Of a stretch of 64,000 nucleotides of DNA, positions 1 through 64,000 are shown piece by piece. A model generated the notes under the pieces. The model did not search any database. It saw only the letters and a list, made by a program, of their open reading frames with translations, and had not been told where the DNA came from. This DNA is from Hyphomicrobiales bacterium (GTDB lineage Bacteria; Pseudomonadota; Alphaproteobacteria; Rhizobiales; Methyloligellaceae), in contig JAJFHN010000010.1 in NCBI GenBank assembly GCA_021775595.1, forward strand, positions 1 to 64,000, read 5' to 3'. Every line of letters begins with the position of its first letter. Position 1 is the first letter of the stretch. A program made the translations under genes and the position numbers.

Positions 1-3000
1 CACCGGCCACGCTCAACTGCAAATCTGCACGCCCCGTCGCCATCGGCACAGTCCGGCCAAGGGCGCTGACGTGCGCGAGATCGGCCTGCTTGATGAGCGC
101 TTCGCCGGAGAAGGCAAGCCCCTGCTCGCGCTGCTGCAAGCTGGCAGAAAGCACGGTCTGGCCGCCCGCCCAATTGCCGGCGAGCTTGGCGACATCGATC
201 TTGCCATTCTCCATGACGGCCTCAAGTTCGGCATCACCCATCACCAACCCGCCTGCAAGAGCCAGCCGTTTGGCCTTGAGCGACAAGCGCCCCTTGAGCT
301 TGGAAATGGCGTCTGTATCGAAACTGCGCTCGGCCCAACGCGTATCGGGTGCGGGCGGCGGCGCGTCTGGCGCACGGCGTCTTGCGGTCCTGCGCCGCTG
401 GGCGCGCCCGGCGGGCTTGCGGTGCCAGGCCAGTAGCGGTCGCAGTATTTGCGCCATATCGGCGCTATCGACCGAGAGATCGGCCGCAAATGACGGCTGC
501 TCGCCGGTAATGTCGAATTCGACCGCGCCAGAAAACGCGTCGGCGCCAAGCTGGCCTTCTATGGCGCTGAAGCGATGCACGCCGCCGGTCGATTTGAGGT
601 TAGCCTTGGCGATCACGGTGGCCGCTTCCGCTCTGGGCCCCAATCGCATTCCAGCCAGAGCAAGCACGCGCTCGACGTCATTGGCGCGCAGCGTGCTTTG
701 TCCTTCGAATGTCGCCTGTTCGCCGCTGTGGTTCGACGTGCCTTCGATTTCCCAACGGAATTGCGAGGTTTCCAAGCTGGTGCGCGAAGCGACATCTCCA
801 CCAATCTGGCCATCAGCCTTTAGCGACACCTCGGCGCGTTGGCCGCCAAACAGATCGCTGTTCGTCGGATCAAGCTCGGGGAACAATTGGCGCACAAGCG
901 CCGCGCCGTCGCCGTTGCCGATCGTTCCCGCCACGTCGAAGCGGCCCTGTGCGAGTTCGGAAATGTCGCCGGAGTAACGGGCCAGAATCTCGATATTGCT
1001 TCGGTCAAATGCACCGCCCAAGCGCGCCTCAAGCCCCTTTGCGTCATCGCTCTTGGATTCGATGGCAATGGCTATGCGCATCGGCGCAAGACGCTCGGTG
1101 CGCGCAGCAAGCGCCTCGCGGGCCGGCAGGTCCAAGATCGACCAAAGCGCTTCTATGCCTTCAGGCTTGGCCGCATCGGCGGTCAGCATAATGCGTCCGC
1201 TGGGCTTGCTGTCCAAACCGATCAGGCCGCCCTCAGCCCGCAGCACCAGCCCGTTGCTCGATCGCAAGGTGAGTCTTTGAATGGTCAGGTCACCACTGGC
1301 CAGCGACACCTTGATGGCCAGATCACCGTCCTTCACGCCGGGCAGCACCGCGGAGGCCACGCGCAAATCGATGCGGGCATTGCCCGAGGTCAGCCAGCCT
1401 TGAGTGGCGTTGGCATCAGGCGGGGACTGGGCGTTTGCCGATTGGCTGGCGTCGGCGGCCTTATTGGCGAGGTCCAACAGAGACGCGACGGTGGCGTGCC
1501 GTCCGAACACCTTGGTGAAATCGAGCCGCTCGCTGGCCAAATCCATGGAAAACGTCGGGCGCTTGTCCCATTCGTAACGCAGGCCGCCGTCGAACGACGA
1601 TCCAAACAGCCGCCCCTTCGCATCGCTGATAATAAAACGCGTGTCGTCTTTTTGAATGGCTGCCTCTATGGCGAAGCCGGAGTCGTCGGAGACGGCCAAG
1701 TGCTCGTATTCATAACCCGACCATTTCAGCAACTGACTGAGATCGCCACCCTCAAGCGCAACTGATCCAGCAAATTGAGGCGCGCCCGCATTGGCAACCA
1801 AAGTGCCGTTAAGTTGCAAGCGATTGGACCCCGGCAGCCCCAGAGAGAGCGCCGACACGATGATTTCTTCACCTCGCAATTCAAACTGACCGTCGATGTC
1901 ACTCACGACGTCGCCCGCCAGGCGGGCTTTTTCGAGGGTCAGGTGCAATTGACCGCGAGCGATACGCGCGCTGTGGCCCATGCTTTTTTCGAGCAACGAC
2001 ATGACCGTTCGGTCCAGCCGCTGGGAGGCGCTGTCCGTCGCCACGCCGAATGCGTCCAAATCCAACCATCGGCTGGCGATGTCGCCGTTGATATTGAGCC
2101 CATCAAGCCATGAGACGCTTAAGCGGCCACGCATGGTTTGGGGCTTGTCGTCATTGCGGATTGTCAATTCAAGTTCGTCGAGGATGGCCTTGTCCAAGCC
2201 TGTTGCCAGTTTGGCTCTAATCTCAAGCGGTGCTTGGACGGGCGATCCGGCCTCGCTGGCCGTGCGCGAGAGCCCATTTTTCTCCTCAGCGAATTGGGCG
2301 AGCAAACTACCTTCAAAAGAGGGCCGTGACGTCAGGCTCGATATGCTTCCGTCCAGCACGATGTTTTCCGTCGCCTCGCCGTCACGAAGCGCAAGCTTGA
2401 GGCGCAAGCTGCCGTCGGGCTGGCGTACGCCGGTGGAAAAACGCAGATCGCGCGCGACGTCATCGTAGCGAAAGGCGCCGGCGAACTTGTATGGCCCGTC
2501 GAGACCCCTGGCGGAGAACTCACCCGTCAGGTCTTCGATTTTGATGGGTGCGCTGACGGGCGTGCGATAAACCACGATGGTCGCATCCGTCAGCTTGACC
2601 GAGCCGAGCGCAACTTCACGCGGCATAAAAGAAAGCTCGCTCTTGCGCGGGCCCATATCGCGCCAGTTTGCCTGTCCGTCCGCGCTCAGGCGCAAATTGA
2701 CGACCGGACGCTCAATTTCGATTTCGCGCGCTTCGATCGTGCCGCTCATCAGCGCCGGCGCCGAAAGCCAAACGGTGAACGACTCGGCTTGGACGAACGG
2801 CGTGTCGATCTGTCCCTTGTCGTCGGCGATGCGCACTTCGCCAAAGCGCAGCAGCGGCGTCGGCAGCAACCGCAGGCGCACGTCGCCGCCGACGAACACA
2901 TTGCGGCCCACAAGCTTCGAGGCCTGGCCTTCGAAGACATGCCGGTAGCTGTTCCAGTCGATGAAGAGCGGAAGCGTGAAGGCCAGCGTCAATGCCGCAA

Positions 3001-3037
3001 TGACAAACCCGGCGACTGTCAAAAGAAATGAGTTCAC
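1..3037 (-). CDS. AsmA-family protein, C-terminus outside the window
   Basis: This is a large envelope protein of the AsmA/TamB group, anchored in the inner membrane with its bulk in the periplasm. The family is linked to outer-membrane biogenesis and phospholipid movement between membranes. The reading frame is open from a GTG at 3037, directly preceded by an in-frame TAA, down to base 1, giving about 1012 codons with no stop, so the C-terminus is missing. A single membrane segment lies at about residues 4-22, followed by the AsmA-like stretch IDWNSYRHVFEGQASKLVGR. The far end has the AsmA C-terminal pattern (GQLGADAFSGAVEFDITGEQ). It lies 103 bp downstream of the D-lactate dehydrogenase-like gene and may be cotranscribed with it. 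No strong Shine-Dalgarno precedes the GTG. Family assignment is firm; the exact role is inferred. Confidence 0.85.
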   Translation of the reverse strand, partial: MNSFLLTVAGFVIAALTLAFTLPLFIDWNSYRHVFEGQASKLVGRNVFVGGDVRLRLLPTPLLRFGEVRIADDKGQIDTPFVQAESFTVWLSAPALMSGTIEAREIEIERPVVNLRLSADGQANWRDMGPRKSELSFMPREVALGSVKLTDATIVVYRTPVSAPIKIEDLTGEFSARGLDGPYKFAGAFRYDDVARDLRFSTGVRQPDGSLRLKLALRDGEATENIVLDGSISSLTSRPSFEGSLLAQFAEEKNGLSRTASEAGSPVQAPLEIRAKLATGLDKAILDELELTIRNDDKPQTMRGRLSVSWLDGLNINGDIASRWLDLDAFGVATDSASQRLDRTVMSLLEKSMGHSARIARGQLHLTLEKARLAGDVVSDIDGQFELRGEEIIVSALSLGLPGSNRLQLNGTLVANAGAPQFAGSVALEGGDLSQLLKWSGYEYEHLAVSDDSGFAIEAAIQKDDTRFIISDAKGRLFGSSFDGGLRYEWDKRPTFSMDLASERLDFTKVFGRHATVASLLDLANKAADASQSANAQSPPDANATQGWLTSGNARIDLRVASAVLPGVKDGDLAIKVSLASGDLTIQRLTLRSSNGLVLRAEGGLIGLDSKPSGRIMLTADAAKPEGIEALWSILDLPAREALAARTERLAPMRIAIAIESKSDDAKGLEARLGGAFDRSNIEILARYSGDISELAQGRFDVAGTIGNGDGAALVRQLFPELDPTNSDLFGGQRAEVSLKADGQIGGDVASRTSLETSQFRWEIEGTSNHSGEQATFEGQSTLRANDVERVLALAGMRLGPRAEAATVIAKANLKSTGGVHRFSAIEGQLGADAFSGAVEFDITGEQPSFAADLSVDSADMAQILRPLLAWHRKPAGRAQRRRTARRRAPDAPPPAPDTRWAERSFDTDAISKLKGRLSLKAKRLALAGGLVMGDAELEAVMENGKIDVAKLAGNWAGGQTVLSASLQQREQGLAFSGEALIKQADLAHVSALGRTVPMATGRADLQLSVAG

Positions 3038-3140
3038 TTATCCAATCCAGCTCGCATCCCGGCCGCATATTCAGGATTCTTGCGCCAATCCGCGGCGCAA
3101 ATTCGAGGCTGCGCGGCCTACCCGGCTCAACAGACTCTAT

Positions 3141-4547
3141 CTACAGCTCAAAGATTTTGCCGGGATTGAGAATATTGTGGGGATCAAGCGACCTTTTTAT
3201 GGCAGCCATGACCTCAATGCCTGAGCCGTATTCGGCGCGCAAATGTTTCATCTTGCCCTGACCGATGCCGTGTTCACCGGTACAGGTGCCCTCCATGTGT
3301 TGAGCGCGCTTCACAAGACGGTCAACGAAGGCTTCAACCTCATTGACTTGTTTGACGTTTTTCATGTCCACCAAGACAAGAAGATGAAAATTTCCATCGC
3401 CCACATGACCCACCAGCGGCGCGACAAAACCGCTGCGGGCTATGTCTTCATGGGTTTCGTTCACGCATTCGGCCAGACGAGAAATCGGCACGCAAACATC
3501 AGTGATGACCGCGTCCAGGCCAGGACCCAGGCCGCGCGAGGCCCAATAGACATCGTGGCGGGCCTTCCACAACCGATTGCGATCTTCTTCGCGTTCAGCC
3601 CACTCGAACGGGCCTCCGCCCTCACCCTCAGTGATTTCGCGTAGGGTTTCGACCTGCTCGCGCGTGGCCGCGGGGCTGCCGTGAAATTCCAAAAACAGCG
3701 TGGGCAGCTCCGGCAGATCCAGTTTCGAATACTGATTGCAAGCCTTGACCTGAAGTGCGTCCAGGAGCTCAATCCGCGCCATGCCCAGACCAAGCTGGAT
3801 GGCGGTGATGGTCGTGTTGCAAGCGCCCTCAAGGGTCTCGAACGGGCAGACCGCAACCACGGCGCTCTCGGGGATGCCGTACAACCGGGTGGTCAGCTCG
3901 GTGATGATACCGAGCGTGCCCTCGGATCCCATCAGCAGATGGGTCAGATCGTAGCCAGCGGCGGTTTTGCGCGCCCGGGTACCGGTCTTGATGATGTCGC
4001 CATTGGCCATGACGGCCGTCAGATTGAGGACATTGTCTGCCATCGTGCCGTAGCGCACCGCGTTGGTGCCCGAGGCGCGGGTGGCCGCCATGCCGCCGAA
4101 GGTCGACTCGGCGCCAGGATCGACCGGAAAGAACAGCCCGGTGTCACGCAGATGCTCATTCAGCTGCTGGCGCGTTACGCCCGCCTCGACGACGCAATCA
4201 AGATCATCTGCGTGCACCTCTATGATTTTGGTCATGCGGGAAAGATCAATACAGATGCCGCCCGATGGCGCGTTCAGTTGGCCCTCCAGCGAACTGCCTG
4301 CGCCGAATGGTATGACGGGCACGCGCTGGCTGGCGCACAATTTGACGATCTCGGAGACCTCCTGGGTCGATTCCGCGAAGACAACGGCGCTCGGCGGCTC
4401 GTTGGGAATCCAACTCAAGGTGTGACCGTGTTGTTCGCGCATTGCCTCACCGGCCGCGAAGCGGTCGCCAAATTGGCCAGAGAGCGCACTCATGACGTCG
4501 CTGAGGCCGCCTTCTGACATGGGCGCGGCGGGTGCTGCTTGCGTCAT
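3141..4547 (-). CDS. FAD-linked oxidase, D-lactate dehydrogenase (cytochrome)/glycolate oxidase GlcD type
   Basis: This is a 468-aa flavoprotein expected to oxidise a 2-hydroxy acid such as D-lactate and pass the electrons to cytochrome c or quinone. The N-terminal half is a PCMH-type FAD-binding domain, with PFGAGSSLEG at 80-89, PGAESTFGGMAA near 144-155 and MGSEGTLGIIT at 206-216. The C-terminal half is the FAD-oxidase C domain, with the metal-binding type motif GHVGDGNFH at 380-388 and GTCTGEHGIG at 420-429. Length and order match bacterial D-lactate dehydrogenases (cytochrome). The start ATG is clear. The 5' end faces the chloride-channel gene, with about 110 bp between them if the downstream start of that gene is used. 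Glycolate or another 2-hydroxy acid is an alternative substrate. Confidence 0.88.
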   Translation of the reverse strand: MTQAAPAAPMSEGGLSDVMSALSGQFGDRFAAGEAMREQHGHTLSWIPNEPPSAVVFAESTQEVSEIVKLCASQRVPVIPFGAGSSLEGQLNAPSGGICIDLSRMTKIIEVHADDLDCVVEAGVTRQQLNEHLRDTGLFFPVDPGAESTFGGMAATRASGTNAVRYGTMADNVLNLTAVMANGDIIKTGTRARKTAAGYDLTHLLMGSEGTLGIITELTTRLYGIPESAVVAVCPFETLEGACNTTITAIQLGLGMARIELLDALQVKACNQYSKLDLPELPTLFLEFHGSPAATREQVETLREITEGEGGGPFEWAEREEDRNRLWKARHDVYWASRGLGPGLDAVITDVCVPISRLAECVNETHEDIARSGFVAPLVGHVGDGNFHLLVLVDMKNVKQVNEVEAFVDRLVKRAQHMEGTCTGEHGIGQGKMKHLRAEYGSGIEVMAAIKRSLDPHNILNPGKIFEL

Positions 4548-4657
4548 CTCTCAATCCCTTTGGAACCAACACTCGTTCGGGTTTCGATCCTAGCAAATGC
4601 GAAGGCTTGGCCGAAGACAAATGGCGGCGTAGGCTTAAACCAACACACCTCGGCCCG

Positions 4658-6385
4658 ATGCGGCCCCATCACATGATGACATCAGCCAACAAAAATACGA
4701 GCGGCCAACACGCCTCGAAGACCTCCCAAGCGTCATCGCCGGAGTCTGGACCAGCAACTTTTCCCAAACGATTGTGGCATCTCATCTCGGCACGCGTGCA
4801 GCCGAATTTGGCGGTTTTCGTCGGCGAAAAACAACCGTTGGTCTGGCTGCTCGCACTGGCTGTGGGTGTCGGCGCGGCCTATCTCGCAATCGCGTTCCGG
4901 ATACTGATCGGCATCATCCAATTGCCCTGGCTCGGAACCACGAGCGAAACGGTTTATGAGGCGGCAAGCGCCCTGCCCTGGTGGGTGGTGCTCACCGTAC
5001 CGGCGCTGGGCGGGCTCATTGTCGGCTTGCTGCTCACTTATCTAATGCCCGGCAAGCGGGCCCGCGGCGTACCGGACGTTATTGAAGCGCGCGCCCTGCT
5101 CGGTTGCCGCATCCCGGCCCAAGAGGGCCTCAGCAATGCGCTGGTTTCGGCTGTTTCTCTTGGCATGGGAGCAAGCGCCGGGCGAGAAGGCCCCGTGGTG
5201 CATCTGGGCGCCACGTTGGCTTCGGTGCTGAAGGATCTCTTCGCCCTGCCCCACTCCGCCCAACGCACGCTGCTGGCTTGTGGCGTTGCGGCCGCCGTTT
5301 CGGCGTCATTCAACGCGCCCATCGCCGGCGTACTGTTTGCCCACGAAGTGATCCTCGGCCATTACGCGTTGCGCGCCTTCGTACCGATCGTAATTTCCAG
5401 CGTCGCGGCAACGGTGGTGGCGCGGCTTCATCTGGGCGATTTTCCTGCCTTCATCATTCCCGCCTATCAGATCACCACCTATTGGGAGTTTCCGGCCTTT
5501 GCACTGCTCGGGCTCGTCTGCGCCGGGGTCGCGATCGCCTTTCAACTGGCCGTGGCCGGCAGCGACCGGGTGGCCAAGTCGATCGACATTCCGCTGTGGT
5601 TGCGGCCGGTGATCGGCGGATTGATGGTGGGCGCAATCGCCATTTGGTTTCCGCAGGTTTTGGGCGTGGGATACGACGCCACGGACGCGGCGCTCAACCA
5701 CCAGTTCCAGATATCGCTGCTGTTGGCGTTGCTCGTGGCCAAGACGGCCGCCACCGCGATCACGCTTGCCAGCCGATTCGGCGGCGGCGTGTTTTCGCCA
5801 TCGCTCTATTTGGGCGCGATGGCCGGTGGCGCTTACGGACTGATGGCGGCGGAGGTTTTTCCGGTGATGATATCGAGCGAAGGGCTTTACGCGCTGATCG
5901 GCATGGGCGCGGTGACGGCCGCCGTTCTGGGGGCGCCTATTTCAACCGTGTTGATCGTGTTCGAGCTGACCGGCGGCTATGAAATGACGATCGCTCTGCT
6001 GTTGGCGGTCTCGATCTCAAGCGGTCTCAGCCAAGCCACGTTGGGGCAGAGCTTCTTCCACTGGCAGCTCGCCATGCGGGGGCTCTTCCTGCAGGAGGGG
6101 CCGCACAAATCGATCGTGCAGAGTTTGCGGGTGCGCGATTTCATGAGCGCGCTCGAGACCAACGAAACGCCCGAGCCGCCCGAGCTTGAAGGCGATGTGG
6201 CCTGGCTGGCGGCGGGCGACACCATCGAGACGGCGTTGCAGGCTTATGATGCTGCGGGCGAAACGCGCATTGTCGTGGTCGAAGGCACGCACGATATGAC
6301 GCCAATCGGCTGGGCGGAGCAGATCGACGCGCTCAATGCGCTGAACAGCGCGCTGATTGAGGCGCATGAGGAACACCACCTCTAG
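4658..6385 (+). CDS. CLC-family chloride channel/transporter with C-terminal degenerate CBS-like tail
   Basis: This is a polytopic CLC protein, about 575 aa from the chosen start. Visible hallmarks are ARGVPDVIEA (the GSGIP selectivity loop, with Arg at the usual Ser/His position), SAGREGPVVHLGA (GREGP carrying the gating glutamate), GVLFAHEV and GGGVFSPSLYLGAMAGG (GxFxP). The residue matching the internal proton glutamate of E. coli ClcA (E203) appears to be Val. The last 90 residues resemble one degenerate CBS-type regulatory segment. The frame is open from 4532, but that start would overlap the divergent dehydrogenase gene. ATGs at 4658, 4673 and 4676 are more credible, and none has a good Shine-Dalgarno, so the start is uncertain. 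Confidence 0.87.
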   Translation: MRPHHMMTSANKNTSGQHASKTSQASSPESGPATFPKRLWHLISARVQPNLAVFVGEKQPLVWLLALAVGVGAAYLAIAFRILIGIIQLPWLGTTSETVYEAASALPWWVVLTVPALGGLIVGLLLTYLMPGKRARGVPDVIEARALLGCRIPAQEGLSNALVSAVSLGMGASAGREGPVVHLGATLASVLKDLFALPHSAQRTLLACGVAAAVSASFNAPIAGVLFAHEVILGHYALRAFVPIVISSVAATVVARLHLGDFPAFIIPAYQITTYWEFPAFALLGLVCAGVAIAFQLAVAGSDRVAKSIDIPLWLRPVIGGLMVGAIAIWFPQVLGVGYDATDAALNHQFQISLLLALLVAKTAATAITLASRFGGGVFSPSLYLGAMAGGAYGLMAAEVFPVMISSEGLYALIGMGAVTAAVLGAPISTVLIVFELTGGYEMTIALLLAVSISSGLSQATLGQSFFHWQLAMRGLFLQEGPHKSIVQSLRVRDFMSALETNETPEPPELEGDVAWLAAGDTIETALQAYDAAGETRIVVVEGTHDMTPIGWAEQIDALNALNSALIEAHEEHHL

Positions 6386-6436
6386 GCGGCCATATTCCGC
6401 TTCTATCGGCATCGGCGATGCTATAGTTGGGGATTC

Positions 6437-8764
6437 ATGCAAAAGATTCGCAGCGCAGCCCAAGAAATGAGCGTGCCAGAGACGACCGGAGCCGGGCCGT
6501 CGCTGTCGGAGCGCGCGTTGGGCCAGGCGCCCTATATGGAAGCGCTCAACGCCGAGCAGCGCGAGGCGATCGAAAGTCTCGATGGGCCCGTGCTGGTTTT
6601 GGCGGGTGCTGGTACGGGCAAGACGCGGGTGCTGACCACGCGCATCGCGCACATTTTGGGGTCGCACAAGGCGCGCACCAACGAGATCCTCGCCGTGACC
6701 TTCACCAACAAGGCGGCGCGCGAAATGAAGGCGCGGGTTGGCCGACTGGTCGGCGGCGTGGTCGAGGGCATGCCCTGGCTTGGCACCTTTCATGCCATCG
6801 GCGTCAAGATCATACGCAGCCATGCCGAGCTTGTCGGCCTGCGTCCGGGCTTCACGATCCTCGACACCGACGATCAAATCCGCTTGTTGAAGCAGCTCCT
6901 CAAGGCCGAGAACCTGGACGAGAAACGCTGGCCCGCCCGCCAACTCGCCAGCTATATCGACGGCTGGAAGAACCGCGGATTGACACCCGAGAAGGTGCCC
7001 GATGGCGAAGCCTTCGCGTTCGCGAACGGCCGCGGCCAAGAGCTATACAAAATTTACCAGTCGCGCCTGAAAGACCTCAACGCGGCTGATTTCGGGGATC
7101 TGCTGCTCGAATGTCTGCGCCTGTTCCAAGAGAATCCGGACGTGCTGAAATCCTACCAAAAACGCTTTAGCTACATCTTGGTCGACGAGTATCAGGACAC
7201 CAACGTTGCCCAGTATCTGTGGCTGCGTTTGCTGGCCCAAGGCGGAGGCAACATCTGTTGCGTCGGCGACGATGATCAGTCGATCTATGGTTGGCGGGGC
7301 GCCGAGGTCGACAATATTCTGAGATTTGACGTTGATTTTCCCGGCGCCAAAGTGGTCCGGCTTGAGACCAACTATCGCTCGACCGGCCATATCCTGGCCG
7401 CCGCATCGAGCCTCATCGCCCACAATGAGGGCCGCCTTGGCAAGACTTTGCAGACAGATGCCGGCGACGGCGAAAAAGTGATGCTGCAGAGCTGCTGGGA
7501 CGATGAAGAAGAAGCCCGGGTCGTTGGCGAAGACATCGAACAACACCAACGCAACGGGCACATGCTCAACGACATCGCGATCCTTGTGCGGGCCAGTTTC
7601 CAGATGCGCGCCTTCGAGGATCGCTTCGTCACGCTTGGCCTCGACTACAGGGTGATCGGCGGTCCACGCTTTTACGAGCGCCAAGAGATCAAAGACGCGA
7701 TCGCCTATCTCGACGTGGTGATGAACCCCGACAATGACCTTAAATTCGAGCGCATCTTCAACACGCCCAAACGCGGTTTGGGCGACGCCACGCTACAGAT
7801 TCTGCACACCCATGCGCGCAGCCAGTCCATTCCGCTGGTTCAAGCGGCGCGCGCGGTCGTCGAAACCGAAGAACTCAAACCCCGGGCACGCACCACGCTC
7901 AGCGAACTGCTGCATCAGTTCGATCGCTGGCGGGCGCTCACAGAGTCCATGGCGCACACGGAAGTGGCGGAGCTGGTGCTCGATGAATCCGGCTATACGG
8001 CGATGTGGCAGGCCGATCGCTCGCCCAAGGCCGAAGGCCGGCTCGATAATTTGAAGGAGCTTGTGCGCTTCATGGACGAGTTTCCGGGTCTGCCGGAATT
8101 TCTAGAGCACGTGTCGCTCGTCATGGACACCGGCAGCGACGACGGCGAAGACAAGATCAGCCTGATGACGCTCCACAGCGCCAAAGGGCTCGAATTCGAT
8201 ACGGTGTTTTTGGCGGGCTGGGAGGAAGGCCTGTTTCCCCATCAGCGCCATTTGGATGAATCGGGCCAAGCGGGATTGGAAGAAGAACGCAGGCTGGCCC
8301 ATGTGGGCCTCACCCGCGCCAAGAAGCGGGCCAAGATCACATTCGCGCAAAACCGGCGGATGCACGGTTTGTGGCAAACCGCCCTTCCATCACGCTTTAT
8401 CGACGAGCTTCCCGAAGCCCATGTCGAGGTGGCGGAGGCCGCTCAATCCTATGGCGGCTACGGAATGAGCCGGTTCAACGAGCAAGAAACGCCGTTCGTT
8501 TCACCTTACGGCACGCCTGGTTGGCAGCGCGCTCAACGCCGCCATAAGAGCGGGCACGCGACCAAACGTGGACCGGTGACGATCGAAGGTCAGCTGGTTG
8601 CCTCGAGCGCGGCGACGGGTTCGGGCTTTAGCGTCGGCGAACGTGTCTTCCACCAGAAATTCGGTTATGGCGCGATCCGAACGATCGACGGCAACAAGCT
8701 CATCGTCGACTTCGAGAAAGCGGGCCGCAAGCGGGTCCTCGACTCCTTCGTCGACCGGCACTAA
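6437..8764 (+). CDS. uvrD: UvrD/PcrA/Rep-type superfamily 1 DNA helicase
   Basis: This is a 775-aa ATP-dependent 3'-5' DNA helicase for nucleotide-excision and mismatch repair or clearing of replication obstacles. SF1A motifs appear in order: GAGTGKT (Walker A, 57-63), DEYQDTN (Walker B, 250-256), GDDDQSIYGWRGA (motif III, 277-289), LMTLHSAKGLEF (motif V) and VGLTRAKKRA (motif VI). The last 45 residues form the tudor-like C-terminal domain of UvrD/PcrA (FSVGERVFHQKFGYG). The ATG at 6437 has a GGGGA Shine-Dalgarno just upstream, and a TATAGT at about 6421 could be the -10 of its own promoter. An internal ATG at 6467 is an alternative start. UvrD versus PcrA naming is a matter of convention. 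Confidence 0.94.
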   Translation: MQKIRSAAQEMSVPETTGAGPSLSERALGQAPYMEALNAEQREAIESLDGPVLVLAGAGTGKTRVLTTRIAHILGSHKARTNEILAVTFTNKAAREMKARVGRLVGGVVEGMPWLGTFHAIGVKIIRSHAELVGLRPGFTILDTDDQIRLLKQLLKAENLDEKRWPARQLASYIDGWKNRGLTPEKVPDGEAFAFANGRGQELYKIYQSRLKDLNAADFGDLLLECLRLFQENPDVLKSYQKRFSYILVDEYQDTNVAQYLWLRLLAQGGGNICCVGDDDQSIYGWRGAEVDNILRFDVDFPGAKVVRLETNYRSTGHILAAASSLIAHNEGRLGKTLQTDAGDGEKVMLQSCWDDEEEARVVGEDIEQHQRNGHMLNDIAILVRASFQMRAFEDRFVTLGLDYRVIGGPRFYERQEIKDAIAYLDVVMNPDNDLKFERIFNTPKRGLGDATLQILHTHARSQSIPLVQAARAVVETEELKPRARTTLSELLHQFDRWRALTESMAHTEVAELVLDESGYTAMWQADRSPKAEGRLDNLKELVRFMDEFPGLPEFLEHVSLVMDTGSDDGEDKISLMTLHSAKGLEFDTVFLAGWEEGLFPHQRHLDESGQAGLEEERRLAHVGLTRAKKRAKITFAQNRRMHGLWQTALPSRFIDELPEAHVEVAEAAQSYGGYGMSRFNEQETPFVSPYGTPGWQRAQRRHKSGHATKRGPVTIEGQLVASSAATGSGFSVGERVFHQKFGYGAIRTIDGNKLIVDFEKAGRKRVLDSFVDRH

Positions 8765-8782
8765 CGGTCGCAATACGCCCAT

Positions 8783-10108
8783 TCAAGACGCGCGGGTCTT
8801 TCGCCTGACCTGCATCTTCGGCTTGCCATCGACGATGCGCACCTCGCGCTGCGGGAATGGTATCTCGATCTTGTTCGCCTTCAACGCATTCCAAACCAGA
8901 AACAGAATATCGGAAGAGAATTTGTTGGGGCCATCGTCGATGCCTTCAACCCAAAACTCGACGCCGAAATTCACGCCGGATTCGCCGAAACCGCGCAACT
9001 CGCAATCGGGCGTCTCAGGCTCCTGCAAGACGCTGGGATGGCTCGAGACGGCAGCCACGATGACCGGTGGCACCTTCTCCAGGTCGGTATCGTAGGCGAC
9101 TGTGAATTCGACCTCATAGCGTTGCCGCGGATCGTCATTGGTCCAGTTGATGAACTGGGCAGTGATGAAGGTTTCGTTTGGCACGAGGATCTCTTTGCCA
9201 TCGAAGGTCGAGAGCGTCGATGAGCGCATATTGATTTCCTTCAAAATGCCGGTGCGCCCGTTGTCGAGTTCAATGAAATCGCCAACCTTTATCGAGCGCT
9301 CGAGCAGGATGATGATACCGGATATGAAATTGGACGCGATTTGCTGCAATCCAAAGCCAATGCCCACACCGAGCGCGCCGCCGAAAACGGTAAGTGCGGT
9401 CAGATCGAGGCCCAAAACCTGCAGCAACAGAATGAAGATCGCGACGAACAGTGCGATCTCGAACAGTTTGGCGAAGAGCTCGCGGGTTGGCAGGTCGAGG
9501 GACTTCTGTCCCCTGATGACCTTTTGGCCGGCGGAATTCGAAACGCGCCCCAGCCAAAACAGAATTCCGGCAGCGACGGCGGCCTTCACCAATAAATAGA
9601 GCGAGACGCGAATGTTGCCGGCTTCGAGCGAAATGCCGTCCAAAAAGGTAATCGTCTCATCCAGCCAACCGAAGACTTGAAGCGTGGCGACGGGGATACC
9701 GACCCAGAGCGCTGCGCCGCGAATGAGGTCGTGGCTGATGAAGCGGTTGATCGTGGTGTAGAGCACGGCCACGACGCTGGCGCTTTGGGCCAGGCGGACC
9801 AACCAGTCGCTGCCGAGAACGGCTGACGAAAACTCGACCGCCACCGCCAGAAAGAACACCGCGAGCACAGAAAACAACAGATCGCTGCATGCGAAAGCCA
9901 TTTGTCGCAATTTGAGGAAGGCGCCTTTTTTGGGCTCTTTTTGAAAGAACGGCACGCGGGTGCGAATTTGCCGGGCGACAAACTGGGCCAACGCAACCGC
10001 GATCACGATCGCGGCCAATTGGGCATAAAACTGCGGACTGGTTGCCCAACCAATCAGCGTTTTAAGAACGTCCCAGGCGAACGCCTCGATGCGTGCCAAA
10101 TCCACCAT
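8783..10108 (-). CDS. MscS-family mechanosensitive ion channel
   Basis: This is a 441-aa inner-membrane channel of the small-conductance mechanosensitive family, which releases solutes on hypo-osmotic shock. Several hydrophobic segments fill the first 270 residues. The pore-lining helix and start of the beta domain are clear: GGALGVGIGFGLQ at about 243-255, then ERSIKVGDFIEL. The cytoplasmic cage domain follows, with FDGKEILVPNETFI. It is longer than E. coli MscS (286 aa) because of extra N-terminal membrane helices. A GTG at 10111 directly precedes the ATG used here, and an AGG-type ribosome site lies 6 bases upstream. The gene converges on uvrD (18-nt gap) and diverges from the FAD monooxygenase gene across a spacer with a 7-bp inverted repeat. 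Confidence 0.92.
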   Translation of the reverse strand: MVDLARIEAFAWDVLKTLIGWATSPQFYAQLAAIVIAVALAQFVARQIRTRVPFFQKEPKKGAFLKLRQMAFACSDLLFSVLAVFFLAVAVEFSSAVLGSDWLVRLAQSASVVAVLYTTINRFISHDLIRGAALWVGIPVATLQVFGWLDETITFLDGISLEAGNIRVSLYLLVKAAVAAGILFWLGRVSNSAGQKVIRGQKSLDLPTRELFAKLFEIALFVAIFILLLQVLGLDLTALTVFGGALGVGIGFGLQQIASNFISGIIILLERSIKVGDFIELDNGRTGILKEINMRSSTLSTFDGKEILVPNETFITAQFINWTNDDPRQRYEVEFTVAYDTDLEKVPPVIVAAVSSHPSVLQEPETPDCELRGFGESGVNFGVEFWVEGIDDGPNKFSSDILFLVWNALKANKIEIPFPQREVRIVDGKPKMQVRRKTRAS

Positions 10109-10126
10109 CACCTAGTCTCTCCACAT

Positions 10127-10147
10127 TTGGCTTGTCCCATAAGCCAA
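10127..10147. promoter_or_regulatory. 7-bp perfect inverted repeat in divergent promoter region
   Basis: TTGGCTT and AAGCCAA flank a 7-nt spacer (GTCCCAT). They lie in the 88-bp gap between the divergently read mscS-family and FAD monooxygenase genes. The arrangement suits a dimeric repressor site controlling both directions. No regulator gene is adjacent, so this is only a candidate operator. Confidence 0.35.
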
Positions 10148-10196
10148 CATTGCTTCTTAGCTTGTTGGAATCATTCGCTGCACGTACATCAGGCAT

Positions 10197-11303
10197 ATGG
10201 CGAAATTGGACCAAAAGATACTGGTTGTGGGCGCCGGTCCGGTGGGCTTGACGGCGGCGATTGAGCTCGCCCGGCGCGGCTTCAAACCACGCATCATCGA
10301 CAAGGGCGATGGGCCGGTGATCGAGTCGCGCGCGCTTGGCGTCAATTCGCGCACGCTCGAAATCCTAGAGCCATGCGGCGCGACCAAAGCAATGTTGTCG
10401 CGCGGTCTCAAAATGCAGCGTTTGAATTTCTGGGATTGGCCCAATTTGATTTTCTCGATTCCCATCAGGGAGCTGAAGCATCGCTTCAACTTCATTTTGG
10501 CGCTGCCGCAGGACGAGACCGAGCGGGTTCTGATAGATGCTTTGAAGCAACTTGGCGTGACTGTCGGCTGGAAGCGCGAGCTGACCAAGCTGGAACAGGC
10601 GGCGGCGGGCGCCCGGGCAACGATCAAAAGGGGCTTGAAGACGGAAATCTTCAACGCCGATATCGTGATCGGCGCCGATGGCGCCCACAGCACGGTGCGC
10701 CATGCGCTCGGCATTGGTTTTCGCGGCGCAGCTTATGAACAAGACTTCGGACTGCTCGATGCGGTCGTGACCGGTCCCGTCAGTGAAAACGAAGCAAATG
10801 TGTTCCGCGTCGATACCGGAATATTCGGCATGTTTCCGGCCGGCCACGGACGGTTCCGAATGGTCGCCGATCAACCTGACGTGCAAGCTGCAATGCCCGA
10901 CCGCTACGCCATAAAGAAAATCGTCTGGCAATCGCGCTTCCGCATCTCCCATCGGCAGGTGGAGACCTATCAAAAGGGTGACGTCTTTCTGGCGGGCGAC
11001 GCCGCCCACATCCATTCGCCCGTTGGCGGGCGCGGCATGAACCTCGGTATCGAAGACGCCGCCACGCTCGCTTGGCTAATCGCCGAGGGCCGAAGCAGCG
11101 AATACACAGAGCGCCGTTTGCCCGTCGGAGCGCATGTCCTGCGGCAAACAAACGCGCAGACCAAGCTCATCACCTCACACAATCCACTGGCCAAGCTTAT
11201 GCGGCGACAAGTGATGCCGCGTTTGCTCAAACTTGATTTCGTACGGTCCAGGCTGCTGCCGGAAATGGCCGGACTGGCGGCGCCACCGCCCGAATGGCTT
11301 TAA
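10197..11303 (+). CDS. FAD-dependent monooxygenase (UbiH/PHBH-like, group A)
   Basis: This is a 368-aa flavin monooxygenase expected to hydroxylate an aromatic or similar substrate with NAD(P)H and O2. The three class A signatures are present: GAGPVG (dinucleotide fold, 12-17), VIGADGAHSTVR (DG motif, 157-168) and FLAGDAAHIHSPVGGRG (GD motif, 264-280). There are no membrane segments, and the length is at the short end for the family. It is immediately followed by, and slightly overlaps, the frame of prmA, so the two may be cotranscribed. The substrate cannot be read from the sequence; a ubiquinone-type hydroxylase is possible but not specifically supported. Confidence 0.85.
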   Translation: MAKLDQKILVVGAGPVGLTAAIELARRGFKPRIIDKGDGPVIESRALGVNSRTLEILEPCGATKAMLSRGLKMQRLNFWDWPNLIFSIPIRELKHRFNFILALPQDETERVLIDALKQLGVTVGWKRELTKLEQAAAGARATIKRGLKTEIFNADIVIGADGAHSTVRHALGIGFRGAAYEQDFGLLDAVVTGPVSENEANVFRVDTGIFGMFPAGHGRFRMVADQPDVQAAMPDRYAIKKIVWQSRFRISHRQVETYQKGDVFLAGDAAHIHSPVGGRGMNLGIEDAATLAWLIAEGRSSEYTERRLPVGAHVLRQTNAQTKLITSHNPLAKLMRRQVMPRLLKLDFVRSRLLPEMAGLAAPPPEWL

Positions 11304-11317
11304 GCGCCCGCGGTGGC

Positions 11318-12211
11318 ATGACCGGAGATCAGCCGCGAGAACCAACCTATCGGGCGAGCATGTCTCTGCCGCCGGAAGAGGCGCGCCGGACGGCCGCGCT
11401 TTTTTCGGAGTTGCTGTGGCCGCCGGCTGACGCGGTTGGTTTGGTTGAAGCTGACGACGGGCCCTGGCGCGTTGACGCCTATTTCGGTCATCCGCCCGAT
11501 CTAGATCTGCTCAAAAGGTTTCTGCGCGAGGACTGCCAACTCAACGAGCTCCATGAAATCATTGTCGAAACACTGACCGAGACCGATTGGGTCGCCGCCT
11601 CGCAGCAAGCGCGCCCGCCGGTGGTTGCGGGCCGGTATATCGTGCATGGTGCCCATGACCGCAACCGTCTCGGGCGGCGCAGATGGGCCATCGAGATCGA
11701 GGCAAGCCAAGCGTTTGGAACGGGCCATCACGGCAGCACGGAGGGCTGTCTTGTCGCGCTCGATCATCTGCTGCGGCATAACCCTGCCCGACGCGCGCTG
11801 GACATAGGCGCGGGCACGGGCGTGCTGGCGATCGCGCTTGCAAAGTCGGGTTGTCCCTTGGTGCTGGCCAATGACAGCGATCCGCTGGCCGTGGCCGCAG
11901 CACGCAAGGCGGTGCGCCAGAACGGCGTGGCGGATAGAGTGCGGATCTTGCTGGCAGCGGGACTGGAACACGCTCAGATACGTAATCACGCACCCTTCGA
12001 TTTGGTGGTCGCCAATATCCTGGCCCGACCTCTCGCCGCGCTTTCCGGCGGCATTGCGCACCACACGCGGCCTGGAAGCTTCGTGGTGTTGTCGGGACTG
12101 TTGCGTACGCAGGCTTCGGCCATAGCCGCATGTTACCGCGCCCACGGCTTTGCGCTTGAGCGACGCGTGACGATCGGCGATTGGGCGACCCTCGTGCTGC
12201 GGCGGCATTGA
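11318..12211 (+). CDS. prmA: Ribosomal protein L11 methyltransferase
   Basis: This SAM-dependent enzyme trimethylates lysines and the N-terminus of ribosomal protein L11. It has about 297 residues. Visible motifs are EASQAFGTGHHGST (128-141), the SAM-binding loop LDIGAGTGVLAIAL (161-174) and the catalytic-type VVANILARPL. The N-terminal substrate-recognition domain is present. The start is uncertain: ATG 11294 overlaps the upstream stop by 10 nt, ATG 11318 is used here, and ATG 11360 (MSLPPEEARR) has a GGGCGAG just upstream. The Xaa-Pro aminopeptidase gene follows after 32 nt, the same pairing as in many alphaproteobacteria. Confidence 0.9.
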   Translation: MTGDQPREPTYRASMSLPPEEARRTAALFSELLWPPADAVGLVEADDGPWRVDAYFGHPPDLDLLKRFLREDCQLNELHEIIVETLTETDWVAASQQARPPVVAGRYIVHGAHDRNRLGRRRWAIEIEASQAFGTGHHGSTEGCLVALDHLLRHNPARRALDIGAGTGVLAIALAKSGCPLVLANDSDPLAVAAARKAVRQNGVADRVRILLAAGLEHAQIRNHAPFDLVVANILARPLAALSGGIAHHTRPGSFVVLSGLLRTQASAIAACYRAHGFALERRVTIGDWATLVLRRH

Positions 12212-12243
12212 TCGCACCCCGTCCCCAGCCTAAAACTCTTGCC

Positions 12244-14061
12244 ATGTTTCAAAGCTTTGACGAAATCGCCAATCCGGCAGCAGGCACCAAGCACATCGCG
12301 CTTCTGCGGGTGGAGCTGAAACAGCGCAAGCTCAAAGGCTTCCTGGTGCCCCGATCCGACGAGCATCAGAGTGAATACGTGCCGGCATCGGCCGAGCGCC
12401 TGCTCTGGCTGACGGGTTTTTCGGGCTCAGCCGGCTTGGCGATCGTGTTGGAGGCCAAGGCAGCCTTGTTCATCGACGGCCGCTATACGCTCCAGGCGCG
12501 CGACCAGGTGGACACCAAAACGATTGAACCGTTGCAAACACCGGAGACAAAACCGAGCGGCTGGCTGAAGAAACACGTCAAGAAAGGCGACCGGATCGGT
12601 TACGACCCGATGCTGCACACCGTCGATGCGATCGGTCGGCTGGAGAAAGCGCTTGAGTCCAAGGGTGCATCGCTCGTTGCCTTGGAAACAAATCCGCTGG
12701 ACCAGGTTTGGAAGGACCAGCCAGACCCACCGCTTGCCGCCGTCTCTCCGCACAGCATCACATTCGCGGGCGTACCCGCCGCGCGCAAAATCAAAGCCTT
12801 GCAAAAAACGCTGAAAGACGCCGACTGCGACGCCGCCATTCTGACCCTGCCTGAATCGATCGCCTGGATGCTCAACATCCGTGGCCATGACGTGCCCCAC
12901 ACGCCGCTGCCTCTGAGTTTTGCAATCCTCACCGCGACGGGAAAGCCCCAGCTCTTCATCGCGCCGGAAAAGATCGGCGACAATGTGCGGGGCGTTATCA
13001 CAGAGGTCGCCGAGATCCGCGCACAAAGCGAACTCAAGGCCGCGCTTCAGGCGCTGGGCAAACGAAAGGCACGTGTGCGGATCGATCCCAACTCGGCGGC
13101 GCGCTGGTTCAGTGACGTGCTCGCAGAAGCGGGCGCAAACATCCAATCAGCCGCCGATCCTTGTTTGTTGCCCAAAGCGTTGAAAAATAAGACCGAGATC
13201 GCCGGCGCCCGCACAGCCCATGCGCGCGACGGGGTCGCGGTCTGCCGGTTTCTCGCCTGGCTCGATGAGCAGGCACCGTCGGGCAAAATCGATGAGATCA
13301 AAGCCGCCCAAAAACTCGAAGCGCTGCGCGCGGAGTCAGGCGAGCTCAAGGATCTGAGCTTTGATACGATTTCGGGCGCCGGCCCCAACGGCGCGATCGT
13401 GCACTATCGGGTCAACCGGGCGAGCAACCGCAAGCTCAAGCGCGGCGAACTCTATTTGGTCGACTCGGGCGCGCAATATCTCGACGGCACCACGGACATC
13501 ACGCGAACGCTCGCCATCGGCAAACCAACGAAGGAGATGAAGCGGCACTTCACTCTGGTGCTGAAAGGTCATATCGCGATTGCGACAGCGCGCTTTCCCA
13601 AAGGCACCAGGGGCCAAGACCTCGATCCGCTTGCTCGGGCACCGCTTTGGCAGGCGGGACTGGATTTTGATCACGGCACCGGTCATGGTGTGGGCAGCTA
13701 TCTGTCGGTGCACGAGGGACCACAGCGCATCTCGCGCCTTGGCGGAGCCGAACTCGAGCCCGGTATGATTTGCTCCAACGAACCCGGCTTTTACCGGGAA
13801 GGCAAATACGGCATCCGCATCGAAAACCTCGTATTGGTGACGCCTGCCGCCAAAATCAGCGGCGGCGAGCGCCCGATGATGGGATTCGAAACCCTAACGC
13901 TCGCGCCCATCGACAGGCAGCTCATCGAACCCGAATTGCTGTCGGAAGCCGAGCGCGCATGGCTCAACGCCTATCACGCCCGCGTGCGGGCGGCGATCGG
14001 TCCCAGTCTCGACGAACCAGAGGCGGCGTGGCTGGAGGCGGTCACAACCGAATTGAGCTAA
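12244..14061 (+). CDS. Xaa-Pro aminopeptidase, three-domain M24B peptidase
   Basis: This cytosolic metallopeptidase removes an N-terminal residue preceding proline. It has 605 aa and resembles the eukaryotic-type three-domain aminopeptidase P: two creatinase-like N-terminal domains, then a pita-bread M24 domain. Predicted dimetal ligands are D407 (VDSGAQY), D418 (TTDITRT), H481 (GTGHGVGSYL), E513 (NEPGFY) and E527 (GIRIEN). The frame is open further upstream from 12181, but that would overlap prmA; the ATG at 12244 lies 32 nt after the prmA stop and gives the expected N-terminus. It converges on ligA with 17 nt between the stops, and no obvious terminator hairpin is seen there. Confidence 0.92.
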   Translation: MFQSFDEIANPAAGTKHIALLRVELKQRKLKGFLVPRSDEHQSEYVPASAERLLWLTGFSGSAGLAIVLEAKAALFIDGRYTLQARDQVDTKTIEPLQTPETKPSGWLKKHVKKGDRIGYDPMLHTVDAIGRLEKALESKGASLVALETNPLDQVWKDQPDPPLAAVSPHSITFAGVPAARKIKALQKTLKDADCDAAILTLPESIAWMLNIRGHDVPHTPLPLSFAILTATGKPQLFIAPEKIGDNVRGVITEVAEIRAQSELKAALQALGKRKARVRIDPNSAARWFSDVLAEAGANIQSAADPCLLPKALKNKTEIAGARTAHARDGVAVCRFLAWLDEQAPSGKIDEIKAAQKLEALRAESGELKDLSFDTISGAGPNGAIVHYRVNRASNRKLKRGELYLVDSGAQYLDGTTDITRTLAIGKPTKEMKRHFTLVLKGHIAIATARFPKGTRGQDLDPLARAPLWQAGLDFDHGTGHGVGSYLSVHEGPQRISRLGGAELEPGMICSNEPGFYREGKYGIRIENLVLVTPAAKISGGERPMMGFETLTLAPIDRQLIEPELLSEAERAWLNAYHARVRAAIGPSLDEPEAAWLEAVTTELS

Positions 14062-14078
14062 ACGAACGTCCGACGGCG

Positions 14079-17881
<3,803 letters not shown>

Positions 17882-17891
17882 GGCGCGCCCA

Positions 17892-18761
17892 TTAGAAGGA
17901 TGTGATGCGTCCCCATGTCCGGCTGATCCACGAGCCTTCGCTTTCCTTGGGTTCCAGACCGCTTCCTTGGAGGAGACTGTAGGCTGGCGGATACCACTTA
18001 CTATCTGGAAAGTTGTGTCCGAGCACGGCGGCGGCTGTTTGCGCTTCGTTGGTGATACCCAGCGCCATATAGGCTTCCGTTAGACGCAGCAAGGCCTCTT
18101 CGACGTGCGCGGTGGTTTGATACTCGACCACCACGGTACGGAACCTATTGATCGACGCCAAATAGTTCTGCTGCTTGAGATAGTAGCGCCCAACGGTCAT
18201 CTCCTTCGCCGCCAGAAGATCTTTCATGATCCTTATCCGATTCCTGGCCTGCTCGGCGTAGCGCGAATCGGGATAACGGGTGACAAGGATGTTGAGGGCG
18301 GCGAGCGCCTTTTTTGTGCGCGTCTGGTCGCGTTTTGGATCCTTGACCTGATCGTAATAGGAGTTGGCGATGATGTGGTGAGCGAGCGCCGATTCCTTGG
18401 TTCCGGGATGCAGCGTCACGTAACGCTCGGCGGCGGAAATGGCGTCGGCGTAGTCACCCGCCTTATAGCGGGCATAGGCCGACATCACGATGGCGCGGCG
18501 GGCCAGTGGCGAATAGGGATGATCGCGGTCTACTTCCTCGAATTTCTTGGCCGCATCCTTGTACTCGCGCTCCCCCATCATAGCGTCGGCTTCGGCGTAG
18601 ATGGTTTCAGGCGGATTTGGATTCGAGATGCCCGAGACTTCGGAGTCGGACGAGGCGCAACCGGCCAAGACAAGGGCCGTCAGCAAGCAAACTACGGCCT
18701 TGACCGTCCGGGATAAGATCCGGTCGATTGCGCCATTTGCTTCTGAACCAATCCTCAGCAT
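17892..18761 (-). CDS. bamD: Outer-membrane assembly factor BamD
   Basis: This is the lipoprotein subunit of the BAM complex, which folds beta-barrel proteins into the outer membrane. It has 289 aa from the chosen ATG. A signal peptide ends in the lipobox LVLAGC (Cys at about residue 33). TPR-type helices follow, with AEADAMMGEREYKDAAKKFE and RYYLKQQNYLASINRFRTVV typical of BamD/ComL. The frame extends to a TTG at 18791, but the ATG at 18761 is preceded by a GGGA element and gives a normal signal peptide. It sits between lpxC and recN, the usual alphaproteobacterial order, with 292 bp separating it from the lpxC stop, so it may have its own promoter. Confidence 0.95.
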   Translation of the reverse strand: MLRIGSEANGAIDRILSRTVKAVVCLLTALVLAGCASSDSEVSGISNPNPPETIYAEADAMMGEREYKDAAKKFEEVDRDHPYSPLARRAIVMSAYARYKAGDYADAISAAERYVTLHPGTKESALAHHIIANSYYDQVKDPKRDQTRTKKALAALNILVTRYPDSRYAEQARNRIRIMKDLLAAKEMTVGRYYLKQQNYLASINRFRTVVVEYQTTAHVEEALLRLTEAYMALGITNEAQTAAAVLGHNFPDSKWYPPAYSLLQGSGLEPKESEGSWISRTWGRITSF

Positions 18762-19053
18762 CGACGTCCCGTGCTCACGATGGGTGACCAAACCACGTCC
18801 GCGCCAACGCTCAAACTGCCGGTGGCATAGACCCTTAAAACAGAGCCCAACTCAGACGCCTTCGACGAGGTCGCGAGGCTGCCTCGGTCAGGCTGAATCA
18901 CTTTATAGCGCAATCACACGCCATAACGGCATTGGAACAATTTGAATGTGGTGATTTTGTGCCTGACGCAGCTATGGGCGAGCGACGCGGCAAAGCAGCA
19001 GACAGCGCCTCACACGCGCCAAAAACGCAGAAAATCCGATGCTTGGATCTGGC

Positions 19054-20004
19054 TTATGACCGGTCGGCGGCGTAGCTGGCTGCAGCAAGGCCCAGATTGA
19101 GCTCGCCATGGCCGACTTCCATGTGACGGGCGGCTTCGACGAGCTCCCACGCCTCATTATCGGCAAACAGCATTTCCAGCGCACGGTGGTTCAATTTGTG
19201 ACCTCCGCGGCTCGACCTGTAGGCACACAGCAGCGGCGCGCCCGAAAGCGCCAAGTCGCCGACCGCATCCAGCGCCTTGTGGCGCACGAACTCGTCGGGA
19301 AAGCGCGTGCCTTCCTGATTGACGATCCGGTCGTCGCCAATGGCGACGGTGTTTTCCAGCGATGCGCCGAGCGCCAGACCGGCTGCCCATAATTTCTCGA
19401 CATCGCTCATGAAACCAAAGGTGCGCGCGCGCGCCAATTCGTGCCGGAAACTTCCCGGTGTCACTTCGATCTGCAGGCGCTGGCGGCCAATAACGGGGCT
19501 GTCAAAATCGATCTCCACGTCGAGGTGGAAGCCGTAATGGGGATGGATCTCGGCCCATGAGGCGCCCTCGCTCACGCGAACGGGCTTCAAAACCTTGATG
19601 AACCGGCGCGGCCGATCCAATTCGTGAATTCCGGCATCGTCGATGGCGTCGACAAAGGGTTTGGAGCTGCCGTCCAAAATCGGCACTTCGCCGCTGTCGA
19701 TGTCGATGAGAACGTTGTCCACGCTGAGGCCGCGCAAGGCTGCCAGCAAATGCTCCACCGTGGCCACAGCCGTACCGTTGCCGTCGCTCAAAACCGTACA
19801 AAGTGTCGTGTTGCTCACGGCCCGGTAATCGGCTGGCAGCACGACACTGCTCGAATTATCGCCAGAAACGATAAAGCGAATGCCGGTGTCGGCTTCGGAT
19901 GGATACATGGCAATGGCAGCGGGTGCGCCCGTGTGCACACCAGTACCGGTTAGCTCAATATCGTTGGCAAGAGTGGTTTGCCGCGCCCCAATAAATTTGG
20001 CCAT
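19054..20004 (-). CDS. lpxC: UDP-3-O-acyl-N-acetylglucosamine deacetylase LpxC
   Basis: This zinc enzyme catalyses the committed step of lipid A synthesis. It has 316 aa. Zinc ligands are H85 (ATVEHLLAALRG) and H242/D246 (HKALDAVGDL); the general acid region is GGHKLNH with H269. LpxC levels are tightly controlled in many bacteria, and the lineage-typical place downstream of ftsZ is kept. The ATG at 20004 has a GAGGA element about 15 nt upstream. The upstream region carries two palindromes (described separately), and the 317-bp gap to ftsZ suggests an independent promoter. Two residues after the ATG begins the usual LpxC start (FIGARQTTLANDI). Confidence 0.97.
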   Translation of the reverse strand: MAKFIGARQTTLANDIELTGTGVHTGAPAAIAMYPSEADTGIRFIVSGDNSSSVVLPADYRAVSNTTLCTVLSDGNGTAVATVEHLLAALRGLSVDNVLIDIDSGEVPILDGSSKPFVDAIDDAGIHELDRPRRFIKVLKPVRVSEGASWAEIHPHYGFHLDVEIDFDSPVIGRQRLQIEVTPGSFRHELARARTFGFMSDVEKLWAAGLALGASLENTVAIGDDRIVNQEGTRFPDEFVRHKALDAVGDLALSGAPLLCAYRSSRGGHKLNHRALEMLFADNEAWELVEAARHMEVGHGELNLGLAAASYAADRS

Positions 20005-20321
20005 GAATTGTTGCCGTCCTCAAAGTTCCCATTACCGGCCAGGACAAGTGTCCTGAGCCCCCAACTTAAGTTTCTGGGTCCTTAGACGCCCCATGACATC
20101 GGAACTATTCGGACTGCCCCGTGCCCCACGCGTACTGTGGACCAACTTGGGCAAAGAGTACCGCCTGGCCCGGGGAGCCGACAAATCACGGATTTTTACA
20201 GTCTGTTACGAAGCGCGCGCCAAGGCTGCTCGCGACGCCATCCAACACGGCTGCCTGGCAACAAGCGGGCCCGGTCGCGATGGGTGCCAAGAACCCACCC
20301 CGATCGAACACCGGCGATCTT
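20005..20321. other. Intergenic region between ftsZ and lpxC
   Basis: This is 317 bp between the ftsZ stop and the lpxC start, both read leftward. I see no convincing gene. A plus-strand frame beginning at 20093 runs into antisense ftsZ sequence and lacks codon character. The part nearest lpxC carries two palindromes at 20040-20072. I see no strong rho-independent terminator for ftsZ, so partial read-through into lpxC is possible. Confidence 0.5.
20040..20072. promoter_or_regulatory. Paired palindromes upstream of lpxC
   Basis: CAGGACA-AG-TGTCCTG (20040-20055) is a near-perfect 16-bp palindrome lying 36 bp upstream of the lpxC ATG. AACTTAAGTT (20063-20072) is a perfect 10-bp palindrome just beyond it. 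Two dyads so close to the start of a rate-limiting gene suggest operator or promoter elements. No known consensus is recognised. Confidence 0.4.
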
Positions 20322-21941
20322 CTATTGACGCCGCAAAAACGCAGGTATTTCAAGGTCTTCGACGTCATTCTCAGCAATTGGCTGCGCGGCAGATTGAGCG
20401 GTTCGAGCTGTTCGCGCCGGTGCGATAGGCCCATCAGTGCCCGTCGCTTTGACCTCTTCGACGGCAATCTGGGGCTTCTTTGCGCGTTTCATCGGCGGCT
20501 CGCGATCACGCGAGATTTCCACATCCTGTGTCTTTTCTGCACGCCCCATGCTGGTCAGGCGTTCGAAAAAACCGATTTTCTTCTTCTGGGCCGCGAGTCC
20601 AACGTCAGATTCGCCACCCTCTTTCGCCTTCAATTGATTCTGCGCGACCGCGGGCAGGTCCTCGATCGCCGGCATTTGACGCGCGGAGCGCTTTGCTAGC
20701 GACGGCGGTTGGGGAACGAAGGACTGGTCAGCGGGGGCTTGGGCTGCGGCTTTTTGCGGCGATTGGCCGGTCTGTGCCGCGATTTCAGGCGCCCGCTTTT
20801 CGATCGTCACGTCATTGGATCCCTGCCAAACGGTGGCTTGATCCGCTTCAGGTGCGACGTCTTCGCTCACCACGTCCTCGGCGTCGAGGTCTTGAATGCG
20901 CTCGTTCAAACTGGCCGCCAAAGTTTTGACCAGCGGCTGGGCCGATTCCTCGGGCGCGATGGCGCCCGGCATGGCCGACTGATCGAGCCCGGTCGCAACG
21001 ACAGAGACCCTGATTGTTCCATCGAGCTTTTCGTCGAAGGTGGCGCCCAAAATGATGTTGGCTTCCAAATCCACCTCTTCGCGAATCCGGCTGGCGGCTT
21101 CATCCACCTCATAGAGGGTGAGGTCATTGCCGCCGGTGATCGAAATCAGCAGGCCGCGGGCGCCCTTCATGGAGACGTCATCGAGCAGAGGATTGGAAAT
21201 AGCGGCTTCGGCTGCCTCGCTGGCGCGGTCGTCGCCAGATGCCTCGCCCGTGCCCATCATGGCCTTGCCCATGCCGCGCATGATGGCGCTGACGTCGGCG
21301 AAGTCGAGATTGATGAGGCCTTCCTTGACCATCAGGTCGGTGATGCAGGCAACGCCCGAATAAAGCACCTCATCGGCGAGCGCGAAGGCATCGGCGAAGG
21401 TCGTCTTCTCAGTCGCGACGCGAAACAGATTCTGGTTCGGGATGACGATCAGCGTATCGACGACCTTTTCCAATTCGCGGATTCCGGCCTCAGCCGTTTC
21501 CATGCGGCGCTTGCCCTCAAACTGGAACGGCTTGGTCACAACGCCAACGGTCAGAACCTTTTCATCAAAGGCCGCGCGCGCGATCACCGGCGCGGCGCCC
21601 GTGCCGGTGCCACCGCCCATACCGGCTGTGATGAAGACCATATGCGAGCCCGCAACCTGTGCCCTGATCTCGTCGATCACTTCCTCGGCAGCAGCGGCGC
21701 CGATTTCCGGTTTGGAACCGGCACCCAGGCCTTCAGTCACGTGCGTGCCCATCTGGATGCGCCGTTCAGCACTCGACATGGCAAGCGCTTGGGCATCGGT
21801 ATTGGCGACGACGAATTCGACACCCTCGAGCCCGGAGGTGATCATGTTGTTCACCGCATTTCCACCGGCACCACCAACGCCGACGACGGTGATGCGAGGC
21901 TTCAGTTCGGTCATGTCGGGTACCTTGAGATTGATTGTCAT
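20322..21941 (-). CDS. ftsZ: Cell division GTPase FtsZ
   Basis: This is the tubulin-like protein that forms the cytokinetic ring. It has 539 aa, long for FtsZ, because of an extended C-terminal linker as in other alphaproteobacteria. The G-box GGGTGTG is at 109-115 and the T7 synergy loop NLDFAD at 211-216. The globular domain ends near residue 330. A long Ala/Gln/Pro-rich and then charged linker of roughly 190 residues follows, then the conserved tail [14 protein letters not shown], which binds FtsA and other partners. An 18-residue N-terminal extension precedes the Rossmann start [14 protein letters not shown]. It is 67 nt downstream of ftsA and ends the division gene run. Confidence 0.98.
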
Positions 21942-22008
21942 GGCAGCACCATTGCTTTGCTTCTTGAATTTCTACGCTTGCTTCGTTTCTTTTTTCCAAA
22001 TCCAGGCG

Positions 22009-23304
22009 CTAAAAACTTTCCCTGATCCACTGTCCGACGCGCGAGAGATAACCCGCATCTGCGGCGATCGCGGTTGGATGAATCTGATTTGGACGGTCAC
22101 TTTGAGCCAAATTCGAATAACTGAGCGCGCCGACGGCGGTCGCGAACCCGGGGTTCATGCATCCGTTTGGCAGGCCGGCCGCTCCGCGGGGAATACCGTG
22201 GCGCACGTCGGAACCCAAAATGCGCGACGTGAGCTCGGCCAAGCCCGGCAGCTGGCTCGCGCCGCCGGTCAATACGACGGGGTGGCCGGCAATCGCATCC
22301 AAGCCGTTGGCTTCAATACGATGACGGATGTGCTCCAGAATTTCTTCTATTCTGGGGCTGACGAATTCGGTGATCTGGGCTTTGGTCACCCGATTGAACT
22401 GGGGCGCCTCATGGGCCTCGCCGACCATCGGGAAGGAAATGCCTTCGCGCTCGTCGGCCGATGATACAAAGGCGCTGGCGTGAAGAATTTTCATGCGCTC
22501 GGCCTCGCTGAGCGGCGAAGCTAGCGATCGCGCCAAATCCATCGTCAAGAGATTGCCGCCAATCGCCAGGGCGTCGGCGTAAACGAATTGACCTTCAGTA
22601 AAGACGGCGAGCGTCGTCGTGCCGGCGCCGAAGTCAATACAGGTGACGCCAAGATTGGCTTCATCCGGGCTCAATGTGGCCAACGCGCTGGCATATGGCG
22701 CCGCCACCATGCCGGCAATCGAGACATGGCAACGCTCGACGCTCAGCATCAAATTGCGCAGCGGCTTTTCATCGACGGCGATCGAATGAATGTCGGCCTG
22801 AAACCTGTCGGCGATCATGCCGCGCGGATCGACGATCGGTGTGCCGCCATCGAGCCGGTAAGCGGTCGGAATCGTGTGCAGCACGATGGCGCCGTCGCGC
22901 ATGGCATAATCGCGCCCGGCGGCCAGTACGCGGTTGATGTCCTGATCGCGCACCGCGTTCGAGGCAACATCAACGCTGGCTTGGAAATTCTCGCTTCTGA
23001 TGCGCCCGCAGCTGACCGTCAGAACGACTTCGCCGACGGTGACGCCAGCCATGCGCTCGGCCTGATCGATGGCGGCCGCGATCGATTTCTCGGCCAGTTC
23101 CATGTTGACGACGCAACCGCCCTTCATGCCGACGGCCTGCTGATGACCCAGACCGATCACCTGGAATTGCGGCGCATGAGTGTCAGTCTGCCAATCCGAA
23201 CCACCCATTGGTTTTGCGATCAGGCAGCAGATCTTGCTGGTGCCGACGTCAAGCACGGCAACGGTGCGTTGGCGCTTGGATTTGTATCCTTGGTTGGCGA
23301 GCAT
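22009..23304 (-). CDS. ftsA: Cell division protein FtsA
   Basis: This actin-like ATPase tethers FtsZ to the membrane and recruits later divisome proteins. It has 431 aa. The phosphate-binding loop VAVLDVGTSKICCLIA lies near the N-terminus, then the SHS2-containing 1C domain, then CIDFGAGTTTLAVF (second phosphate loop) and PVVLTGGASQLPGL (adenosine motif). The C-terminus ends in an amphipathic basic stretch (RVGQWIRESF), the membrane-targeting helix. The ATG lies 3 nt after the ftsQ stop, so the genes are presumably translationally coupled. Confidence 0.97.
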   Translation of the reverse strand: MLANQGYKSKRQRTVAVLDVGTSKICCLIAKPMGGSDWQTDTHAPQFQVIGLGHQQAVGMKGGCVVNMELAEKSIAAAIDQAERMAGVTVGEVVLTVSCGRIRSENFQASVDVASNAVRDQDINRVLAAGRDYAMRDGAIVLHTIPTAYRLDGGTPIVDPRGMIADRFQADIHSIAVDEKPLRNLMLSVERCHVSIAGMVAAPYASALATLSPDEANLGVTCIDFGAGTTTLAVFTEGQFVYADALAIGGNLLTMDLARSLASPLSEAERMKILHASAFVSSADEREGISFPMVGEAHEAPQFNRVTKAQITEFVSPRIEEILEHIRHRIEANGLDAIAGHPVVLTGGASQLPGLAELTSRILGSDVRHGIPRGAAGLPNGCMNPGFATAVGALSYSNLAQSDRPNQIHPTAIAADAGYLSRVGQWIRESF

Positions 23305-23307
23305 CGT

Positions 23308-24285
23308 TTAGGTGCCCCGCCCTGTTGGCTGCGCGGTCTGACGGGCAGCTTCCTTGCGCGCGTTCTCGCGGCGCGCCACAGCCTCATCGGTCAAGCGCAT
23401 GCTGATCCGGTCGCCAAGGCGAAAATCAATCGATTTGATGTCGGCAGAGAGAACGCCGCGGGCCTGTTCGAGTTCGGCCAAGCGATCCAGCGCGGAGGCG
23501 ATACGCTCTTCCGGCAGCTTGATCTCGACACCGTTCTGGAGCTTGAGGGTCCAACGCCGTTCAGCAACCCTGACGACCGCGAGCACGCGCGACTTTAACT
23601 CGGCATGGGCATTGAGCAGAGCAAACAGCTCGCGCACCTTGGTCGGGCCACCCTTGCCCACCACCAGCGGCAAATTCGGGTAATCTTCGCGCGCAACAGG
23701 CGTGATAACCCGGCCCGCGACGTCGATCAGACGCATCTTTCCGTCGATCTGCCAGACTGCGAACGGTATGCGTTCTTCGACGACCACGTGCACGGTCGAG
23801 GGCAGAAATCGCATTACCTTGGCTTCGCGCACCCAGCTCAGCTTCTCCAAGCGCTGCTTGGAGGTGATGCTGTCGACATTGAATATCGGCGTGCCTTCGC
23901 CAAAGCCCAACGTCTTGACGATGTCTTCGCGCGAAGTTTGATTGAGGCCTTCGATGGCGAGCTGCTGGACGGTGAAGCCCGCATGAACCATCGCGGCGCG
24001 CGCCTGGTCCTGGATATTGCCGGCCAAGCGCCCGGCATAGCCGCCAACCGCGACGCCGTAAATAATGGTGGCGCCGATAAAGAGTCCCGCCGCCATGCGG
24101 GCAGCCGCCAGGGCGCGATTTGGCGCGGAGGCGCCGGGCTGGCGGCGAGCAGGCGCGCGGCCGCCTATGCCAACCGCCGCCAATTGATGCGATGGGGCAA
24201 GGGAGAGCGCCGCCTGCATGGACGGGTGTCCCTGGCCGGCGCTCGAATTCGATATTGCGTCAACAACTCCGTCTAGCGATCGCAA
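23308..24285 (-). CDS. ftsQ: Cell division protein FtsQ
   Basis: This bitopic divisome protein links cytoplasmic and periplasmic division factors. It has 325 aa: a cytoplasmic tail of about 60 residues rich in Ala, Arg and Pro, one membrane span around 64-84, a POTRA domain beginning at FTVQQLAIEGLNQTSREDIV, and the FtsQ beta domain. The start chosen is TTG at 24285, supported by a strong GGAGGA ribosome site at 24292-24297 with a 6-nt spacer; it overlaps the ddl stop by 13 nt. The first ATG (24219) has a poorer ribosome site and would shorten the tail by 22 residues. Confidence 0.93.
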   Translation of the reverse strand: MRSLDGVVDAISNSSAGQGHPSMQAALSLAPSHQLAAVGIGGRAPARRQPGASAPNRALAAARMAAGLFIGATIIYGVAVGGYAGRLAGNIQDQARAAMVHAGFTVQQLAIEGLNQTSREDIVKTLGFGEGTPIFNVDSITSKQRLEKLSWVREAKVMRFLPSTVHVVVEERIPFAVWQIDGKMRLIDVAGRVITPVAREDYPNLPLVVGKGGPTKVRELFALLNAHAELKSRVLAVVRVAERRWTLKLQNGVEIKLPEERIASALDRLAELEQARGVLSADIKSIDFRLGDRISMRLTDEAVARRENARKEAARQTAQPTGRGT

Positions 24286-25205
24286 GACGCGTCCTCCACA
24301 ATCCAGCGGACCAAATCACCAAATGAGCGGCCCGCATGGGCCGCAAGCTCCGGGACAAGTGACGTCGTTGTCATACCGGGCTGGGTGTTTACCTCGAGGC
24401 ACACCAGCTCGCCGTCGCTCCCGGATTCGTCGTCAAACCGGAAGTCAGAACGGCTCACGCCACGGCACCCCAGAGCCTGGTGCACCGCCAGTGATAGCTT
24501 CTGAACCAATTGGTAAACATTTGGTGAAATTTGCGCTGGGAGGACGTGTTTTGAGCCTCCAGGAGCGTATTTCGCCTCGAAATCGTAAAAGCCGAGGCCT
24601 TCGGCCGGCAAAATCTCAATTACGCCCAATGGGTCATTCCCCATCACGGCGCATGTGAGTTCCCGGCCGGGGATGAAGCGCTCGACCAAAAGTTCTTCGA
24701 GCGCCCATTTGGACGAGGCGAGTTCGGCGGGTGGTTTCGCCTCGTCTTTTCCAACGATAAACACACCGACGCTCGAGCCCTCCGCAACCGGCTTGACGAC
24801 GTACGGGGGCACCATCACGTGGGCCTTGGCGGCGATGCTGCCGGCCACCACGACACCCTCGGCAACGGGTACGCCAGCTGCGCGCATAACGTCCTTGGCG
24901 CGCTCCTTATGCATGGCTAGGGCCGAAGCGAGCACGCCTGAATGGGTGTAGGGAATTTGCAGCGTCTCCAGAATTGCCTGGGCGCAACCATCTTCGCCCC
25001 AGCGGCCGTGGAGAGCATTGAAGCAAACGTCGGGTTTGACCTCGCGAAGTCGCTCGACGATATCGCGATCCACATCGATGACGGTGACGCGGTAGCCCTC
25101 GCCCTCAAGCGCATCAGCACAGGCCTTGCCCGAATTGAGCGAAACCTCGCGCTCGGCCGACCAGCCGCCCATCAGCACGGCGACGTGCTGGGCCTTGCCC
25201 GTCAT
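24273..25205 (-). CDS. ddl: D-alanine--D-alanine ligase
   Basis: This ATP-grasp enzyme makes the D-Ala-D-Ala dipeptide for the peptidoglycan stem. It has 310 aa from the ATG at 25205, which overlaps the murB stop as ATGA. Visible landmarks are [19 protein letters not shown] (N-terminal substrate loop), [35 protein letters not shown] (ATP grasp) and [11 protein letters not shown] (Mg2+ ligands and C-terminal loop). The frame extends upstream to 25247 inside murB, but the overlapping ATG gives the standard N-terminus. Its place between murB and ftsQ is the usual one in alphaproteobacterial dcw clusters. Confidence 0.97.
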
Positions 25206-26134
25206 GACCGCGCCTCCCCTGCATCGCCGATGCGTCTGATTTCCCACTCAAGATCGACGCCGCTGGTCTCCTTGACCCGCGCGCGCACGGTCTCGCCCAG
25301 CTGCTCCAGATCCTGTCCCGTGGCGCCGCCTTCATTGATCAGAAAATTGCAGTGTTTTTCCGAGACCATCGCGCCACCCACGCGCAGTCCCCGGCAGCCC
25401 GCGGCATCGATCAACTGCCAAGCCTTATGGCCTTCTGGATTCTTGAATGTGCTGCCGCCAGTTCGGCTCTTGATGGGTTGGGCTTGCTCGCGATACTCGG
25501 TGATCGCCTCCATCTCTTTTTCGATGTCGGCAGGATCGCCGGGCGCACCCTGAAACAACGCTTGCGTGAATATGAGATCCTTGGGCGCACCGCAGTGGCG
25601 ATAGCTCATGTTCATCTCATCCAGCGACAGCGTCACTACCTTCCCGGCCCGGTCGAGCGCGCGGGCCTCGATCAGCACGTCCCTGGTCTCGGTTCCGTGG
25701 GCGCCGCCATTCATGCGCAGCGCGCCACCGACAGAGCCAGGGATGCCGCGATAAAAGGCAAGCCCACTTATGCCCGCCTCGGCAGCCGCGCGGGCCAGCC
25801 TGACATCGGGCACGGCGGTGCCGGCACGCATTCTGTGACCATCTTCGACAGCAATCTCTCCAAAGCCACGTCCAAGCCTGATCACGACGCCCCGCACGCC
25901 GCCATCGCGCACCAACAGATTGGAGCCCAGTCCGATGATGGTGACGGGCAATCCGGCAGGCGCGTGGTTCAGAAAATAGGCGAGGTCATCTTCATCGGCC
26001 GGGGTGAAGAGATACTGCGCGGGTCCGCCGACGCGGAACCACGTGATCTGCGAGAGCGGCGCATCCGCCTTAAGGCGTCCGCGAAGCTCCGGCAGCGCAT
26101 CTGCGAGGGCATCGACATTGGCCAACATCGTCAT
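25202..26134 (-). CDS. murB: UDP-N-acetylenolpyruvoylglucosamine reductase MurB
   Basis: This flavoenzyme reduces enolpyruvyl-UDP-GlcNAc to UDP-MurNAc with NADPH. It has 310 aa. The FAD-binding part shows [15 protein letters not shown] and [13 protein letters not shown]; the proton-donor serine lies in [14 protein letters not shown], and the late catalytic region is [16 protein letters not shown]. Its length fits the short (type II) MurB class. The ATG at 26134 overlaps the murC stop (ATGA), and its own stop overlaps ddl, so three Mur enzymes are chained by 4-nt overlaps. Confidence 0.97.
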
Positions 26135-27564
26135 GCCGCATCCCCAGTCGCGGATGCCTCGTTCAACAGCTTGGGCAGGGCATGGGTCCAGTCGGTGATC
26201 GTACCGGCGCCAAGACCGATCACCAGGTCGCCGGATTTGGCCGATTGGGCCAACGTTGCCGCCAAATCGTGTTCGTCCTCGATCGCCACGACGCGATCGT
26301 GACCCTGGCGCTTGATGCCCTCTATCAGCGAGTCGCGGTCTATGCCTTCGATGGGCTCTTCACCGGCCGAGTAAACCGGCGTGACGATCACCGTATCCGC
26401 GTCGTCGAAGCAGGTGCAGAATTCGCCAAAAAGATTGCGCAGCCTGGAAAAGCGATGGGGCTGGACGACGGCGAATACACGGCCCCGCGCGGCGCTCTTG
26501 GCCGCTCTCAACACAGATGCAATCTCGACAGGGTGATGGGCGTAATCGTCATACACGTCGACACCTTGCCAGACGCCGACATGGGTGAAGCGCCGCTTGA
26601 CGCCGCCGCAGCCCGCAAGGGATTGGCGGATCTGTTCGTCGCTGATACCGATTTCGCTGGCAACCGCGATGCCGGCCAGCGCGTTGAGCGCGTTGTGGTC
26701 GCCGGGCATCGGCAAGCGCAGGTCCATGAGAGAGCGCGCGCCGCCACGCACATCGGGGCCCACGTCCACATCGAACAAAATCGCGCCGCCATCAGCGCGA
26801 AGATTTACAAGGCGCAGATCGGCGTCGTCGGCCATCCCATAGGTGAGCACGCGCCGGCCGGCTTCTTCACGACGCAACGTCGAGATCATTTCGCGCACGA
26901 TCGGGTGATCAAGGCCGGCGACGACCAAGCCATAGAAGGGGATGTTGCTGAAAAAAGAACGGAAGGCCGCGTGCAGCGCCTCGATCGAAACCCAATAGTC
27001 CATGTGCTCGGCGTCGATGTTGGTCACCACGCCGATCTGGGTTGGCAGCTTGGTGAAGGTGCCGTCGGATTCGTCGGCCTCGACGACCATCCATGATCCC
27101 GAGCCGATGCGCGCGTTCGAGCCAAAAGCGTTGATGATACCGCCATTCAAAACGGTGGGATCGAGATTGGCCGCATCCAGCAGCTCGGCGATGATCGATG
27201 TCGTTGTGGTCTTGCCGTGGGTGCCGGTGACCGAGACGGTGGCATAGCCGCGCATCAACTCGGCCAACATTTCGGCGCGGCGAATAATGGCGGTTCCGTT
27301 GGCGCGGGCTGCTTCGACCTCCGGATTGTCCGGCTTCACGGCGCTGGAAATGACGACAAACTGGGCGCCCGCCACGTTTTCGGGCTTATGGCCGACAGTG
27401 CAAGGAATGCCCATGGCTTGCAGGCGTTCGACATTGGCGCTTTGTTTCATGTCGCTGCCGCGCACCGCGTAGCCGCGGGTATGCAGCACCTCGGCGATGG
27501 CGCTCATGCCGATACCGCCAATGCCGATGATGTGAAACGGACCGATGTCGCCCGGCATCTGCAT
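26131..27564 (-). CDS. murC: UDP-N-acetylmuramate--L-alanine ligase MurC
   Basis: This enzyme adds L-Ala to UDP-MurNAc, the first amino acid of the stem peptide. It has 477 aa from ATG 27564. Landmarks are the UDP-binding GIGGIGM (14-20), the ATP loop TGTHGKTTT (113-121) and the [13 protein letters not shown] region. The frame is open upstream to 27702 inside murG, but that extension is Arg-rich read-through of murG sequence and not part of the family. The start is 5 nt after the murG stop, with AAGGGTAA upstream as ribosome site. Confidence 0.97.
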
Positions 27565-27569
27565 ACGCT

Positions 27570-28682
27570 TTACCCTTCTCCGCCACGCCTGGCTTCGACC
27601 ATCTCCTCGACCAAATCGGCCAGCCGGGAAACGGCATCGGCCCGCCCCATGGCGTGCGCGCTGGCCGCTGCTTTGCCGAGCCGTTCGGTGTCCTGCAGCC
27701 AACTTTCGATTTCATTCGCTAGGCTTTCGGGAGTCAAATCCCCTTGTCTGCGGCAACGCGCGCCCCCGGCCTCGGCAAGACGAGTTGCATTCTCAAGTTG
27801 ATCGTTGTCAAGGGCGTGCGGCAAGGGCACCAGGATCGCCGGACGGCCGATCACGGTGAGTTCGGCGACCGTCGAAGCGCCTGAGCGCGAAATCACCAAA
27901 TGCGCTTTGGCGATGCGCTCGGGAAGATCGTCGAAGAAGCTCTCGACCTCGGCCTTGATGCCCGCTTCCTCATAGGCGAGGCGCACGCGCCCGACGTCCT
28001 CCTCGCGGGCCTGCTGGGTAACGACTAGGCGCTTGCGCAATGGCTCCGGCAAGCGGCGCAGGGCGATGGGAGCGGAATCAGAGAAAAAGCGCGCGCCTTG
28101 GCTGCCGCCAAAGATGAGGATGTTGATGGCGCCGCTGGCGGCAGGCGGCTTATAGCTCCGCGTACTGCGCTCGACGACCGCATCGCGCACGGGCGCTCCG
28201 GTCATGCGGGCGCGCCCGGCCGCGGTCTCGGGCAACAAACGGGTGGTTTCATATGACAAGGCGATTTTGTCGGCGAACCTGGCCAGCAAGCGGTTTGCCC
28301 GGCCCATTACGGCGTTCTGTTCATGGATGGCGGTTGGCACGCCCGCGAGTTTTGCGGCAAAGAGCGGCGGCAGCGTCGGATAGCCGCCAAAGCCGACCAT
28401 GACCAATGGCCGGGCGGCCCGAACGAGCTTCCAGGCGCCATAGGTGCCGCGCATCAACGTCCAAACGCTCGCGGCAATGCACCATGGCGTGCGCGACGTC
28501 AGCGTTGCCGATGGAACGCGATGGACGGTCTTGGCCGGGAAGCCCGCACCATAGCGCTCACCGCGACGCTCGGTGACGAGTTCAACATCAAACTCACGCC
28601 GCGCCAATTCCTCGGCAAGCGCCCTAGCTGGGAAAAGATGACCGCCGGTTCCACCCGCGGCCACCATGACCAGGCCCTTCAA
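27570..28682 (-). CDS. murG: Lipid II synthase MurG
   Basis: This peripheral inner-membrane glycosyltransferase transfers GlcNAc to lipid I. It has 370 aa. The donor-loop motif GGTGGHLFPA begins at residue 10, and the C-terminal UDP-GlcNAc site contains SRSGASTVAELTVIGRPAIL. The start is inferred as TTG at 28682, overlapping the ftsW stop as TTGA; this gives the usual MurG N-terminus. An ATG five codons later (28667) is the alternative. The longer frame back to 29009 is antisense-like ftsW sequence and is rejected. Confidence 0.95.
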   Translation of the reverse strand: MKGLVMVAAGGTGGHLFPARALAEELARREFDVELVTERRGERYGAGFPAKTVHRVPSATLTSRTPWCIAASVWTLMRGTYGAWKLVRAARPLVMVGFGGYPTLPPLFAAKLAGVPTAIHEQNAVMGRANRLLARFADKIALSYETTRLLPETAAGRARMTGAPVRDAVVERSTRSYKPPAASGAINILIFGGSQGARFFSDSAPIALRRLPEPLRKRLVVTQQAREEDVGRVRLAYEEAGIKAEVESFFDDLPERIAKAHLVISRSGASTVAELTVIGRPAILVPLPHALDNDQLENATRLAEAGGARCRRQGDLTPESLANEIESWLQDTERLGKAAASAHAMGRADAVSRLADLVEEMVEARRGGEG

Positions 28683-29845
28683 GCCTCGAGCTCCCGTTCG
28701 GCGGTGTGGTGGGTATCGATCCGGCGCGCGATACTGACCGACCGCGGTCTGCGGCGCATCAGTCCCAGGGCCAGGCCGAGCGTCAGCGCCATCGATATGA
28801 GCGATGAGCCGCCGTAGGAAATGAATGGCAAGGTCATGCCCTTGGCCGGCAACATGCCGAGATTGACGGACATGTTGATCAGCGCCTGCAAACCGAAGAG
28901 CAGCATCAGACCGGCCACCGAATGGCGAATGAAGCTGTCGGCTTCGTGCATGGTGTGGCGCATGCCGCGCAGCACGATGAACGCGAAGATGGCGACCAAC
29001 GCCAGGCAAACGATCAGACCGTATTCCTCAGCGGCGACGGCGAAGATGAAATCGGTATGTGAATCGGGAAGCACCTGCTTGACCTCGCCTTCGCCTGGTC
29101 CCCGGCCAAACCAGCCGCCTTGGACGAACGACTGGATGGCGTGATCCATCTGATAGGTGTCGCCAGAGCGCGGATTGACGAAGGAATCAATGCGGGCGGC
29201 GACGTGGGACACGCTAAAATAGGCGACTACCATGCCGATGACGGCGATTGCCACAAGAGCTGCCACCCAAACAAGGTGAATCCCGGCTAGGAAAAACAGC
29301 GCGCCCCAAACGACCGTGACCAGCAGAACTTGGCCGAAATCGGGCTGCAGAATGAGCAATCCGGCAAAAACGGCATAGAGACCCAATGCCAAGTGCAGGC
29401 TGGGCACATCCGAGCGGGTCTGAGCCTCGGCAAACAGCCAGGCGCACAGGATTACGAATCCCGGTTTCAGCAGCTCGGAGGGCTGTACCGAAAATGGACC
29501 CAATTTCAGCCAGCGCGTCGCGCCTTTGATTTCTGGGCCAATGATGAGCGTTGCAATCATCAGCGCCAAACCGCCGGCGACAAGCACCAGGCACAGGCGG
29601 CGCATTTGCCGTGGATTGAGCAGAGAGGCGGCCACAAGGGTCAAGACCGAGGGGCCTAAGAACATGGCGTGCCGCTTAACGAAATAGAACGGCTCCAGGC
29701 CGAGCTTAACGGCAACGGGCGGACTTGCCGCGAGCGACAGAACCAATCCGCCGGCCATCAGCGCGACGATGGCCGAGAGCACCAGATGGTCAATGGTGAA
29801 CCACCAATCGCTCAGGATGCTGCGGTCGGAGCGATTTAACCTCAC
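28679..29845 (-). CDS. ftsW: Septal peptidoglycan polymerase FtsW (SEDS family)
   Basis: This polytopic inner-membrane glycosyltransferase polymerises lipid II at the septum together with FtsI. It has 388 aa with about ten membrane segments. The SEDS signature stretch includes RIDSFVNPRSGDTYQ, GPGEGEVKQVLPDSHTDFIF and LPFISYGGSSL near the C-terminus. The start is a GTG at 29845 overlapping the murD stop as GTGA. The annotatable frame continues upstream to 30181, but that part is Arg/Gly-rich sequence opposite a real gene frame. The C-terminus ends in a short basic cytoplasmic tail. Confidence 0.96.
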   Translation of the reverse strand: MRLNRSDRSILSDWWFTIDHLVLSAIVALMAGGLVLSLAASPPVAVKLGLEPFYFVKRHAMFLGPSVLTLVAASLLNPRQMRRLCLVLVAGGLALMIATLIIGPEIKGATRWLKLGPFSVQPSELLKPGFVILCAWLFAEAQTRSDVPSLHLALGLYAVFAGLLILQPDFGQVLLVTVVWGALFFLAGIHLVWVAALVAIAVIGMVVAYFSVSHVAARIDSFVNPRSGDTYQMDHAIQSFVQGGWFGRGPGEGEVKQVLPDSHTDFIFAVAAEEYGLIVCLALVAIFAFIVLRGMRHTMHEADSFIRHSVAGLMLLFGLQALINMSVNLGMLPAKGMTLPFISYGGSSLISMALTLGLALGLMRRRPRSVSIARRIDTHHTAERELEA

Positions 29846-31251
29846 GCGCCTTCTCCGCTCTTGCCTGCCGCTTGCGCGAGGGCGGCAATGGCGGCCCGGA
29901 AAGCATCTCCGCGCTCGGCGAAATTCGCAAACTGATCGAACGAAGCGCATGCCGGAGAGAGCAGCACGACCGGGCGCGGCGCGTTTTCTGCCGCCGCATC
30001 TGCCGCCGCAGCCGTAACCGCCTTCGCCAGGGTGCGTGTTGTTTTGGCGCGCAGCTTGCCCTCGAGTTCGCCGGCAAATTCGTCCGCCGCTTCGCCGATC
30101 AAATAGGCGCAGCGAATTTTCGGAAAAAATTGTTCGAGCCCCGTCAACCCATCCGCCTTGGCCCGCCCGCCGACGATCCAATAAATGTCGTCGAAGCAGG
30201 CAAGCGCCTTGGCGGCGGCTTGGGCGTTGGTCGCTTTGGAATCGTTGATGAACTCGATGTTGCCGGGCGCGGCGATCGGTTCCAAGCGATGGGCAAGCCC
30301 CGGGAAGGCTGAAAGACCGGCCGCGATCTCCTCAGGCGAAAGGCCACACGCGCGCGCCGTTGCAAAGGCGGCGGCGGCATTTTGCCAATTGTGCTCGCCG
30401 CGCAAGGACGCGATGCCATCAAGCCGCAGGCGGGACGTTTCTCGGCCCGCACGCATTTCGACCAATTCGCCATCCCGCACAAAGACGCCGTGCTCGAGCG
30501 CGGTCTTGGTGGAAATCCGCATAATGTCATAGGGGCCCGGCAAGCCGTCGGCAATCTCGCGGCTCGGCTCATCATCGACACCGACCACGGCCCATCCAGC
30601 GCCATCCAAGCCATTGAAGATGCCGCTCTTGATGCGGGCATAGTTCTCGAAGCTGCCATGCCGATCGAGATGATCTGGCGTGACGTTCAAAAGCATGGCG
30701 CCCGATAACGCCAGCGATGGCGTCAAATCCAGCTGATAGGACGAGAACTCGATTACATAGGTCATGTCGTCCACAAAGGGGTCCAGATCCAAAATTGCGG
30801 TTCCGATATTTCCGCCCAATAAGGATTTGTGACCCGAGAAGGCTAAAAGATGGTCAACGAGGGCCGATGTTGTCGACTTACCGTTGGTGCCGGTTATGCC
30901 GATTATCCGCGCATTTGAGCCCAAAGTGGCGTGTTCGAGAAAAAACAGCTCGGTGTCGCCGATGACCGCGACGCCGGCCTCTTGCGCCCGTTTTACGCTC
31001 CAATGGGGTTCGGGATGGGTGAGCGGCACACCCGGCGCCAGCACCAGAGCGGTAAAGGCCGACCAGTCGGCCTGCGCCAGATCGACGAGCGTAATGCCCC
31101 GCGACTCTGCAGCCTTTCGGGCCTGGGCACCGTCGTCCCAGGCGGCGACTTCCGCGCCGCCCGCCGAAAGCGCCAGGGCGGCCGCAACGCCGCTCGCGCC
31201 CAGACCGAATACTGCAACGCGCTGGCCGTCGAAAACCCGAATGGGAATCAT
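29842..31251 (-). CDS. murD: UDP-N-acetylmuramoyl-L-alanine--D-glutamate ligase MurD
   Basis: This enzyme adds D-Glu to the stem peptide. It has 469 aa. The N-terminal UDP-binding fold shows VAVFGLGASGVAAALAL; the ATP loop is TGTNGKST at 120-127; the linker region FINDSKATNAQAAAKAL and the C-terminal LLSPACASFDQFANFAERGD are diagnostic of MurD. The start ATG is 9 nt after the mraY stop. Its stop overlaps the ftsW GTG by 4 nt. Confidence 0.97.
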   Translation of the reverse strand: MIPIRVFDGQRVAVFGLGASGVAAALALSAGGAEVAAWDDGAQARKAAESRGITLVDLAQADWSAFTALVLAPGVPLTHPEPHWSVKRAQEAGVAVIGDTELFFLEHATLGSNARIIGITGTNGKSTTSALVDHLLAFSGHKSLLGGNIGTAILDLDPFVDDMTYVIEFSSYQLDLTPSLALSGAMLLNVTPDHLDRHGSFENYARIKSGIFNGLDGAGWAVVGVDDEPSREIADGLPGPYDIMRISTKTALEHGVFVRDGELVEMRAGRETSRLRLDGIASLRGEHNWQNAAAAFATARACGLSPEEIAAGLSAFPGLAHRLEPIAAPGNIEFINDSKATNAQAAAKALACFDDIYWIVGGRAKADGLTGLEQFFPKIRCAYLIGEAADEFAGELEGKLRAKTTRTLAKAVTAAAADAAAENAPRPVVLLSPACASFDQFANFAERGDAFRAAIAALAQAAGKSGEGA

Positions 31252-31260
31252 TCGGTGATT

Positions 31261-32346
31261 TTAGCGCAATTTGAGGGTGGCGAGGCCGACCAAGGCCAAG
31301 ACCACGGAAATGATCCAGAAACGGACGACGACGGTGGGCTCGGCCCAGCCCTTTTGTTCAAAATGATGATGCAGCGGCGCCATGCGAAATACGCGCTTGC
31401 CGGTCAAGCGGAACGAGACGACCTGAACGATCACCGAGGCGGTCTCAAGCACGAACAGACCGCCAACGATGGCGAGCACCAGCTCGTGTTTGATGGCGAC
31501 GGCGATGGCGCCGAGCGCACCGCCCAACGAGAGCGAGCCCGTATCGCCCATGAAGATCATGGCCGGCGGCGCGTTGAACCACAAAAAGCCCAAACCCGAG
31601 CCGACAAGCGCGCCGCAAACCACCGCCAGCTCACCGGCGCCCGGAACGTAATGGATCTGCAAATAGTCGGAGAACACGGTGTTGCCGACGATGTAAGCAA
31701 TAAATCCAAAGGTGGCCGCCGCGATCATGACGGGCACGATGGCCAAACCGTCCAGGCCATCGGTGAGATTGACCGCATTGCCCGCCCCGACAATCACAAA
31801 GACGCCGACAGCAATGAAAAAGGGACCCAAATTGAACAGCGCGTCCTTGAAAAACGGTAGCGCAAGGGAGGTCGAAAACGGCTCCTTGCCGAGCTTGATC
31901 ACGGCATAGACGGCAACGGCGGCGCAAATCGTCTCCAACAGAAATTTGATCCTGCCCGGAAATCCGCGAGTCGAATGGCGGGTGACTTTTACGTAGTCGT
32001 CATAGAGTCCGATCAACCCGTAGCTCAATGTCAAAATCAGTACTATCCAAACATAGGGATTGGCCAGATTGGCCCAGAGCAGCGTCGCGGTCGTGACGCC
32101 CATCAAGATCATCAGACCGCCCATGGTCGGCGTGCCTTGCTTTTGGACGATGTGGCTTTCGGGGCCGTCCTCGCGAATGGGTTGGCCCTTGCCCTGTTTC
32201 AGACGAAGCGCGTCGATCAGCGACTGCCCGAACATGAAGACGAAAAACAGCGCGGTCATCGTCGCGCCGCCGGTGCGAAACGTGATGTAGCGAAAAACAT
32301 TCAGTGGCTGGATTTGATCGCTGAGCTCAACGAGCCAGTACAACAT
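31261..32346 (-). CDS. mraY: Phospho-N-acetylmuramoyl-pentapeptide transferase MraY
   Basis: This integral membrane enzyme forms lipid I from UDP-MurNAc-pentapeptide and undecaprenyl phosphate. It has 361 aa with about ten membrane spans. Catalytic and substrate motifs are present: [14 protein letters not shown] (Asp pair), [16 protein letters not shown] and the C-terminal [15 protein letters not shown]. It lies 27 nt after murF and 9 nt before murD. Confidence 0.98.
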
Positions 32347-32373
32347 GGCGTTCCCTCATTCTTCGTCGCTGTC

Positions 32374-33792
32374 TCAACTTGAAATTCGCCTGGTTAGACT
32401 CTGCCGCAGCGCCTCGACAATCGGCTCCATACGGCTGCCGAGTGACCCCTTTATCATGACAACGTCACCCGGGGTAACGGCATCAACAACCATTTCCGCC
32501 AATTCGGACGACGATGGGGCGTATCCTCCCTGGCGGTTGCCCGGCAATGCATCAAACAAGCCGGCCATCAATGGTCCACACGCAAAGACTATATCCACGC
32601 CTGCGCCGTCAACCGCCGCCGCCAGGTCCCGATGGAGCGCGGGACCGTCGTCGCCCAATTCCAGCATATCGCCGATCACCGCGACACGGCGCGGAAATTC
32701 GCCGCGCGGCGTCTGCGCCATGGCCTCAAATGCTGCCCGCATGGAAGCGGGATTGGCGTTGTAGCTTTCGTCGATGACGGCGACGCGCTGCTCGCCCTCA
32801 CCCACGATGAAGCGCGCGCCTCGGCCTTTCTGGGCTTGGTGGCCCGCAAGGGCCGACGCGGCCTTGGCCACATCGATCTCAGCCGCGTGGCAGGCGGCCA
32901 GCACCGTCAGCGAATTCAACACCTGATGGCGACCGGGCGCGCCAACGCGGTAGCTCAATTTCTGTCCGCCGACCATCGCTTCCACCATGGAGCCCTCGGC
33001 GCCAAGTTCCGCGTCTAGCAAGCGGGCGAAAGCCTCTTCGTGAAAGCCGAAATCCAAAATGGCGCCAGCGCCATGTTGCTTGGCGCGGTCGCGCAGAAGT
33101 TCGAAATAAGCGCTGTCGCGGTTGAGGATGGCGGTGCCGCCCTGCACCAGGCCGATAAAGATTTCGGCCTTTGCTTCGGCGATGGCCTCAACGGAGGAAA
33201 AGAATTCGAGGTGGACCGGTTCGACGGTGGTCACGATGGCGATATCGGGCCTGATGAGATCCACCAACACTTCGATTTCGCCGGCGTGGTTCATGCCGAC
33301 CTCGAAAACGCCGAACTGAGTCTCTTGAGCCATATTGGCAAGCGACAGGGGCACGCCCCATTGATTGTTGAAGGATTTGCGTGAGGCGTGGGTGCGTCCG
33401 GCCTGTTCGAAGGCAAGGCGCAACGCTTCTTTCGTGCTGGTCTTGCCGACGCTCCCCGTCACCGCCACGACCTTGGCGCCGGTGCGTGCCCTGGCTGCTC
33501 GGCCCAGCGCATTCAGCGCCGCCAGGGTGTCGGCAACGCGTATCATGCTGCCCTTGCCGGGCACGGCCGCGTCGGCCTGAGAGACGATCGCACCCGCAGC
33601 ACCGCCCGAGAGCGCCTGGTCGACAAACGCGTGGCCATCCAGGCGCTCACCTTTGATGGCGACAAACAACGCATCGGGCTCGAGGGTGCGGCTGTCGATC
33701 GCAACCGAGCCGAAAGCCGTTTCGCCATCGCCGCTGAGCTTTCCGCCTGTTGCGGCAAGTACGGCTTGGCATGTCCATAGCGGATTAGACAT
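32374..33792 (-). CDS. murF: UDP-MurNAc-tripeptide--D-Ala-D-Ala ligase MurF
   Basis: This enzyme completes the pentapeptide by adding the D-Ala-D-Ala made by Ddl. It has 472 aa from the ATG at 33792, which overlaps the murE stop by 8 nt. The ATP loop is TGSVGKTST at 112-120. Other landmarks are SFNNQWGVPLSLA, VFEVGMNHAGEIEVL and DESYNANPASMRAAF, all typical of MurF. An upstream frame extension to 33822 would lie fully within murE and is not used. Confidence 0.97.
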   Translation of the reverse strand: MSNPLWTCQAVLAATGGKLSGDGETAFGSVAIDSRTLEPDALFVAIKGERLDGHAFVDQALSGGAAGAIVSQADAAVPGKGSMIRVADTLAALNALGRAARARTGAKVVAVTGSVGKTSTKEALRLAFEQAGRTHASRKSFNNQWGVPLSLANMAQETQFGVFEVGMNHAGEIEVLVDLIRPDIAIVTTVEPVHLEFFSSVEAIAEAKAEIFIGLVQGGTAILNRDSAYFELLRDRAKQHGAGAILDFGFHEEAFARLLDAELGAEGSMVEAMVGGQKLSYRVGAPGRHQVLNSLTVLAACHAAEIDVAKAASALAGHQAQKGRGARFIVGEGEQRVAVIDESYNANPASMRAAFEAMAQTPRGEFPRRVAVIGDMLELGDDGPALHRDLAAAVDGAGVDIVFACGPLMAGLFDALPGNRQGGYAPSSSELAEMVVDAVTPGDVVMIKGSLGSRMEPIVEALRQSLTRRISS

Positions 33793-35248
33793 CGGAATGC
33801 TCCGCGCCAAGAGCGGCGGCAACGGCTTCGTGATCTGAAAACGGAATGACGCGGTCGCCGACGATCTGACCGGTCTCGTGCCCCTTGCCGGCGATCAAAA
33901 CCAGATCGCCTTCCTGCGCGGCATCGATCGCCGCGGCGATGGCCTCGGCGCGGTCACCGATTTCGCGTGCCTCGGGAACGCTTTTCATGATTTGCGCGCG
34001 GATGACGTCCGGTGCTTCACCGCGCGGATTGTCGTCGGTGACGATGACCAAGTCCGCCCGGTCACCGGCAACGGCGCCCATCAGCGGGCGCTTGCCGGTG
34101 TCTCGGTCGCCGCCACAGCCAAATGCCACGATCAAGCGCGAGCGGACATAAGGGCGAAGCGCGTCGAGCGCATGGGCCAGGGCATCGGGCGTATGGGCGT
34201 AATCGATAAAGACGGGGGCGCCATTGCTCGAGGCGCCGCACAGATCGAGGCGACCGTGTGCGCCCTTCAACTGGCTAAGCAACGGCAACACATCGCCTGC
34301 CGCACCCCCACAGCCGATCGCCAACCCCGCCGCGACGAGCGCGTTGGACGTCTGGAAGGCGCCAACCAGGGGCAGCGCGATGTCGAAGGATTTTCCACCA
34401 GCTCCTATAGAAAGCTGCTGACCGAAGCCCTCGATAATGGCGCCACGCAGGGTGAGATCCTCGCCCGCTTCTCCGACCGTGATCAATCGTGCGCCGCGGG
34501 TTTTTGCCGCCGCGCAAAAGACATCCGCATGAAGCGCGTCGGCATTGACGATCGCAGCGCCGGTTTCGGGCAGCAATTCATCGAAAAGACGGCGCTTTTG
34601 AGCGAGATAATCTTCAAAACTGCCATGGTAATCGAGGTGATCGCGCGAAATATTCGTGAAGGCGGCGGCTTTCAATTTTAGCCCATCAAGGCGGCGTTGT
34701 TGCAGGCCATGGCTGGAGGCCTCAACGGCAACATGGCTGACACCCTGCTTTGCGGCCTCGGCCAGCAAGGCGTGCAACACGACCGGATCGGGCGTGGTGT
34801 GGGCGAGCAGCACGCTGCCATGAGCACTGTTTAGTCCAACCGTTCCGAGGCTCGCTGCATCGAATCCCATGGCCTGCCAAATCTGCTGCAAAAAGGAGAC
34901 GACGGAGGTCTTGCCGTTGGTGCCGGTGACGGCGGCGGCGGTTTTGGGTTGCCTCTTGTAAAATCGCGCCGCCATAAGCGCCAACGCCTGGCGGGGATCG
35001 GCGTCTTCGATTACGGGAACCGGCACATCTGCAACGTCAACGCTGCCGGTGGGCAGCAAGACGGCGGCGGCGCCATTTTCGATGGCCGCCTGCATGAATT
35101 TGACGCCGTCGGTTTGGCTGCCGGGCAGGGCCGCAAACAAATAGCCCTTCTCTACTTTCCGGCTGTCAGCAGAAAGCCCCTTGATGGCCACTCTGGACCA
35201 AAACCCGGGCACACCATGTCGCGGCCCAACGAGATCACTCAAGCGCAT
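33785..35248 (-). CDS. murE: UDP-MurNAc-tripeptide synthetase MurE, meso-diaminopimelate type
   Basis: This enzyme adds the third residue of the stem peptide. It has 487 aa. The ATP loop is TGTNGKTS at 108-115. The selectivity motif DNPR is at 406-409, which marks meso-diaminopimelate as the substrate, in line with Gram-negative peptidoglycan. YAHTPDALAHALDAL and IAGKGHETGQ in the C-terminal part are also family-specific. There are 50 nt between the ftsI stop and the ATG. Confidence 0.97.
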   Translation of the reverse strand: MRLSDLVGPRHGVPGFWSRVAIKGLSADSRKVEKGYLFAALPGSQTDGVKFMQAAIENGAAAVLLPTGSVDVADVPVPVIEDADPRQALALMAARFYKRQPKTAAAVTGTNGKTSVVSFLQQIWQAMGFDAASLGTVGLNSAHGSVLLAHTTPDPVVLHALLAEAAKQGVSHVAVEASSHGLQQRRLDGLKLKAAAFTNISRDHLDYHGSFEDYLAQKRRLFDELLPETGAAIVNADALHADVFCAAAKTRGARLITVGEAGEDLTLRGAIIEGFGQQLSIGAGGKSFDIALPLVGAFQTSNALVAAGLAIGCGGAAGDVLPLLSQLKGAHGRLDLCGASSNGAPVFIDYAHTPDALAHALDALRPYVRSRLIVAFGCGGDRDTGKRPLMGAVAGDRADLVIVTDDNPRGEAPDVIRAQIMKSVPEAREIGDRAEAIAAAIDAAQEGDLVLIAGKGHETGQIVGDRVIPFSDHEAVAAALGAEHSDV

Positions 35249-35298
35249 TGGCGATCCGGCGGGTTAAGCCGGCTCATTTCACATCGGATTGGAGATCG

Positions 35299-36990
35299 TT
35301 AATAGGAAGCGGAAATGAGTTCGTCAAACTCTTGCGAGGTCTGCGACCGGTGCGAGACGCCGAGCAAGGTGGCGGCGCGCTCGATGAATCGGCGCGCTGT
35401 CGGCGCGGCGTTGACACCCGCGGTGGCGCGATTTTGCGTCTCTTCGACGCGCTGGGGCTCATCGAGCATAACCAGAATGACGTATTTGGGCTCATCAGCG
35501 GGAAAGACGCCGATAAACGACGTCAGCAGTTGATCGCGGCTGTAACGCCCATTGACGACCTTCTCAGCCGTGCCTGTCTTACCGCCAACGCGAAAGCCCT
35601 TGGCGTCGGCCTGGCGCGCGGTGCCGCTTTCCACATTGAGGCGCATAAGGCCTCGCATTTGCTTGCTGGTGCGTTCACTCACGACGCGTTCGGCATAGGG
35701 CACGCGGCCGGGCTTCTTCTTCAAGAAGGTGGGCGTCACTTCATAGCCGCCGTTCATCAGCGCAGCGGCGCCGGCGGCGACATGGAGCGGTGTGACGGAG
35801 AGCCCATGACCGAAGGCAATGGTCATCGTGTTGATCTTCTGCCAATTGGCCGGAACGATCGGATGAGCGGTCTCACCCAATTCCGTTTCGATGCGCTGCA
35901 GCATTCCGAGCTTGCTGAGAAATGCCTTGTGGCGGGCAATGCCGATATCAAGCGCAAGCTTGGCGGTGCCGATGTTGGACGAGTAAGTGAAAATCTCTGG
36001 GACGGTCAGCCAGCGGCGCTGGGCGTGGAAGTCTTTGATGGTGAAGGACGCGATGCGAATGGGCTCGGTTGCGTCGTACTTGCTCTCCATGCCGGCCACG
36101 CCCAAATCGAGTGCCGCGGCCGTGGTGAAAATCTTGAACACCGATCCCATTTCGAACAGACCGGCCGTCAAGCGATTGAAGCGCCCCTTGTCCTGGGCCT
36201 GGCTGCGCTGATTGGGATCGAAGTCGGGAAGCGAACTGATCGCCAGAACCTCACCGCTCATGACGTCCATCACCAGACCCATCGCCGCTTGCGCCTGGTA
36301 GCGTTTGATCGCGTCCTCCAGCTCCTCGCGCAAGGCGTGCTGTACGCCGAGGTCGATCGACAATTCGATCTTGGGTTCGCTCGCTTGGCGGGCGCCGGAG
36401 GAGACCATCATCATGTTGAGCGAACGGTCGATATATCGCTCCATCCCCGCCAGACCCAGATTGTCGATGTCCACGAAACCAAGAACATGCGCCGCCGTGC
36501 GTCCGGCCGGATAAACGCGGTGGTGCTCATCGACAAAGGCTACGCCCGGCAAGCCCAATTCGTGGATGTCGGCCTGTTGGCGTGGCGAGAGCTCGCGCTC
36601 GATCCAGGCAAACCTGCCGCCGCCGCGAAGACGGCGGAGCAGCGCCTTGGTGTTGAGATGAGGCATGACATTCGACAATTGATCGACGACGTCATCCAAA
36701 TCGGTGATCGATTGGGGGTCGGCATAGAGCGAGGCGGCCTGAATGTCGGTCGCCAAAATACGTCCCTTGCGATCGACCATGGTGGGCCGATGCAACGCCG
36801 TGCTGACCGGCAAGGCCTCCAAATTATCACCGCCGCCGGTTGCCATGAAGCCGAATGAAGCGAGCCGCCCGGCCACGACCGCGAACACCACCGCAAAGCA
36901 CAATGCCATCAAGGCAAAGCGGCCGGTTTGCGCGCTCGTCGTCGACCGATAAATACCGGTCTTCGAAATGATCTCTAATAAACGCTTCAT
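35299..36990 (-). CDS. ftsI: Septal peptidoglycan transpeptidase FtsI (PBP3)
   Basis: This class B penicillin-binding protein crosslinks septal peptidoglycan alongside FtsW. It has 563 aa. A cytoplasmic N-terminus and one membrane anchor lie at about 25-48, followed by the pedestal domain (VDRKGRILATD) and the transpeptidase domain with SVFK (nucleophile S283), SSN at 337-339 and KTG at 471-473. A TTG at 36996 is in frame two codons before the ATG at 36990; the ATG is chosen. No clear ribosome site is seen. Confidence 0.97.
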   Translation of the reverse strand: MKRLLEIISKTGIYRSTTSAQTGRFALMALCFAVVFAVVAGRLASFGFMATGGGDNLEALPVSTALHRPTMVDRKGRILATDIQAASLYADPQSITDLDDVVDQLSNVMPHLNTKALLRRLRGGGRFAWIERELSPRQQADIHELGLPGVAFVDEHHRVYPAGRTAAHVLGFVDIDNLGLAGMERYIDRSLNMMMVSSGARQASEPKIELSIDLGVQHALREELEDAIKRYQAQAAMGLVMDVMSGEVLAISSLPDFDPNQRSQAQDKGRFNRLTAGLFEMGSVFKIFTTAAALDLGVAGMESKYDATEPIRIASFTIKDFHAQRRWLTVPEIFTYSSNIGTAKLALDIGIARHKAFLSKLGMLQRIETELGETAHPIVPANWQKINTMTIAFGHGLSVTPLHVAAGAAALMNGGYEVTPTFLKKKPGRVPYAERVVSERTSKQMRGLMRLNVESGTARQADAKGFRVGGKTGTAEKVVNGRYSRDQLLTSFIGVFPADEPKYVILVMLDEPQRVEETQNRATAGVNAAPTARRFIERAATLLGVSHRSQTSQEFDELISASY

Positions 36991-37034
36991 TTTCAACGTT
37001 CTACCGTTCTCGCTCGCTCGATCCGATGTGGCGT

Positions 37035-37292
37035 TTAGTCGTCGGTTGAAATCTGATTGCCTTGGATGGGCCGCAGGCCAAGATGGGCGCGCGCCAACCG
37101 TTCAAGCCGAGCCGGCCGATTGAGATGGCTCCATTCGGCGCGCAGAATAGCGATCACGTCGCGCTCTTCGGCGATGCCCCGCTGCAATGACGCGACGCGA
37201 TTGTCGAGACTGCGCGTCTCGTATTTCACCTGATAAATGACGGCGGCAAGTGCGACGAGAATGGTTGCCAGAAAGAATGTGACGATACGCAT
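37035..37292 (-). CDS. ftsL: Cell division protein FtsL
   Basis: This is an 85-aa bitopic protein: an N-terminal membrane span (residues 4-20, VTFFLATILVALAAVIY) followed by a short coiled-coil and ERLARAHLGLRPIQGNQ. FtsL forms the FtsQLB subcomplex that activates FtsWI. Sequence conservation in the family is low. The call rests on topology, size, the RLARAHLGLRP-type end and the position between rsmH and ftsI. Confidence 0.9.
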   Translation of the reverse strand: MRIVTFFLATILVALAAVIYQVKYETRSLDNRVASLQRGIAEERDVIAILRAEWSHLNRPARLERLARAHLGLRPIQGNQISTDD

Positions 37293-37310
37293 GACGAACT
37301 CCGGTTTGAA

Positions 37311-38348
37311 TCAGGTTGCCGATCCGGCAACCAGCGGCAGGCCAATGTCTTGGGTTGCGGGCGATAGGGGCGGCGAGGCTGTGCGCTCCGCGGCGCGCAA
37401 ACGGGCAGAGCGTGCACGCGGATTGCGCGCGGTCTCTTGGGGCGCGGGGCGCAAGGGACGGCGATTGATCAAACGAAACGAGGGCAGCGAGGCCGGTTTA
37501 TCTATCGGCGGTCGATGGCGCGAGGGCCCAGGCGCGGGCTTGGCGCAGTAATTGAGAAAGCGCTTGGCGATGCGATCTTCGAGGGAATGGAAGGTCACAA
37601 CCACCAAGCGCCCTTCAGCCCGCAACAGCCGCTCGGATGCGAGCAGACCGTTGGCCAATTCCAAGAGTTCATTGTTGACGTAGAGCCTGAGCGCCTGAAA
37701 CGTGCGCGTCGCTGGATGCTTGGCCGAACCGGGGCGGCGCCCGAGCACGCCTGAGACCAAATCGGCAAGTTGGCTTGTGCGTTCAAACGGTTCGCTCGCC
37801 CGCGCGCCTACGATTGCGCGAGCGATCGCGCGGGCCCGCCGCTCTTCGCCGAACACGGCGATGATTTGAGCCAGGTCGTCTTCGCTCAGAGAATTGACGG
37901 CATCGGCTGCGCTTTCTCCCTCGCCCGACATCCGCATATCGAGCGGACCGTCGGTCTGAAAAGAAAAGCCGCGCTCGGGCGTGTCGAGTTGCATGGAGGA
38001 GACGCCAAGATCAAGCGCAATGCCGTCAACGCTCTCGATGTCATGGCGGGCAGCAATGGTTTCCATTTCGGCAAACGAGCCTTGCGCGAAGCGCAAACGA
38101 CCGTCGAATCTGCGCGCGAGCGATGCACCGGCGGCGATGGCTGAGGGATCGCGGTCGACGGCGATGACAATGCAGTCGGCTGCCTCAAGCAAGGCCTGTG
38201 AATAGCCGCCCGCGCCAAATGTGCCGTCTAGATAAACGCCGCCGTCCTTGGGCGCGATGGCCTCAAGCGCCTCAGAAAGTAGGACGGGAATGTGGCGGGC
38301 TGGTCCGCCAGCGGCACCCGATCGTGTCGTGCCGCGGCCCGCCGTCAT
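37311..38348 (-). CDS. rsmH: 16S rRNA (cytosine-1402-N4)-methyltransferase RsmH (MraW)
   Basis: This SAM-dependent enzyme methylates C1402 in the ribosomal decoding centre. It has 345 aa. The SAM motif is GGVYLDGTFGAGGYSQALLE; other RsmH landmarks are ALDLGVSSMQLDTPERGFSF, EERRARAIARAIV and VVTFHSLEDRIAKRFL. The start overlaps the mraZ stop by 4 nt (ATGA). The C-terminal region is Arg- and Pro-rich. Confidence 0.97.
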   Translation of the reverse strand: MTAGRGTTRSGAAGGPARHIPVLLSEALEAIAPKDGGVYLDGTFGAGGYSQALLEAADCIVIAVDRDPSAIAAGASLARRFDGRLRFAQGSFAEMETIAARHDIESVDGIALDLGVSSMQLDTPERGFSFQTDGPLDMRMSGEGESAADAVNSLSEDDLAQIIAVFGEERRARAIARAIVGARASEPFERTSQLADLVSGVLGRRPGSAKHPATRTFQALRLYVNNELLELANGLLASERLLRAEGRLVVVTFHSLEDRIAKRFLNYCAKPAPGPSRHRPPIDKPASLPSFRLINRRPLRPAPQETARNPRARSARLRAAERTASPPLSPATQDIGLPLVAGSAT

Positions 38349-38827
38349 TCCCGTCCCCCCTCTGCAGTGCCGCTTTCACGGCCCCCCGCGCCGAGCAATT
38401 TTTTGAGCTTAGAAAGCTTTTCACGTCCCTGAGCGAATTCGGCCTCAAAGCGCGAGGGCTCCCAAATTTGAAACTTGCCGCCAAGACCAACAAAGGTGAC
38501 GCGGTTGGCGATGCCGGCGTAGTCGCGCAGCCGTTCGGGCAGCACGATGCGGCCGTCTTGGTCGAGGCTGATGATTTCGCTGGCGCCAAACAACGCCATA
38601 GCGAGGTGATCGCGCTCATCGGAATAGGGCGCAAGCGCTTCGAGAAGATTTTGGATTTTATCGACGAGACGTTGTCCGCCCGCATCGAGCGCGTCGTCGT
38701 CCAATGATGGATAGCAGTAAATGCCCTCGAGCCCGTCTTTGGCGAGAACATTGCGGAAAGAAACCGGAACAGATACACGCCCCTTGGCGTCGATCTTGTT
38801 TGTGAATGTGGAGACAAACTGATCCAT
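38345..38827 (-). CDS. mraZ: Transcriptional regulator MraZ
   Basis: MraZ is an AbrB-like (double SpoVT-AbrB) DNA-binding protein that controls its own division and cell-wall operon. It has 160 aa from the ATG at 38827, preceded by an AGGGGGAG purine run. An in-frame GTG at 38842 is the other possible start. The first swapped-hairpin domain shows STFTNKIDAKGRVSVPVSFR; the second shows SLDQDGRIVLPERLRDYAG. It is the first gene of the cluster. Its predicted target, an array of TGGGN-type repeats with 10-bp spacing, lies about 170-245 bp upstream. Confidence 0.96.
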   Translation of the reverse strand: MDQFVSTFTNKIDAKGRVSVPVSFRNVLAKDGLEGIYCYPSLDDDALDAGGQRLVDKIQNLLEALAPYSDERDHLAMALFGASEIISLDQDGRIVLPERLRDYAGIANRVTFVGLGGKFQIWEPSRFEAEFAQGREKLSKLKKLLGAGGRESGTAEGGRE

Positions 38828-38914
38828 CTCCCCCTCTCGCACCCTGCTGCTACGCGATCACTAGTTGCCGCCAGTGCGGCCTGACGCTGTACCGCTCTCT
38901 CATCGGATGGTGCC

Positions 38915-38977
38915 GGGGAGAGGCGGGCTGACGCTCCCGTGGCCTCAGAGCAGCGATGCCTCAAAAGACCTCTCCCC
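38915..38977 (-). promoter_or_regulatory. Structured leader hairpin in the mraZ 5' UTR
   Basis: A perfect 9-bp complementarity joins 38915-38923 (GGGGAGAGG on the plus strand) and 38969-38977 (CCTCTCCCC). Inside it, GCTG+CTC (38927-38930, 38934-38936) pairs with GAGCAGC (38948-38954), leaving a 3-nt bulge and an 11-nt loop. If transcription starts near 39002 as the promoter suggests, this element lies in the mRNA leader, between operator and mraZ. No known RNA family is recognised. Confidence 0.45.
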
Positions 38978-38997
38978 AAGTGGCCCCATTTTCCGAA

Positions 38998-39072
38998 CGG
39001 GTAAAAATGGGATATCATGGGATTTTATGGGCGTCAATGGAAACAGTAGGGATTTGCGGGTTGATAGCGGGT
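38998..39072. promoter_or_regulatory. MraZ-box-like operator: GG(G) elements in strict 10-bp phase
   Basis: On the plus strand, pentamers spaced exactly 10 bp apart read CGGGT (38998), TGGGA (39008), TGGGA (39018), TGGGC (39028), TGGAA (39038), AGGGA (39048), GGGTT (39058) and CGGGT (39068). The known E. coli MraZ operator is a set of TGGGN direct repeats with 5-nt spacers, so three consecutive copies match exactly and the others are degenerate. The array covers the predicted dcw promoter and lies upstream of mraZ, fitting autorepression. Confidence 0.75.
39009..39037 (-). promoter_or_regulatory. Predicted sigma-70-type promoter of the mraZ/dcw operon
   Basis: On the minus strand a -35 box TTGACG (39037-39032) and a -10-like TATCCC (39014-39009) are separated by 17 nt. 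Each box overlaps a repeat of the MraZ-type array. The -35 is strong and the -10 is poor, as often in alphaproteobacteria. The predicted transcript would start near 39002, leaving a leader of about 175 nt before the mraZ ATG. Confidence 0.5.
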
Positions 39073-39298
39073 TAAATCACCCCGCGGGGGCTCCCAGAAC
39101 ATCCAATGATCGCGGTTTAGGGTTAAGCGAGTATTGAAATAATTTCGCACGCAGCTGATTCACTCGCCGGTTGCCCTGCCCCATCACCGCCAATAAGGTC
39201 GTTCAGACTCACCATGTGCTTCGCCGACCACCGACCGCTGCCAGGCAGACGGCCGGAGGGTTGCGGCGGGCGCTTGCGGGGATGCGAGCATCGGAACG

Positions 39299-40222
39299 AT
39301 GAAGACGAAGCTCATAGTGGCAGCAGCGATGTGCGCGCTGGCGATCGGCGCCTGCGCCCGGATCGCTGATCCGCCGCCGCAGCAGGCAAATCAATTCACC
39401 AACGTCGCAGGCAGCGCCGCGCCCATCAAGTTGGCTTACCGGGACGAGGGCAAAGGGTCGCCGCTGCTGATGCTGCATGGCTTTGGCGCCAACATTTATA
39501 CTTGGCGCAGTATCGAACCGGCGCTTGCCAAGCACCACCGGGTGATATCGGTCGACCTCAAGGGCTTTGGCCAATCGGACAAACCGTTTGACGATCAGTA
39601 TTCGGTGTTCGACCAAGCCAAGCTGATTGGCGATTTCATCGTGTCGAAAAACTTGAGGAATTTGACCGTGGTCGGCCATTCCTTCGGTGGCGGCGTTGCC
39701 CTATTGCTGGCAATGGACGAGCGTCCGCAGCTCAAGCGGCGCATCAAACGCCTGGTGTTGATCGACACCATCGCCTATCCGCAAAAAATTCCGGTTTTCT
39801 TCAAGATCCTGCGCACGCCCGTGGCCAATCATGTGAGCACGCGCGTGACGCCGCCCTACGTGCAAGCGCGCACAGCGCTCCGCATCGCCTACTACAATGA
39901 CGACATGATCAGCTTCCAGGACGTCGCCGCCTATGCGCAGCCACTGACCACGCCAGGCGGCAAACACGCGCTGATCGAGACGGCCAAGAGCATCGATCTC
40001 GACGATTTCAAAACGGTCACCGAGGGCTATGGCTCGATCAAGCAACCGGCGCTTATTATTTGGTGCGAACACGACAAGGTCGTGCCCGAAGCCGTTGGCC
40101 GCAAGCTGCACGCCACCATGCCGCGCTCGACGTTTCGCCAGATGAAGAATTGCGGGCACCTGCCGCAGGAAGAAAAACCGGAAGAGACGGCAAGCGCGAT
40201 CCTGGCTTTTCTGCAGCGTTGA
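39299..40222 (+). CDS. Alpha/beta hydrolase, predicted lipoprotein
   Basis: This is a 307-aa serine hydrolase of the alpha/beta fold with an N-terminal export signal. The N-terminus MKTKLIVAAAMCALAIGAC looks like a lipoprotein signal peptide with Cys19 as the acylation site. The oxyanion region is LLMLHGFGAN, the nucleophile elbow is VVGHSFGGG, the acid is in CEHDKVVPE and the catalytic His in NCGHLPQEE. The substrate is unknown; the fold includes esterases, epoxide hydrolases and haloalkane dehalogenases. It is divergent from the mraZ operon and convergent with rnpB. A GGA element sits a few bases before the ATG. Confidence 0.85.
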   Translation: MKTKLIVAAAMCALAIGACARIADPPPQQANQFTNVAGSAAPIKLAYRDEGKGSPLLMLHGFGANIYTWRSIEPALAKHHRVISVDLKGFGQSDKPFDDQYSVFDQAKLIGDFIVSKNLRNLTVVGHSFGGGVALLLAMDERPQLKRRIKRLVLIDTIAYPQKIPVFFKILRTPVANHVSTRVTPPYVQARTALRIAYYNDDMISFQDVAAYAQPLTTPGGKHALIETAKSIDLDDFKTVTEGYGSIKQPALIIWCEHDKVVPEAVGRKLHATMPRSTFRQMKNCGHLPQEEKPEETASAILAFLQR

Positions 40223-40242
40223 TATCCAATCCAAAATTGGAC

Positions 40243-40271
40243 GGCCGGCGCAGGGTTTGCCTGCACCGGCC
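40243..40271. terminator. Hairpin between convergent hydrolase and rnpB
   Basis: GGCCGGCGCAGG and CCTGCACCGGCC form a 12-nt stem with one mismatch and a short loop. It sits 20 nt after the hydrolase stop and about 10 nt beyond the rnpB 3' end. On the minus strand it is followed by CCAATTTTGG, a short T run. It is likely to act as a terminator for rnpB and perhaps for both transcripts. Confidence 0.55.
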
Positions 40272-40280
40272 GCTATCAAG

Positions 40281-40708
<428 letters not shown>

Positions 40709-40711
40709 ATT

Positions 40712-40742
40712 TCAATAAGGGGCTTTGAGGCCCATTGGTCAA
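40712..40742 (-). promoter_or_regulatory. Possible rnpB promoter
   Basis: On the minus strand TTGACC (40742-40737) and TATTGA (40717-40712) are 19 nt apart, with TTATTG giving 18. Transcription would begin close to the CATG that opens helix P1. The elements fit the position but the -10 is weak. Confidence 0.4.
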
Positions 40743-40778
40743 GACCGCATGACCGCCAGCGTGAACACAGACAATCCG

Positions 40779-41528
40779 CTAGAGCCGATCGATCAGGCGG
40801 CTGAGCGTGTCGATGGTCGAGAGATCGGCCCGGCCATCGACCCGGGCCTGACGGAAATGACGCTGAAAGGCCGTCACGGCGAGGTGTGTTGCGTTGTCAT
40901 AGAGACCGCTGATCTCCAAACCATAACCGTAGCGGGCAAGACGCTGCTGCAGAGCCTCGACTTCGGCGCCGCTGTCGCCCTCGCCCAGCCCTGCATCGCC
41001 TCCCAAGGGCGCGGGCGCGACCCAATGGCCGATGCCTTTCTTGGCAAGCCGCTGCCAGTCGAACTTCTCGCCGGGATCGCGCTTGCGCGCGGGCGCCACG
41101 TCGGAGTGGGCCAGCACGCGGGCGGGCGGTATGGCGTGGCGTTTGAGGATGTCTGTGCAGATGGCCTCCAGGCCTTGCATCTGGGCATCGGGGAAGTCGG
41201 GGTAGCCGAAGTCGGGACCCGCATTGTGTATCTCGATGCCGATGGAGCACGAGTTGATGTCGTCCTCGCCGGCCCAATGCGCGAGGCCGGCATGCCAGGC
41301 GCGCATCGCCTCATCGACCATCTGGGTGACACGGCCTTCTTCGTCGATCAGATAGTGGGCCGAGACACGCGACTCTTCGCGCGTCAGCCAATCGAGCGCG
41401 CCCTCGGCCGACTCCATGCCGGTGTAATGGAGCAGCAAAATATCGACCGCGCGCCCGTCACGGCGGTCTTCGCAATTGGGCGAAGGGCACCAGAGCGTGG
41501 CAAGCGGGCTGTCGGGCTCAGACTTCAT
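40779..41528 (-). CDS. N-acetylmuramoyl-L-alanine amidase, AmiD type with peptidoglycan-binding domain
   Basis: This is a 249-aa zinc amidase that cleaves the bond between MurNAc and L-Ala. The Amidase_2 domain carries predicted zinc ligands H34 (LLLHYTGM), H141 (VLAHSDVAPARK) and D151. A C-terminal PG_binding_1 domain (about 182-249, DSGAEVEALQQRLARYGYGL) follows. No signal peptide is visible, so it may act in the cytoplasm on recycled anhydro-muropeptides, as AmpD does, or the export signal lies elsewhere. It lies 70 bp upstream of rnpB and 63 bp downstream of the TerB-DnaJ gene, on the same strand as both. Confidence 0.92.
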   Translation of the reverse strand: MKSEPDSPLATLWCPSPNCEDRRDGRAVDILLLHYTGMESAEGALDWLTREESRVSAHYLIDEEGRVTQMVDEAMRAWHAGLAHWAGEDDINSCSIGIEIHNAGPDFGYPDFPDAQMQGLEAICTDILKRHAIPPARVLAHSDVAPARKRDPGEKFDWQRLAKKGIGHWVAPAPLGGDAGLGEGDSGAEVEALQQRLARYGYGLEISGLYDNATHLAVTAFQRHFRQARVDGRADLSTIDTLSRLIDRL

Positions 41529-41591
41529 GTCAGGTTAGTCGCGGGCATGTCCGCCATGAGCGCCGGGCCGAGGCGATCGGACTGCCCAGCC

Positions 41592-42311
41592 TCACATGCC
41601 CCGTTCGGCCGCAATCGAATCATAGGCCTCGTTGATCGCGGCGATCTTCTCGGTGGCGATCGAGATGAATTCTTCCGGCACACCACGCGCGATCAGCTTG
41701 TCGGGATGATTTTCCGCAACAAGCTTGCGGTAGCGCGATTTCAGTTCGTCATTGGAAATGTCGGGCGTCACGCCGAGCACGTCGTAGGGATTGCGCTTGT
41801 TGGAGGCAACGTGACGGGCCTGAATGTATTTGAATTCCGTCTCCGAAAATCCAAAGCGCTTGGCGACCTCGGCGAGATATTGTTCTTCGGTTGGATGAAC
41901 GACTTCGTCGGCCTTGGCGATATGGAAAAGGCCTTCAAGCACGTCTTCCAGCAGCTGACGATTGTCCTTGAACATGCTGGCCAACTGTTCGGCGTAAGCC
42001 TCGTAACCAGCCACATCCTGTTTGGCCAAATTGAAGACGCGCGCGACGTTCTTCATCTCGCCTTCGGGCACCTTGAAGACCTCTTTGAAGGCGTTCACCT
42101 CGTCTTTGGTGACCACGCCATCAGCCTTGGCCATCTTGGCGCCGAGCGCAATCACGCCAATGGTGAACGCAACCTGGTTTTCGCCTGCTTCTTCGTCGCC
42201 TTTATCGCGATCGATGACATAATGGCCGGCAAATCCGCCCACCAACGCGCCAATAGGACCGCCAACCGCCAGTCCCGCCGCAGCGCCTGCCAATTTCCCC
42301 CATATGGACAT
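41592..42311 (-). CDS. TerB-domain protein with C-terminal J domain (DjlA-like)
   Basis: This is a 239-aa co-chaperone-like protein. A Gly/Ala-rich, possibly membrane-inserting N-terminus (GKLAGAAAGLAVGGPIGALV) leads into a TerB-like helical domain (about 45-155, with KMAKADGVVTKDEV and HIAKADEVVHPTEE). A DnaJ domain from NPYDVLGVTPDIS contains the HPD motif (ENHPDKL) that stimulates DnaK. The architecture matches DjlA. In-frame starts exist at GTG 42329 and ATG 42323; the ATG at 42311 gives the usual MSIWGK start. Confidence 0.9.
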   Translation of the reverse strand: MSIWGKLAGAAAGLAVGGPIGALVGGFAGHYVIDRDKGDEEAGENQVAFTIGVIALGAKMAKADGVVTKDEVNAFKEVFKVPEGEMKNVARVFNLAKQDVAGYEAYAEQLASMFKDNRQLLEDVLEGLFHIAKADEVVHPTEEQYLAEVAKRFGFSETEFKYIQARHVASNKRNPYDVLGVTPDISNDELKSRYRKLVAENHPDKLIARGVPEEFISIATEKIAAINEAYDSIAAERGM

Positions 42312-42533
42312 GGGCCGCAGCATAACCACTTTTGCGAAAAATGCATGGGTAGATTTTACGCAATTTGACGCGCCCGGCCGACGCCCCAGATGGGGCCCAA
42401 TTGGGAGTCTAGCGCCGTTCGGTCATGAACGATTCAGGCGGCGGCCAGGTGTCGGCAATATGGGCGTTTGCCCAGCGGCACACCGCCTGATGCACGGGCA
42501 ACGGATCCTCGCCCGCGATCGGCTTGGCGGGGC

Positions 42534-42941
42534 TCAGCGGCCTGGCACGTTGCGCCGAACGGACCCGCTGGCACCGACGATCGTCACGCGGCGGATGCCC
42601 GGAGGCAGTTTCCTCATTGGAACCTCGATGCTGAAGGGCGTCGGTATGGGCAGGAGCAGCGCGTTCTTGGTGCAACCTACAACCCGGATGATCCAATTGC
42701 CCCGGCTGGCCGGTTTGTGATCGAGCACGACATCCATATTGGCGAAGCGGCGCGAGCCGCCGATATAGAGATACCAGCCGCGCCGCCCGCCGTCCTCGAA
42801 GGAAACGGAGTCGAAATCGATCGGTTGGCACGAGCCTGCCAAAATGGCTTCCGCCCGCTGCGCGCCGCCGAGCGCCAGGGCTGCAAACAGCATCAGCGTT
42901 GCCAGGCAGGTGGCCAGTCGAACCGGTCGCAGATTTCTCAT
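42534..42941 (-). CDS. Small exported protein of unknown function; possible frameshift near its 3' end
   Basis: This is a 135-aa protein with a clear signal peptide (about 1-31, ending in AQRAEA). A compact domain with two Cys (AGSCQPIDFD and VVGCTKNALL) follows, which could form a disulfide in the periplasm. I do not recognise the family. The ATG lies 23 nt after the permease stop with GAAGGG upstream, so the two may be cotranscribed. The frame stops at 42534 after VRRNVPGR, yet another frame over 42409-42550 continues with strongly coding-like codon use and ends FMTERR at 42409, so the gene may be frameshifted. Confidence 0.65.
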   Translation of the reverse strand: MRNLRPVRLATCLATLMLFAALALGGAQRAEAILAGSCQPIDFDSVSFEDGGRRGWYLYIGGSRRFANMDVVLDHKPASRGNWIIRVVGCTKNALLLPIPTPFSIEVPMRKLPPGIRRVTIVGASGSVRRNVPGR

Positions 42942-42964
42942 AACAATATGCCCTTCACGACGGA

Positions 42965-44317
42965 TCAGCCGAAGGCCAGCATTGCCAAAAACAAGGCGGC
43001 AATGAGGGCGACAGCCCAGTTGAATTCATCGAAACGCCTGGCCGCCGCCTTGACCACACAGTGGGTGACAAAGCCAAGCCCGATACCGGTGCTGATCGAA
43101 AATGTAAGCGGCATGGCGATCACGATCACCGCGGCGGGAATATAGTCACTGGCGTCGTCCCAGTTCACGCCCTTGAGGCTCGCCAGCATCATGCAGGCGA
43201 CGAAGACCAGCGCCGGTGCAGTGGCAAAAATAGGCACCGACTTGGCGACAGGCGCCAACGCAATCGCCAAGACGAACAGCATAGCCACGACGAGCGCCGC
43301 AAGCCCGGTGCGCCCGCCTTCCTGGATGCCGGCGGCGCTCTCGATATAGCTCGTGGTGGTCGAGGTGCCGAGTGCCGCGCCAATCACCGTGGCGCCCGAG
43401 TCGGCAATAAGCGCCCGGCGCAAGCGCGGCAGCCTGCCCTTCTCATCCAGCAGATGGCCCTGATGGCCAACGGCGATCAGCGTGCCGGCGGTATCCAAAA
43501 TATCGATCAACAGAAAGGTAAAAATCACGCCGATCAGCGCCGGCGCCAATGCGCCTTCGATGTTCAATTGCAAAAAAGTCGGTGCGATCTCAGGCGGCGT
43601 GATTGGGTGCAGCATTGGCGCTTGCTGGCCGGTGAAAATGGCAAGGAGCGTGATGGCGCCGATGCCAAACAGCAACGCGCCGCTGATCCTGCGCACATAG
43701 AAATACACGATCAGCAAGAACCCGACGCAGGCAAGCAGCGTGCCCGGCTCACTAAAATCACCAAGCGTGACCAATGTCGTCGGGTGATCCTGGATGATGC
43801 CGGCGTTTTGCAGACCGATGATCGCCAAAAACAAGCCGATGCCGGCGGCGATGCCGAGCTTCAAGTCCTTTGGGATGGCGTTGATCAGCCACTCGCGAAA
43901 CGGCGTGAGCGAGAGGGCCAAAAACAACACGCCCGAAACAAAGACGCAGCCGAGCGCAATTTGCCAGTTGCCGCCCAGCGCCGGCACCACGGTGTAAGCG
44001 AAATAGGCGTTGAGACCCATGCCGGGCGCCAGCGCGATCGGGTAGTTCGCCAGCAACCCCATCAGGGCCGAGCCGACCGCGGCCGCCAAGCAGGTGGCGA
44101 CAAAAACGGCGCCGAAATCCATTCCCGCTTGGCTCAAAATCGCCGGATTGAGGAAGATGATATAGGCCATGGTGAGGAAGGTCGCGAGACCTGCCCGCAC
44201 CTCCCGGCCCTTGGTCGTGCCCGCTTCGGCGAGACCGAAAAAGCGGTCGACTTCGTCGCCCTGCACGCCAGCTTCAGCGCGCGTCTTTTTGTTGGCCGGT
44301 TTCTTGGATGACGCCAT
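42965..44317 (-). CDS. NCS2-family purine permease (AzgA/GhxP-like)
   Basis: This is a 450-aa inner-membrane transporter with about 12-14 membrane segments, expected to import adenine, guanine or hypoxanthine by proton symport. Family landmarks are REVRAGLATFLTMAYIIFLN at the N-terminus, ALAPGMGLNAYFAY (first half-repeat), LIDILDTAGTLIAVG and LGTSTTTSYIESAAGIQEGG (second half-repeat). These point to the AzgA branch rather than the UraA/xanthine branch. A charged 35-residue N-terminus precedes the first helix. It is divergent from the DUF1254 gene across 199 bp. Confidence 0.9.
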   Translation of the reverse strand: MASSKKPANKKTRAEAGVQGDEVDRFFGLAEAGTTKGREVRAGLATFLTMAYIIFLNPAILSQAGMDFGAVFVATCLAAAVGSALMGLLANYPIALAPGMGLNAYFAYTVVPALGGNWQIALGCVFVSGVLFLALSLTPFREWLINAIPKDLKLGIAAGIGLFLAIIGLQNAGIIQDHPTTLVTLGDFSEPGTLLACVGFLLIVYFYVRRISGALLFGIGAITLLAIFTGQQAPMLHPITPPEIAPTFLQLNIEGALAPALIGVIFTFLLIDILDTAGTLIAVGHQGHLLDEKGRLPRLRRALIADSGATVIGAALGTSTTTSYIESAAGIQEGGRTGLAALVVAMLFVLAIALAPVAKSVPIFATAPALVFVACMMLASLKGVNWDDASDYIPAAVIVIAMPLTFSISTGIGLGFVTHCVVKAAARRFDEFNWAVALIAALFLAMLAFG

Positions 44318-44516
44318 TGCAGCCCCTCGCCCGATCGAACCGTTGTCACACCACAGGCCGGGCGGAGCGTCAATCGGCGTGGCGGGTCCTTACGGAACAA
44401 CCAGGGTGGAGCTGTCACACGCCTGGGCCCGCGCGGCAGTTTCATGCCATGATTATTGCTTCGTCGATCGATCGCGACGAATTCCGAATTACGGACCTGT
44501 GGAAGGAGTTTCCGAA

Positions 44517-45542
44517 ATGAAAAAACTTCGCTCAAATTACGTTCTTGCGGCTGCCATTACGCTGCTTCTTGGATCTCCGACCCTCGCCGACGACGCGCCC
44601 ATTACGGTGAACGTGGAAAATTACGCCCGCGCCGAGACCGACATGCAGATCGACCGGATGCTGAAAATGGCAGAGGGCGTAGACAAATGGGCCCACAACC
44701 GCCTGCCAACACCGCTCGACAAGCAGAACGTCATCCGCATGAACCGCGATACGCTCTACAGCTTCGCGATCGTCGACATCTCCAAGGGCGCCACCGTGAC
44801 ATTACCCGATGCGGGCAAGCGATACATGTCTATGATGGTCGTCAACAATGATGGCTATATCAACGAGGTTTTTCATGGCGGCGGTACTTATGAGCTGACC
44901 ATGGATGAGTTCGATACGCCCTTTGTGGTTCTCGCCGTACGCACCCTCGTCAACTCATCGGAAGAAGCGGACATCAAGGCGGCAAACGCGCTGCAAGATA
45001 AAATGAAGATCGAGGCCGGATCGACCAAACCGTTCGTCATGCCGAACTACGATAAGAAGAGCTACGACGCGACCTACCAGCCGCTTCTCGAGCTGAGCAA
45101 GGGCATTCCAAACACCAAGAAGACATTCGGCAAGAAGGCGGACGTGGATCCGGTGCGCTTCATTCTGGGCTCGGCCTCCGGCTGGGGCGGTCTGCCAATC
45201 GAGGAAGCCTATTATCTCAACGTGAATCCCAACCTTCCGGTCGGCGAATATCAGGTGACGGTTAAGGACGTGCCGGTCGACGCCTTCTGGTCCATCAGCA
45301 TGTACAACAAGGATGGTTATTTCCAGAAGAATGCTCTCAACGCCTATAGCGTGAATAACCTTACTGCAAAGCCGAACGAAGACGGCTCGATCACCGTCAA
45401 TCTCGGCGGCTGCGAGGACAAGCGCGTGAACTGTCTGCCGCTGACGCAGGGCTGGAACTACGTCGTTCGCATGTACCAGCCGCGCAAGGAAATTCTCGAC
45501 GGCGAGTGGATTTTCCCGGGACCCAAAGCATTGAAAAACTAG
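44517..45542 (+). CDS. DUF1254/DUF1214 domain exported protein
   Basis: This is a 341-aa protein with a Sec signal peptide (ending near SPTLADDA), so it is probably periplasmic. The N-terminal part (YARAETDMQIDRMLKMAEGV, NRDTLYSFAIVDIS) fits DUF1254. The C-terminal part (VPVDAFWSISMYNKDGYFQ, NYVVRMYQPRKEILDGEW) fits DUF1214. No function is established for the pair. The frame is open from 44169 opposite the permease, but the ATG at 44517 has an AGGAG ribosome site and starts the signal peptide. It appears monocistronic. Confidence 0.85.
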   Translation: MKKLRSNYVLAAAITLLLGSPTLADDAPITVNVENYARAETDMQIDRMLKMAEGVDKWAHNRLPTPLDKQNVIRMNRDTLYSFAIVDISKGATVTLPDAGKRYMSMMVVNNDGYINEVFHGGGTYELTMDEFDTPFVVLAVRTLVNSSEEADIKAANALQDKMKIEAGSTKPFVMPNYDKKSYDATYQPLLELSKGIPNTKKTFGKKADVDPVRFILGSASGWGGLPIEEAYYLNVNPNLPVGEYQVTVKDVPVDAFWSISMYNKDGYFQKNALNAYSVNNLTAKPNEDGSITVNLGGCEDKRVNCLPLTQGWNYVVRMYQPRKEILDGEWIFPGPKALKN

Positions 45543-45693
45543 CAAGCGGAGAATTGCCGGGCCGACAAGGCGCCGGTTTGCCCTGCGGCTGCATCTCTCT
45601 CAACCCATCTCGCTTCGAGGGACGCGTCTGGTTAAGGTGCGCGCTATAGGGGCCGCGGACCCCGAGGGATCAAGCGAAACGGAGCGATGAATT

Positions 45694-46653
45694 ATGAGTG
45701 CTGAAACGATCTGCGTTGTCGGCTGCAGCGGCTTTATCGGCAGCCACGTGACGGCCGAACTGCTCAAGCGCGGCTACAATGTGCATGGCACGCTGCGTGA
45801 TGCCCAAGGCGAGAAGGCCGATTGGCTGATGTCGGGTGTCGCGGCGGAGGCCAGCGGCGACAACACGCTCACGCTGTTTTCGGCCGATGCCTTCGACAAG
45901 GACTCGTTTGGCCCCGCCATGAAAGGGTGCAGCGGCGTGATCGTGTGCGCCGGATCGCCGGCAGTTCAACCCGAAACGGTGGAGCTCATGGCGGCAATCG
46001 CCGAGAACGTAACCCAAGCGGCGATCGATGCCGGGATCAGCAGAGCGGTCTACACCTCGAGCACGGGTTCCACCAACCCACCAGAGGGCGAACCCGAGCT
46101 CAAGAACGAAGTCGATCATTGGTCGGATGACACGCTGCAGCTCGAACAGGGCAAGTACGCCGCCGTCGGCAAAACCCGTCTGGACAGATACGTATTGGAT
46201 AAGATGGACGCCTCAAACGGCGCCTTTCGCGCGTGCACCATCAACCCGACCATCATTGTCGGCCCGAGCTACAAACCGGAACCAGAGGGAAGCTTCGAGC
46301 GCTTTGCGGCAATCATTCGCGGCGAGCGTTTCACCGATAAAATTCCCAACGGCTCGCTCTCCTATATCGATGCACGCGATTTGGCCGCGCTCCACGTCAA
46401 CGCGCTGGAGAACGATCAGGCGAGCGGGCGGTATTTCGGCGTCAAACAAAGCTGGCATTGGCGCGATATCCTGGCGGCGCTCGAGCGCGTCCATCCAGAC
46501 TACAAGGCGCCGGCCTGGGACCCGGACGAGACGCCGGTGCGCGCGACGCAGTTCGACCTGACGCGGCAAAATTCGCTGGGCGTCAATGTTCGCGGGCTCG
46601 ATGAAATGCTGGAAGGCTACATCGCGGAACTCAAACACCGCGAGATGATCTAG
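45694..46653 (+). CDS. Extended SDR, NAD(P)-dependent epimerase/dehydratase (dihydroflavonol reductase-like)
   Basis: This is a 319-aa Rossmann-fold oxidoreductase. The dinucleotide-binding loop is VVGCSGFIGSH near the N-terminus, and YTSSTGSTNPPEGEP carries the likely catalytic Ser/Thr. The usual YxxxK active-site pair is not in register: the sequence is KYAAVGKT, with five steps from Tyr to Lys instead of four. ARDLAALHVNALEN and SGRYFGV resemble the reductase family of dihydroflavonol and cinnamoyl-CoA reductases. Substrate unknown. GGAG lies 13 nt upstream of the ATG, and a possible promoter element GCTATAG lies near 45646. Confidence 0.8.
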   Translation: MSAETICVVGCSGFIGSHVTAELLKRGYNVHGTLRDAQGEKADWLMSGVAAEASGDNTLTLFSADAFDKDSFGPAMKGCSGVIVCAGSPAVQPETVELMAAIAENVTQAAIDAGISRAVYTSSTGSTNPPEGEPELKNEVDHWSDDTLQLEQGKYAAVGKTRLDRYVLDKMDASNGAFRACTINPTIIVGPSYKPEPEGSFERFAAIIRGERFTDKIPNGSLSYIDARDLAALHVNALENDQASGRYFGVKQSWHWRDILAALERVHPDYKAPAWDPDETPVRATQFDLTRQNSLGVNVRGLDEMLEGYIAELKHREMI

Positions 46654-46689
46654 CGCGCAAGCCGCACTTCTTTGAAGCCAAACCATCCT

Positions 46690-46786
46690 CCATCCGGATG
46701 GCACTTGGCCCAGTTAGCATTGCGTCGAACTGGCTCTCTTCTGCGGGCGCCGGGCGGGCGGTCAACCCTCAAGCCCGCTTGCGGGC
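46690..46786. promoter_or_regulatory. Two dyads upstream of the 5-oxoprolinase gene
   Basis: CCATCCGGATGG (46690-46701) is a perfect 12-bp palindrome. GCCCGC-TT-GCGGGC (46773-46786) is a tight hairpin 30 nt before the predicted start. The first lies 36 nt after the SDR stop and could be a binding site; the second could be a leader hairpin or terminator without a T run. Function unknown. Confidence 0.3.
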
Positions 46787-46815
46787 AAATGGCCCAACGC
46801 CTATTGCTTTTGGCC

Positions 46816-49800
46816 ATGGCGCGTCAGAAAAAATGGCAGTTTTGGATCGACCGCGGCGGCACGTTTACCGACGTCGTGGCGCGCGCGCCCGATGGGCACA
46901 TCCAAACGCGCAAGCTGCTCTCCGAAAACCCCGAGAGCTACCGCGACGCGGCAATCCAGGGCATTCGCGATTGCTTGGGGCTTGAACCTGGCGGCGCTGT
47001 TCCATCGGATCAGATCGCGGCGGTCAAAATGGGCACCACCGTCGCGACCAATGCGCTGCTCGAGCGCAAGGGCGAGCGAGTTTCTCTGCTGGTCACGCGG
47101 GGCTTTCGCGATGCGCTGCGCATCGGGACGCAGGCGCGACCAGATATCTTTGCCCGAGAGATCGTCAAGCCCGAGATGCTTTATGACCGGGTCGATGAGG
47201 TCACCGAGCGGGTGGGCGCCGACGGGAATATAGAAACGCCGCTCGACGAGACCACCGCACGCCAAGCGCTCGAGACGGCGAGGTCAGAGGGCATCGACGC
47301 GGTGGCGATCGTCTTCATGCACGCCTACGCCTTTCCCGCACACGAGGCGCGTGTGGCGGAGATCGCGCGCGAAATGGGCTTCGGTCAGATCTCCACCAGC
47401 CATGGCGCGAGTCCGCTCATCAAATTCGTCGGGCGCGGCGATACCTGCGTGGCGGATGCGTATCTCTCACCAATCCTGCGCCGCTATGTGAGCCAAGTGG
47501 AGAGCGAGCTCGGCATCGAGGACGGCGAACAACTGCAACTGATGTTCATGACGAGCGCCGGCGGGTTGACCAATGCGCGGCTGTTTCAAGGCAAGGACGC
47601 AATTTTGTCAGGCCCGGCGGGAGGCGTCGTCGGCGCGGTGGAGACAGCTAAGCTCGCGGGGCTCGAGCGCATCATCGGGTTCGACATGGGGGGCACGTCC
47701 ACCGATGTGTGCCATTTCGACGGCCACTATGAGCGGGCCTTTGAGACGGAAGTCGCTGGCGTGCGCATGCGCGCGCCGATGATGGCAATCCACACCGTGG
47801 CGGCGGGCGGCGGCTCGGTGCTGCACTACGACGGCGCGCGCTTTCGGGTGGGGCCGGATTCTGCCGCGGCCGACCCTGGACCGCTTTGCTATCGGCGCGG
47901 CGGACCGCTCGCTGTGACCGACGCCAATGTCATGGTTGGCAAGCTCAATCCGAAATATTTCCCCGCCATTTTCGGGACCCGCGGCGACGAGCCACTTGAT
48001 AGCCACGCGGTCGAACAAGCCTTCGGCAAGCTGGCTGGGGAGATCGGCGATGGACGAAGTGCCGAACGCGTGGCCGACGGTTTCCTGCATATCGCGGTCG
48101 AGAACATGGCGAATGCCATCAAGAAGATATCGGTGCAGCGCGGCTATGACGTGACGCGCTACACGCTGGCCTGTTTCGGCGGCGCCTGCGGCCAACACGC
48201 CTGCGCGGTGGCCGATGCGCTCGGCATGGAGCAGGTCTTGATCCATCCGCTTTCGGGCGTGCTCTCGGCCTATGGCATGGGTTTGGCGGACGTGCGCGCC
48301 AACCGGGTACGCGCCATCGAGCGCAGCCTTGATGCAGCCGGCATCGCCATCTGCCAAGAACTCGGACGCGATCTCGAAGCCGCAACCAAGAGCGAGCTCG
48401 AAGGCCAGGGCATCGGCGCGGCCGAGATTACAACCAAGCTTGATACGCATCTGCGCTACGCCGGAACCGACACCGCACTCGAAATCGAATTGGCAGAGCT
48501 TGAGACCATGCGGGCGAATTTCGAAGCCCTGCACAAACGCCGTTTCGGCTTTATCAGCCCCGAAAAGACGATCGAGATCGAGGCGCTGTCGGTCGAGAGC
48601 GCCGGTGGCGGCGAAACGGCGGATGAAGCCGAATGTCCCACGGTGGACGGGACGCCCGAGCCAACGGATCGGACCAAGATCTACACCGGCGGCGCCTGGC
48701 AAGAGGCACACGTCCATCTCCGCGACGGCTTGCAGCCGGGACATATGGTCAGCGGGCCGGCGCTCATTATTGAGGACCATCAAACGGTGGTCATTGAGCC
48801 CGGCTGGGCCGTTAAGGTCACAGCCAAAAACCACCTGCTCATGAGCCGCCATATGCCGCGGCCCGCAGCTCACGCCGTCGGCACGCAGGCCGATCCGGTG
48901 ATGCTCGAAGTCTTCAATAATCTCTTCATGGCGATCGCGGAGCAAATGGGCGTGGCGCTACAGCTCACCGCGCAATCGGTGAACATCAAGGAGCGTCTCG
49001 ACTTTTCTTGCGCGCTGTTCTCTGGCAAGGGCGAACTGATTGCCAACGCACCCCACATGCCGGTCCATCTGGGTTCGATGGACCGAAGCGTTGAAGCGGT
49101 GATACGCGCAAGCCAAGGCCAGATGCGGCCCGGTGACGTCTATATGCTGAACGCGCCATATAATGGCGGTACGCATCTGCCCGATATCACCGTGATCACG
49201 CCGGTGTTTGGGACCAATTCCCGCGATCTCCTGTTCTATGTCGCGAGCCGCGGCCACCATGCCGATATCGGCGGCGTCACGCCTGGATCGATGACGCCGC
49301 TGGCCACCAGCGTGGAACAGGAAGGCATCTATATTGAACCCTTCAAGCTGGTTGAGGACGGTCGCTTTCGCGAGGACGAGGTCCATCAGCTGCTCAGCCA
49401 AGGCCCCTACCCGGCGCGATCGCCCAAGCAGAACATCGCCGACCTCAAGGCGCAAATCGCGGCCAACGAAAAGGGCGTGCTGGAGCTTGGCCGCATGGTG
49501 GGCGATTTCGGGCTCGACGTGGTCCAGGCCTATATGGTTCACGTGCAGGACAATGCCGAAGAAAGCGTGCGGCGCGTCATCGACGTGCTCGGCGATTGCG
49601 CTTTCGAAGTCGAAATGGATGGCGGCATGCGGGTCAAAGCGGCGATCAGCGTCGACCGTAAGAACCGCGCCGCCACGATCGACTTCAGCGGCACTTCGGC
49701 CCAGCAAGCCAACAACTTCAATGCGCCCGAACCGGTGACGCGCGCCGCGGTGCTTTACGTCTTCCGCGTCATGGTGGCCGATCAAATTCCGATGAACGCC

Positions 49801-50436
49801 GGTTGCCTCAAACCGATCAAGATCATTCTGCCCGAAGGCTGCATGCTTTCGCCGCAGTTTCCGGCCGCGGTCGTTGCCGGCAATGTGGAAACGAGCCAGG
49901 TGGTGACCAACTGCCTATTCGGCGCGCTGGATGCTCTGGGTTCGTCCCAAGGGACCATGAACAATCTGACCTTCGGCAATGCGCGGCATCAATATTACGA
50001 GACAATCTGCTCGGGCGCGCCGGCGGGACCGGGCTTTGACGGCGCCTCGGCCGTCCACACGCACATGACCAACACCCGGCTCACCGACCCGGAGGTGTTG
50101 GAGCTGCGCTACCCCGTCATGCTCGAGACATTCGCCATTCGCGAAGGCTCAGGCGGCAGGGGCGCGTGGTGTGCGGGTGATGGCATCATCCGGCAGATCC
50201 GGTTTCTCGAGGCCATGGACTGCGCCATCCTGTCGGGCTACCGCGAGGTCGCGCCGTTTGGGCTGGAAGGCGGCGAAGCTGGCCAACGGGGAGAGAATTG
50301 GGTTCGGCGGGCGGATGGCTCGCGAGAGCGGCTGAAGGGGTGCGATCAGACCAAGATGGCTCCAGGCGATGCCATCATCATCCAAACGCCAACGGGCGGC
50401 GGTTTCGGGCGGCCCAACGAGAAGGGGCGCGGTTAG
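46816..50436 (+). CDS. 5-oxoprolinase, fused HyuA-HyuB hydantoinase/oxoprolinase
   Basis: This is a 1206-aa cytosolic enzyme expected to open 5-oxo-L-proline to glutamate using ATP (glutathione breakdown or pyroglutamate salvage). The N-terminal half is hydantoinase A/oxoprolinase: [33 protein letters not shown] and [17 protein letters not shown] (actin-like ATP site). The C-terminal half from about residue 690 is hydantoinase [33 protein letters not shown] and [19 protein letters not shown]. Fusion in one chain matches eukaryotic-type OPLAH; the N-methylhydantoinase/acetone carboxylase subunits are usually separate. ATG 46789 and 46672 are upstream alternatives. No strong ribosome site is seen. 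Confidence 0.88.
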
Positions 50437-50493
50437 ACCGCGCCCCAGGGCATTGCGTGCAAGACTGGCTGAAGAGTTAGAACGGGAGGCGCT

Positions 50494-50886
50494 TCAACCG
50501 GTTGCCGGAACGGTGTTCGCGCCGGGATCAGGATCCTTGTCGCGGTCAGCCATGAACTGATCGAACTCCGCTTTGTCCTTGGCCGCGCGCAGGCGTTCCA
50601 GAAAGGCGCGGAATTCCTCTGCCTCCTGCTCGAGGCGGCGCAGCGTATCGGCGCGATATTCGTCGAACGCATTGTTGCCGGTTGATCGCATCGTGCGGGC
50701 GGTGTTCTGCCAGCCCATCATCTGCTCGCGCTTCCAACCATTCCGCTTTCCACATCCCATGCGTCCGCTCCAAAACAAGTAAAACAAGATCCCCAGGCCC
50801 AACGGCCAGAAAACGATGAAACTGACAATCATCAATGTGATCCATGCCGGTTTCCCGTAATCGTCCAGGGTTTCAATAACATCCAT
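50494..50886 (-). CDS. DUF2852 membrane protein
   Basis: This is a 130-aa protein with one membrane segment (about 14-39, AWITLMIVSFIVFWPLGLGI). A cytoplasmic, charged helical region follows with NNAFDEYRADTLRRLEQEAE and FLERLRAAKDKAEFDQFM, the DUF2852 signature found in alphaproteobacteria. Function unknown. A GGAGAGG ribosome site lies 8-14 nt before the ATG. An unusual AT-rich dyad lies 20 nt upstream of the start. Confidence 0.88.
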   Translation of the reverse strand: MDVIETLDDYGKPAWITLMIVSFIVFWPLGLGILFYLFWSGRMGCGKRNGWKREQMMGWQNTARTMRSTGNNAFDEYRADTLRRLEQEAEEFRAFLERLRAAKDKAEFDQFMADRDKDPDPGANTVPATG

Positions 50887-50905
50887 TGTCCGACCTCTCC
50901 ATATT

Positions 50906-50927
50906 AATGTTATTCACATTAACATAA
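50906..50927. promoter_or_regulatory. Nested inverted repeats just upstream of the DUF2852 gene
   Basis: TTAATGT-TATTC-ACATTAA (50906-50924) is a perfect 7-bp inverted repeat. A second, overlapping dyad ATGTTA-TTCACAT-TAACAT spans 50909-50927. The block is strikingly AT-rich against its GC-rich surroundings and lies 20 nt before the start codon, where a repressor would block initiation. The nearest regulator gene is the TetR-type gene at 51031. Confidence 0.5.
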
Positions 50928-51030
50928 AGGGTGCGCGAGGCCCGTTGTCAATATTGGCTGGAGAAATAATCGCAGCTGTCGCGCGTTCAGCGTGGCTGCG
51001 GGGCGCCGCCGGAACACGTACCAATGGCAA

Positions 51031-51690
51031 TTACTTGGTGGGTGCGCCGCTCTGGGGCAACAGACCAAGACCGATCAGATAGATCAGACTGCCGGTCTCG
51101 AGCACCTCCTCGGCGCTCAAGGGTACCTTGCCGCTCGTCGGTTTTCCCTTGGCGAACAGCGTGGCTATGCCATGGGTGAGCGCCCAGACGTGCATGCTCA
51201 TCAGAGCCTTGGGAGGGCGCATCTCGTCCGGCAAGCCTTGGCACAATCGCTCGCAGGCGCGCTCCAGAATATCAAAGGCGCGATCCGAAGCAGCCGCCAG
51301 TTCGGGGTGAAGTGCGGCAGGCAACTCAGTCTCGAACATCGCCGCATAGCTTGCAGGCTCTTCGCGGGCAAATTGCAGATAAGCGCGCCCCATCGCCTCG
51401 AATGCCGCAATGGCAGAGGGCTCACCGCCGGCCCAAGCTTCTTCCAACTGGTCGGCAAATCGATCAAAGCCCGTGTGCGCGACAGCGGCGAGCAACGCCT
51501 CTCGGTCCTTGAAATGGCGGTAAGGCGCAGCAACCGAGACGCCCGCCAAGCGGGCCGCTTCCGTCAGGGTGAAGCCTTCGGGGCCGCGTTTTTCGATCAG
51601 CTGACGCGCCGCCTCGATCAGCACTTCGCGCAAATTGCCGTGGTGGTAGCCGCGTCGGCGGCGCCATTGCCGAGGTCTTGAAGGACTCAT
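51031..51690 (-). CDS. TetR/AcrR-family regulator with WHG-type C-terminal domain
   Basis: This is a 219-aa one-component regulator. The N-terminal helix-turn-helix region is GYHHGNLREVLIEAARQLIE ... TLTEAARLAGVSVAAPYRHF (about 14-60). The C-terminal ligand domain fits the WHG group (YHHGNLR-start subfamily). The frame extends to 51774, but the ATG at 51690 gives the usual N-terminus. It is divergent from the five-gene FAH-MBL-DUF427-methyltransferase-MOSC operon over 144 bp, which contains an inverted repeat, so that operon is the likely target. The DUF2852 gene downstream is another candidate. Confidence 0.88.
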   Translation of the reverse strand: MSPSRPRQWRRRRGYHHGNLREVLIEAARQLIEKRGPEGFTLTEAARLAGVSVAAPYRHFKDREALLAAVAHTGFDRFADQLEEAWAGGEPSAIAAFEAMGRAYLQFAREEPASYAAMFETELPAALHPELAAASDRAFDILERACERLCQGLPDEMRPPKALMSMHVWALTHGIATLFAKGKPTSGKVPLSAEEVLETGSLIYLIGLGLLPQSGAPTK

Positions 51691-51795
51691 GTGAAAGGTT
51701 CTTACTTGAAAGAGCTGAGCCAAGCCAGTCCACACTGGTCGCGCGCTGACGAAATGCGACGACCTTGAAGGCAAATCATCTCAAAAAAGCCCAGT

Positions 51796-51813
51796 TGCAG
51801 CGGTTAAGCTGCA
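51796..51813. promoter_or_regulatory. Inverted repeat between the TetR gene and the FAH operon
   Basis: TGCAGC-GGTTAA-GCTGCA is a perfect 6-bp dyad with a 6-nt spacer, 21 nt upstream of the TTG start of the FAH-family gene. Size and position fit an operator for the divergent TetR-type regulator. It could also be a leader hairpin. Confidence 0.45.
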
Positions 51814-51834
51814 CGAAGACGCGGGGGATATGCG

Positions 51835-52893
51835 TTGAAGCTGCTCACCTATCTTGGTCCCGGCCAAGAACCGCAAATCGGTGTACTGATCGACGGCGGC
51901 GCTTCGGTTGCGGCGCTGCAGGTGGGTGCTGTCGCCATGGAGGGCACGCCGCGCACTTATTTCCGCGACATGTTGAGCTTTCTGCGCGAAGGCGCCGCCG
52001 CCAAATACAAGGCACACGTGCTGGCCGACTACATTGCCAGCCAGCGTCCTCCAGGCGCCGTGCTCGGCATCGACGACATCCAGGTGCTGGCGCCCGTGCC
52101 CTGCCCGGAATCGGTCCGCGACTGTATGGCATTCGAGGACCATATCATCAACGCCACCCGCGTTGTCGGCTTGGGCAAGCTGGCGCCGCTTGATGAGGCA
52201 CTCGAACGCTGGCTCGGGCGCAACCGCACGCTGGCTTATTTCCTGAACCGCGCATGGTACAAGCGGCCGCTCTACTACAAGAGCAACCGCTTTTCGGTCG
52301 TGGGACCCGATGCGCCGGTTCAGATGCCTGCCTATACGAATTCCTTCGATTACGAGCTCGAATGGGGTGTCATCATCGGACAAGGCGGCCGCAACATTCG
52401 CGAGGGTAATGCCCGCGACCACATTGCGGGCTACACCATCTTCAATGACTTTTCGGCGCGCGACATCCAGCTTCAGGAAATGGCGGGCCGGCTTGGACCG
52501 GCCAAGGGCAAGGACTTCGACACGGGCAATGCCATGGGGCCATGGATGGTGACCCCTGACGAACTCTCCAATCCTTATCGCTTGACCATGATGGCGCGGG
52601 TTAATGGCGAGGAATGGTCGCGGGGTACGACCGCCGACATGCATTGGAGCTTCGAACAGATCATTTCCTATATCTCGCGCTCGGAGACGCTCTATCCAGG
52701 CGAATTCATCGGATCGGGCACTTGCTCGGGCAAACAGGGGCGCGGCTGCGGATTGGAGCTCGGCCGCAGCCTCAAGCCCGGAGATGTGGTCGAGCTCGAG
52801 GTCGAGGGCATCGGTACGCTCACCAACAAGGTCACCGCAGCGATCACCGAAGCTCCCAAACAACCCCGCCTGGAGCGGAGCAAGAGGGCATGA
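51835..52893 (+). CDS. Fumarylacetoacetate hydrolase (FAH) family protein
   Basis: This is a 352-aa member of the FAH fold, which includes C-C bond hydrolases, hydratases and decarboxylases acting on diketo acids in aromatic catabolism. Metal-site regions are CMAFEDHIINA, SFDYELEWGVIIGQGG and YTIFNDFSARDIQLQEM; SGTCSGKQGRGCGLELGR lies in the late active-site region. It is larger than the minimal domain and closer to true FAH-like enzymes. The start is TTG at 51835, with GGGGGAT upstream; the ATG at 51830 stops after two codons. It is the first gene of a compact five-gene operon and overlaps the next gene by 4 nt. Confidence 0.87.
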   Translation: MKLLTYLGPGQEPQIGVLIDGGASVAALQVGAVAMEGTPRTYFRDMLSFLREGAAAKYKAHVLADYIASQRPPGAVLGIDDIQVLAPVPCPESVRDCMAFEDHIINATRVVGLGKLAPLDEALERWLGRNRTLAYFLNRAWYKRPLYYKSNRFSVVGPDAPVQMPAYTNSFDYELEWGVIIGQGGRNIREGNARDHIAGYTIFNDFSARDIQLQEMAGRLGPAKGKDFDTGNAMGPWMVTPDELSNPYRLTMMARVNGEEWSRGTTADMHWSFEQIISYISRSETLYPGEFIGSGTCSGKQGRGCGLELGRSLKPGDVVELEVEGIGTLTNKVTAAITEAPKQPRLERSKRA

Positions 52894-54008
52894 CGATCAG
52901 CGCTCATGGCGCCAAATGCATTGCGCCGACGGGCGCGAAGCAGACGCGGTTTGGCGAAACGCCCGCCTATGACGAGGGTCTTTATGATCTGGGCACAGGT
53001 GTCTACGCCTGGTTGGTGCCGAACGGTTCCTGGGGCGAGGCCAATGCCGGACTGGTGACCGGAAACGGCCAATCGGCTTTGATCGAAACGCTTTGGGACG
53101 TGCCAAAGACACGCGTCATGCTGGAGGCCATGGGCCCGCTGTGTGCCGACGCGCCGATCGCCAGCGTTATCAACACACATGGCGATGGCGACCACTTCTT
53201 CGGCAACGAACTGGTGGGCGATCTCGAAATCATCACATCGGCCGCCGCGGCGGGCCAAATGGCCCACCACAAGCCCGCCACGATGGTGCTGCTGTCGCGC
53301 TTGGGCGCAGCGCTCGGCGCGCTCCCATTCCGCTCGACCCGGCAGACGGGACATTGGTTTCAGGCGATGTGCGCGCCTTATGATTTCGCGGGCGTCAGCC
53401 CGACGCCGGCCAATCGGACGTTCGAAGGCGAGCTCGACATCGAACGCGGCGGGCGGAGCCTCCGACTCATCGAGGTGGGTCCGGCACACACCGAAGGCGA
53501 CCTGATGGTGCATGTGCCGGACGCAGGTGTGCTCTTTGCCGGAGATATCCTGTTCATCGGCTGCACGCCTGTTATGTGGGCGGGACCAGTTGCCAATTGG
53601 CTGAAGGCGCTCGATCTGATCGAACGCCTGGAGCCCGACATCATCGTGCCCGGTCACGGGCCATTGACCGATATCTCCGGCGTCGCAAGGGTTCGCGATT
53701 ACTGGACATTTTTGGCCGACGCGGCGCGTAGTCGCTTTGAGAGGGGCATAAAGGCCGACGCGGCCGCCCGCGAAATCGCCGGCAGCGCCGACTTCAAAGC
53801 GCGAGGTTTTCTGGAGTGGGATTCGCCAGAACGCGTGGTGATGAACTGCCACATGCTCTATCGTGAATTCCAGGGAAAGACCGGCGCGCTCTCGACCGCT
53901 CAGGTCCTGATGATCATGCGGAACCAGGCGCTGCTGGCCCATGCCCTGCCCCGCAGCCGACCTGCCGCCATGCGCCAGAACGCGGCGGCACCACTACCCC
54001 CATCATGA
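52890..54008 (+). CDS. MBL-fold metallo-hydrolase
   Basis: This is a 372-aa metallo-beta-lactamase-fold hydrolase. The first metal motif is NTHGDGDHFFGN, an HxDxDH variant in which Asp replaces the second His of the classical HxHxDH. Other ligands are in GPAHTEGDLMVH, LFAGDILFIG and VPGHGPLTD. A C-terminal helical extension of about 100 residues follows. The ATG overlaps the FAH stop (ATGA), so the two are coupled. The substrate is unknown; by context it may hydrolyse a thioester, lactone or ester intermediate of the same pathway. The frame reaches back to 52614 inside the FAH gene, which is rejected. Confidence 0.85.
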   Translation: MTISAHGAKCIAPTGAKQTRFGETPAYDEGLYDLGTGVYAWLVPNGSWGEANAGLVTGNGQSALIETLWDVPKTRVMLEAMGPLCADAPIASVINTHGDGDHFFGNELVGDLEIITSAAAAGQMAHHKPATMVLLSRLGAALGALPFRSTRQTGHWFQAMCAPYDFAGVSPTPANRTFEGELDIERGGRSLRLIEVGPAHTEGDLMVHVPDAGVLFAGDILFIGCTPVMWAGPVANWLKALDLIERLEPDIIVPGHGPLTDISGVARVRDYWTFLADAARSRFERGIKADAAAREIAGSADFKARGFLEWDSPERVVMNCHMLYREFQGKTGALSTAQVLMIMRNQALLAHALPRSRPAAMRQNAAAPLPPS

Positions 54009-54020
54009 AAGTGAGGCCGC

Positions 54021-54386
54021 ATGAAGCTCCCAGGTCCCGATCATCCGATCACAATCGCACCCCATCCAAAACGCCTTACGGTCAGATTTAACGGCCTGGT
54101 GATCGCCGACAGCCAAAACGCATTGGAGTTGCGCGAAGCCGACTATCCTGCGGTGGCCTACATCCCGCGCAGCGACGTCGCCATGGAAAGATTGCTGGCG
54201 AGCGATCATTCCAGCCACTGCCCCTATAAGGGCGACGCCAGCTATTTCAGCCTGGAGGCCGATGGCGCGCGCGCTGAAAACGCGGTTTGGTGCTACCAGG
54301 ATCCCTACCCCGCAATGGCGGAGATCAAGGACCATGTGGCGTTTTATCCCGATCGTGTAGACGCGATCGAAGAAAGCGATAAGTAA
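54021..54386 (+). CDS. DUF427 domain protein
   Basis: This is a 121-aa protein matching DUF427: LTVRFNGLVIADSQNALELR, YPAVAYIPRSDVAME and CPYKGDASYF, ending in the WCYQDPYPAMAEIKDHVAFY stretch typical of the family. The beta-rich fold has no established function. GAGG lies 9 nt before the ATG. It is 12 nt after the MBL gene and its stop overlaps the methyltransferase start (TAATG). Confidence 0.88.
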   Translation: MKLPGPDHPITIAPHPKRLTVRFNGLVIADSQNALELREADYPAVAYIPRSDVAMERLLASDHSSHCPYKGDASYFSLEADGARAENAVWCYQDPYPAMAEIKDHVAFYPDRVDAIEESDK

Positions 54387-55063
54387 TGGCGGGCAAGCAT
54401 GTGCTCGATGATGCAGCCGTTCAGACCGTGCTTGAGCGCGAACACGCGAACGCCAAGGACGACAGCGCAAAGCTGGCTGAGGCGCGGCCTAAAATCGACG
54501 CGGCCAAGGCCGAGGGCGCTGGCTTTGGCGAGATCAGCGACCTCTATCCCAAGGACACGTATTTGGCGGTCGAGCCCGATATGGGCCGATTTCTGTATCT
54601 CAGCGTCTGTATGACCGGGGCCAAAAGGATCGTTGAATTCGGTAGCTCGTACGGCATTTCGACCCTTTATCTGGCCGCCGGCGCGCGCGAGACGGGAGGC
54701 CATGTCGTGGGCTCGGAGATGCAGCCTGCCAAAGTGGCACGGGCGCGCGACAATCTCGAAGAAGCCGGTCTGCTGGCGCATGTCGATTTGCGCCAAGGTG
54801 ATGCGCTCGAAACTCTGAGCGACTTAGAGGGTCCGATCGATTTGCTGTTTCTCGACGGCTGGAAAGATCTCTATCTGCCTGTGTTGCGGATGATGGAACC
54901 CCAACTTCGACCGGGTGCCCTCGTGCTCGCCGATAACATTTTTACATTCCCCGATGACCTCAAGGACTATGTGGATGCGGTCAGCGCGCCGGGTGGCTCT
55001 TACCGTTCCATGGTCGTGCCGTTTGAATCCGGCCTTGGATACTCGCATTATCTTGGGTCATGA
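54386..55063 (+). CDS. SAM-dependent O-methyltransferase-like protein
   Basis: This is a 225-aa class I methyltransferase of the catechol-O-methyltransferase-like group. The SAM site is VEFGSSYGISTLYLAAGA (acidic loop after residue 80), followed by GSEMQPAKVARARDNLEEAG and QGDALETL. The metal-type Asp lies in LLFLDGWKDLYLPVL, and PGALVLADNIF matches the family. These features suggest methylation of a small hydroxylated molecule. It overlaps the DUF427 stop by one base. A 30-nt gap follows before the MOSC gene. Confidence 0.85.
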   Translation: MAGKHVLDDAAVQTVLEREHANAKDDSAKLAEARPKIDAAKAEGAGFGEISDLYPKDTYLAVEPDMGRFLYLSVCMTGAKRIVEFGSSYGISTLYLAAGARETGGHVVGSEMQPAKVARARDNLEEAGLLAHVDLRQGDALETLSDLEGPIDLLFLDGWKDLYLPVLRMMEPQLRPGALVLADNIFTFPDDLKDYVDAVSAPGGSYRSMVVPFESGLGYSHYLGS

Positions 55064-55093
55064 CAGGTCATCCAATTGCACCAGGAGCACGCC

Positions 55094-55558
55094 GTGACCG
55101 GTAGGTTGATTGGCATCGCGCGCAAGGCCCGCAGACGCGCGCCGATGGAGGAGCTCGAGCGCTCACGCATCAGCGCCGAAGGCGGGGTCGAAGGCGACCA
55201 CGGTCCACGGCCCAAGCGCCGCGTGCTGACGCTGATTTGGCGCGAAGCCTGGCAAGCAGCGATTGATGATCTGGGCGCTGGCGTAGATGCGCCCTGGACA
55301 CTGAGGCGGGCCAATTTGCTCGTCGAAGGCATCGATCAACCCAAGACAGGTGGCGTTCGGCTGCGCATAGGCGATGTCCTGCTGGAAACCACCTACGAAA
55401 CCGATCCCTGCGAGCGCATGGACGAGCAGCTGAGCGGCCTCAGAAAGGCGCTCGAGCCCGATTGGCGCGGTGGCCTTAGGGCGCGCGTCCTCGAAGAAGG
55501 CGAGATCGCGATCGGCGACCCCGTCTCGATCGAAGCCTCCTCCGAGGCAGAGGACTAA
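55094..55558 (+). CDS. MOSC domain protein
   Basis: This is a 154-aa stand-alone MOSC domain (molybdenum cofactor sulfurase C-terminal domain). Such domains bind or deliver sulfur or the molybdenum cofactor. The conserved core TDPCERMDEQLSGLRKALEP contains the family Cys, followed by RGGLRARVLEEGEIAIGDPV. The start is GTG at 55094 with AGGAG at 55083-55087; the TTG at 55076 would overlap that ribosome site. It is the last gene of the operon. Its stop overlaps the stop of the convergent reductase by 4 nt. Confidence 0.88.
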   Translation: MTGRLIGIARKARRRAPMEELERSRISAEGGVEGDHGPRPKRRVLTLIWREAWQAAIDDLGAGVDAPWTLRRANLLVEGIDQPKTGGVRLRIGDVLLETTYETDPCERMDEQLSGLRKALEPDWRGGLRARVLEEGEIAIGDPVSIEASSEAED

Positions 55559-56541
55559 CCGATCTCGTAGACGGTGCGGCCGCGCACCTTGCCGGCCATG
55601 ATGTCGCTGGCCATCTGCACCACGTCTTCGACCGGATGGGTATGGGTCATCGACTGCAGGATGTCGCGGTCCATATCTTTGCCAAGACGCTCCCAGGCGC
55701 GCAGGCGCAGCGGCCGCGGCGTGTTGACGGACTCACAGCCTTGCAGAGTCACACCGCGCACGATGAAAGGCAGCACGCTTGCCGGTAAATCGCGCCCTTG
55801 GGCGATACCGCACGCGGTGACCACGCCGTAAGGTTGTGTCTGACCCAGCACGTTGGCGAGTATGGTGCTGCCCACCGCATCGACACCGCCCGCCCAGCGG
55901 ATTTCATCGAGCGGGCGGACCTCGCCCATCAATTCCTTGCGGTCGATGACTTGCGAGGCGCCGAGCGATTTCAAATAAGATTCTTCTTCCATCCGGCCTG
56001 TTGCGGCGACCACTTGGTAGCCGTTCTTGGCGAGCAGCGCGATGGCGACCGAACCCACGCCGCCCGAGGCGCCGGTGACGATGATCGGACCGCGATCGGG
56101 AGCAAGATCGTGATCCAGAAGACCCAGCACGCAGAGCATTGCCGTGTAGCCCGCCGTGCCAACGGCCATGGCGTCATGGCAGCTCCAACCAGGCGGCACC
56201 GGGACGACCCACTCCGATTTGACGCGGGCGCGGGCCGCATAACCACCAAAATGCCGTTCTCCCAAACCGCAACCATTCACCAGAACCTGGTCGCCGACAT
56301 TAAATTCGGCCGAGCTGGAGTCTTCCACGACACCCGCCAAATCGATGCCCGGAACCATCGGATAACTGTCAATGACAGGCAGCGTCTTGGTGATCGCCAA
56401 ACCGTCTTTGTAATTGAGCGTTGAGTGCGAGACGGCGATGGTGACATCGCCCTCCATCAGGTCGCCATCGTCAAGTTCGCTCCATTCGACTCGCTGCCCG
56501 TCACCCTCCTTCGAGGCCACCAGTGCCTTGAACTTTGCCAT
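55555..56541 (-). CDS. MDR-family NADPH reductase, AcuI/YhdH type (acryloyl-CoA reductase-like)
   Basis: This is a 328-aa zinc-independent medium-chain reductase. N-terminal landmarks are VSHSTLNYKDGLAITK and PGIDLAGVVE; the Rossmann motif is IIVTGASGGVGSVAI near 155; NTPRPLRLRAWERL near the end is typical of the YhdH/AcuI group. Close relatives reduce acryloyl-CoA to propionyl-CoA, protecting cells from a toxic electrophile. The quinone oxidoreductase name is also in use. The ATG has a strong AAAGGAG ribosome site, and an AT-rich region lies upstream. It is convergent with the MOSC gene. Confidence 0.9.
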   Translation of the reverse strand: MAKFKALVASKEGDGQRVEWSELDDGDLMEGDVTIAVSHSTLNYKDGLAITKTLPVIDSYPMVPGIDLAGVVEDSSSAEFNVGDQVLVNGCGLGERHFGGYAARARVKSEWVVPVPPGWSCHDAMAVGTAGYTAMLCVLGLLDHDLAPDRGPIIVTGASGGVGSVAIALLAKNGYQVVAATGRMEEESYLKSLGASQVIDRKELMGEVRPLDEIRWAGGVDAVGSTILANVLGQTQPYGVVTACGIAQGRDLPASVLPFIVRGVTLQGCESVNTPRPLRLRAWERLGKDMDRDILQSMTHTHPVEDVVQMASDIMAGKVRGRTVYEIG

Positions 56542-56827
56542 TCACAATCTCCTTTTTTTTATTTTTAGAGGGCGATCGTGCAGCGCATCATGCCGCCTGA
56601 CTGCTTCCCTCAGCCACCTAAAATGCTCGTGATTACTTATCATTACGCCGCATGGTGCTGCGAATATATCCACAATTGTTGCATCGCACCTCAATGGTGC
56701 GCCGCAGCGACGATTCATGATGGTGGAATCGGTCGAAAAAATTTAGACTTTCGTATAGGGCCGAAACGACCCCCCGTACATGAATCCGGCCCAACCAAGA
56801 ACAGACCAATGACACAGGAGGCATGCT
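56542..56827. other. Divergent promoter region of the reductase and microprotein genes
   Basis: This is 286 bp, lower in GC than its surroundings. It holds a perfect 6-bp dyad CGCACC-TCAAT-GGTGCG (56685-56701) and an AT-rich TTTAGACTTTCGTATAGG region near 56743 that could contain a -10 (TATAGG) for the rightward microprotein gene. No other gene is seen. Confidence 0.4.
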
Positions 56828-56911
56828 ATGGAACGAACCCCCAAGCTCACCGCCGCCACCACGATGGTCGTGTTTGGTTTTCTTGCCGCGATCATTCTGG
56901 GAATGATCTAA
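56828..56911 (+). CDS. 27-residue single-span membrane microprotein
   Basis: A short frame starts at ATG 56828 and ends in TAA, encoding 27 residues. A perfect AGGAGG (56816-56821) lies 6 nt upstream, one of the best ribosome sites in the window. The protein has a polar, basic N-terminus (MERTPKLTAATT) and then one hydrophobic helix (MVVFGFLAAIILGMI) ending at the C-terminus, as in known bacterial small membrane proteins. It has its own upstream region and a hairpin directly after the stop. An overlapping ATG at 56823 in another frame sits only 1 nt from the AGGAGG and gives a Pro-rich peptide, so it is rejected. No homologue is recognised. Confidence 0.65.
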   Translation: MERTPKLTAATTMVVFGFLAAIILGMI

Positions 56912-56927
56912 GCTCCTGGCAGGAGCT
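56911..56927 (+). terminator. Hairpin directly after the microprotein stop
   Basis: AGCTCC-TGGCA-GGAGCT forms a perfect 6-bp stem with a 5-nt loop; its first base is the last base of the TAA stop. No T run follows, so it is a 3'-end protecting structure or a weak terminator rather than a classical one. Confidence 0.4.
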
Positions 56928-57007
56928 GGGCTGTACGACCCCTTGATCCAGTGATGTCGCGATCGCGCTTCCCGTAAAACAGGAGGCAGCAATCACTCGT
57001 GCATAGG

Positions 57008-58195
57008 TCATCGGGCCGCAGAGGTGTGTAGCAGCGCATCAAGTCCGCTTAACATTGCGTCGATATCCTGTTGCGAATTGTAGCAATGGGGCGAGACGCG
57101 CACGAGGTCTCCCAGAGACCGGGCCGTCGCATCGAGCAGCGTGCCCTCGGGCGAGGTGACGCCAACAAAGATATTGTCGCGGGCTAGCGCCACGCGAATG
57201 GCCTCGGCCGGGATCTTGTCGTGAGAGAACGTCACGATGCCGCATTTGACCGATCCTAGGTCTTGCAGCGTAATGCCCGGACGCGAGGACAACACTGTGC
57301 GCAATTCGCCAGCCAGCGCGCCAACGCGGTCGTGGATTTCCTCAATGCCAAGCGACATGGCGTAGTCGATCGCCGCGCCAAGGCCGAGCGTGGCGCCGAT
57401 GGGCCGCTCGTAAGTCTCATAACGCCGCGCATCGGTGCGCAGCTGATAGGCATCGGCGCTCACCCAGCGCCCGCCCGTGTGATCCAGCATGGCCGGCTCC
57501 ACGCGCTCCAGCATCGCAGGCGAGACATAGAGAAATCCCGTACCGCGGGGTGCGCGCAACCATTTGCGCCCCGTCGCACTCAGAAAGTCGCAACCCAGCT
57601 CCACCACATTGGCTGGCATTTGACCTATCGCTTGGCAGGCATCGAGCAAATAGGGAACGCCGCGGGCACGCGCGATATCGCCTATTGCCGCGGCAGGATT
57701 GACCAAGCCGCCATTGGTCGGCACCCAGGTGACGGCGATCAACTTGACGCGCTCATCGATCATGTCATCCAGCGCGGCGGCATCGGTTGCGCCGCTTTCA
57801 TCGTCTGGAATGACGTCGATCTCGCAACCCGTGCGTTTTTGCATTTGAAGAAAAGCGACGTAGTTGGCGCCGTACTCGGCGCGCGAAGTGAGAATTCGGT
57901 CGCCCGGGCGGAATTCGAGGCCATAGAAGGCAAGCTGCCAAGCGCGCGTGGCGTTGGTCATGAGCGCCACCGAGCCTGACGCCGCGCCGAGCAGCCCCTC
58001 GATCGATGCGTGGACGGCTTCTAATTCATCACGACGTTTCATCGCAGCGGCCTGACCGCCAATTTGCGTCTCCAGCCGCAAATGCCGCTCGAGCACATCG
58101 ACCACAGATGCGGGCATCAGCGCCGCACCGGCATTGTTGAGATTGATGCAATGGGCGATGCCCGGCGTGTCGGAGCGAAGTTTGTCAATGTTCAC
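57008..58195 (-). CDS. Class V aminotransferase-fold PLP enzyme (cysteine desulfurase/isopenicillin-N epimerase-like)
   Basis: This is a 395-aa PLP enzyme from the chosen GTG at 58195, which starts MNIDKLRSDTPG, followed by INLNNAGAALMP. The PLP Asp is D185 (YLLDACQAIGQ) and the Schiff-base lysine is K211 (SATGRKWLRAPRGTG). The fold group includes cysteine desulfurases, selenocysteine lyases, kynureninase-like enzymes and isopenicillin-N epimerase. The catalytic Cys of SufS/NifS-type desulfurases is not evident, so desulfurase activity is unlikely. An ATG at 58240 would add 15 residues but has no ribosome site. The reaction is unknown. It diverges from the tandem membrane-protein pair. Confidence 0.82.
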   Translation of the reverse strand: MNIDKLRSDTPGIAHCINLNNAGAALMPASVVDVLERHLRLETQIGGQAAAMKRRDELEAVHASIEGLLGAASGSVALMTNATRAWQLAFYGLEFRPGDRILTSRAEYGANYVAFLQMQKRTGCEIDVIPDDESGATDAAALDDMIDERVKLIAVTWVPTNGGLVNPAAAIGDIARARGVPYLLDACQAIGQMPANVVELGCDFLSATGRKWLRAPRGTGFLYVSPAMLERVEPAMLDHTGGRWVSADAYQLRTDARRYETYERPIGATLGLGAAIDYAMSLGIEEIHDRVGALAGELRTVLSSRPGITLQDLGSVKCGIVTFSHDKIPAEAIRVALARDNIFVGVTSPEGTLLDATARSLGDLVRVSPHCYNSQQDIDAMLSGLDALLHTSAAR

Positions 58196-58343
58196 GCGAA
58201 TTTTCCCGACGATTGGTTGCTTCGTGCCGCTATATTGCATTTTGCGCCAAAAGCTTAGTTTAGACCGAGTCGGCGCCGCGCGGCCGAATGGTGACCTCAG
58301 TGACCGCGGTGTCGGTCTTAAGCGATCAGCGAATCCAGTCCCG

Positions 58344-59231
58344 ATGCAGAAGCTCAACGATCCCAAGCAGCAGCCTCAGGAAACCTCCTTTCCCACCGGC
58401 ACAATTGTCGTCGACGTTTATCGGGCCGTGATCAGTGATTTCGGCTATGCCTGCCGCATCAGTTGGGCCTGGATTCTGGTGGCTGCTGCAGCGCTTGTGG
58501 CTGCCGATCTGCTGTTGGGCGAAGCCTTCAGCAGCAAGGCCAACCGCGACGGCGTGGCGGACTGGTCTTCCTTTGCTGTTGTGCTGATCTATGCCTTGCC
58601 ACTGGCCTCGATCGCTGTGGCTTGGCACCGTTGGCTGCTGCTGAAGGAGAAAGATCCGTCATGGATCTACCTCAGATTGGACGGCTACGTGCTGTCCTAC
58701 CTGGGCTTTGCCATATTGGTGCAGGTCATCGCCTGGTCCCCCTATATTGCTCCCTGGCTGCTCCGCCAGATGTTCAAGCTGATCACCGTGGTGGTTTTCG
58801 GATTACCGGGCGAGCGCCCATCCGCAATCGAATACGTTCTCTCCGACCAAGGCCTGTTGGCCTCGCCAATCGTCCAGATTTTCGCCCTTGTCGCATTCTT
58901 CGTATTCGCCACGCGCTTTGGCATCATGTTGCCCGCCAAAGCCATCGGCGTAGCCGGCATAACCCTAAAACGCGCTTGGCTCACCACTCGAGGACAGACC
59001 TATGGCCTGGTCGTGGGCCTGCTGCTCTCGGTGATGCCTATCGCCATCGCGTTCGTCGGCCTGCGCTTGGCTGGCCTCGATTTTTCGGCCGAAGACGGAT
59101 CGCTGTTGCACATTTTGGACCGGTTGGTATTCGTCATATTCGAGACATTGCTGGGTCTGGTGCAGGTGGCGTATCTCTCCTTTTGTTTCATGTTCTTTTT
59201 TCCGCCGGATAAAGTGCCCGCAACCACCTGA
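58344..59231 (+). CDS. Multi-pass membrane protein of unknown function, tandem paralogue A
   Basis: This is a 295-aa protein with about six hydrophobic segments (for example ISWAWILVAAAALVAADLLL and FAVVLIYALPLASIAVAW). I do not recognise a functional family. It is clearly homologous along its whole length to the next gene: ASIAVAWHRWLLLKEKD matches ASIAIAWHRLLLFGERD, ITLKRAWLTTRGQTYGL matches LTIRRAWDATRGHTWSL, and the C-terminal GLVQVAYLSFCFMFFF matches GLIELAYLTFCFRFFL. The frame is open from 58134, opposite the aminotransferase; the ATG at 58344 is used. The repeated WHR and RAW...TRG loops are candidate functional sites. Confidence 0.8.
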   Translation: MQKLNDPKQQPQETSFPTGTIVVDVYRAVISDFGYACRISWAWILVAAAALVAADLLLGEAFSSKANRDGVADWSSFAVVLIYALPLASIAVAWHRWLLLKEKDPSWIYLRLDGYVLSYLGFAILVQVIAWSPYIAPWLLRQMFKLITVVVFGLPGERPSAIEYVLSDQGLLASPIVQIFALVAFFVFATRFGIMLPAKAIGVAGITLKRAWLTTRGQTYGLVVGLLLSVMPIAIAFVGLRLAGLDFSAEDGSLLHILDRLVFVIFETLLGLVQVAYLSFCFMFFFPPDKVPATT

Positions 59232-59276
59232 CGCGCCAACCAGACAGACAGCGGACACGACGATCCCCCCAAAGCC

Positions 59277-60167
59277 ATGACGCAAACCCAGCCACAAGAA
59301 TTTCCGCTCAGCCGCGCTCTCGAGATGGCCTTTCGGTCGCTGTTTGAGAACGCCGGCTACGCGCTGCGCATTTGTTGGGCGTGGATTGTGATCATGACGT
59401 CGGCGCGGGTGGCCTCCGATATTGCGAAGACGCGATTTTTGAGCGACGCCGAGGGCCAGCCGCTGCTCGGCTTCGACCTCACATTCTTCATTGGCTGGTT
59501 TCTGTTCATTCCGCTGGCCTCGATCGCCATCGCCTGGCACAGGCTGCTGCTGTTCGGCGAGCGGGACAGCGCCAGCATCTATCTGCGTGTCGATCGGTTG
59601 GTGTGGAGCTATTTCGGGCTGGCAATCGTGCTCTATCTGACCGCGTTGGCGCCAGTTTTTACGGTGGGCGCCATTTCGAAATTGATGACGCTGATGTGGG
59701 GCCTGCCCGAGGTTGGCGCTGGGGGTGAAACGGTTGGGCCAAGCTTCCTGCTGGCGCCCACCGCAAAATCAATCATCTCCGGTATGCAAGTGATCGCCTT
59801 CCTGATTTTTCTCGCGCTCTCGGCGCGCCTCAGCGTCGTGTTGCCGGGCAAGGCGCTCGGCATGCGGGGACTGACGATCAGGCGCGCTTGGGACGCGACG
59901 CGCGGCCACACCTGGAGCCTGACGATGGGTTTTGTCGCCTGCATCGTACCGTTCTTGATTCTAACGGCACTGCTGCGGCGCAGCGGCTTTCATTTTTCCT
60001 TAGAGGACGGCGCCCTGCTCCATATCGCCGACTGGTTTGTCATCGAAACAATGGGCGCGGTGCTCGGATTGATCGAGCTCGCCTATCTTACGTTTTGTTT
60101 TCGTTTCTTCTTACCCCAAACCGATGAGCAGCTGGGCGCCGATCAAGACGCCCGCGCGCAAACCTAA
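59277..60167 (+). CDS. Multi-pass membrane protein of unknown function, tandem paralogue B
   Basis: This is a 296-aa protein, a tandem duplicate of the preceding gene, 45 nt after its stop. It has the same segment pattern: ALRICWAWIVIMTSARVASD near the N-terminus, ASIAIAWHRLLLFGERD, a central span pair, LSVVLPGKALGMRGLTIRRA and DGALLHIADWF before the last helix. The two copies differ most in the central periplasmic or cytoplasmic loop (about 130-190). The spacing suggests cotranscription and perhaps a heteromeric complex. It converges on the methionine synthase genes with 33 nt between the stops. Function unknown. Confidence 0.8.
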   Translation: MTQTQPQEFPLSRALEMAFRSLFENAGYALRICWAWIVIMTSARVASDIAKTRFLSDAEGQPLLGFDLTFFIGWFLFIPLASIAIAWHRLLLFGERDSASIYLRVDRLVWSYFGLAIVLYLTALAPVFTVGAISKLMTLMWGLPEVGAGGETVGPSFLLAPTAKSIISGMQVIAFLIFLALSARLSVVLPGKALGMRGLTIRRAWDATRGHTWSLTMGFVACIVPFLILTALLRRSGFHFSLEDGALLHIADWFVIETMGAVLGLIELAYLTFCFRFFLPQTDEQLGADQDARAQT

Positions 60168-60200
60168 TATGACATCAACCGATCTGGCCGCGCGCGCATA

Positions 60201-62879
60201 TCAAGCAGCTTCGGTTTTAGAGGCAAGGGGATCGTAGTTGAGAATTGGCGCCAACCATTTCTCGGCTTTGGCCAGGCTCCACCCCTTTCGGCCCGCGTAA
60301 TCCTTGACCTGATCGCGCTCTATTCGGCCAACCCCGAAGTAATGGCTTTTGGGATGGGAAAAATAGACGCCGGAGACGGCCGCGCCGGGCCACATGGCAA
60401 AGGACTCGGTCAGCATTACGCCGCTGCGCTTTTCGGCTTCGAGCAAATCAAACAACGTGCCCTTCTCGGTGTGGTCTGGTTGGGCTGGATAGCCGGGTGC
60501 TGGTCGGATGCCGCGATACTTCTCCGCGATTAGTTCTTCGCTTGAGAGGTTCTCCTTGGCGGCATACCCCCAAAACTCCTTGCGCACGCGCAAATGCAAA
60601 TGCTCCGCAAAGGCTTCAGCCAAACGGTCGGCTAGCGCTTTCAGCAGGATCTTCGAATAATCGTCATGGGCCTCGTCGAAGGCTTGGGACCTCGCCTCCT
60701 CGCCTATGCCCGTCGTCACCACGAAGGCGCCGATGTGGTCGGCCAAAGACGTCTCCTTTGGCGCGACGAAATCGGCGAGCGCGGTGTTGGCGCGCGGCCC
60801 GACGCGCGTCATCTGCTGGCGGAGAGTGTGCAAGGTATGAAGCGGAGCGCCACGTTTTTCATCGGCATAGACTTCGACATCGTCGCCAACCGCGTTGGCT
60901 GGCCAAAGACCGATTACGGCATTGGCGGTCAGCCACTTCTCCTCGACGATTTTGGCAAGCATCGCTTGGGCGTCGTCGTAGAGCTGGCGCGCCGCCTCGC
61001 CCATTTTGTCGTCTTCCAGGATGCGGGGGAAACGCCCCTTGAGTTCCCAGGTGGCAAAGAACGGCGTCCAGTCGATGAGCGGCACGATTTCGCTCAAGTC
61101 GTAATCGAGGAAGTCCTTCAATCCGAGGAACTTGGGCGCAGGCGGTTCGTAATCCGACCAGTCGATGGCGAATTTGTTGGCGCGCGCATCGGCCAAGCTT
61201 GCACGCACCTGAGTCTTGCGGCCCTTGGCATGGGCCTCGGCAACACGGGCATAATCTTCTTTGATTTGAGCCACATAGGCGGGCCGCTCGTCATCGGACA
61301 ATAGGTTGGAGACGACGCCAACGGCGCGGCTTGCGTCGGTGACATAGATGGCTTGATTGCGGGCGTAGTTGGGTGAGATCTTCACGGCCGTATGCACCCG
61401 GCTCGTCGTCGCACCGCCGATCAAAAGCGGGATGTCGAAGCCCTCGCGCTCCATTTCCGCGGCCACGTGGCACATCTCATCCAGGCTCGGCGTGATCAAT
61501 CCGGAAAGGCCAATGATGTCGGCTTTTTCGTCGCGCGCTGTGTCGAGAATCTTTTGCGCCGGCGCCATGACGCCAAGGTCGATGACCTGATAATTGTTGC
61601 ACTGGAGAACGACGCCAACGATGTTTTTGCCGATATCGTGCACGTCGCCCTTAACCGTCGCCATAACGATCTTGCCGGCGGCGGGCGCTTCCAGCAGCCC
61701 CAAACGCTTTTTCTCCTCCTCAAGAAAGGGCTGCAGATAAGCAACGGCGCGCTTCATGACCCGCGCCGATTTGACGACCTGGGGCAGAAACATTTTGCCC
61801 GCTCCAAACAGGTCGCCGACCACATTCATGCCGGCCATCAAGGGGCCTTCGATGACATGCAGCGGGCGTTCGGCGCGGCCGCGCGCTTCCTCGGTGTCTT
61901 CCTCGATATAGGCGTCGATGCCCTTGACCAGCGCATGTGTGATGCGGTCCTCGACGGGCGCCTCGCGCCAAGAAAGATCTTCCTCCCGGGCCTTACGGCC
62001 ACCACCCCGATAGCGCTCTGCCGCCTCAAGCAGACGGTCGGTGGCGTCGTCGCGGCGGTTCAAAATGACGTCCTCGACGAGTTCCCTCAGCTCCGGCTTG
62101 ATGTCGTCATAGATGGCGAGCTGACCGGCGTTGACGATCGCCATGTCGAGGCCGGCCGGAATGGCGTGAAACAAAAACACCGAATGCATGGCCTCGCGCA
62201 CTTGGTTGTTGCCGCGAAACGAGAAGGAGAGATTGGAAATACCGCCCGATACATGAACGTGGGGGAGCGTCTCTTTGATGCGTCTGGCCGCCTCGATAAA
62301 GGCGAGCGCATAACCATTGTGCTCCTCGATGCCGGTGGCCACGGCAAAGACATTGGGATCGAAGATTATGTCCTCGGGTGGAAAACCAATCTCGTCAATG
62401 AGCGTCCTGTAAGCGCGTTCACAGATCGCAACCTTCCGGTCGGCCGTCTCGGCCTGACCGGTTTCGTCGAACGCCATGACAACCGCCGCCGCACCGTAAC
62501 GGCGGATCTTGCGGGCCTGTTCCAGAAACGGCTTATCGCCCTCTTTGAGGCTGATCGAATTGACGATCGATTTGCCTTGCACGCATTTGAGGCCCGCCTC
62601 GATGACCGACCATTTGGATGAGTCGATCATCACCGGCACCCGCGCGATATCGGGTTCAGAGGCAATGAGGTTGAGGAAGGTCGTCATCGCCGCTTCGGAA
62701 TCGAGCATGCCCTCATCCATATTGACGTCGATGATTTGGGCACCATTTTCGACCTGCTCGCGGGCCACGTCGACGGCAGCCGCGTAATCATCGGCTTCGA
62801 TGAGTTTGCGGAATTTGGCCGAGCCAGTGACGTTGGTCCGCTCGCCGATATTGACGAATGATTGGGCTGCGTTGCTCAC
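60201..62879 (-). CDS. metH: Cobalamin-dependent methionine synthase, folate/B12/reactivation part
   Basis: This 892-aa chain carries the last three MetH modules. The pterin-binding (methyltetrahydrofolate) domain opens [20 protein letters not shown] and includes [10 protein letters not shown]. The B12 cap and B12-binding domain has [19 protein letters not shown], with the cobalt-ligand His in DxHxxG. The C-terminal AdoMet activation domain has [15 protein letters not shown] and [15 protein letters not shown]. The homocysteine-binding module is missing here and is encoded by the gene just upstream. The start is inferred as GTG at 62879, 23 nt after the upstream stop, with AAGGA nearby; the longer frame to 63269 lies inside the other gene. 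Confidence 0.94.
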
Positions 62880-62902
62880 GTCGTTTGCGTCCTTGGCGTG
62901 AT

Positions 62903-63967
62903 CTATTGGGGAAGCGCGTAGGGCTCGAGGCCCGAGAGGCGCATTCGCGGCTCGGGCACCGGCACCTCGCGAGGCGGATAAGGGCTGACAGCCTCGATGA
63001 CGGCTTTGATGTGGTCTGGCGAACTGCCACAGCAACCACCGATGATGTTGATGAGCCCGGATTGGGCCCATTCTCCGAGCAGCTCGGCCATCTCCTCCGG
63101 TGATTGATCGTACTCGCCCAATTCGTTCGGCAGGCCGGCATTGGGATAGGCGCAAATGAGCGTATCGGCGACCGCCGCCATATCGGCCACGGCCGGACGA
63201 AGTTGCTCGGCGCCGAACGCGCAATTCATTCCGGCAGCAAAGGGGTTGAGGTGCTGCATTGAATTCCAAAATGCTTCTGGCGTTTGGCCCGATAGATTGC
63301 GCCCCGACAGGTCGGTGATCGTGCCAGATACGATGATCGGGAGCTCAAGACCGAGTTCATCGAAGACCTCAAGCACCGCAAAGCCCGCCGCCTTGGCGTT
63401 CAGAGTGTCGAATACGGTCTCGATAAGCATGATGTCCGCGCCGCCCTCTATCAGGCCACGGACCTGCTCGCCATAAGCTTCGACAAGTTGATCGAAGGTC
63501 ACGTTGCGGAAACCTGGATTGTCGACATCGGGCGAGATCGATGCGGTCCGATTGGTTGGGCCGATCGCACCTGCCACGAAGCGCGGCTTGTCCGGTGTCT
63601 TGGCGCTCCAGCGGTCGGCGGCTTCGCGGGCCAACTGCGCGGCCGCGACATTCAACTCACGGGCGAGCCCGCCCAGGCCGTAATCGTCCAACGAAATCGA
63701 CGTGGCGTTGAAGCTGTTGGTTTCAACGATATCGGAACCCGCCTCGAAATAAGCGTCGTGGATGGCGCGAATGATGTCGGGCTGGGTCAAGGCCAATAGG
63801 TCGTTGTTGCCACGCAGATCGGAGGCGTGATCCTTGAAGCGCTCGCCGCGGTATTCGGCTTCGCCCAATTTGTGGCGCTGGATCATCGTTCCCATCGCGC
63901 CGTCGAGAAACAGGATTCGGGCCGCGGCGGCGGCCTGAAGCGTTTCCAGTGTTTCTTCGCGCGTCAT
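62903..63967 (-). CDS. Methionine synthase, homocysteine S-methyltransferase module (split MetH)
   Basis: This is a 354-aa protein equivalent to the N-terminal domain of MetH. It binds homocysteine through zinc: [15 protein letters not shown] at the N-terminus, [32 protein letters not shown] (first zinc Cys) and [17 protein letters not shown] (Cys pair). The stop is genuine and separates it from the folate/B12 part by 23 nt, so the two polypeptides must act together. AGGAGG lies upstream of the ATG at 63967. The usual partner or regulator would be beyond the right edge. Confidence 0.94.
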
Positions 63968-64000
63968 GAAGAGACTTCCTCCTGCACGTCTTCACTCCCC

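Follow-up and report, generated by a model that had tools for sequence, protein, structure and literature searches.

Few bacterial division regulators are as conserved as MraZ, and yet its sites have been described in only a handful of species. Eraso et al. are said to have found in 2014 that the operator of the Escherichia coli mraZ promoter (PmraZ) consists of three TGGGN repeats with 5-nt spacers. The E. coli mraZ upstream sequence carries GTGGG at 10-bp steps. The MraZ protein of Burkholderia cenocepacia binds four repeats of 7 nt each, separated by 3-nt spacers (PMC7761207), and in mycoplasma AAAGTG[T/G] repeat boxes and repression of the dcw cluster by MraZ have been reported (PMC8475190). 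The Protein Data Bank entry 9sz7 is titled as a MraZ complex with a "4 box promoter". In a literature search with most subscription papers outside its scope, no study of MraZ sites in Alphaproteobacteria was found, and neither were binding or expression data for an alphaproteobacterial MraZ.

The locus considered here lies in a 64-kb window (the whole stretch of DNA that was analyzed, 64,000 nucleotides) from a Hyphomicrobiales bacterium. The genes of its dcw cluster are as follows.

38348..38827, minus strand: mraZ, 160 aa, transcriptional repressor of the dcw cluster (Pfam PF02381, E 4.9e-17)
37311..38348, minus strand: rsmH (mraW), the next dcw gene (TIGR00006, E 1.6e-88)
37035..37292, minus strand: ftsL (NF049847, E 2e-28)
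35299..36996, minus strand: ftsI-like transpeptidase gene of the dcw cluster (PF00905, E 1.5e-55; PF03717)

The PF02381 match of the mraZ product is above the model cut-off, and its score against the NCBIfam MraZ model NF001477 (E 1.4e-47, 161.5 bits) sits at the cut-off of 162. Its predicted fold, of middling confidence (pLDDT 62), matches the MraZ structures 1n0e, 9qlg and 9sz7 with Z scores of 9.4-10.2. By profile and predicted fold, the window protein is MraZ.

An in-phase array over the predicted mraZ promoter

Upstream of mraZ, pentamers taken in 10-bp steps from 38998 to 39068 read CGGGT, TGGGA, TGGGA, TGGGC, TGGAA, AGGGA, GGGTT and CGGGT. The preliminary description of this DNA had claimed eight GG(G) elements in exact 10-bp phase, and all eight were found at the coordinates it gave. 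GG falls in one phase in 8 of 8 pentamers; the GGG of the seventh element (39058-39060) is 1 base out, lying 9 bp from one neighbor and 11 bp from the other, and GG alone is in phase there. Since mraZ is on the minus strand, the box on the coding strand is CCCAT, the reverse of the E. coli TGGG. This gene orientation was absent from the preliminary description. The boxes were named A (38997-39001) to H (39067-39071), counting outward from mraZ, and are listed below together with the predicted promoter elements.

38997..39001, minus strand: box A, CCCGT, at the downstream end of the array, close to the predicted start of transcription and within the longer conserved CCCGTTCGG
39007..39011, minus strand: box B, CCCAT, its CCC overlapping the last three bases of the -10
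39009..39014, minus strand: -10-like TATCCC, separated from the -35 by 17 bp and preceded by TG as in an extended -10
39017..39021, minus strand: box C, CCCAT, within the spacer of the promoter, where its T and the next G form the extended -10 TG
39027..39031, minus strand: box D, CCCAT, immediately after the -35
39032..39037, minus strand: putative -35 element TTGACG of the mraZ/dcw promoter, with TTGAC columns 76-97% conserved in 159 alphaproteobacterial regions
39037..39041, minus strand: box E, TCCAT, immediately before the -35, with a one-base overlap
39047..39051, minus strand: box F, CCCTA, upstream of the -35, a family-level extension
39056..39060, minus strand: element G, CCCGC, 1 base off phase and poorly conserved
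39067..39071, minus strand: box H, CCCGC, outermost and family-level, overlapped by TTAACC in the window and some relatives

With at least three directly repeated TGG(G) cores, 10 bp apart, as the requirement, the locus has five core boxes plus F and H. The array is the sole period-10 run of more than four elements on either strand of the 64-kb window, and among 100 first-order Markov sequences of this length the longest in-phase run was 6, with none of at least 8. Matches to TGGGN6TGGG across the whole window were not above chance; exact CCAT-N6-CCAT-N6-CCAT triples occur in the home genome in this array only. The upstream region of a divergent alpha/beta hydrolase gene (39299-40222, plus strand) borders the array on its far side.

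Measured from the mraZ start, the array lies 170-245 bp upstream and spans conserved -35 and -10 sequences. In 159 upstream regions, the columns outside the boxes that are conserved fall in two places: TTGAC follows box E directly, and a G (82%) and TAT (87-90%) stand between boxes C and B. The placement of a -35 and a -10 inside the array, and of the array on the mraZ promoter, was rightly anticipated by the preliminary description. From this conservation we infer a promoter of the form TTGACG-17 bp-TATCCC, in which TATCCC is a poor sigma-70 hexamer; a plain sigma-70 scan found no promoter at the locus on account of this -10. The CCC of the -10 comes from box B, so that a repressor and RNA polymerase would contend for these positions. 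A transcript beginning near 39001-39003, as predicted, would have a leader of about 175 nt, and published start sites place the mraZ leader at no more than 70 nt in Caulobacter and at 170 nt in Sinorhizobium meliloti (PMC5089854). At the predicted transcript start, CCCGTTCGG (38993-39001, minus strand, containing box A) is invariant in the family; it exceeds the needs of a box and may also serve the 5' end of the transcript.

Compared with the E. coli operator, the likeness put forward in the preliminary description extends to the spacing and the array, namely a TGGG core repeated directly every 10 bp ahead of mraZ, the first dcw gene, but not to orientation and placement. In the present array the boxes are reversed, reading CCCAT on the coding strand and having A rather than G before TGGG, and they run from the -35 to the start site at about 170-245 bp from the start codon, covering the predicted -35 and -10, whereas those of E. 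coli lie downstream of the promoter and within about 45 bp of the start codon. In place of three repeats there are five core boxes and up to three more. The B. cenocepacia site shares the tandem repeats at 10-bp steps, and a fragment carrying it is bound by MraZ in gel shift, but its four repeats lie downstream of the -10 over the start site. The mycoplasma boxes and the complexes 9sz7 and 9r4j likewise present arrayed boxes, there read by oligomeric MraZ in a solved four-box complex; their box sequence is different, and the structure spans four boxes compared with the five to eight found here.

Conservation of the boxes and their association with mraZ

In total, 224 mraZ loci were gathered from the same family, order and class and from beta- and gammaproteobacteria, including E. 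coli K-12. The alignment register was set on the -35 and boxes B-E, and 26 distinct family sequences and 134 other alphaproteobacterial sequences were compared. Box B, scored as at least four of five matches to CCCAT, is conserved in 96% of the family and 96% of the class; the values are 100% and 97% for box C, 100% and 93% for box D and 88% and 75% for box E, percentages that are partly built in since B-E served as anchors. Outside this anchoring lie A, F and H. The CCC of box A is found in 100% of the family sequences and 54% of the other Alphaproteobacteria, and that of box F in 73% and 9%, respectively, over an off-phase background of 1.5-1.6%. Box H has its CCC at offset -31 in 38% and at -32 in 50% of the family (88% with a 1-bp shift), compared with 1% and 10% of the class. 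Boxes F and H are a family trait, essentially absent (about 10% or less) at class level. The preliminary description had set beforehand that a lack of conservation of the outer repeats in relatives would refute its reading; within the family, two of the three outer elements, F and H, are conserved, against refutation, and element G is not, its CCC occurring at this phase in 23% of the family; element G is probably incidental.

A chain count free of anchors gave 4-6 boxes in most Alphaproteobacteria and mostly 5-8 in family members, with Markov controls in the same count mostly reaching 1-2. The beta- and gammaproteobacteria have mostly 3-5 boxes in the opposite orientation, which is that of E. 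coli, and throughout Alphaproteobacteria the boxes are reversed relative to E. coli with respect to the gene. The period does extend beyond three repeats in the mraZ upstream regions of relatives, usually to 4-6 boxes in Alphaproteobacteria. The "enlarged operator" of the preliminary description is accordingly longer than the three TGGGN of E. coli, but it is the norm in Alphaproteobacteria and nothing special to this genome. One alphaproteobacterial locus (L224, family f68) shows no more than a degraded array, some 300 bp upstream of mraZ, and may be laid out as in Rhodobacteraceae, with a long leader.

The runs of G in the array could be taken to form a G-quadruplex controlling the promoter, as proposed for mraZ of Staphylococcus aureus, where a quadruplex downstream of the mraZ promoter has been reported (PMC11796246). 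With loops of 7 nt between them, the first four GGG runs conform to the canonical G3N1-7 motif, as do 91 of 159 alphaproteobacterial regions. The other 68 regions, however, have the array without the motif, and two-G boxes stay in phase. Boxes B-D also keep CCA (97-100%) and the following T, with the outer C of the run less well kept (76-87%), a pattern that suits reading by a protein. We consider a quadruplex very unlikely.

The association of the array with mraZ was examined in 199 order-level genomes, of which 139 have mraZ and 60 have none detectable. The search pattern was TTGAC-N2-CCAT-N6-CCAT-N6-CCA with one mismatch allowed, and nearness of matches to mraZ was judged by eye from coordinates. 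The pattern adjoins mraZ in 113 of the 139 mraZ-bearing genomes, and the 60 genomes without mraZ hold six stray one-mismatch matches in total; the genomes are related and not independent, so that the Fisher value for this association overstates its significance. A control pattern with 9-bp spacing gave scattered matches and no excess with mraZ (56 in genomes with the gene, 24 in those without). In 26 of the 139 genomes the strict pattern is missing beside mraZ, some of these having a 1-bp shift between the -35 and the first box. In the 60 of 199 genomes without detectable mraZ the box array is absent as well, which is consistent with joint loss.

Short runs phased at 10 bp can bend DNA, and this general bending signal is the ground on which the phased G-runs might be regarded as a feature of composition or curvature without a specific reader. 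The exact letters of the boxes, the tie to mraZ and the lack of any such array elsewhere in the genome argue against this explanation, already disfavored by the co-occurrence with mraZ, and we give it hardly any credence, the least of the explanations considered.

A hairpin in the mraZ leader

The 5' leader of mraZ holds a hairpin at window 38912-38980 on the minus strand. Its outer stem is long and its loop reads AGGCCAC, with a G in front in nearly all sequences. The hairpin is conserved throughout the family and in a few further Hyphomicrobiales. Across 12 sequences, 97% of cells pair, a percentage that leans towards structure as the arms were put in register by hand, and both sides have changed in 10 of 17 pairs; no shuffle or slid register comes near. 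The covariation was missed by automatic alignment and is visible only with the stem arms in register. Applied with strict filters to 61 relatives, a covariance model located the hairpin in 20, each time once and next to mraZ, and it matched the window itself with E 0.008. Taken by itself, the window leader has a minimum-energy fold no better than shuffles (z 0.01). Rfam returned no family match for the hairpin at the mraZ leader locus.

A run of 4-7 T comes after the stem in several Methyloceanibacter-type relatives but not in the window copy. The T-run after the stem resembles an intrinsic terminator and recalls UpsM of Rhodobacteraceae. As here, the UpsM leader upstream of mraZ in Rhodobacter sphaeroides is long and structured, with a hairpin (in UpsM, a hairpin/terminator), but UpsM is reported as confined to Rhodobacteraceae, and the likeness concerns the leader RNA and not the operator (PMC5089854). 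Five loci (L021, L022, L023, L024 and L025) have a longer version of the hairpin, about 155-270 bases upstream of mraZ, with a 17-bp outer stem GGGGAAGCTGGTTTGCA/TGTAAACCAGCTTCCCC around GTGAGGCCACA.

A putative MraZ operator of Alphaproteobacteria

Judged from sequence and its conservation, the array is very probably an operator that lies within the promoter of the mraZ-rsmH-ftsL-ftsI (dcw) operon, serves autorepression by MraZ and is extended upstream at family level. The inner five elements almost certainly make up a putative MraZ autorepression site that is common across Alphaproteobacteria. MraZ would repress its own operon through an oligomer lying along A-E, each monomer of which would read one CCCAT/ATGGG box on the same helix face in 10-bp steps. 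Bound in this way, MraZ would cover the -35, the spacer, the -10 and the start site and would block RNA polymerase. Boxes A-E would be the core common to Alphaproteobacteria, with F and H lengthening the site upstream in the family.

It may instead be that MraZ reads the core A-E only, and that F and H are part of an upstream promoter element or serve another regulator, for example CtrA, with a TTAACC half-site at H. Both boxes are nearly absent at class level, TTAACC overlaps H in 8 of 25 family sequences, and CtrA motifs upstream of mraZ have been reported in S. meliloti (PMC3616915). H partly coincides with TTAACC and could be a CtrA half-site in some relatives. Methyloceanibacter-type relatives, however, keep H as CCCAT, CCCGT or CCCAC without TTAA and in continuation of the 10-bp phase, and box F lacks TTAA. 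Searches for GANTC and TTAA gave no class-wide co-conserved site distinguishable from the overlap of box E and the -35. We regard a separate reader of F and H as possible rather than probable.

If MraZ does read the outer boxes, F and H may add affinity or occupancy steps, and one may speculate that they lengthen the contact or seat a second oligomer. By pure inference, several MraZ rings might wrap the DNA and give graded control, as the preliminary description had imagined. We think it rather unlikely that the full combination holds, that is, a distinct alphaproteobacterial operator, reversed and within the promoter, in which five core boxes (seven or eight in this family) would be read by two cooperative oligomers with stepwise repression, and the conserved and so far undescribed leader hairpin would act as a second, RNA-level control.

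Such a sharply defined site, class-wide and different in orientation, promoter overlap and box number, would yield immediate predictions for MraZ of Caulobacter, the rhizobia and their relatives, and the natural variants of 4 to 8 boxes would allow a test of how many boxes are read per MraZ oligomer.
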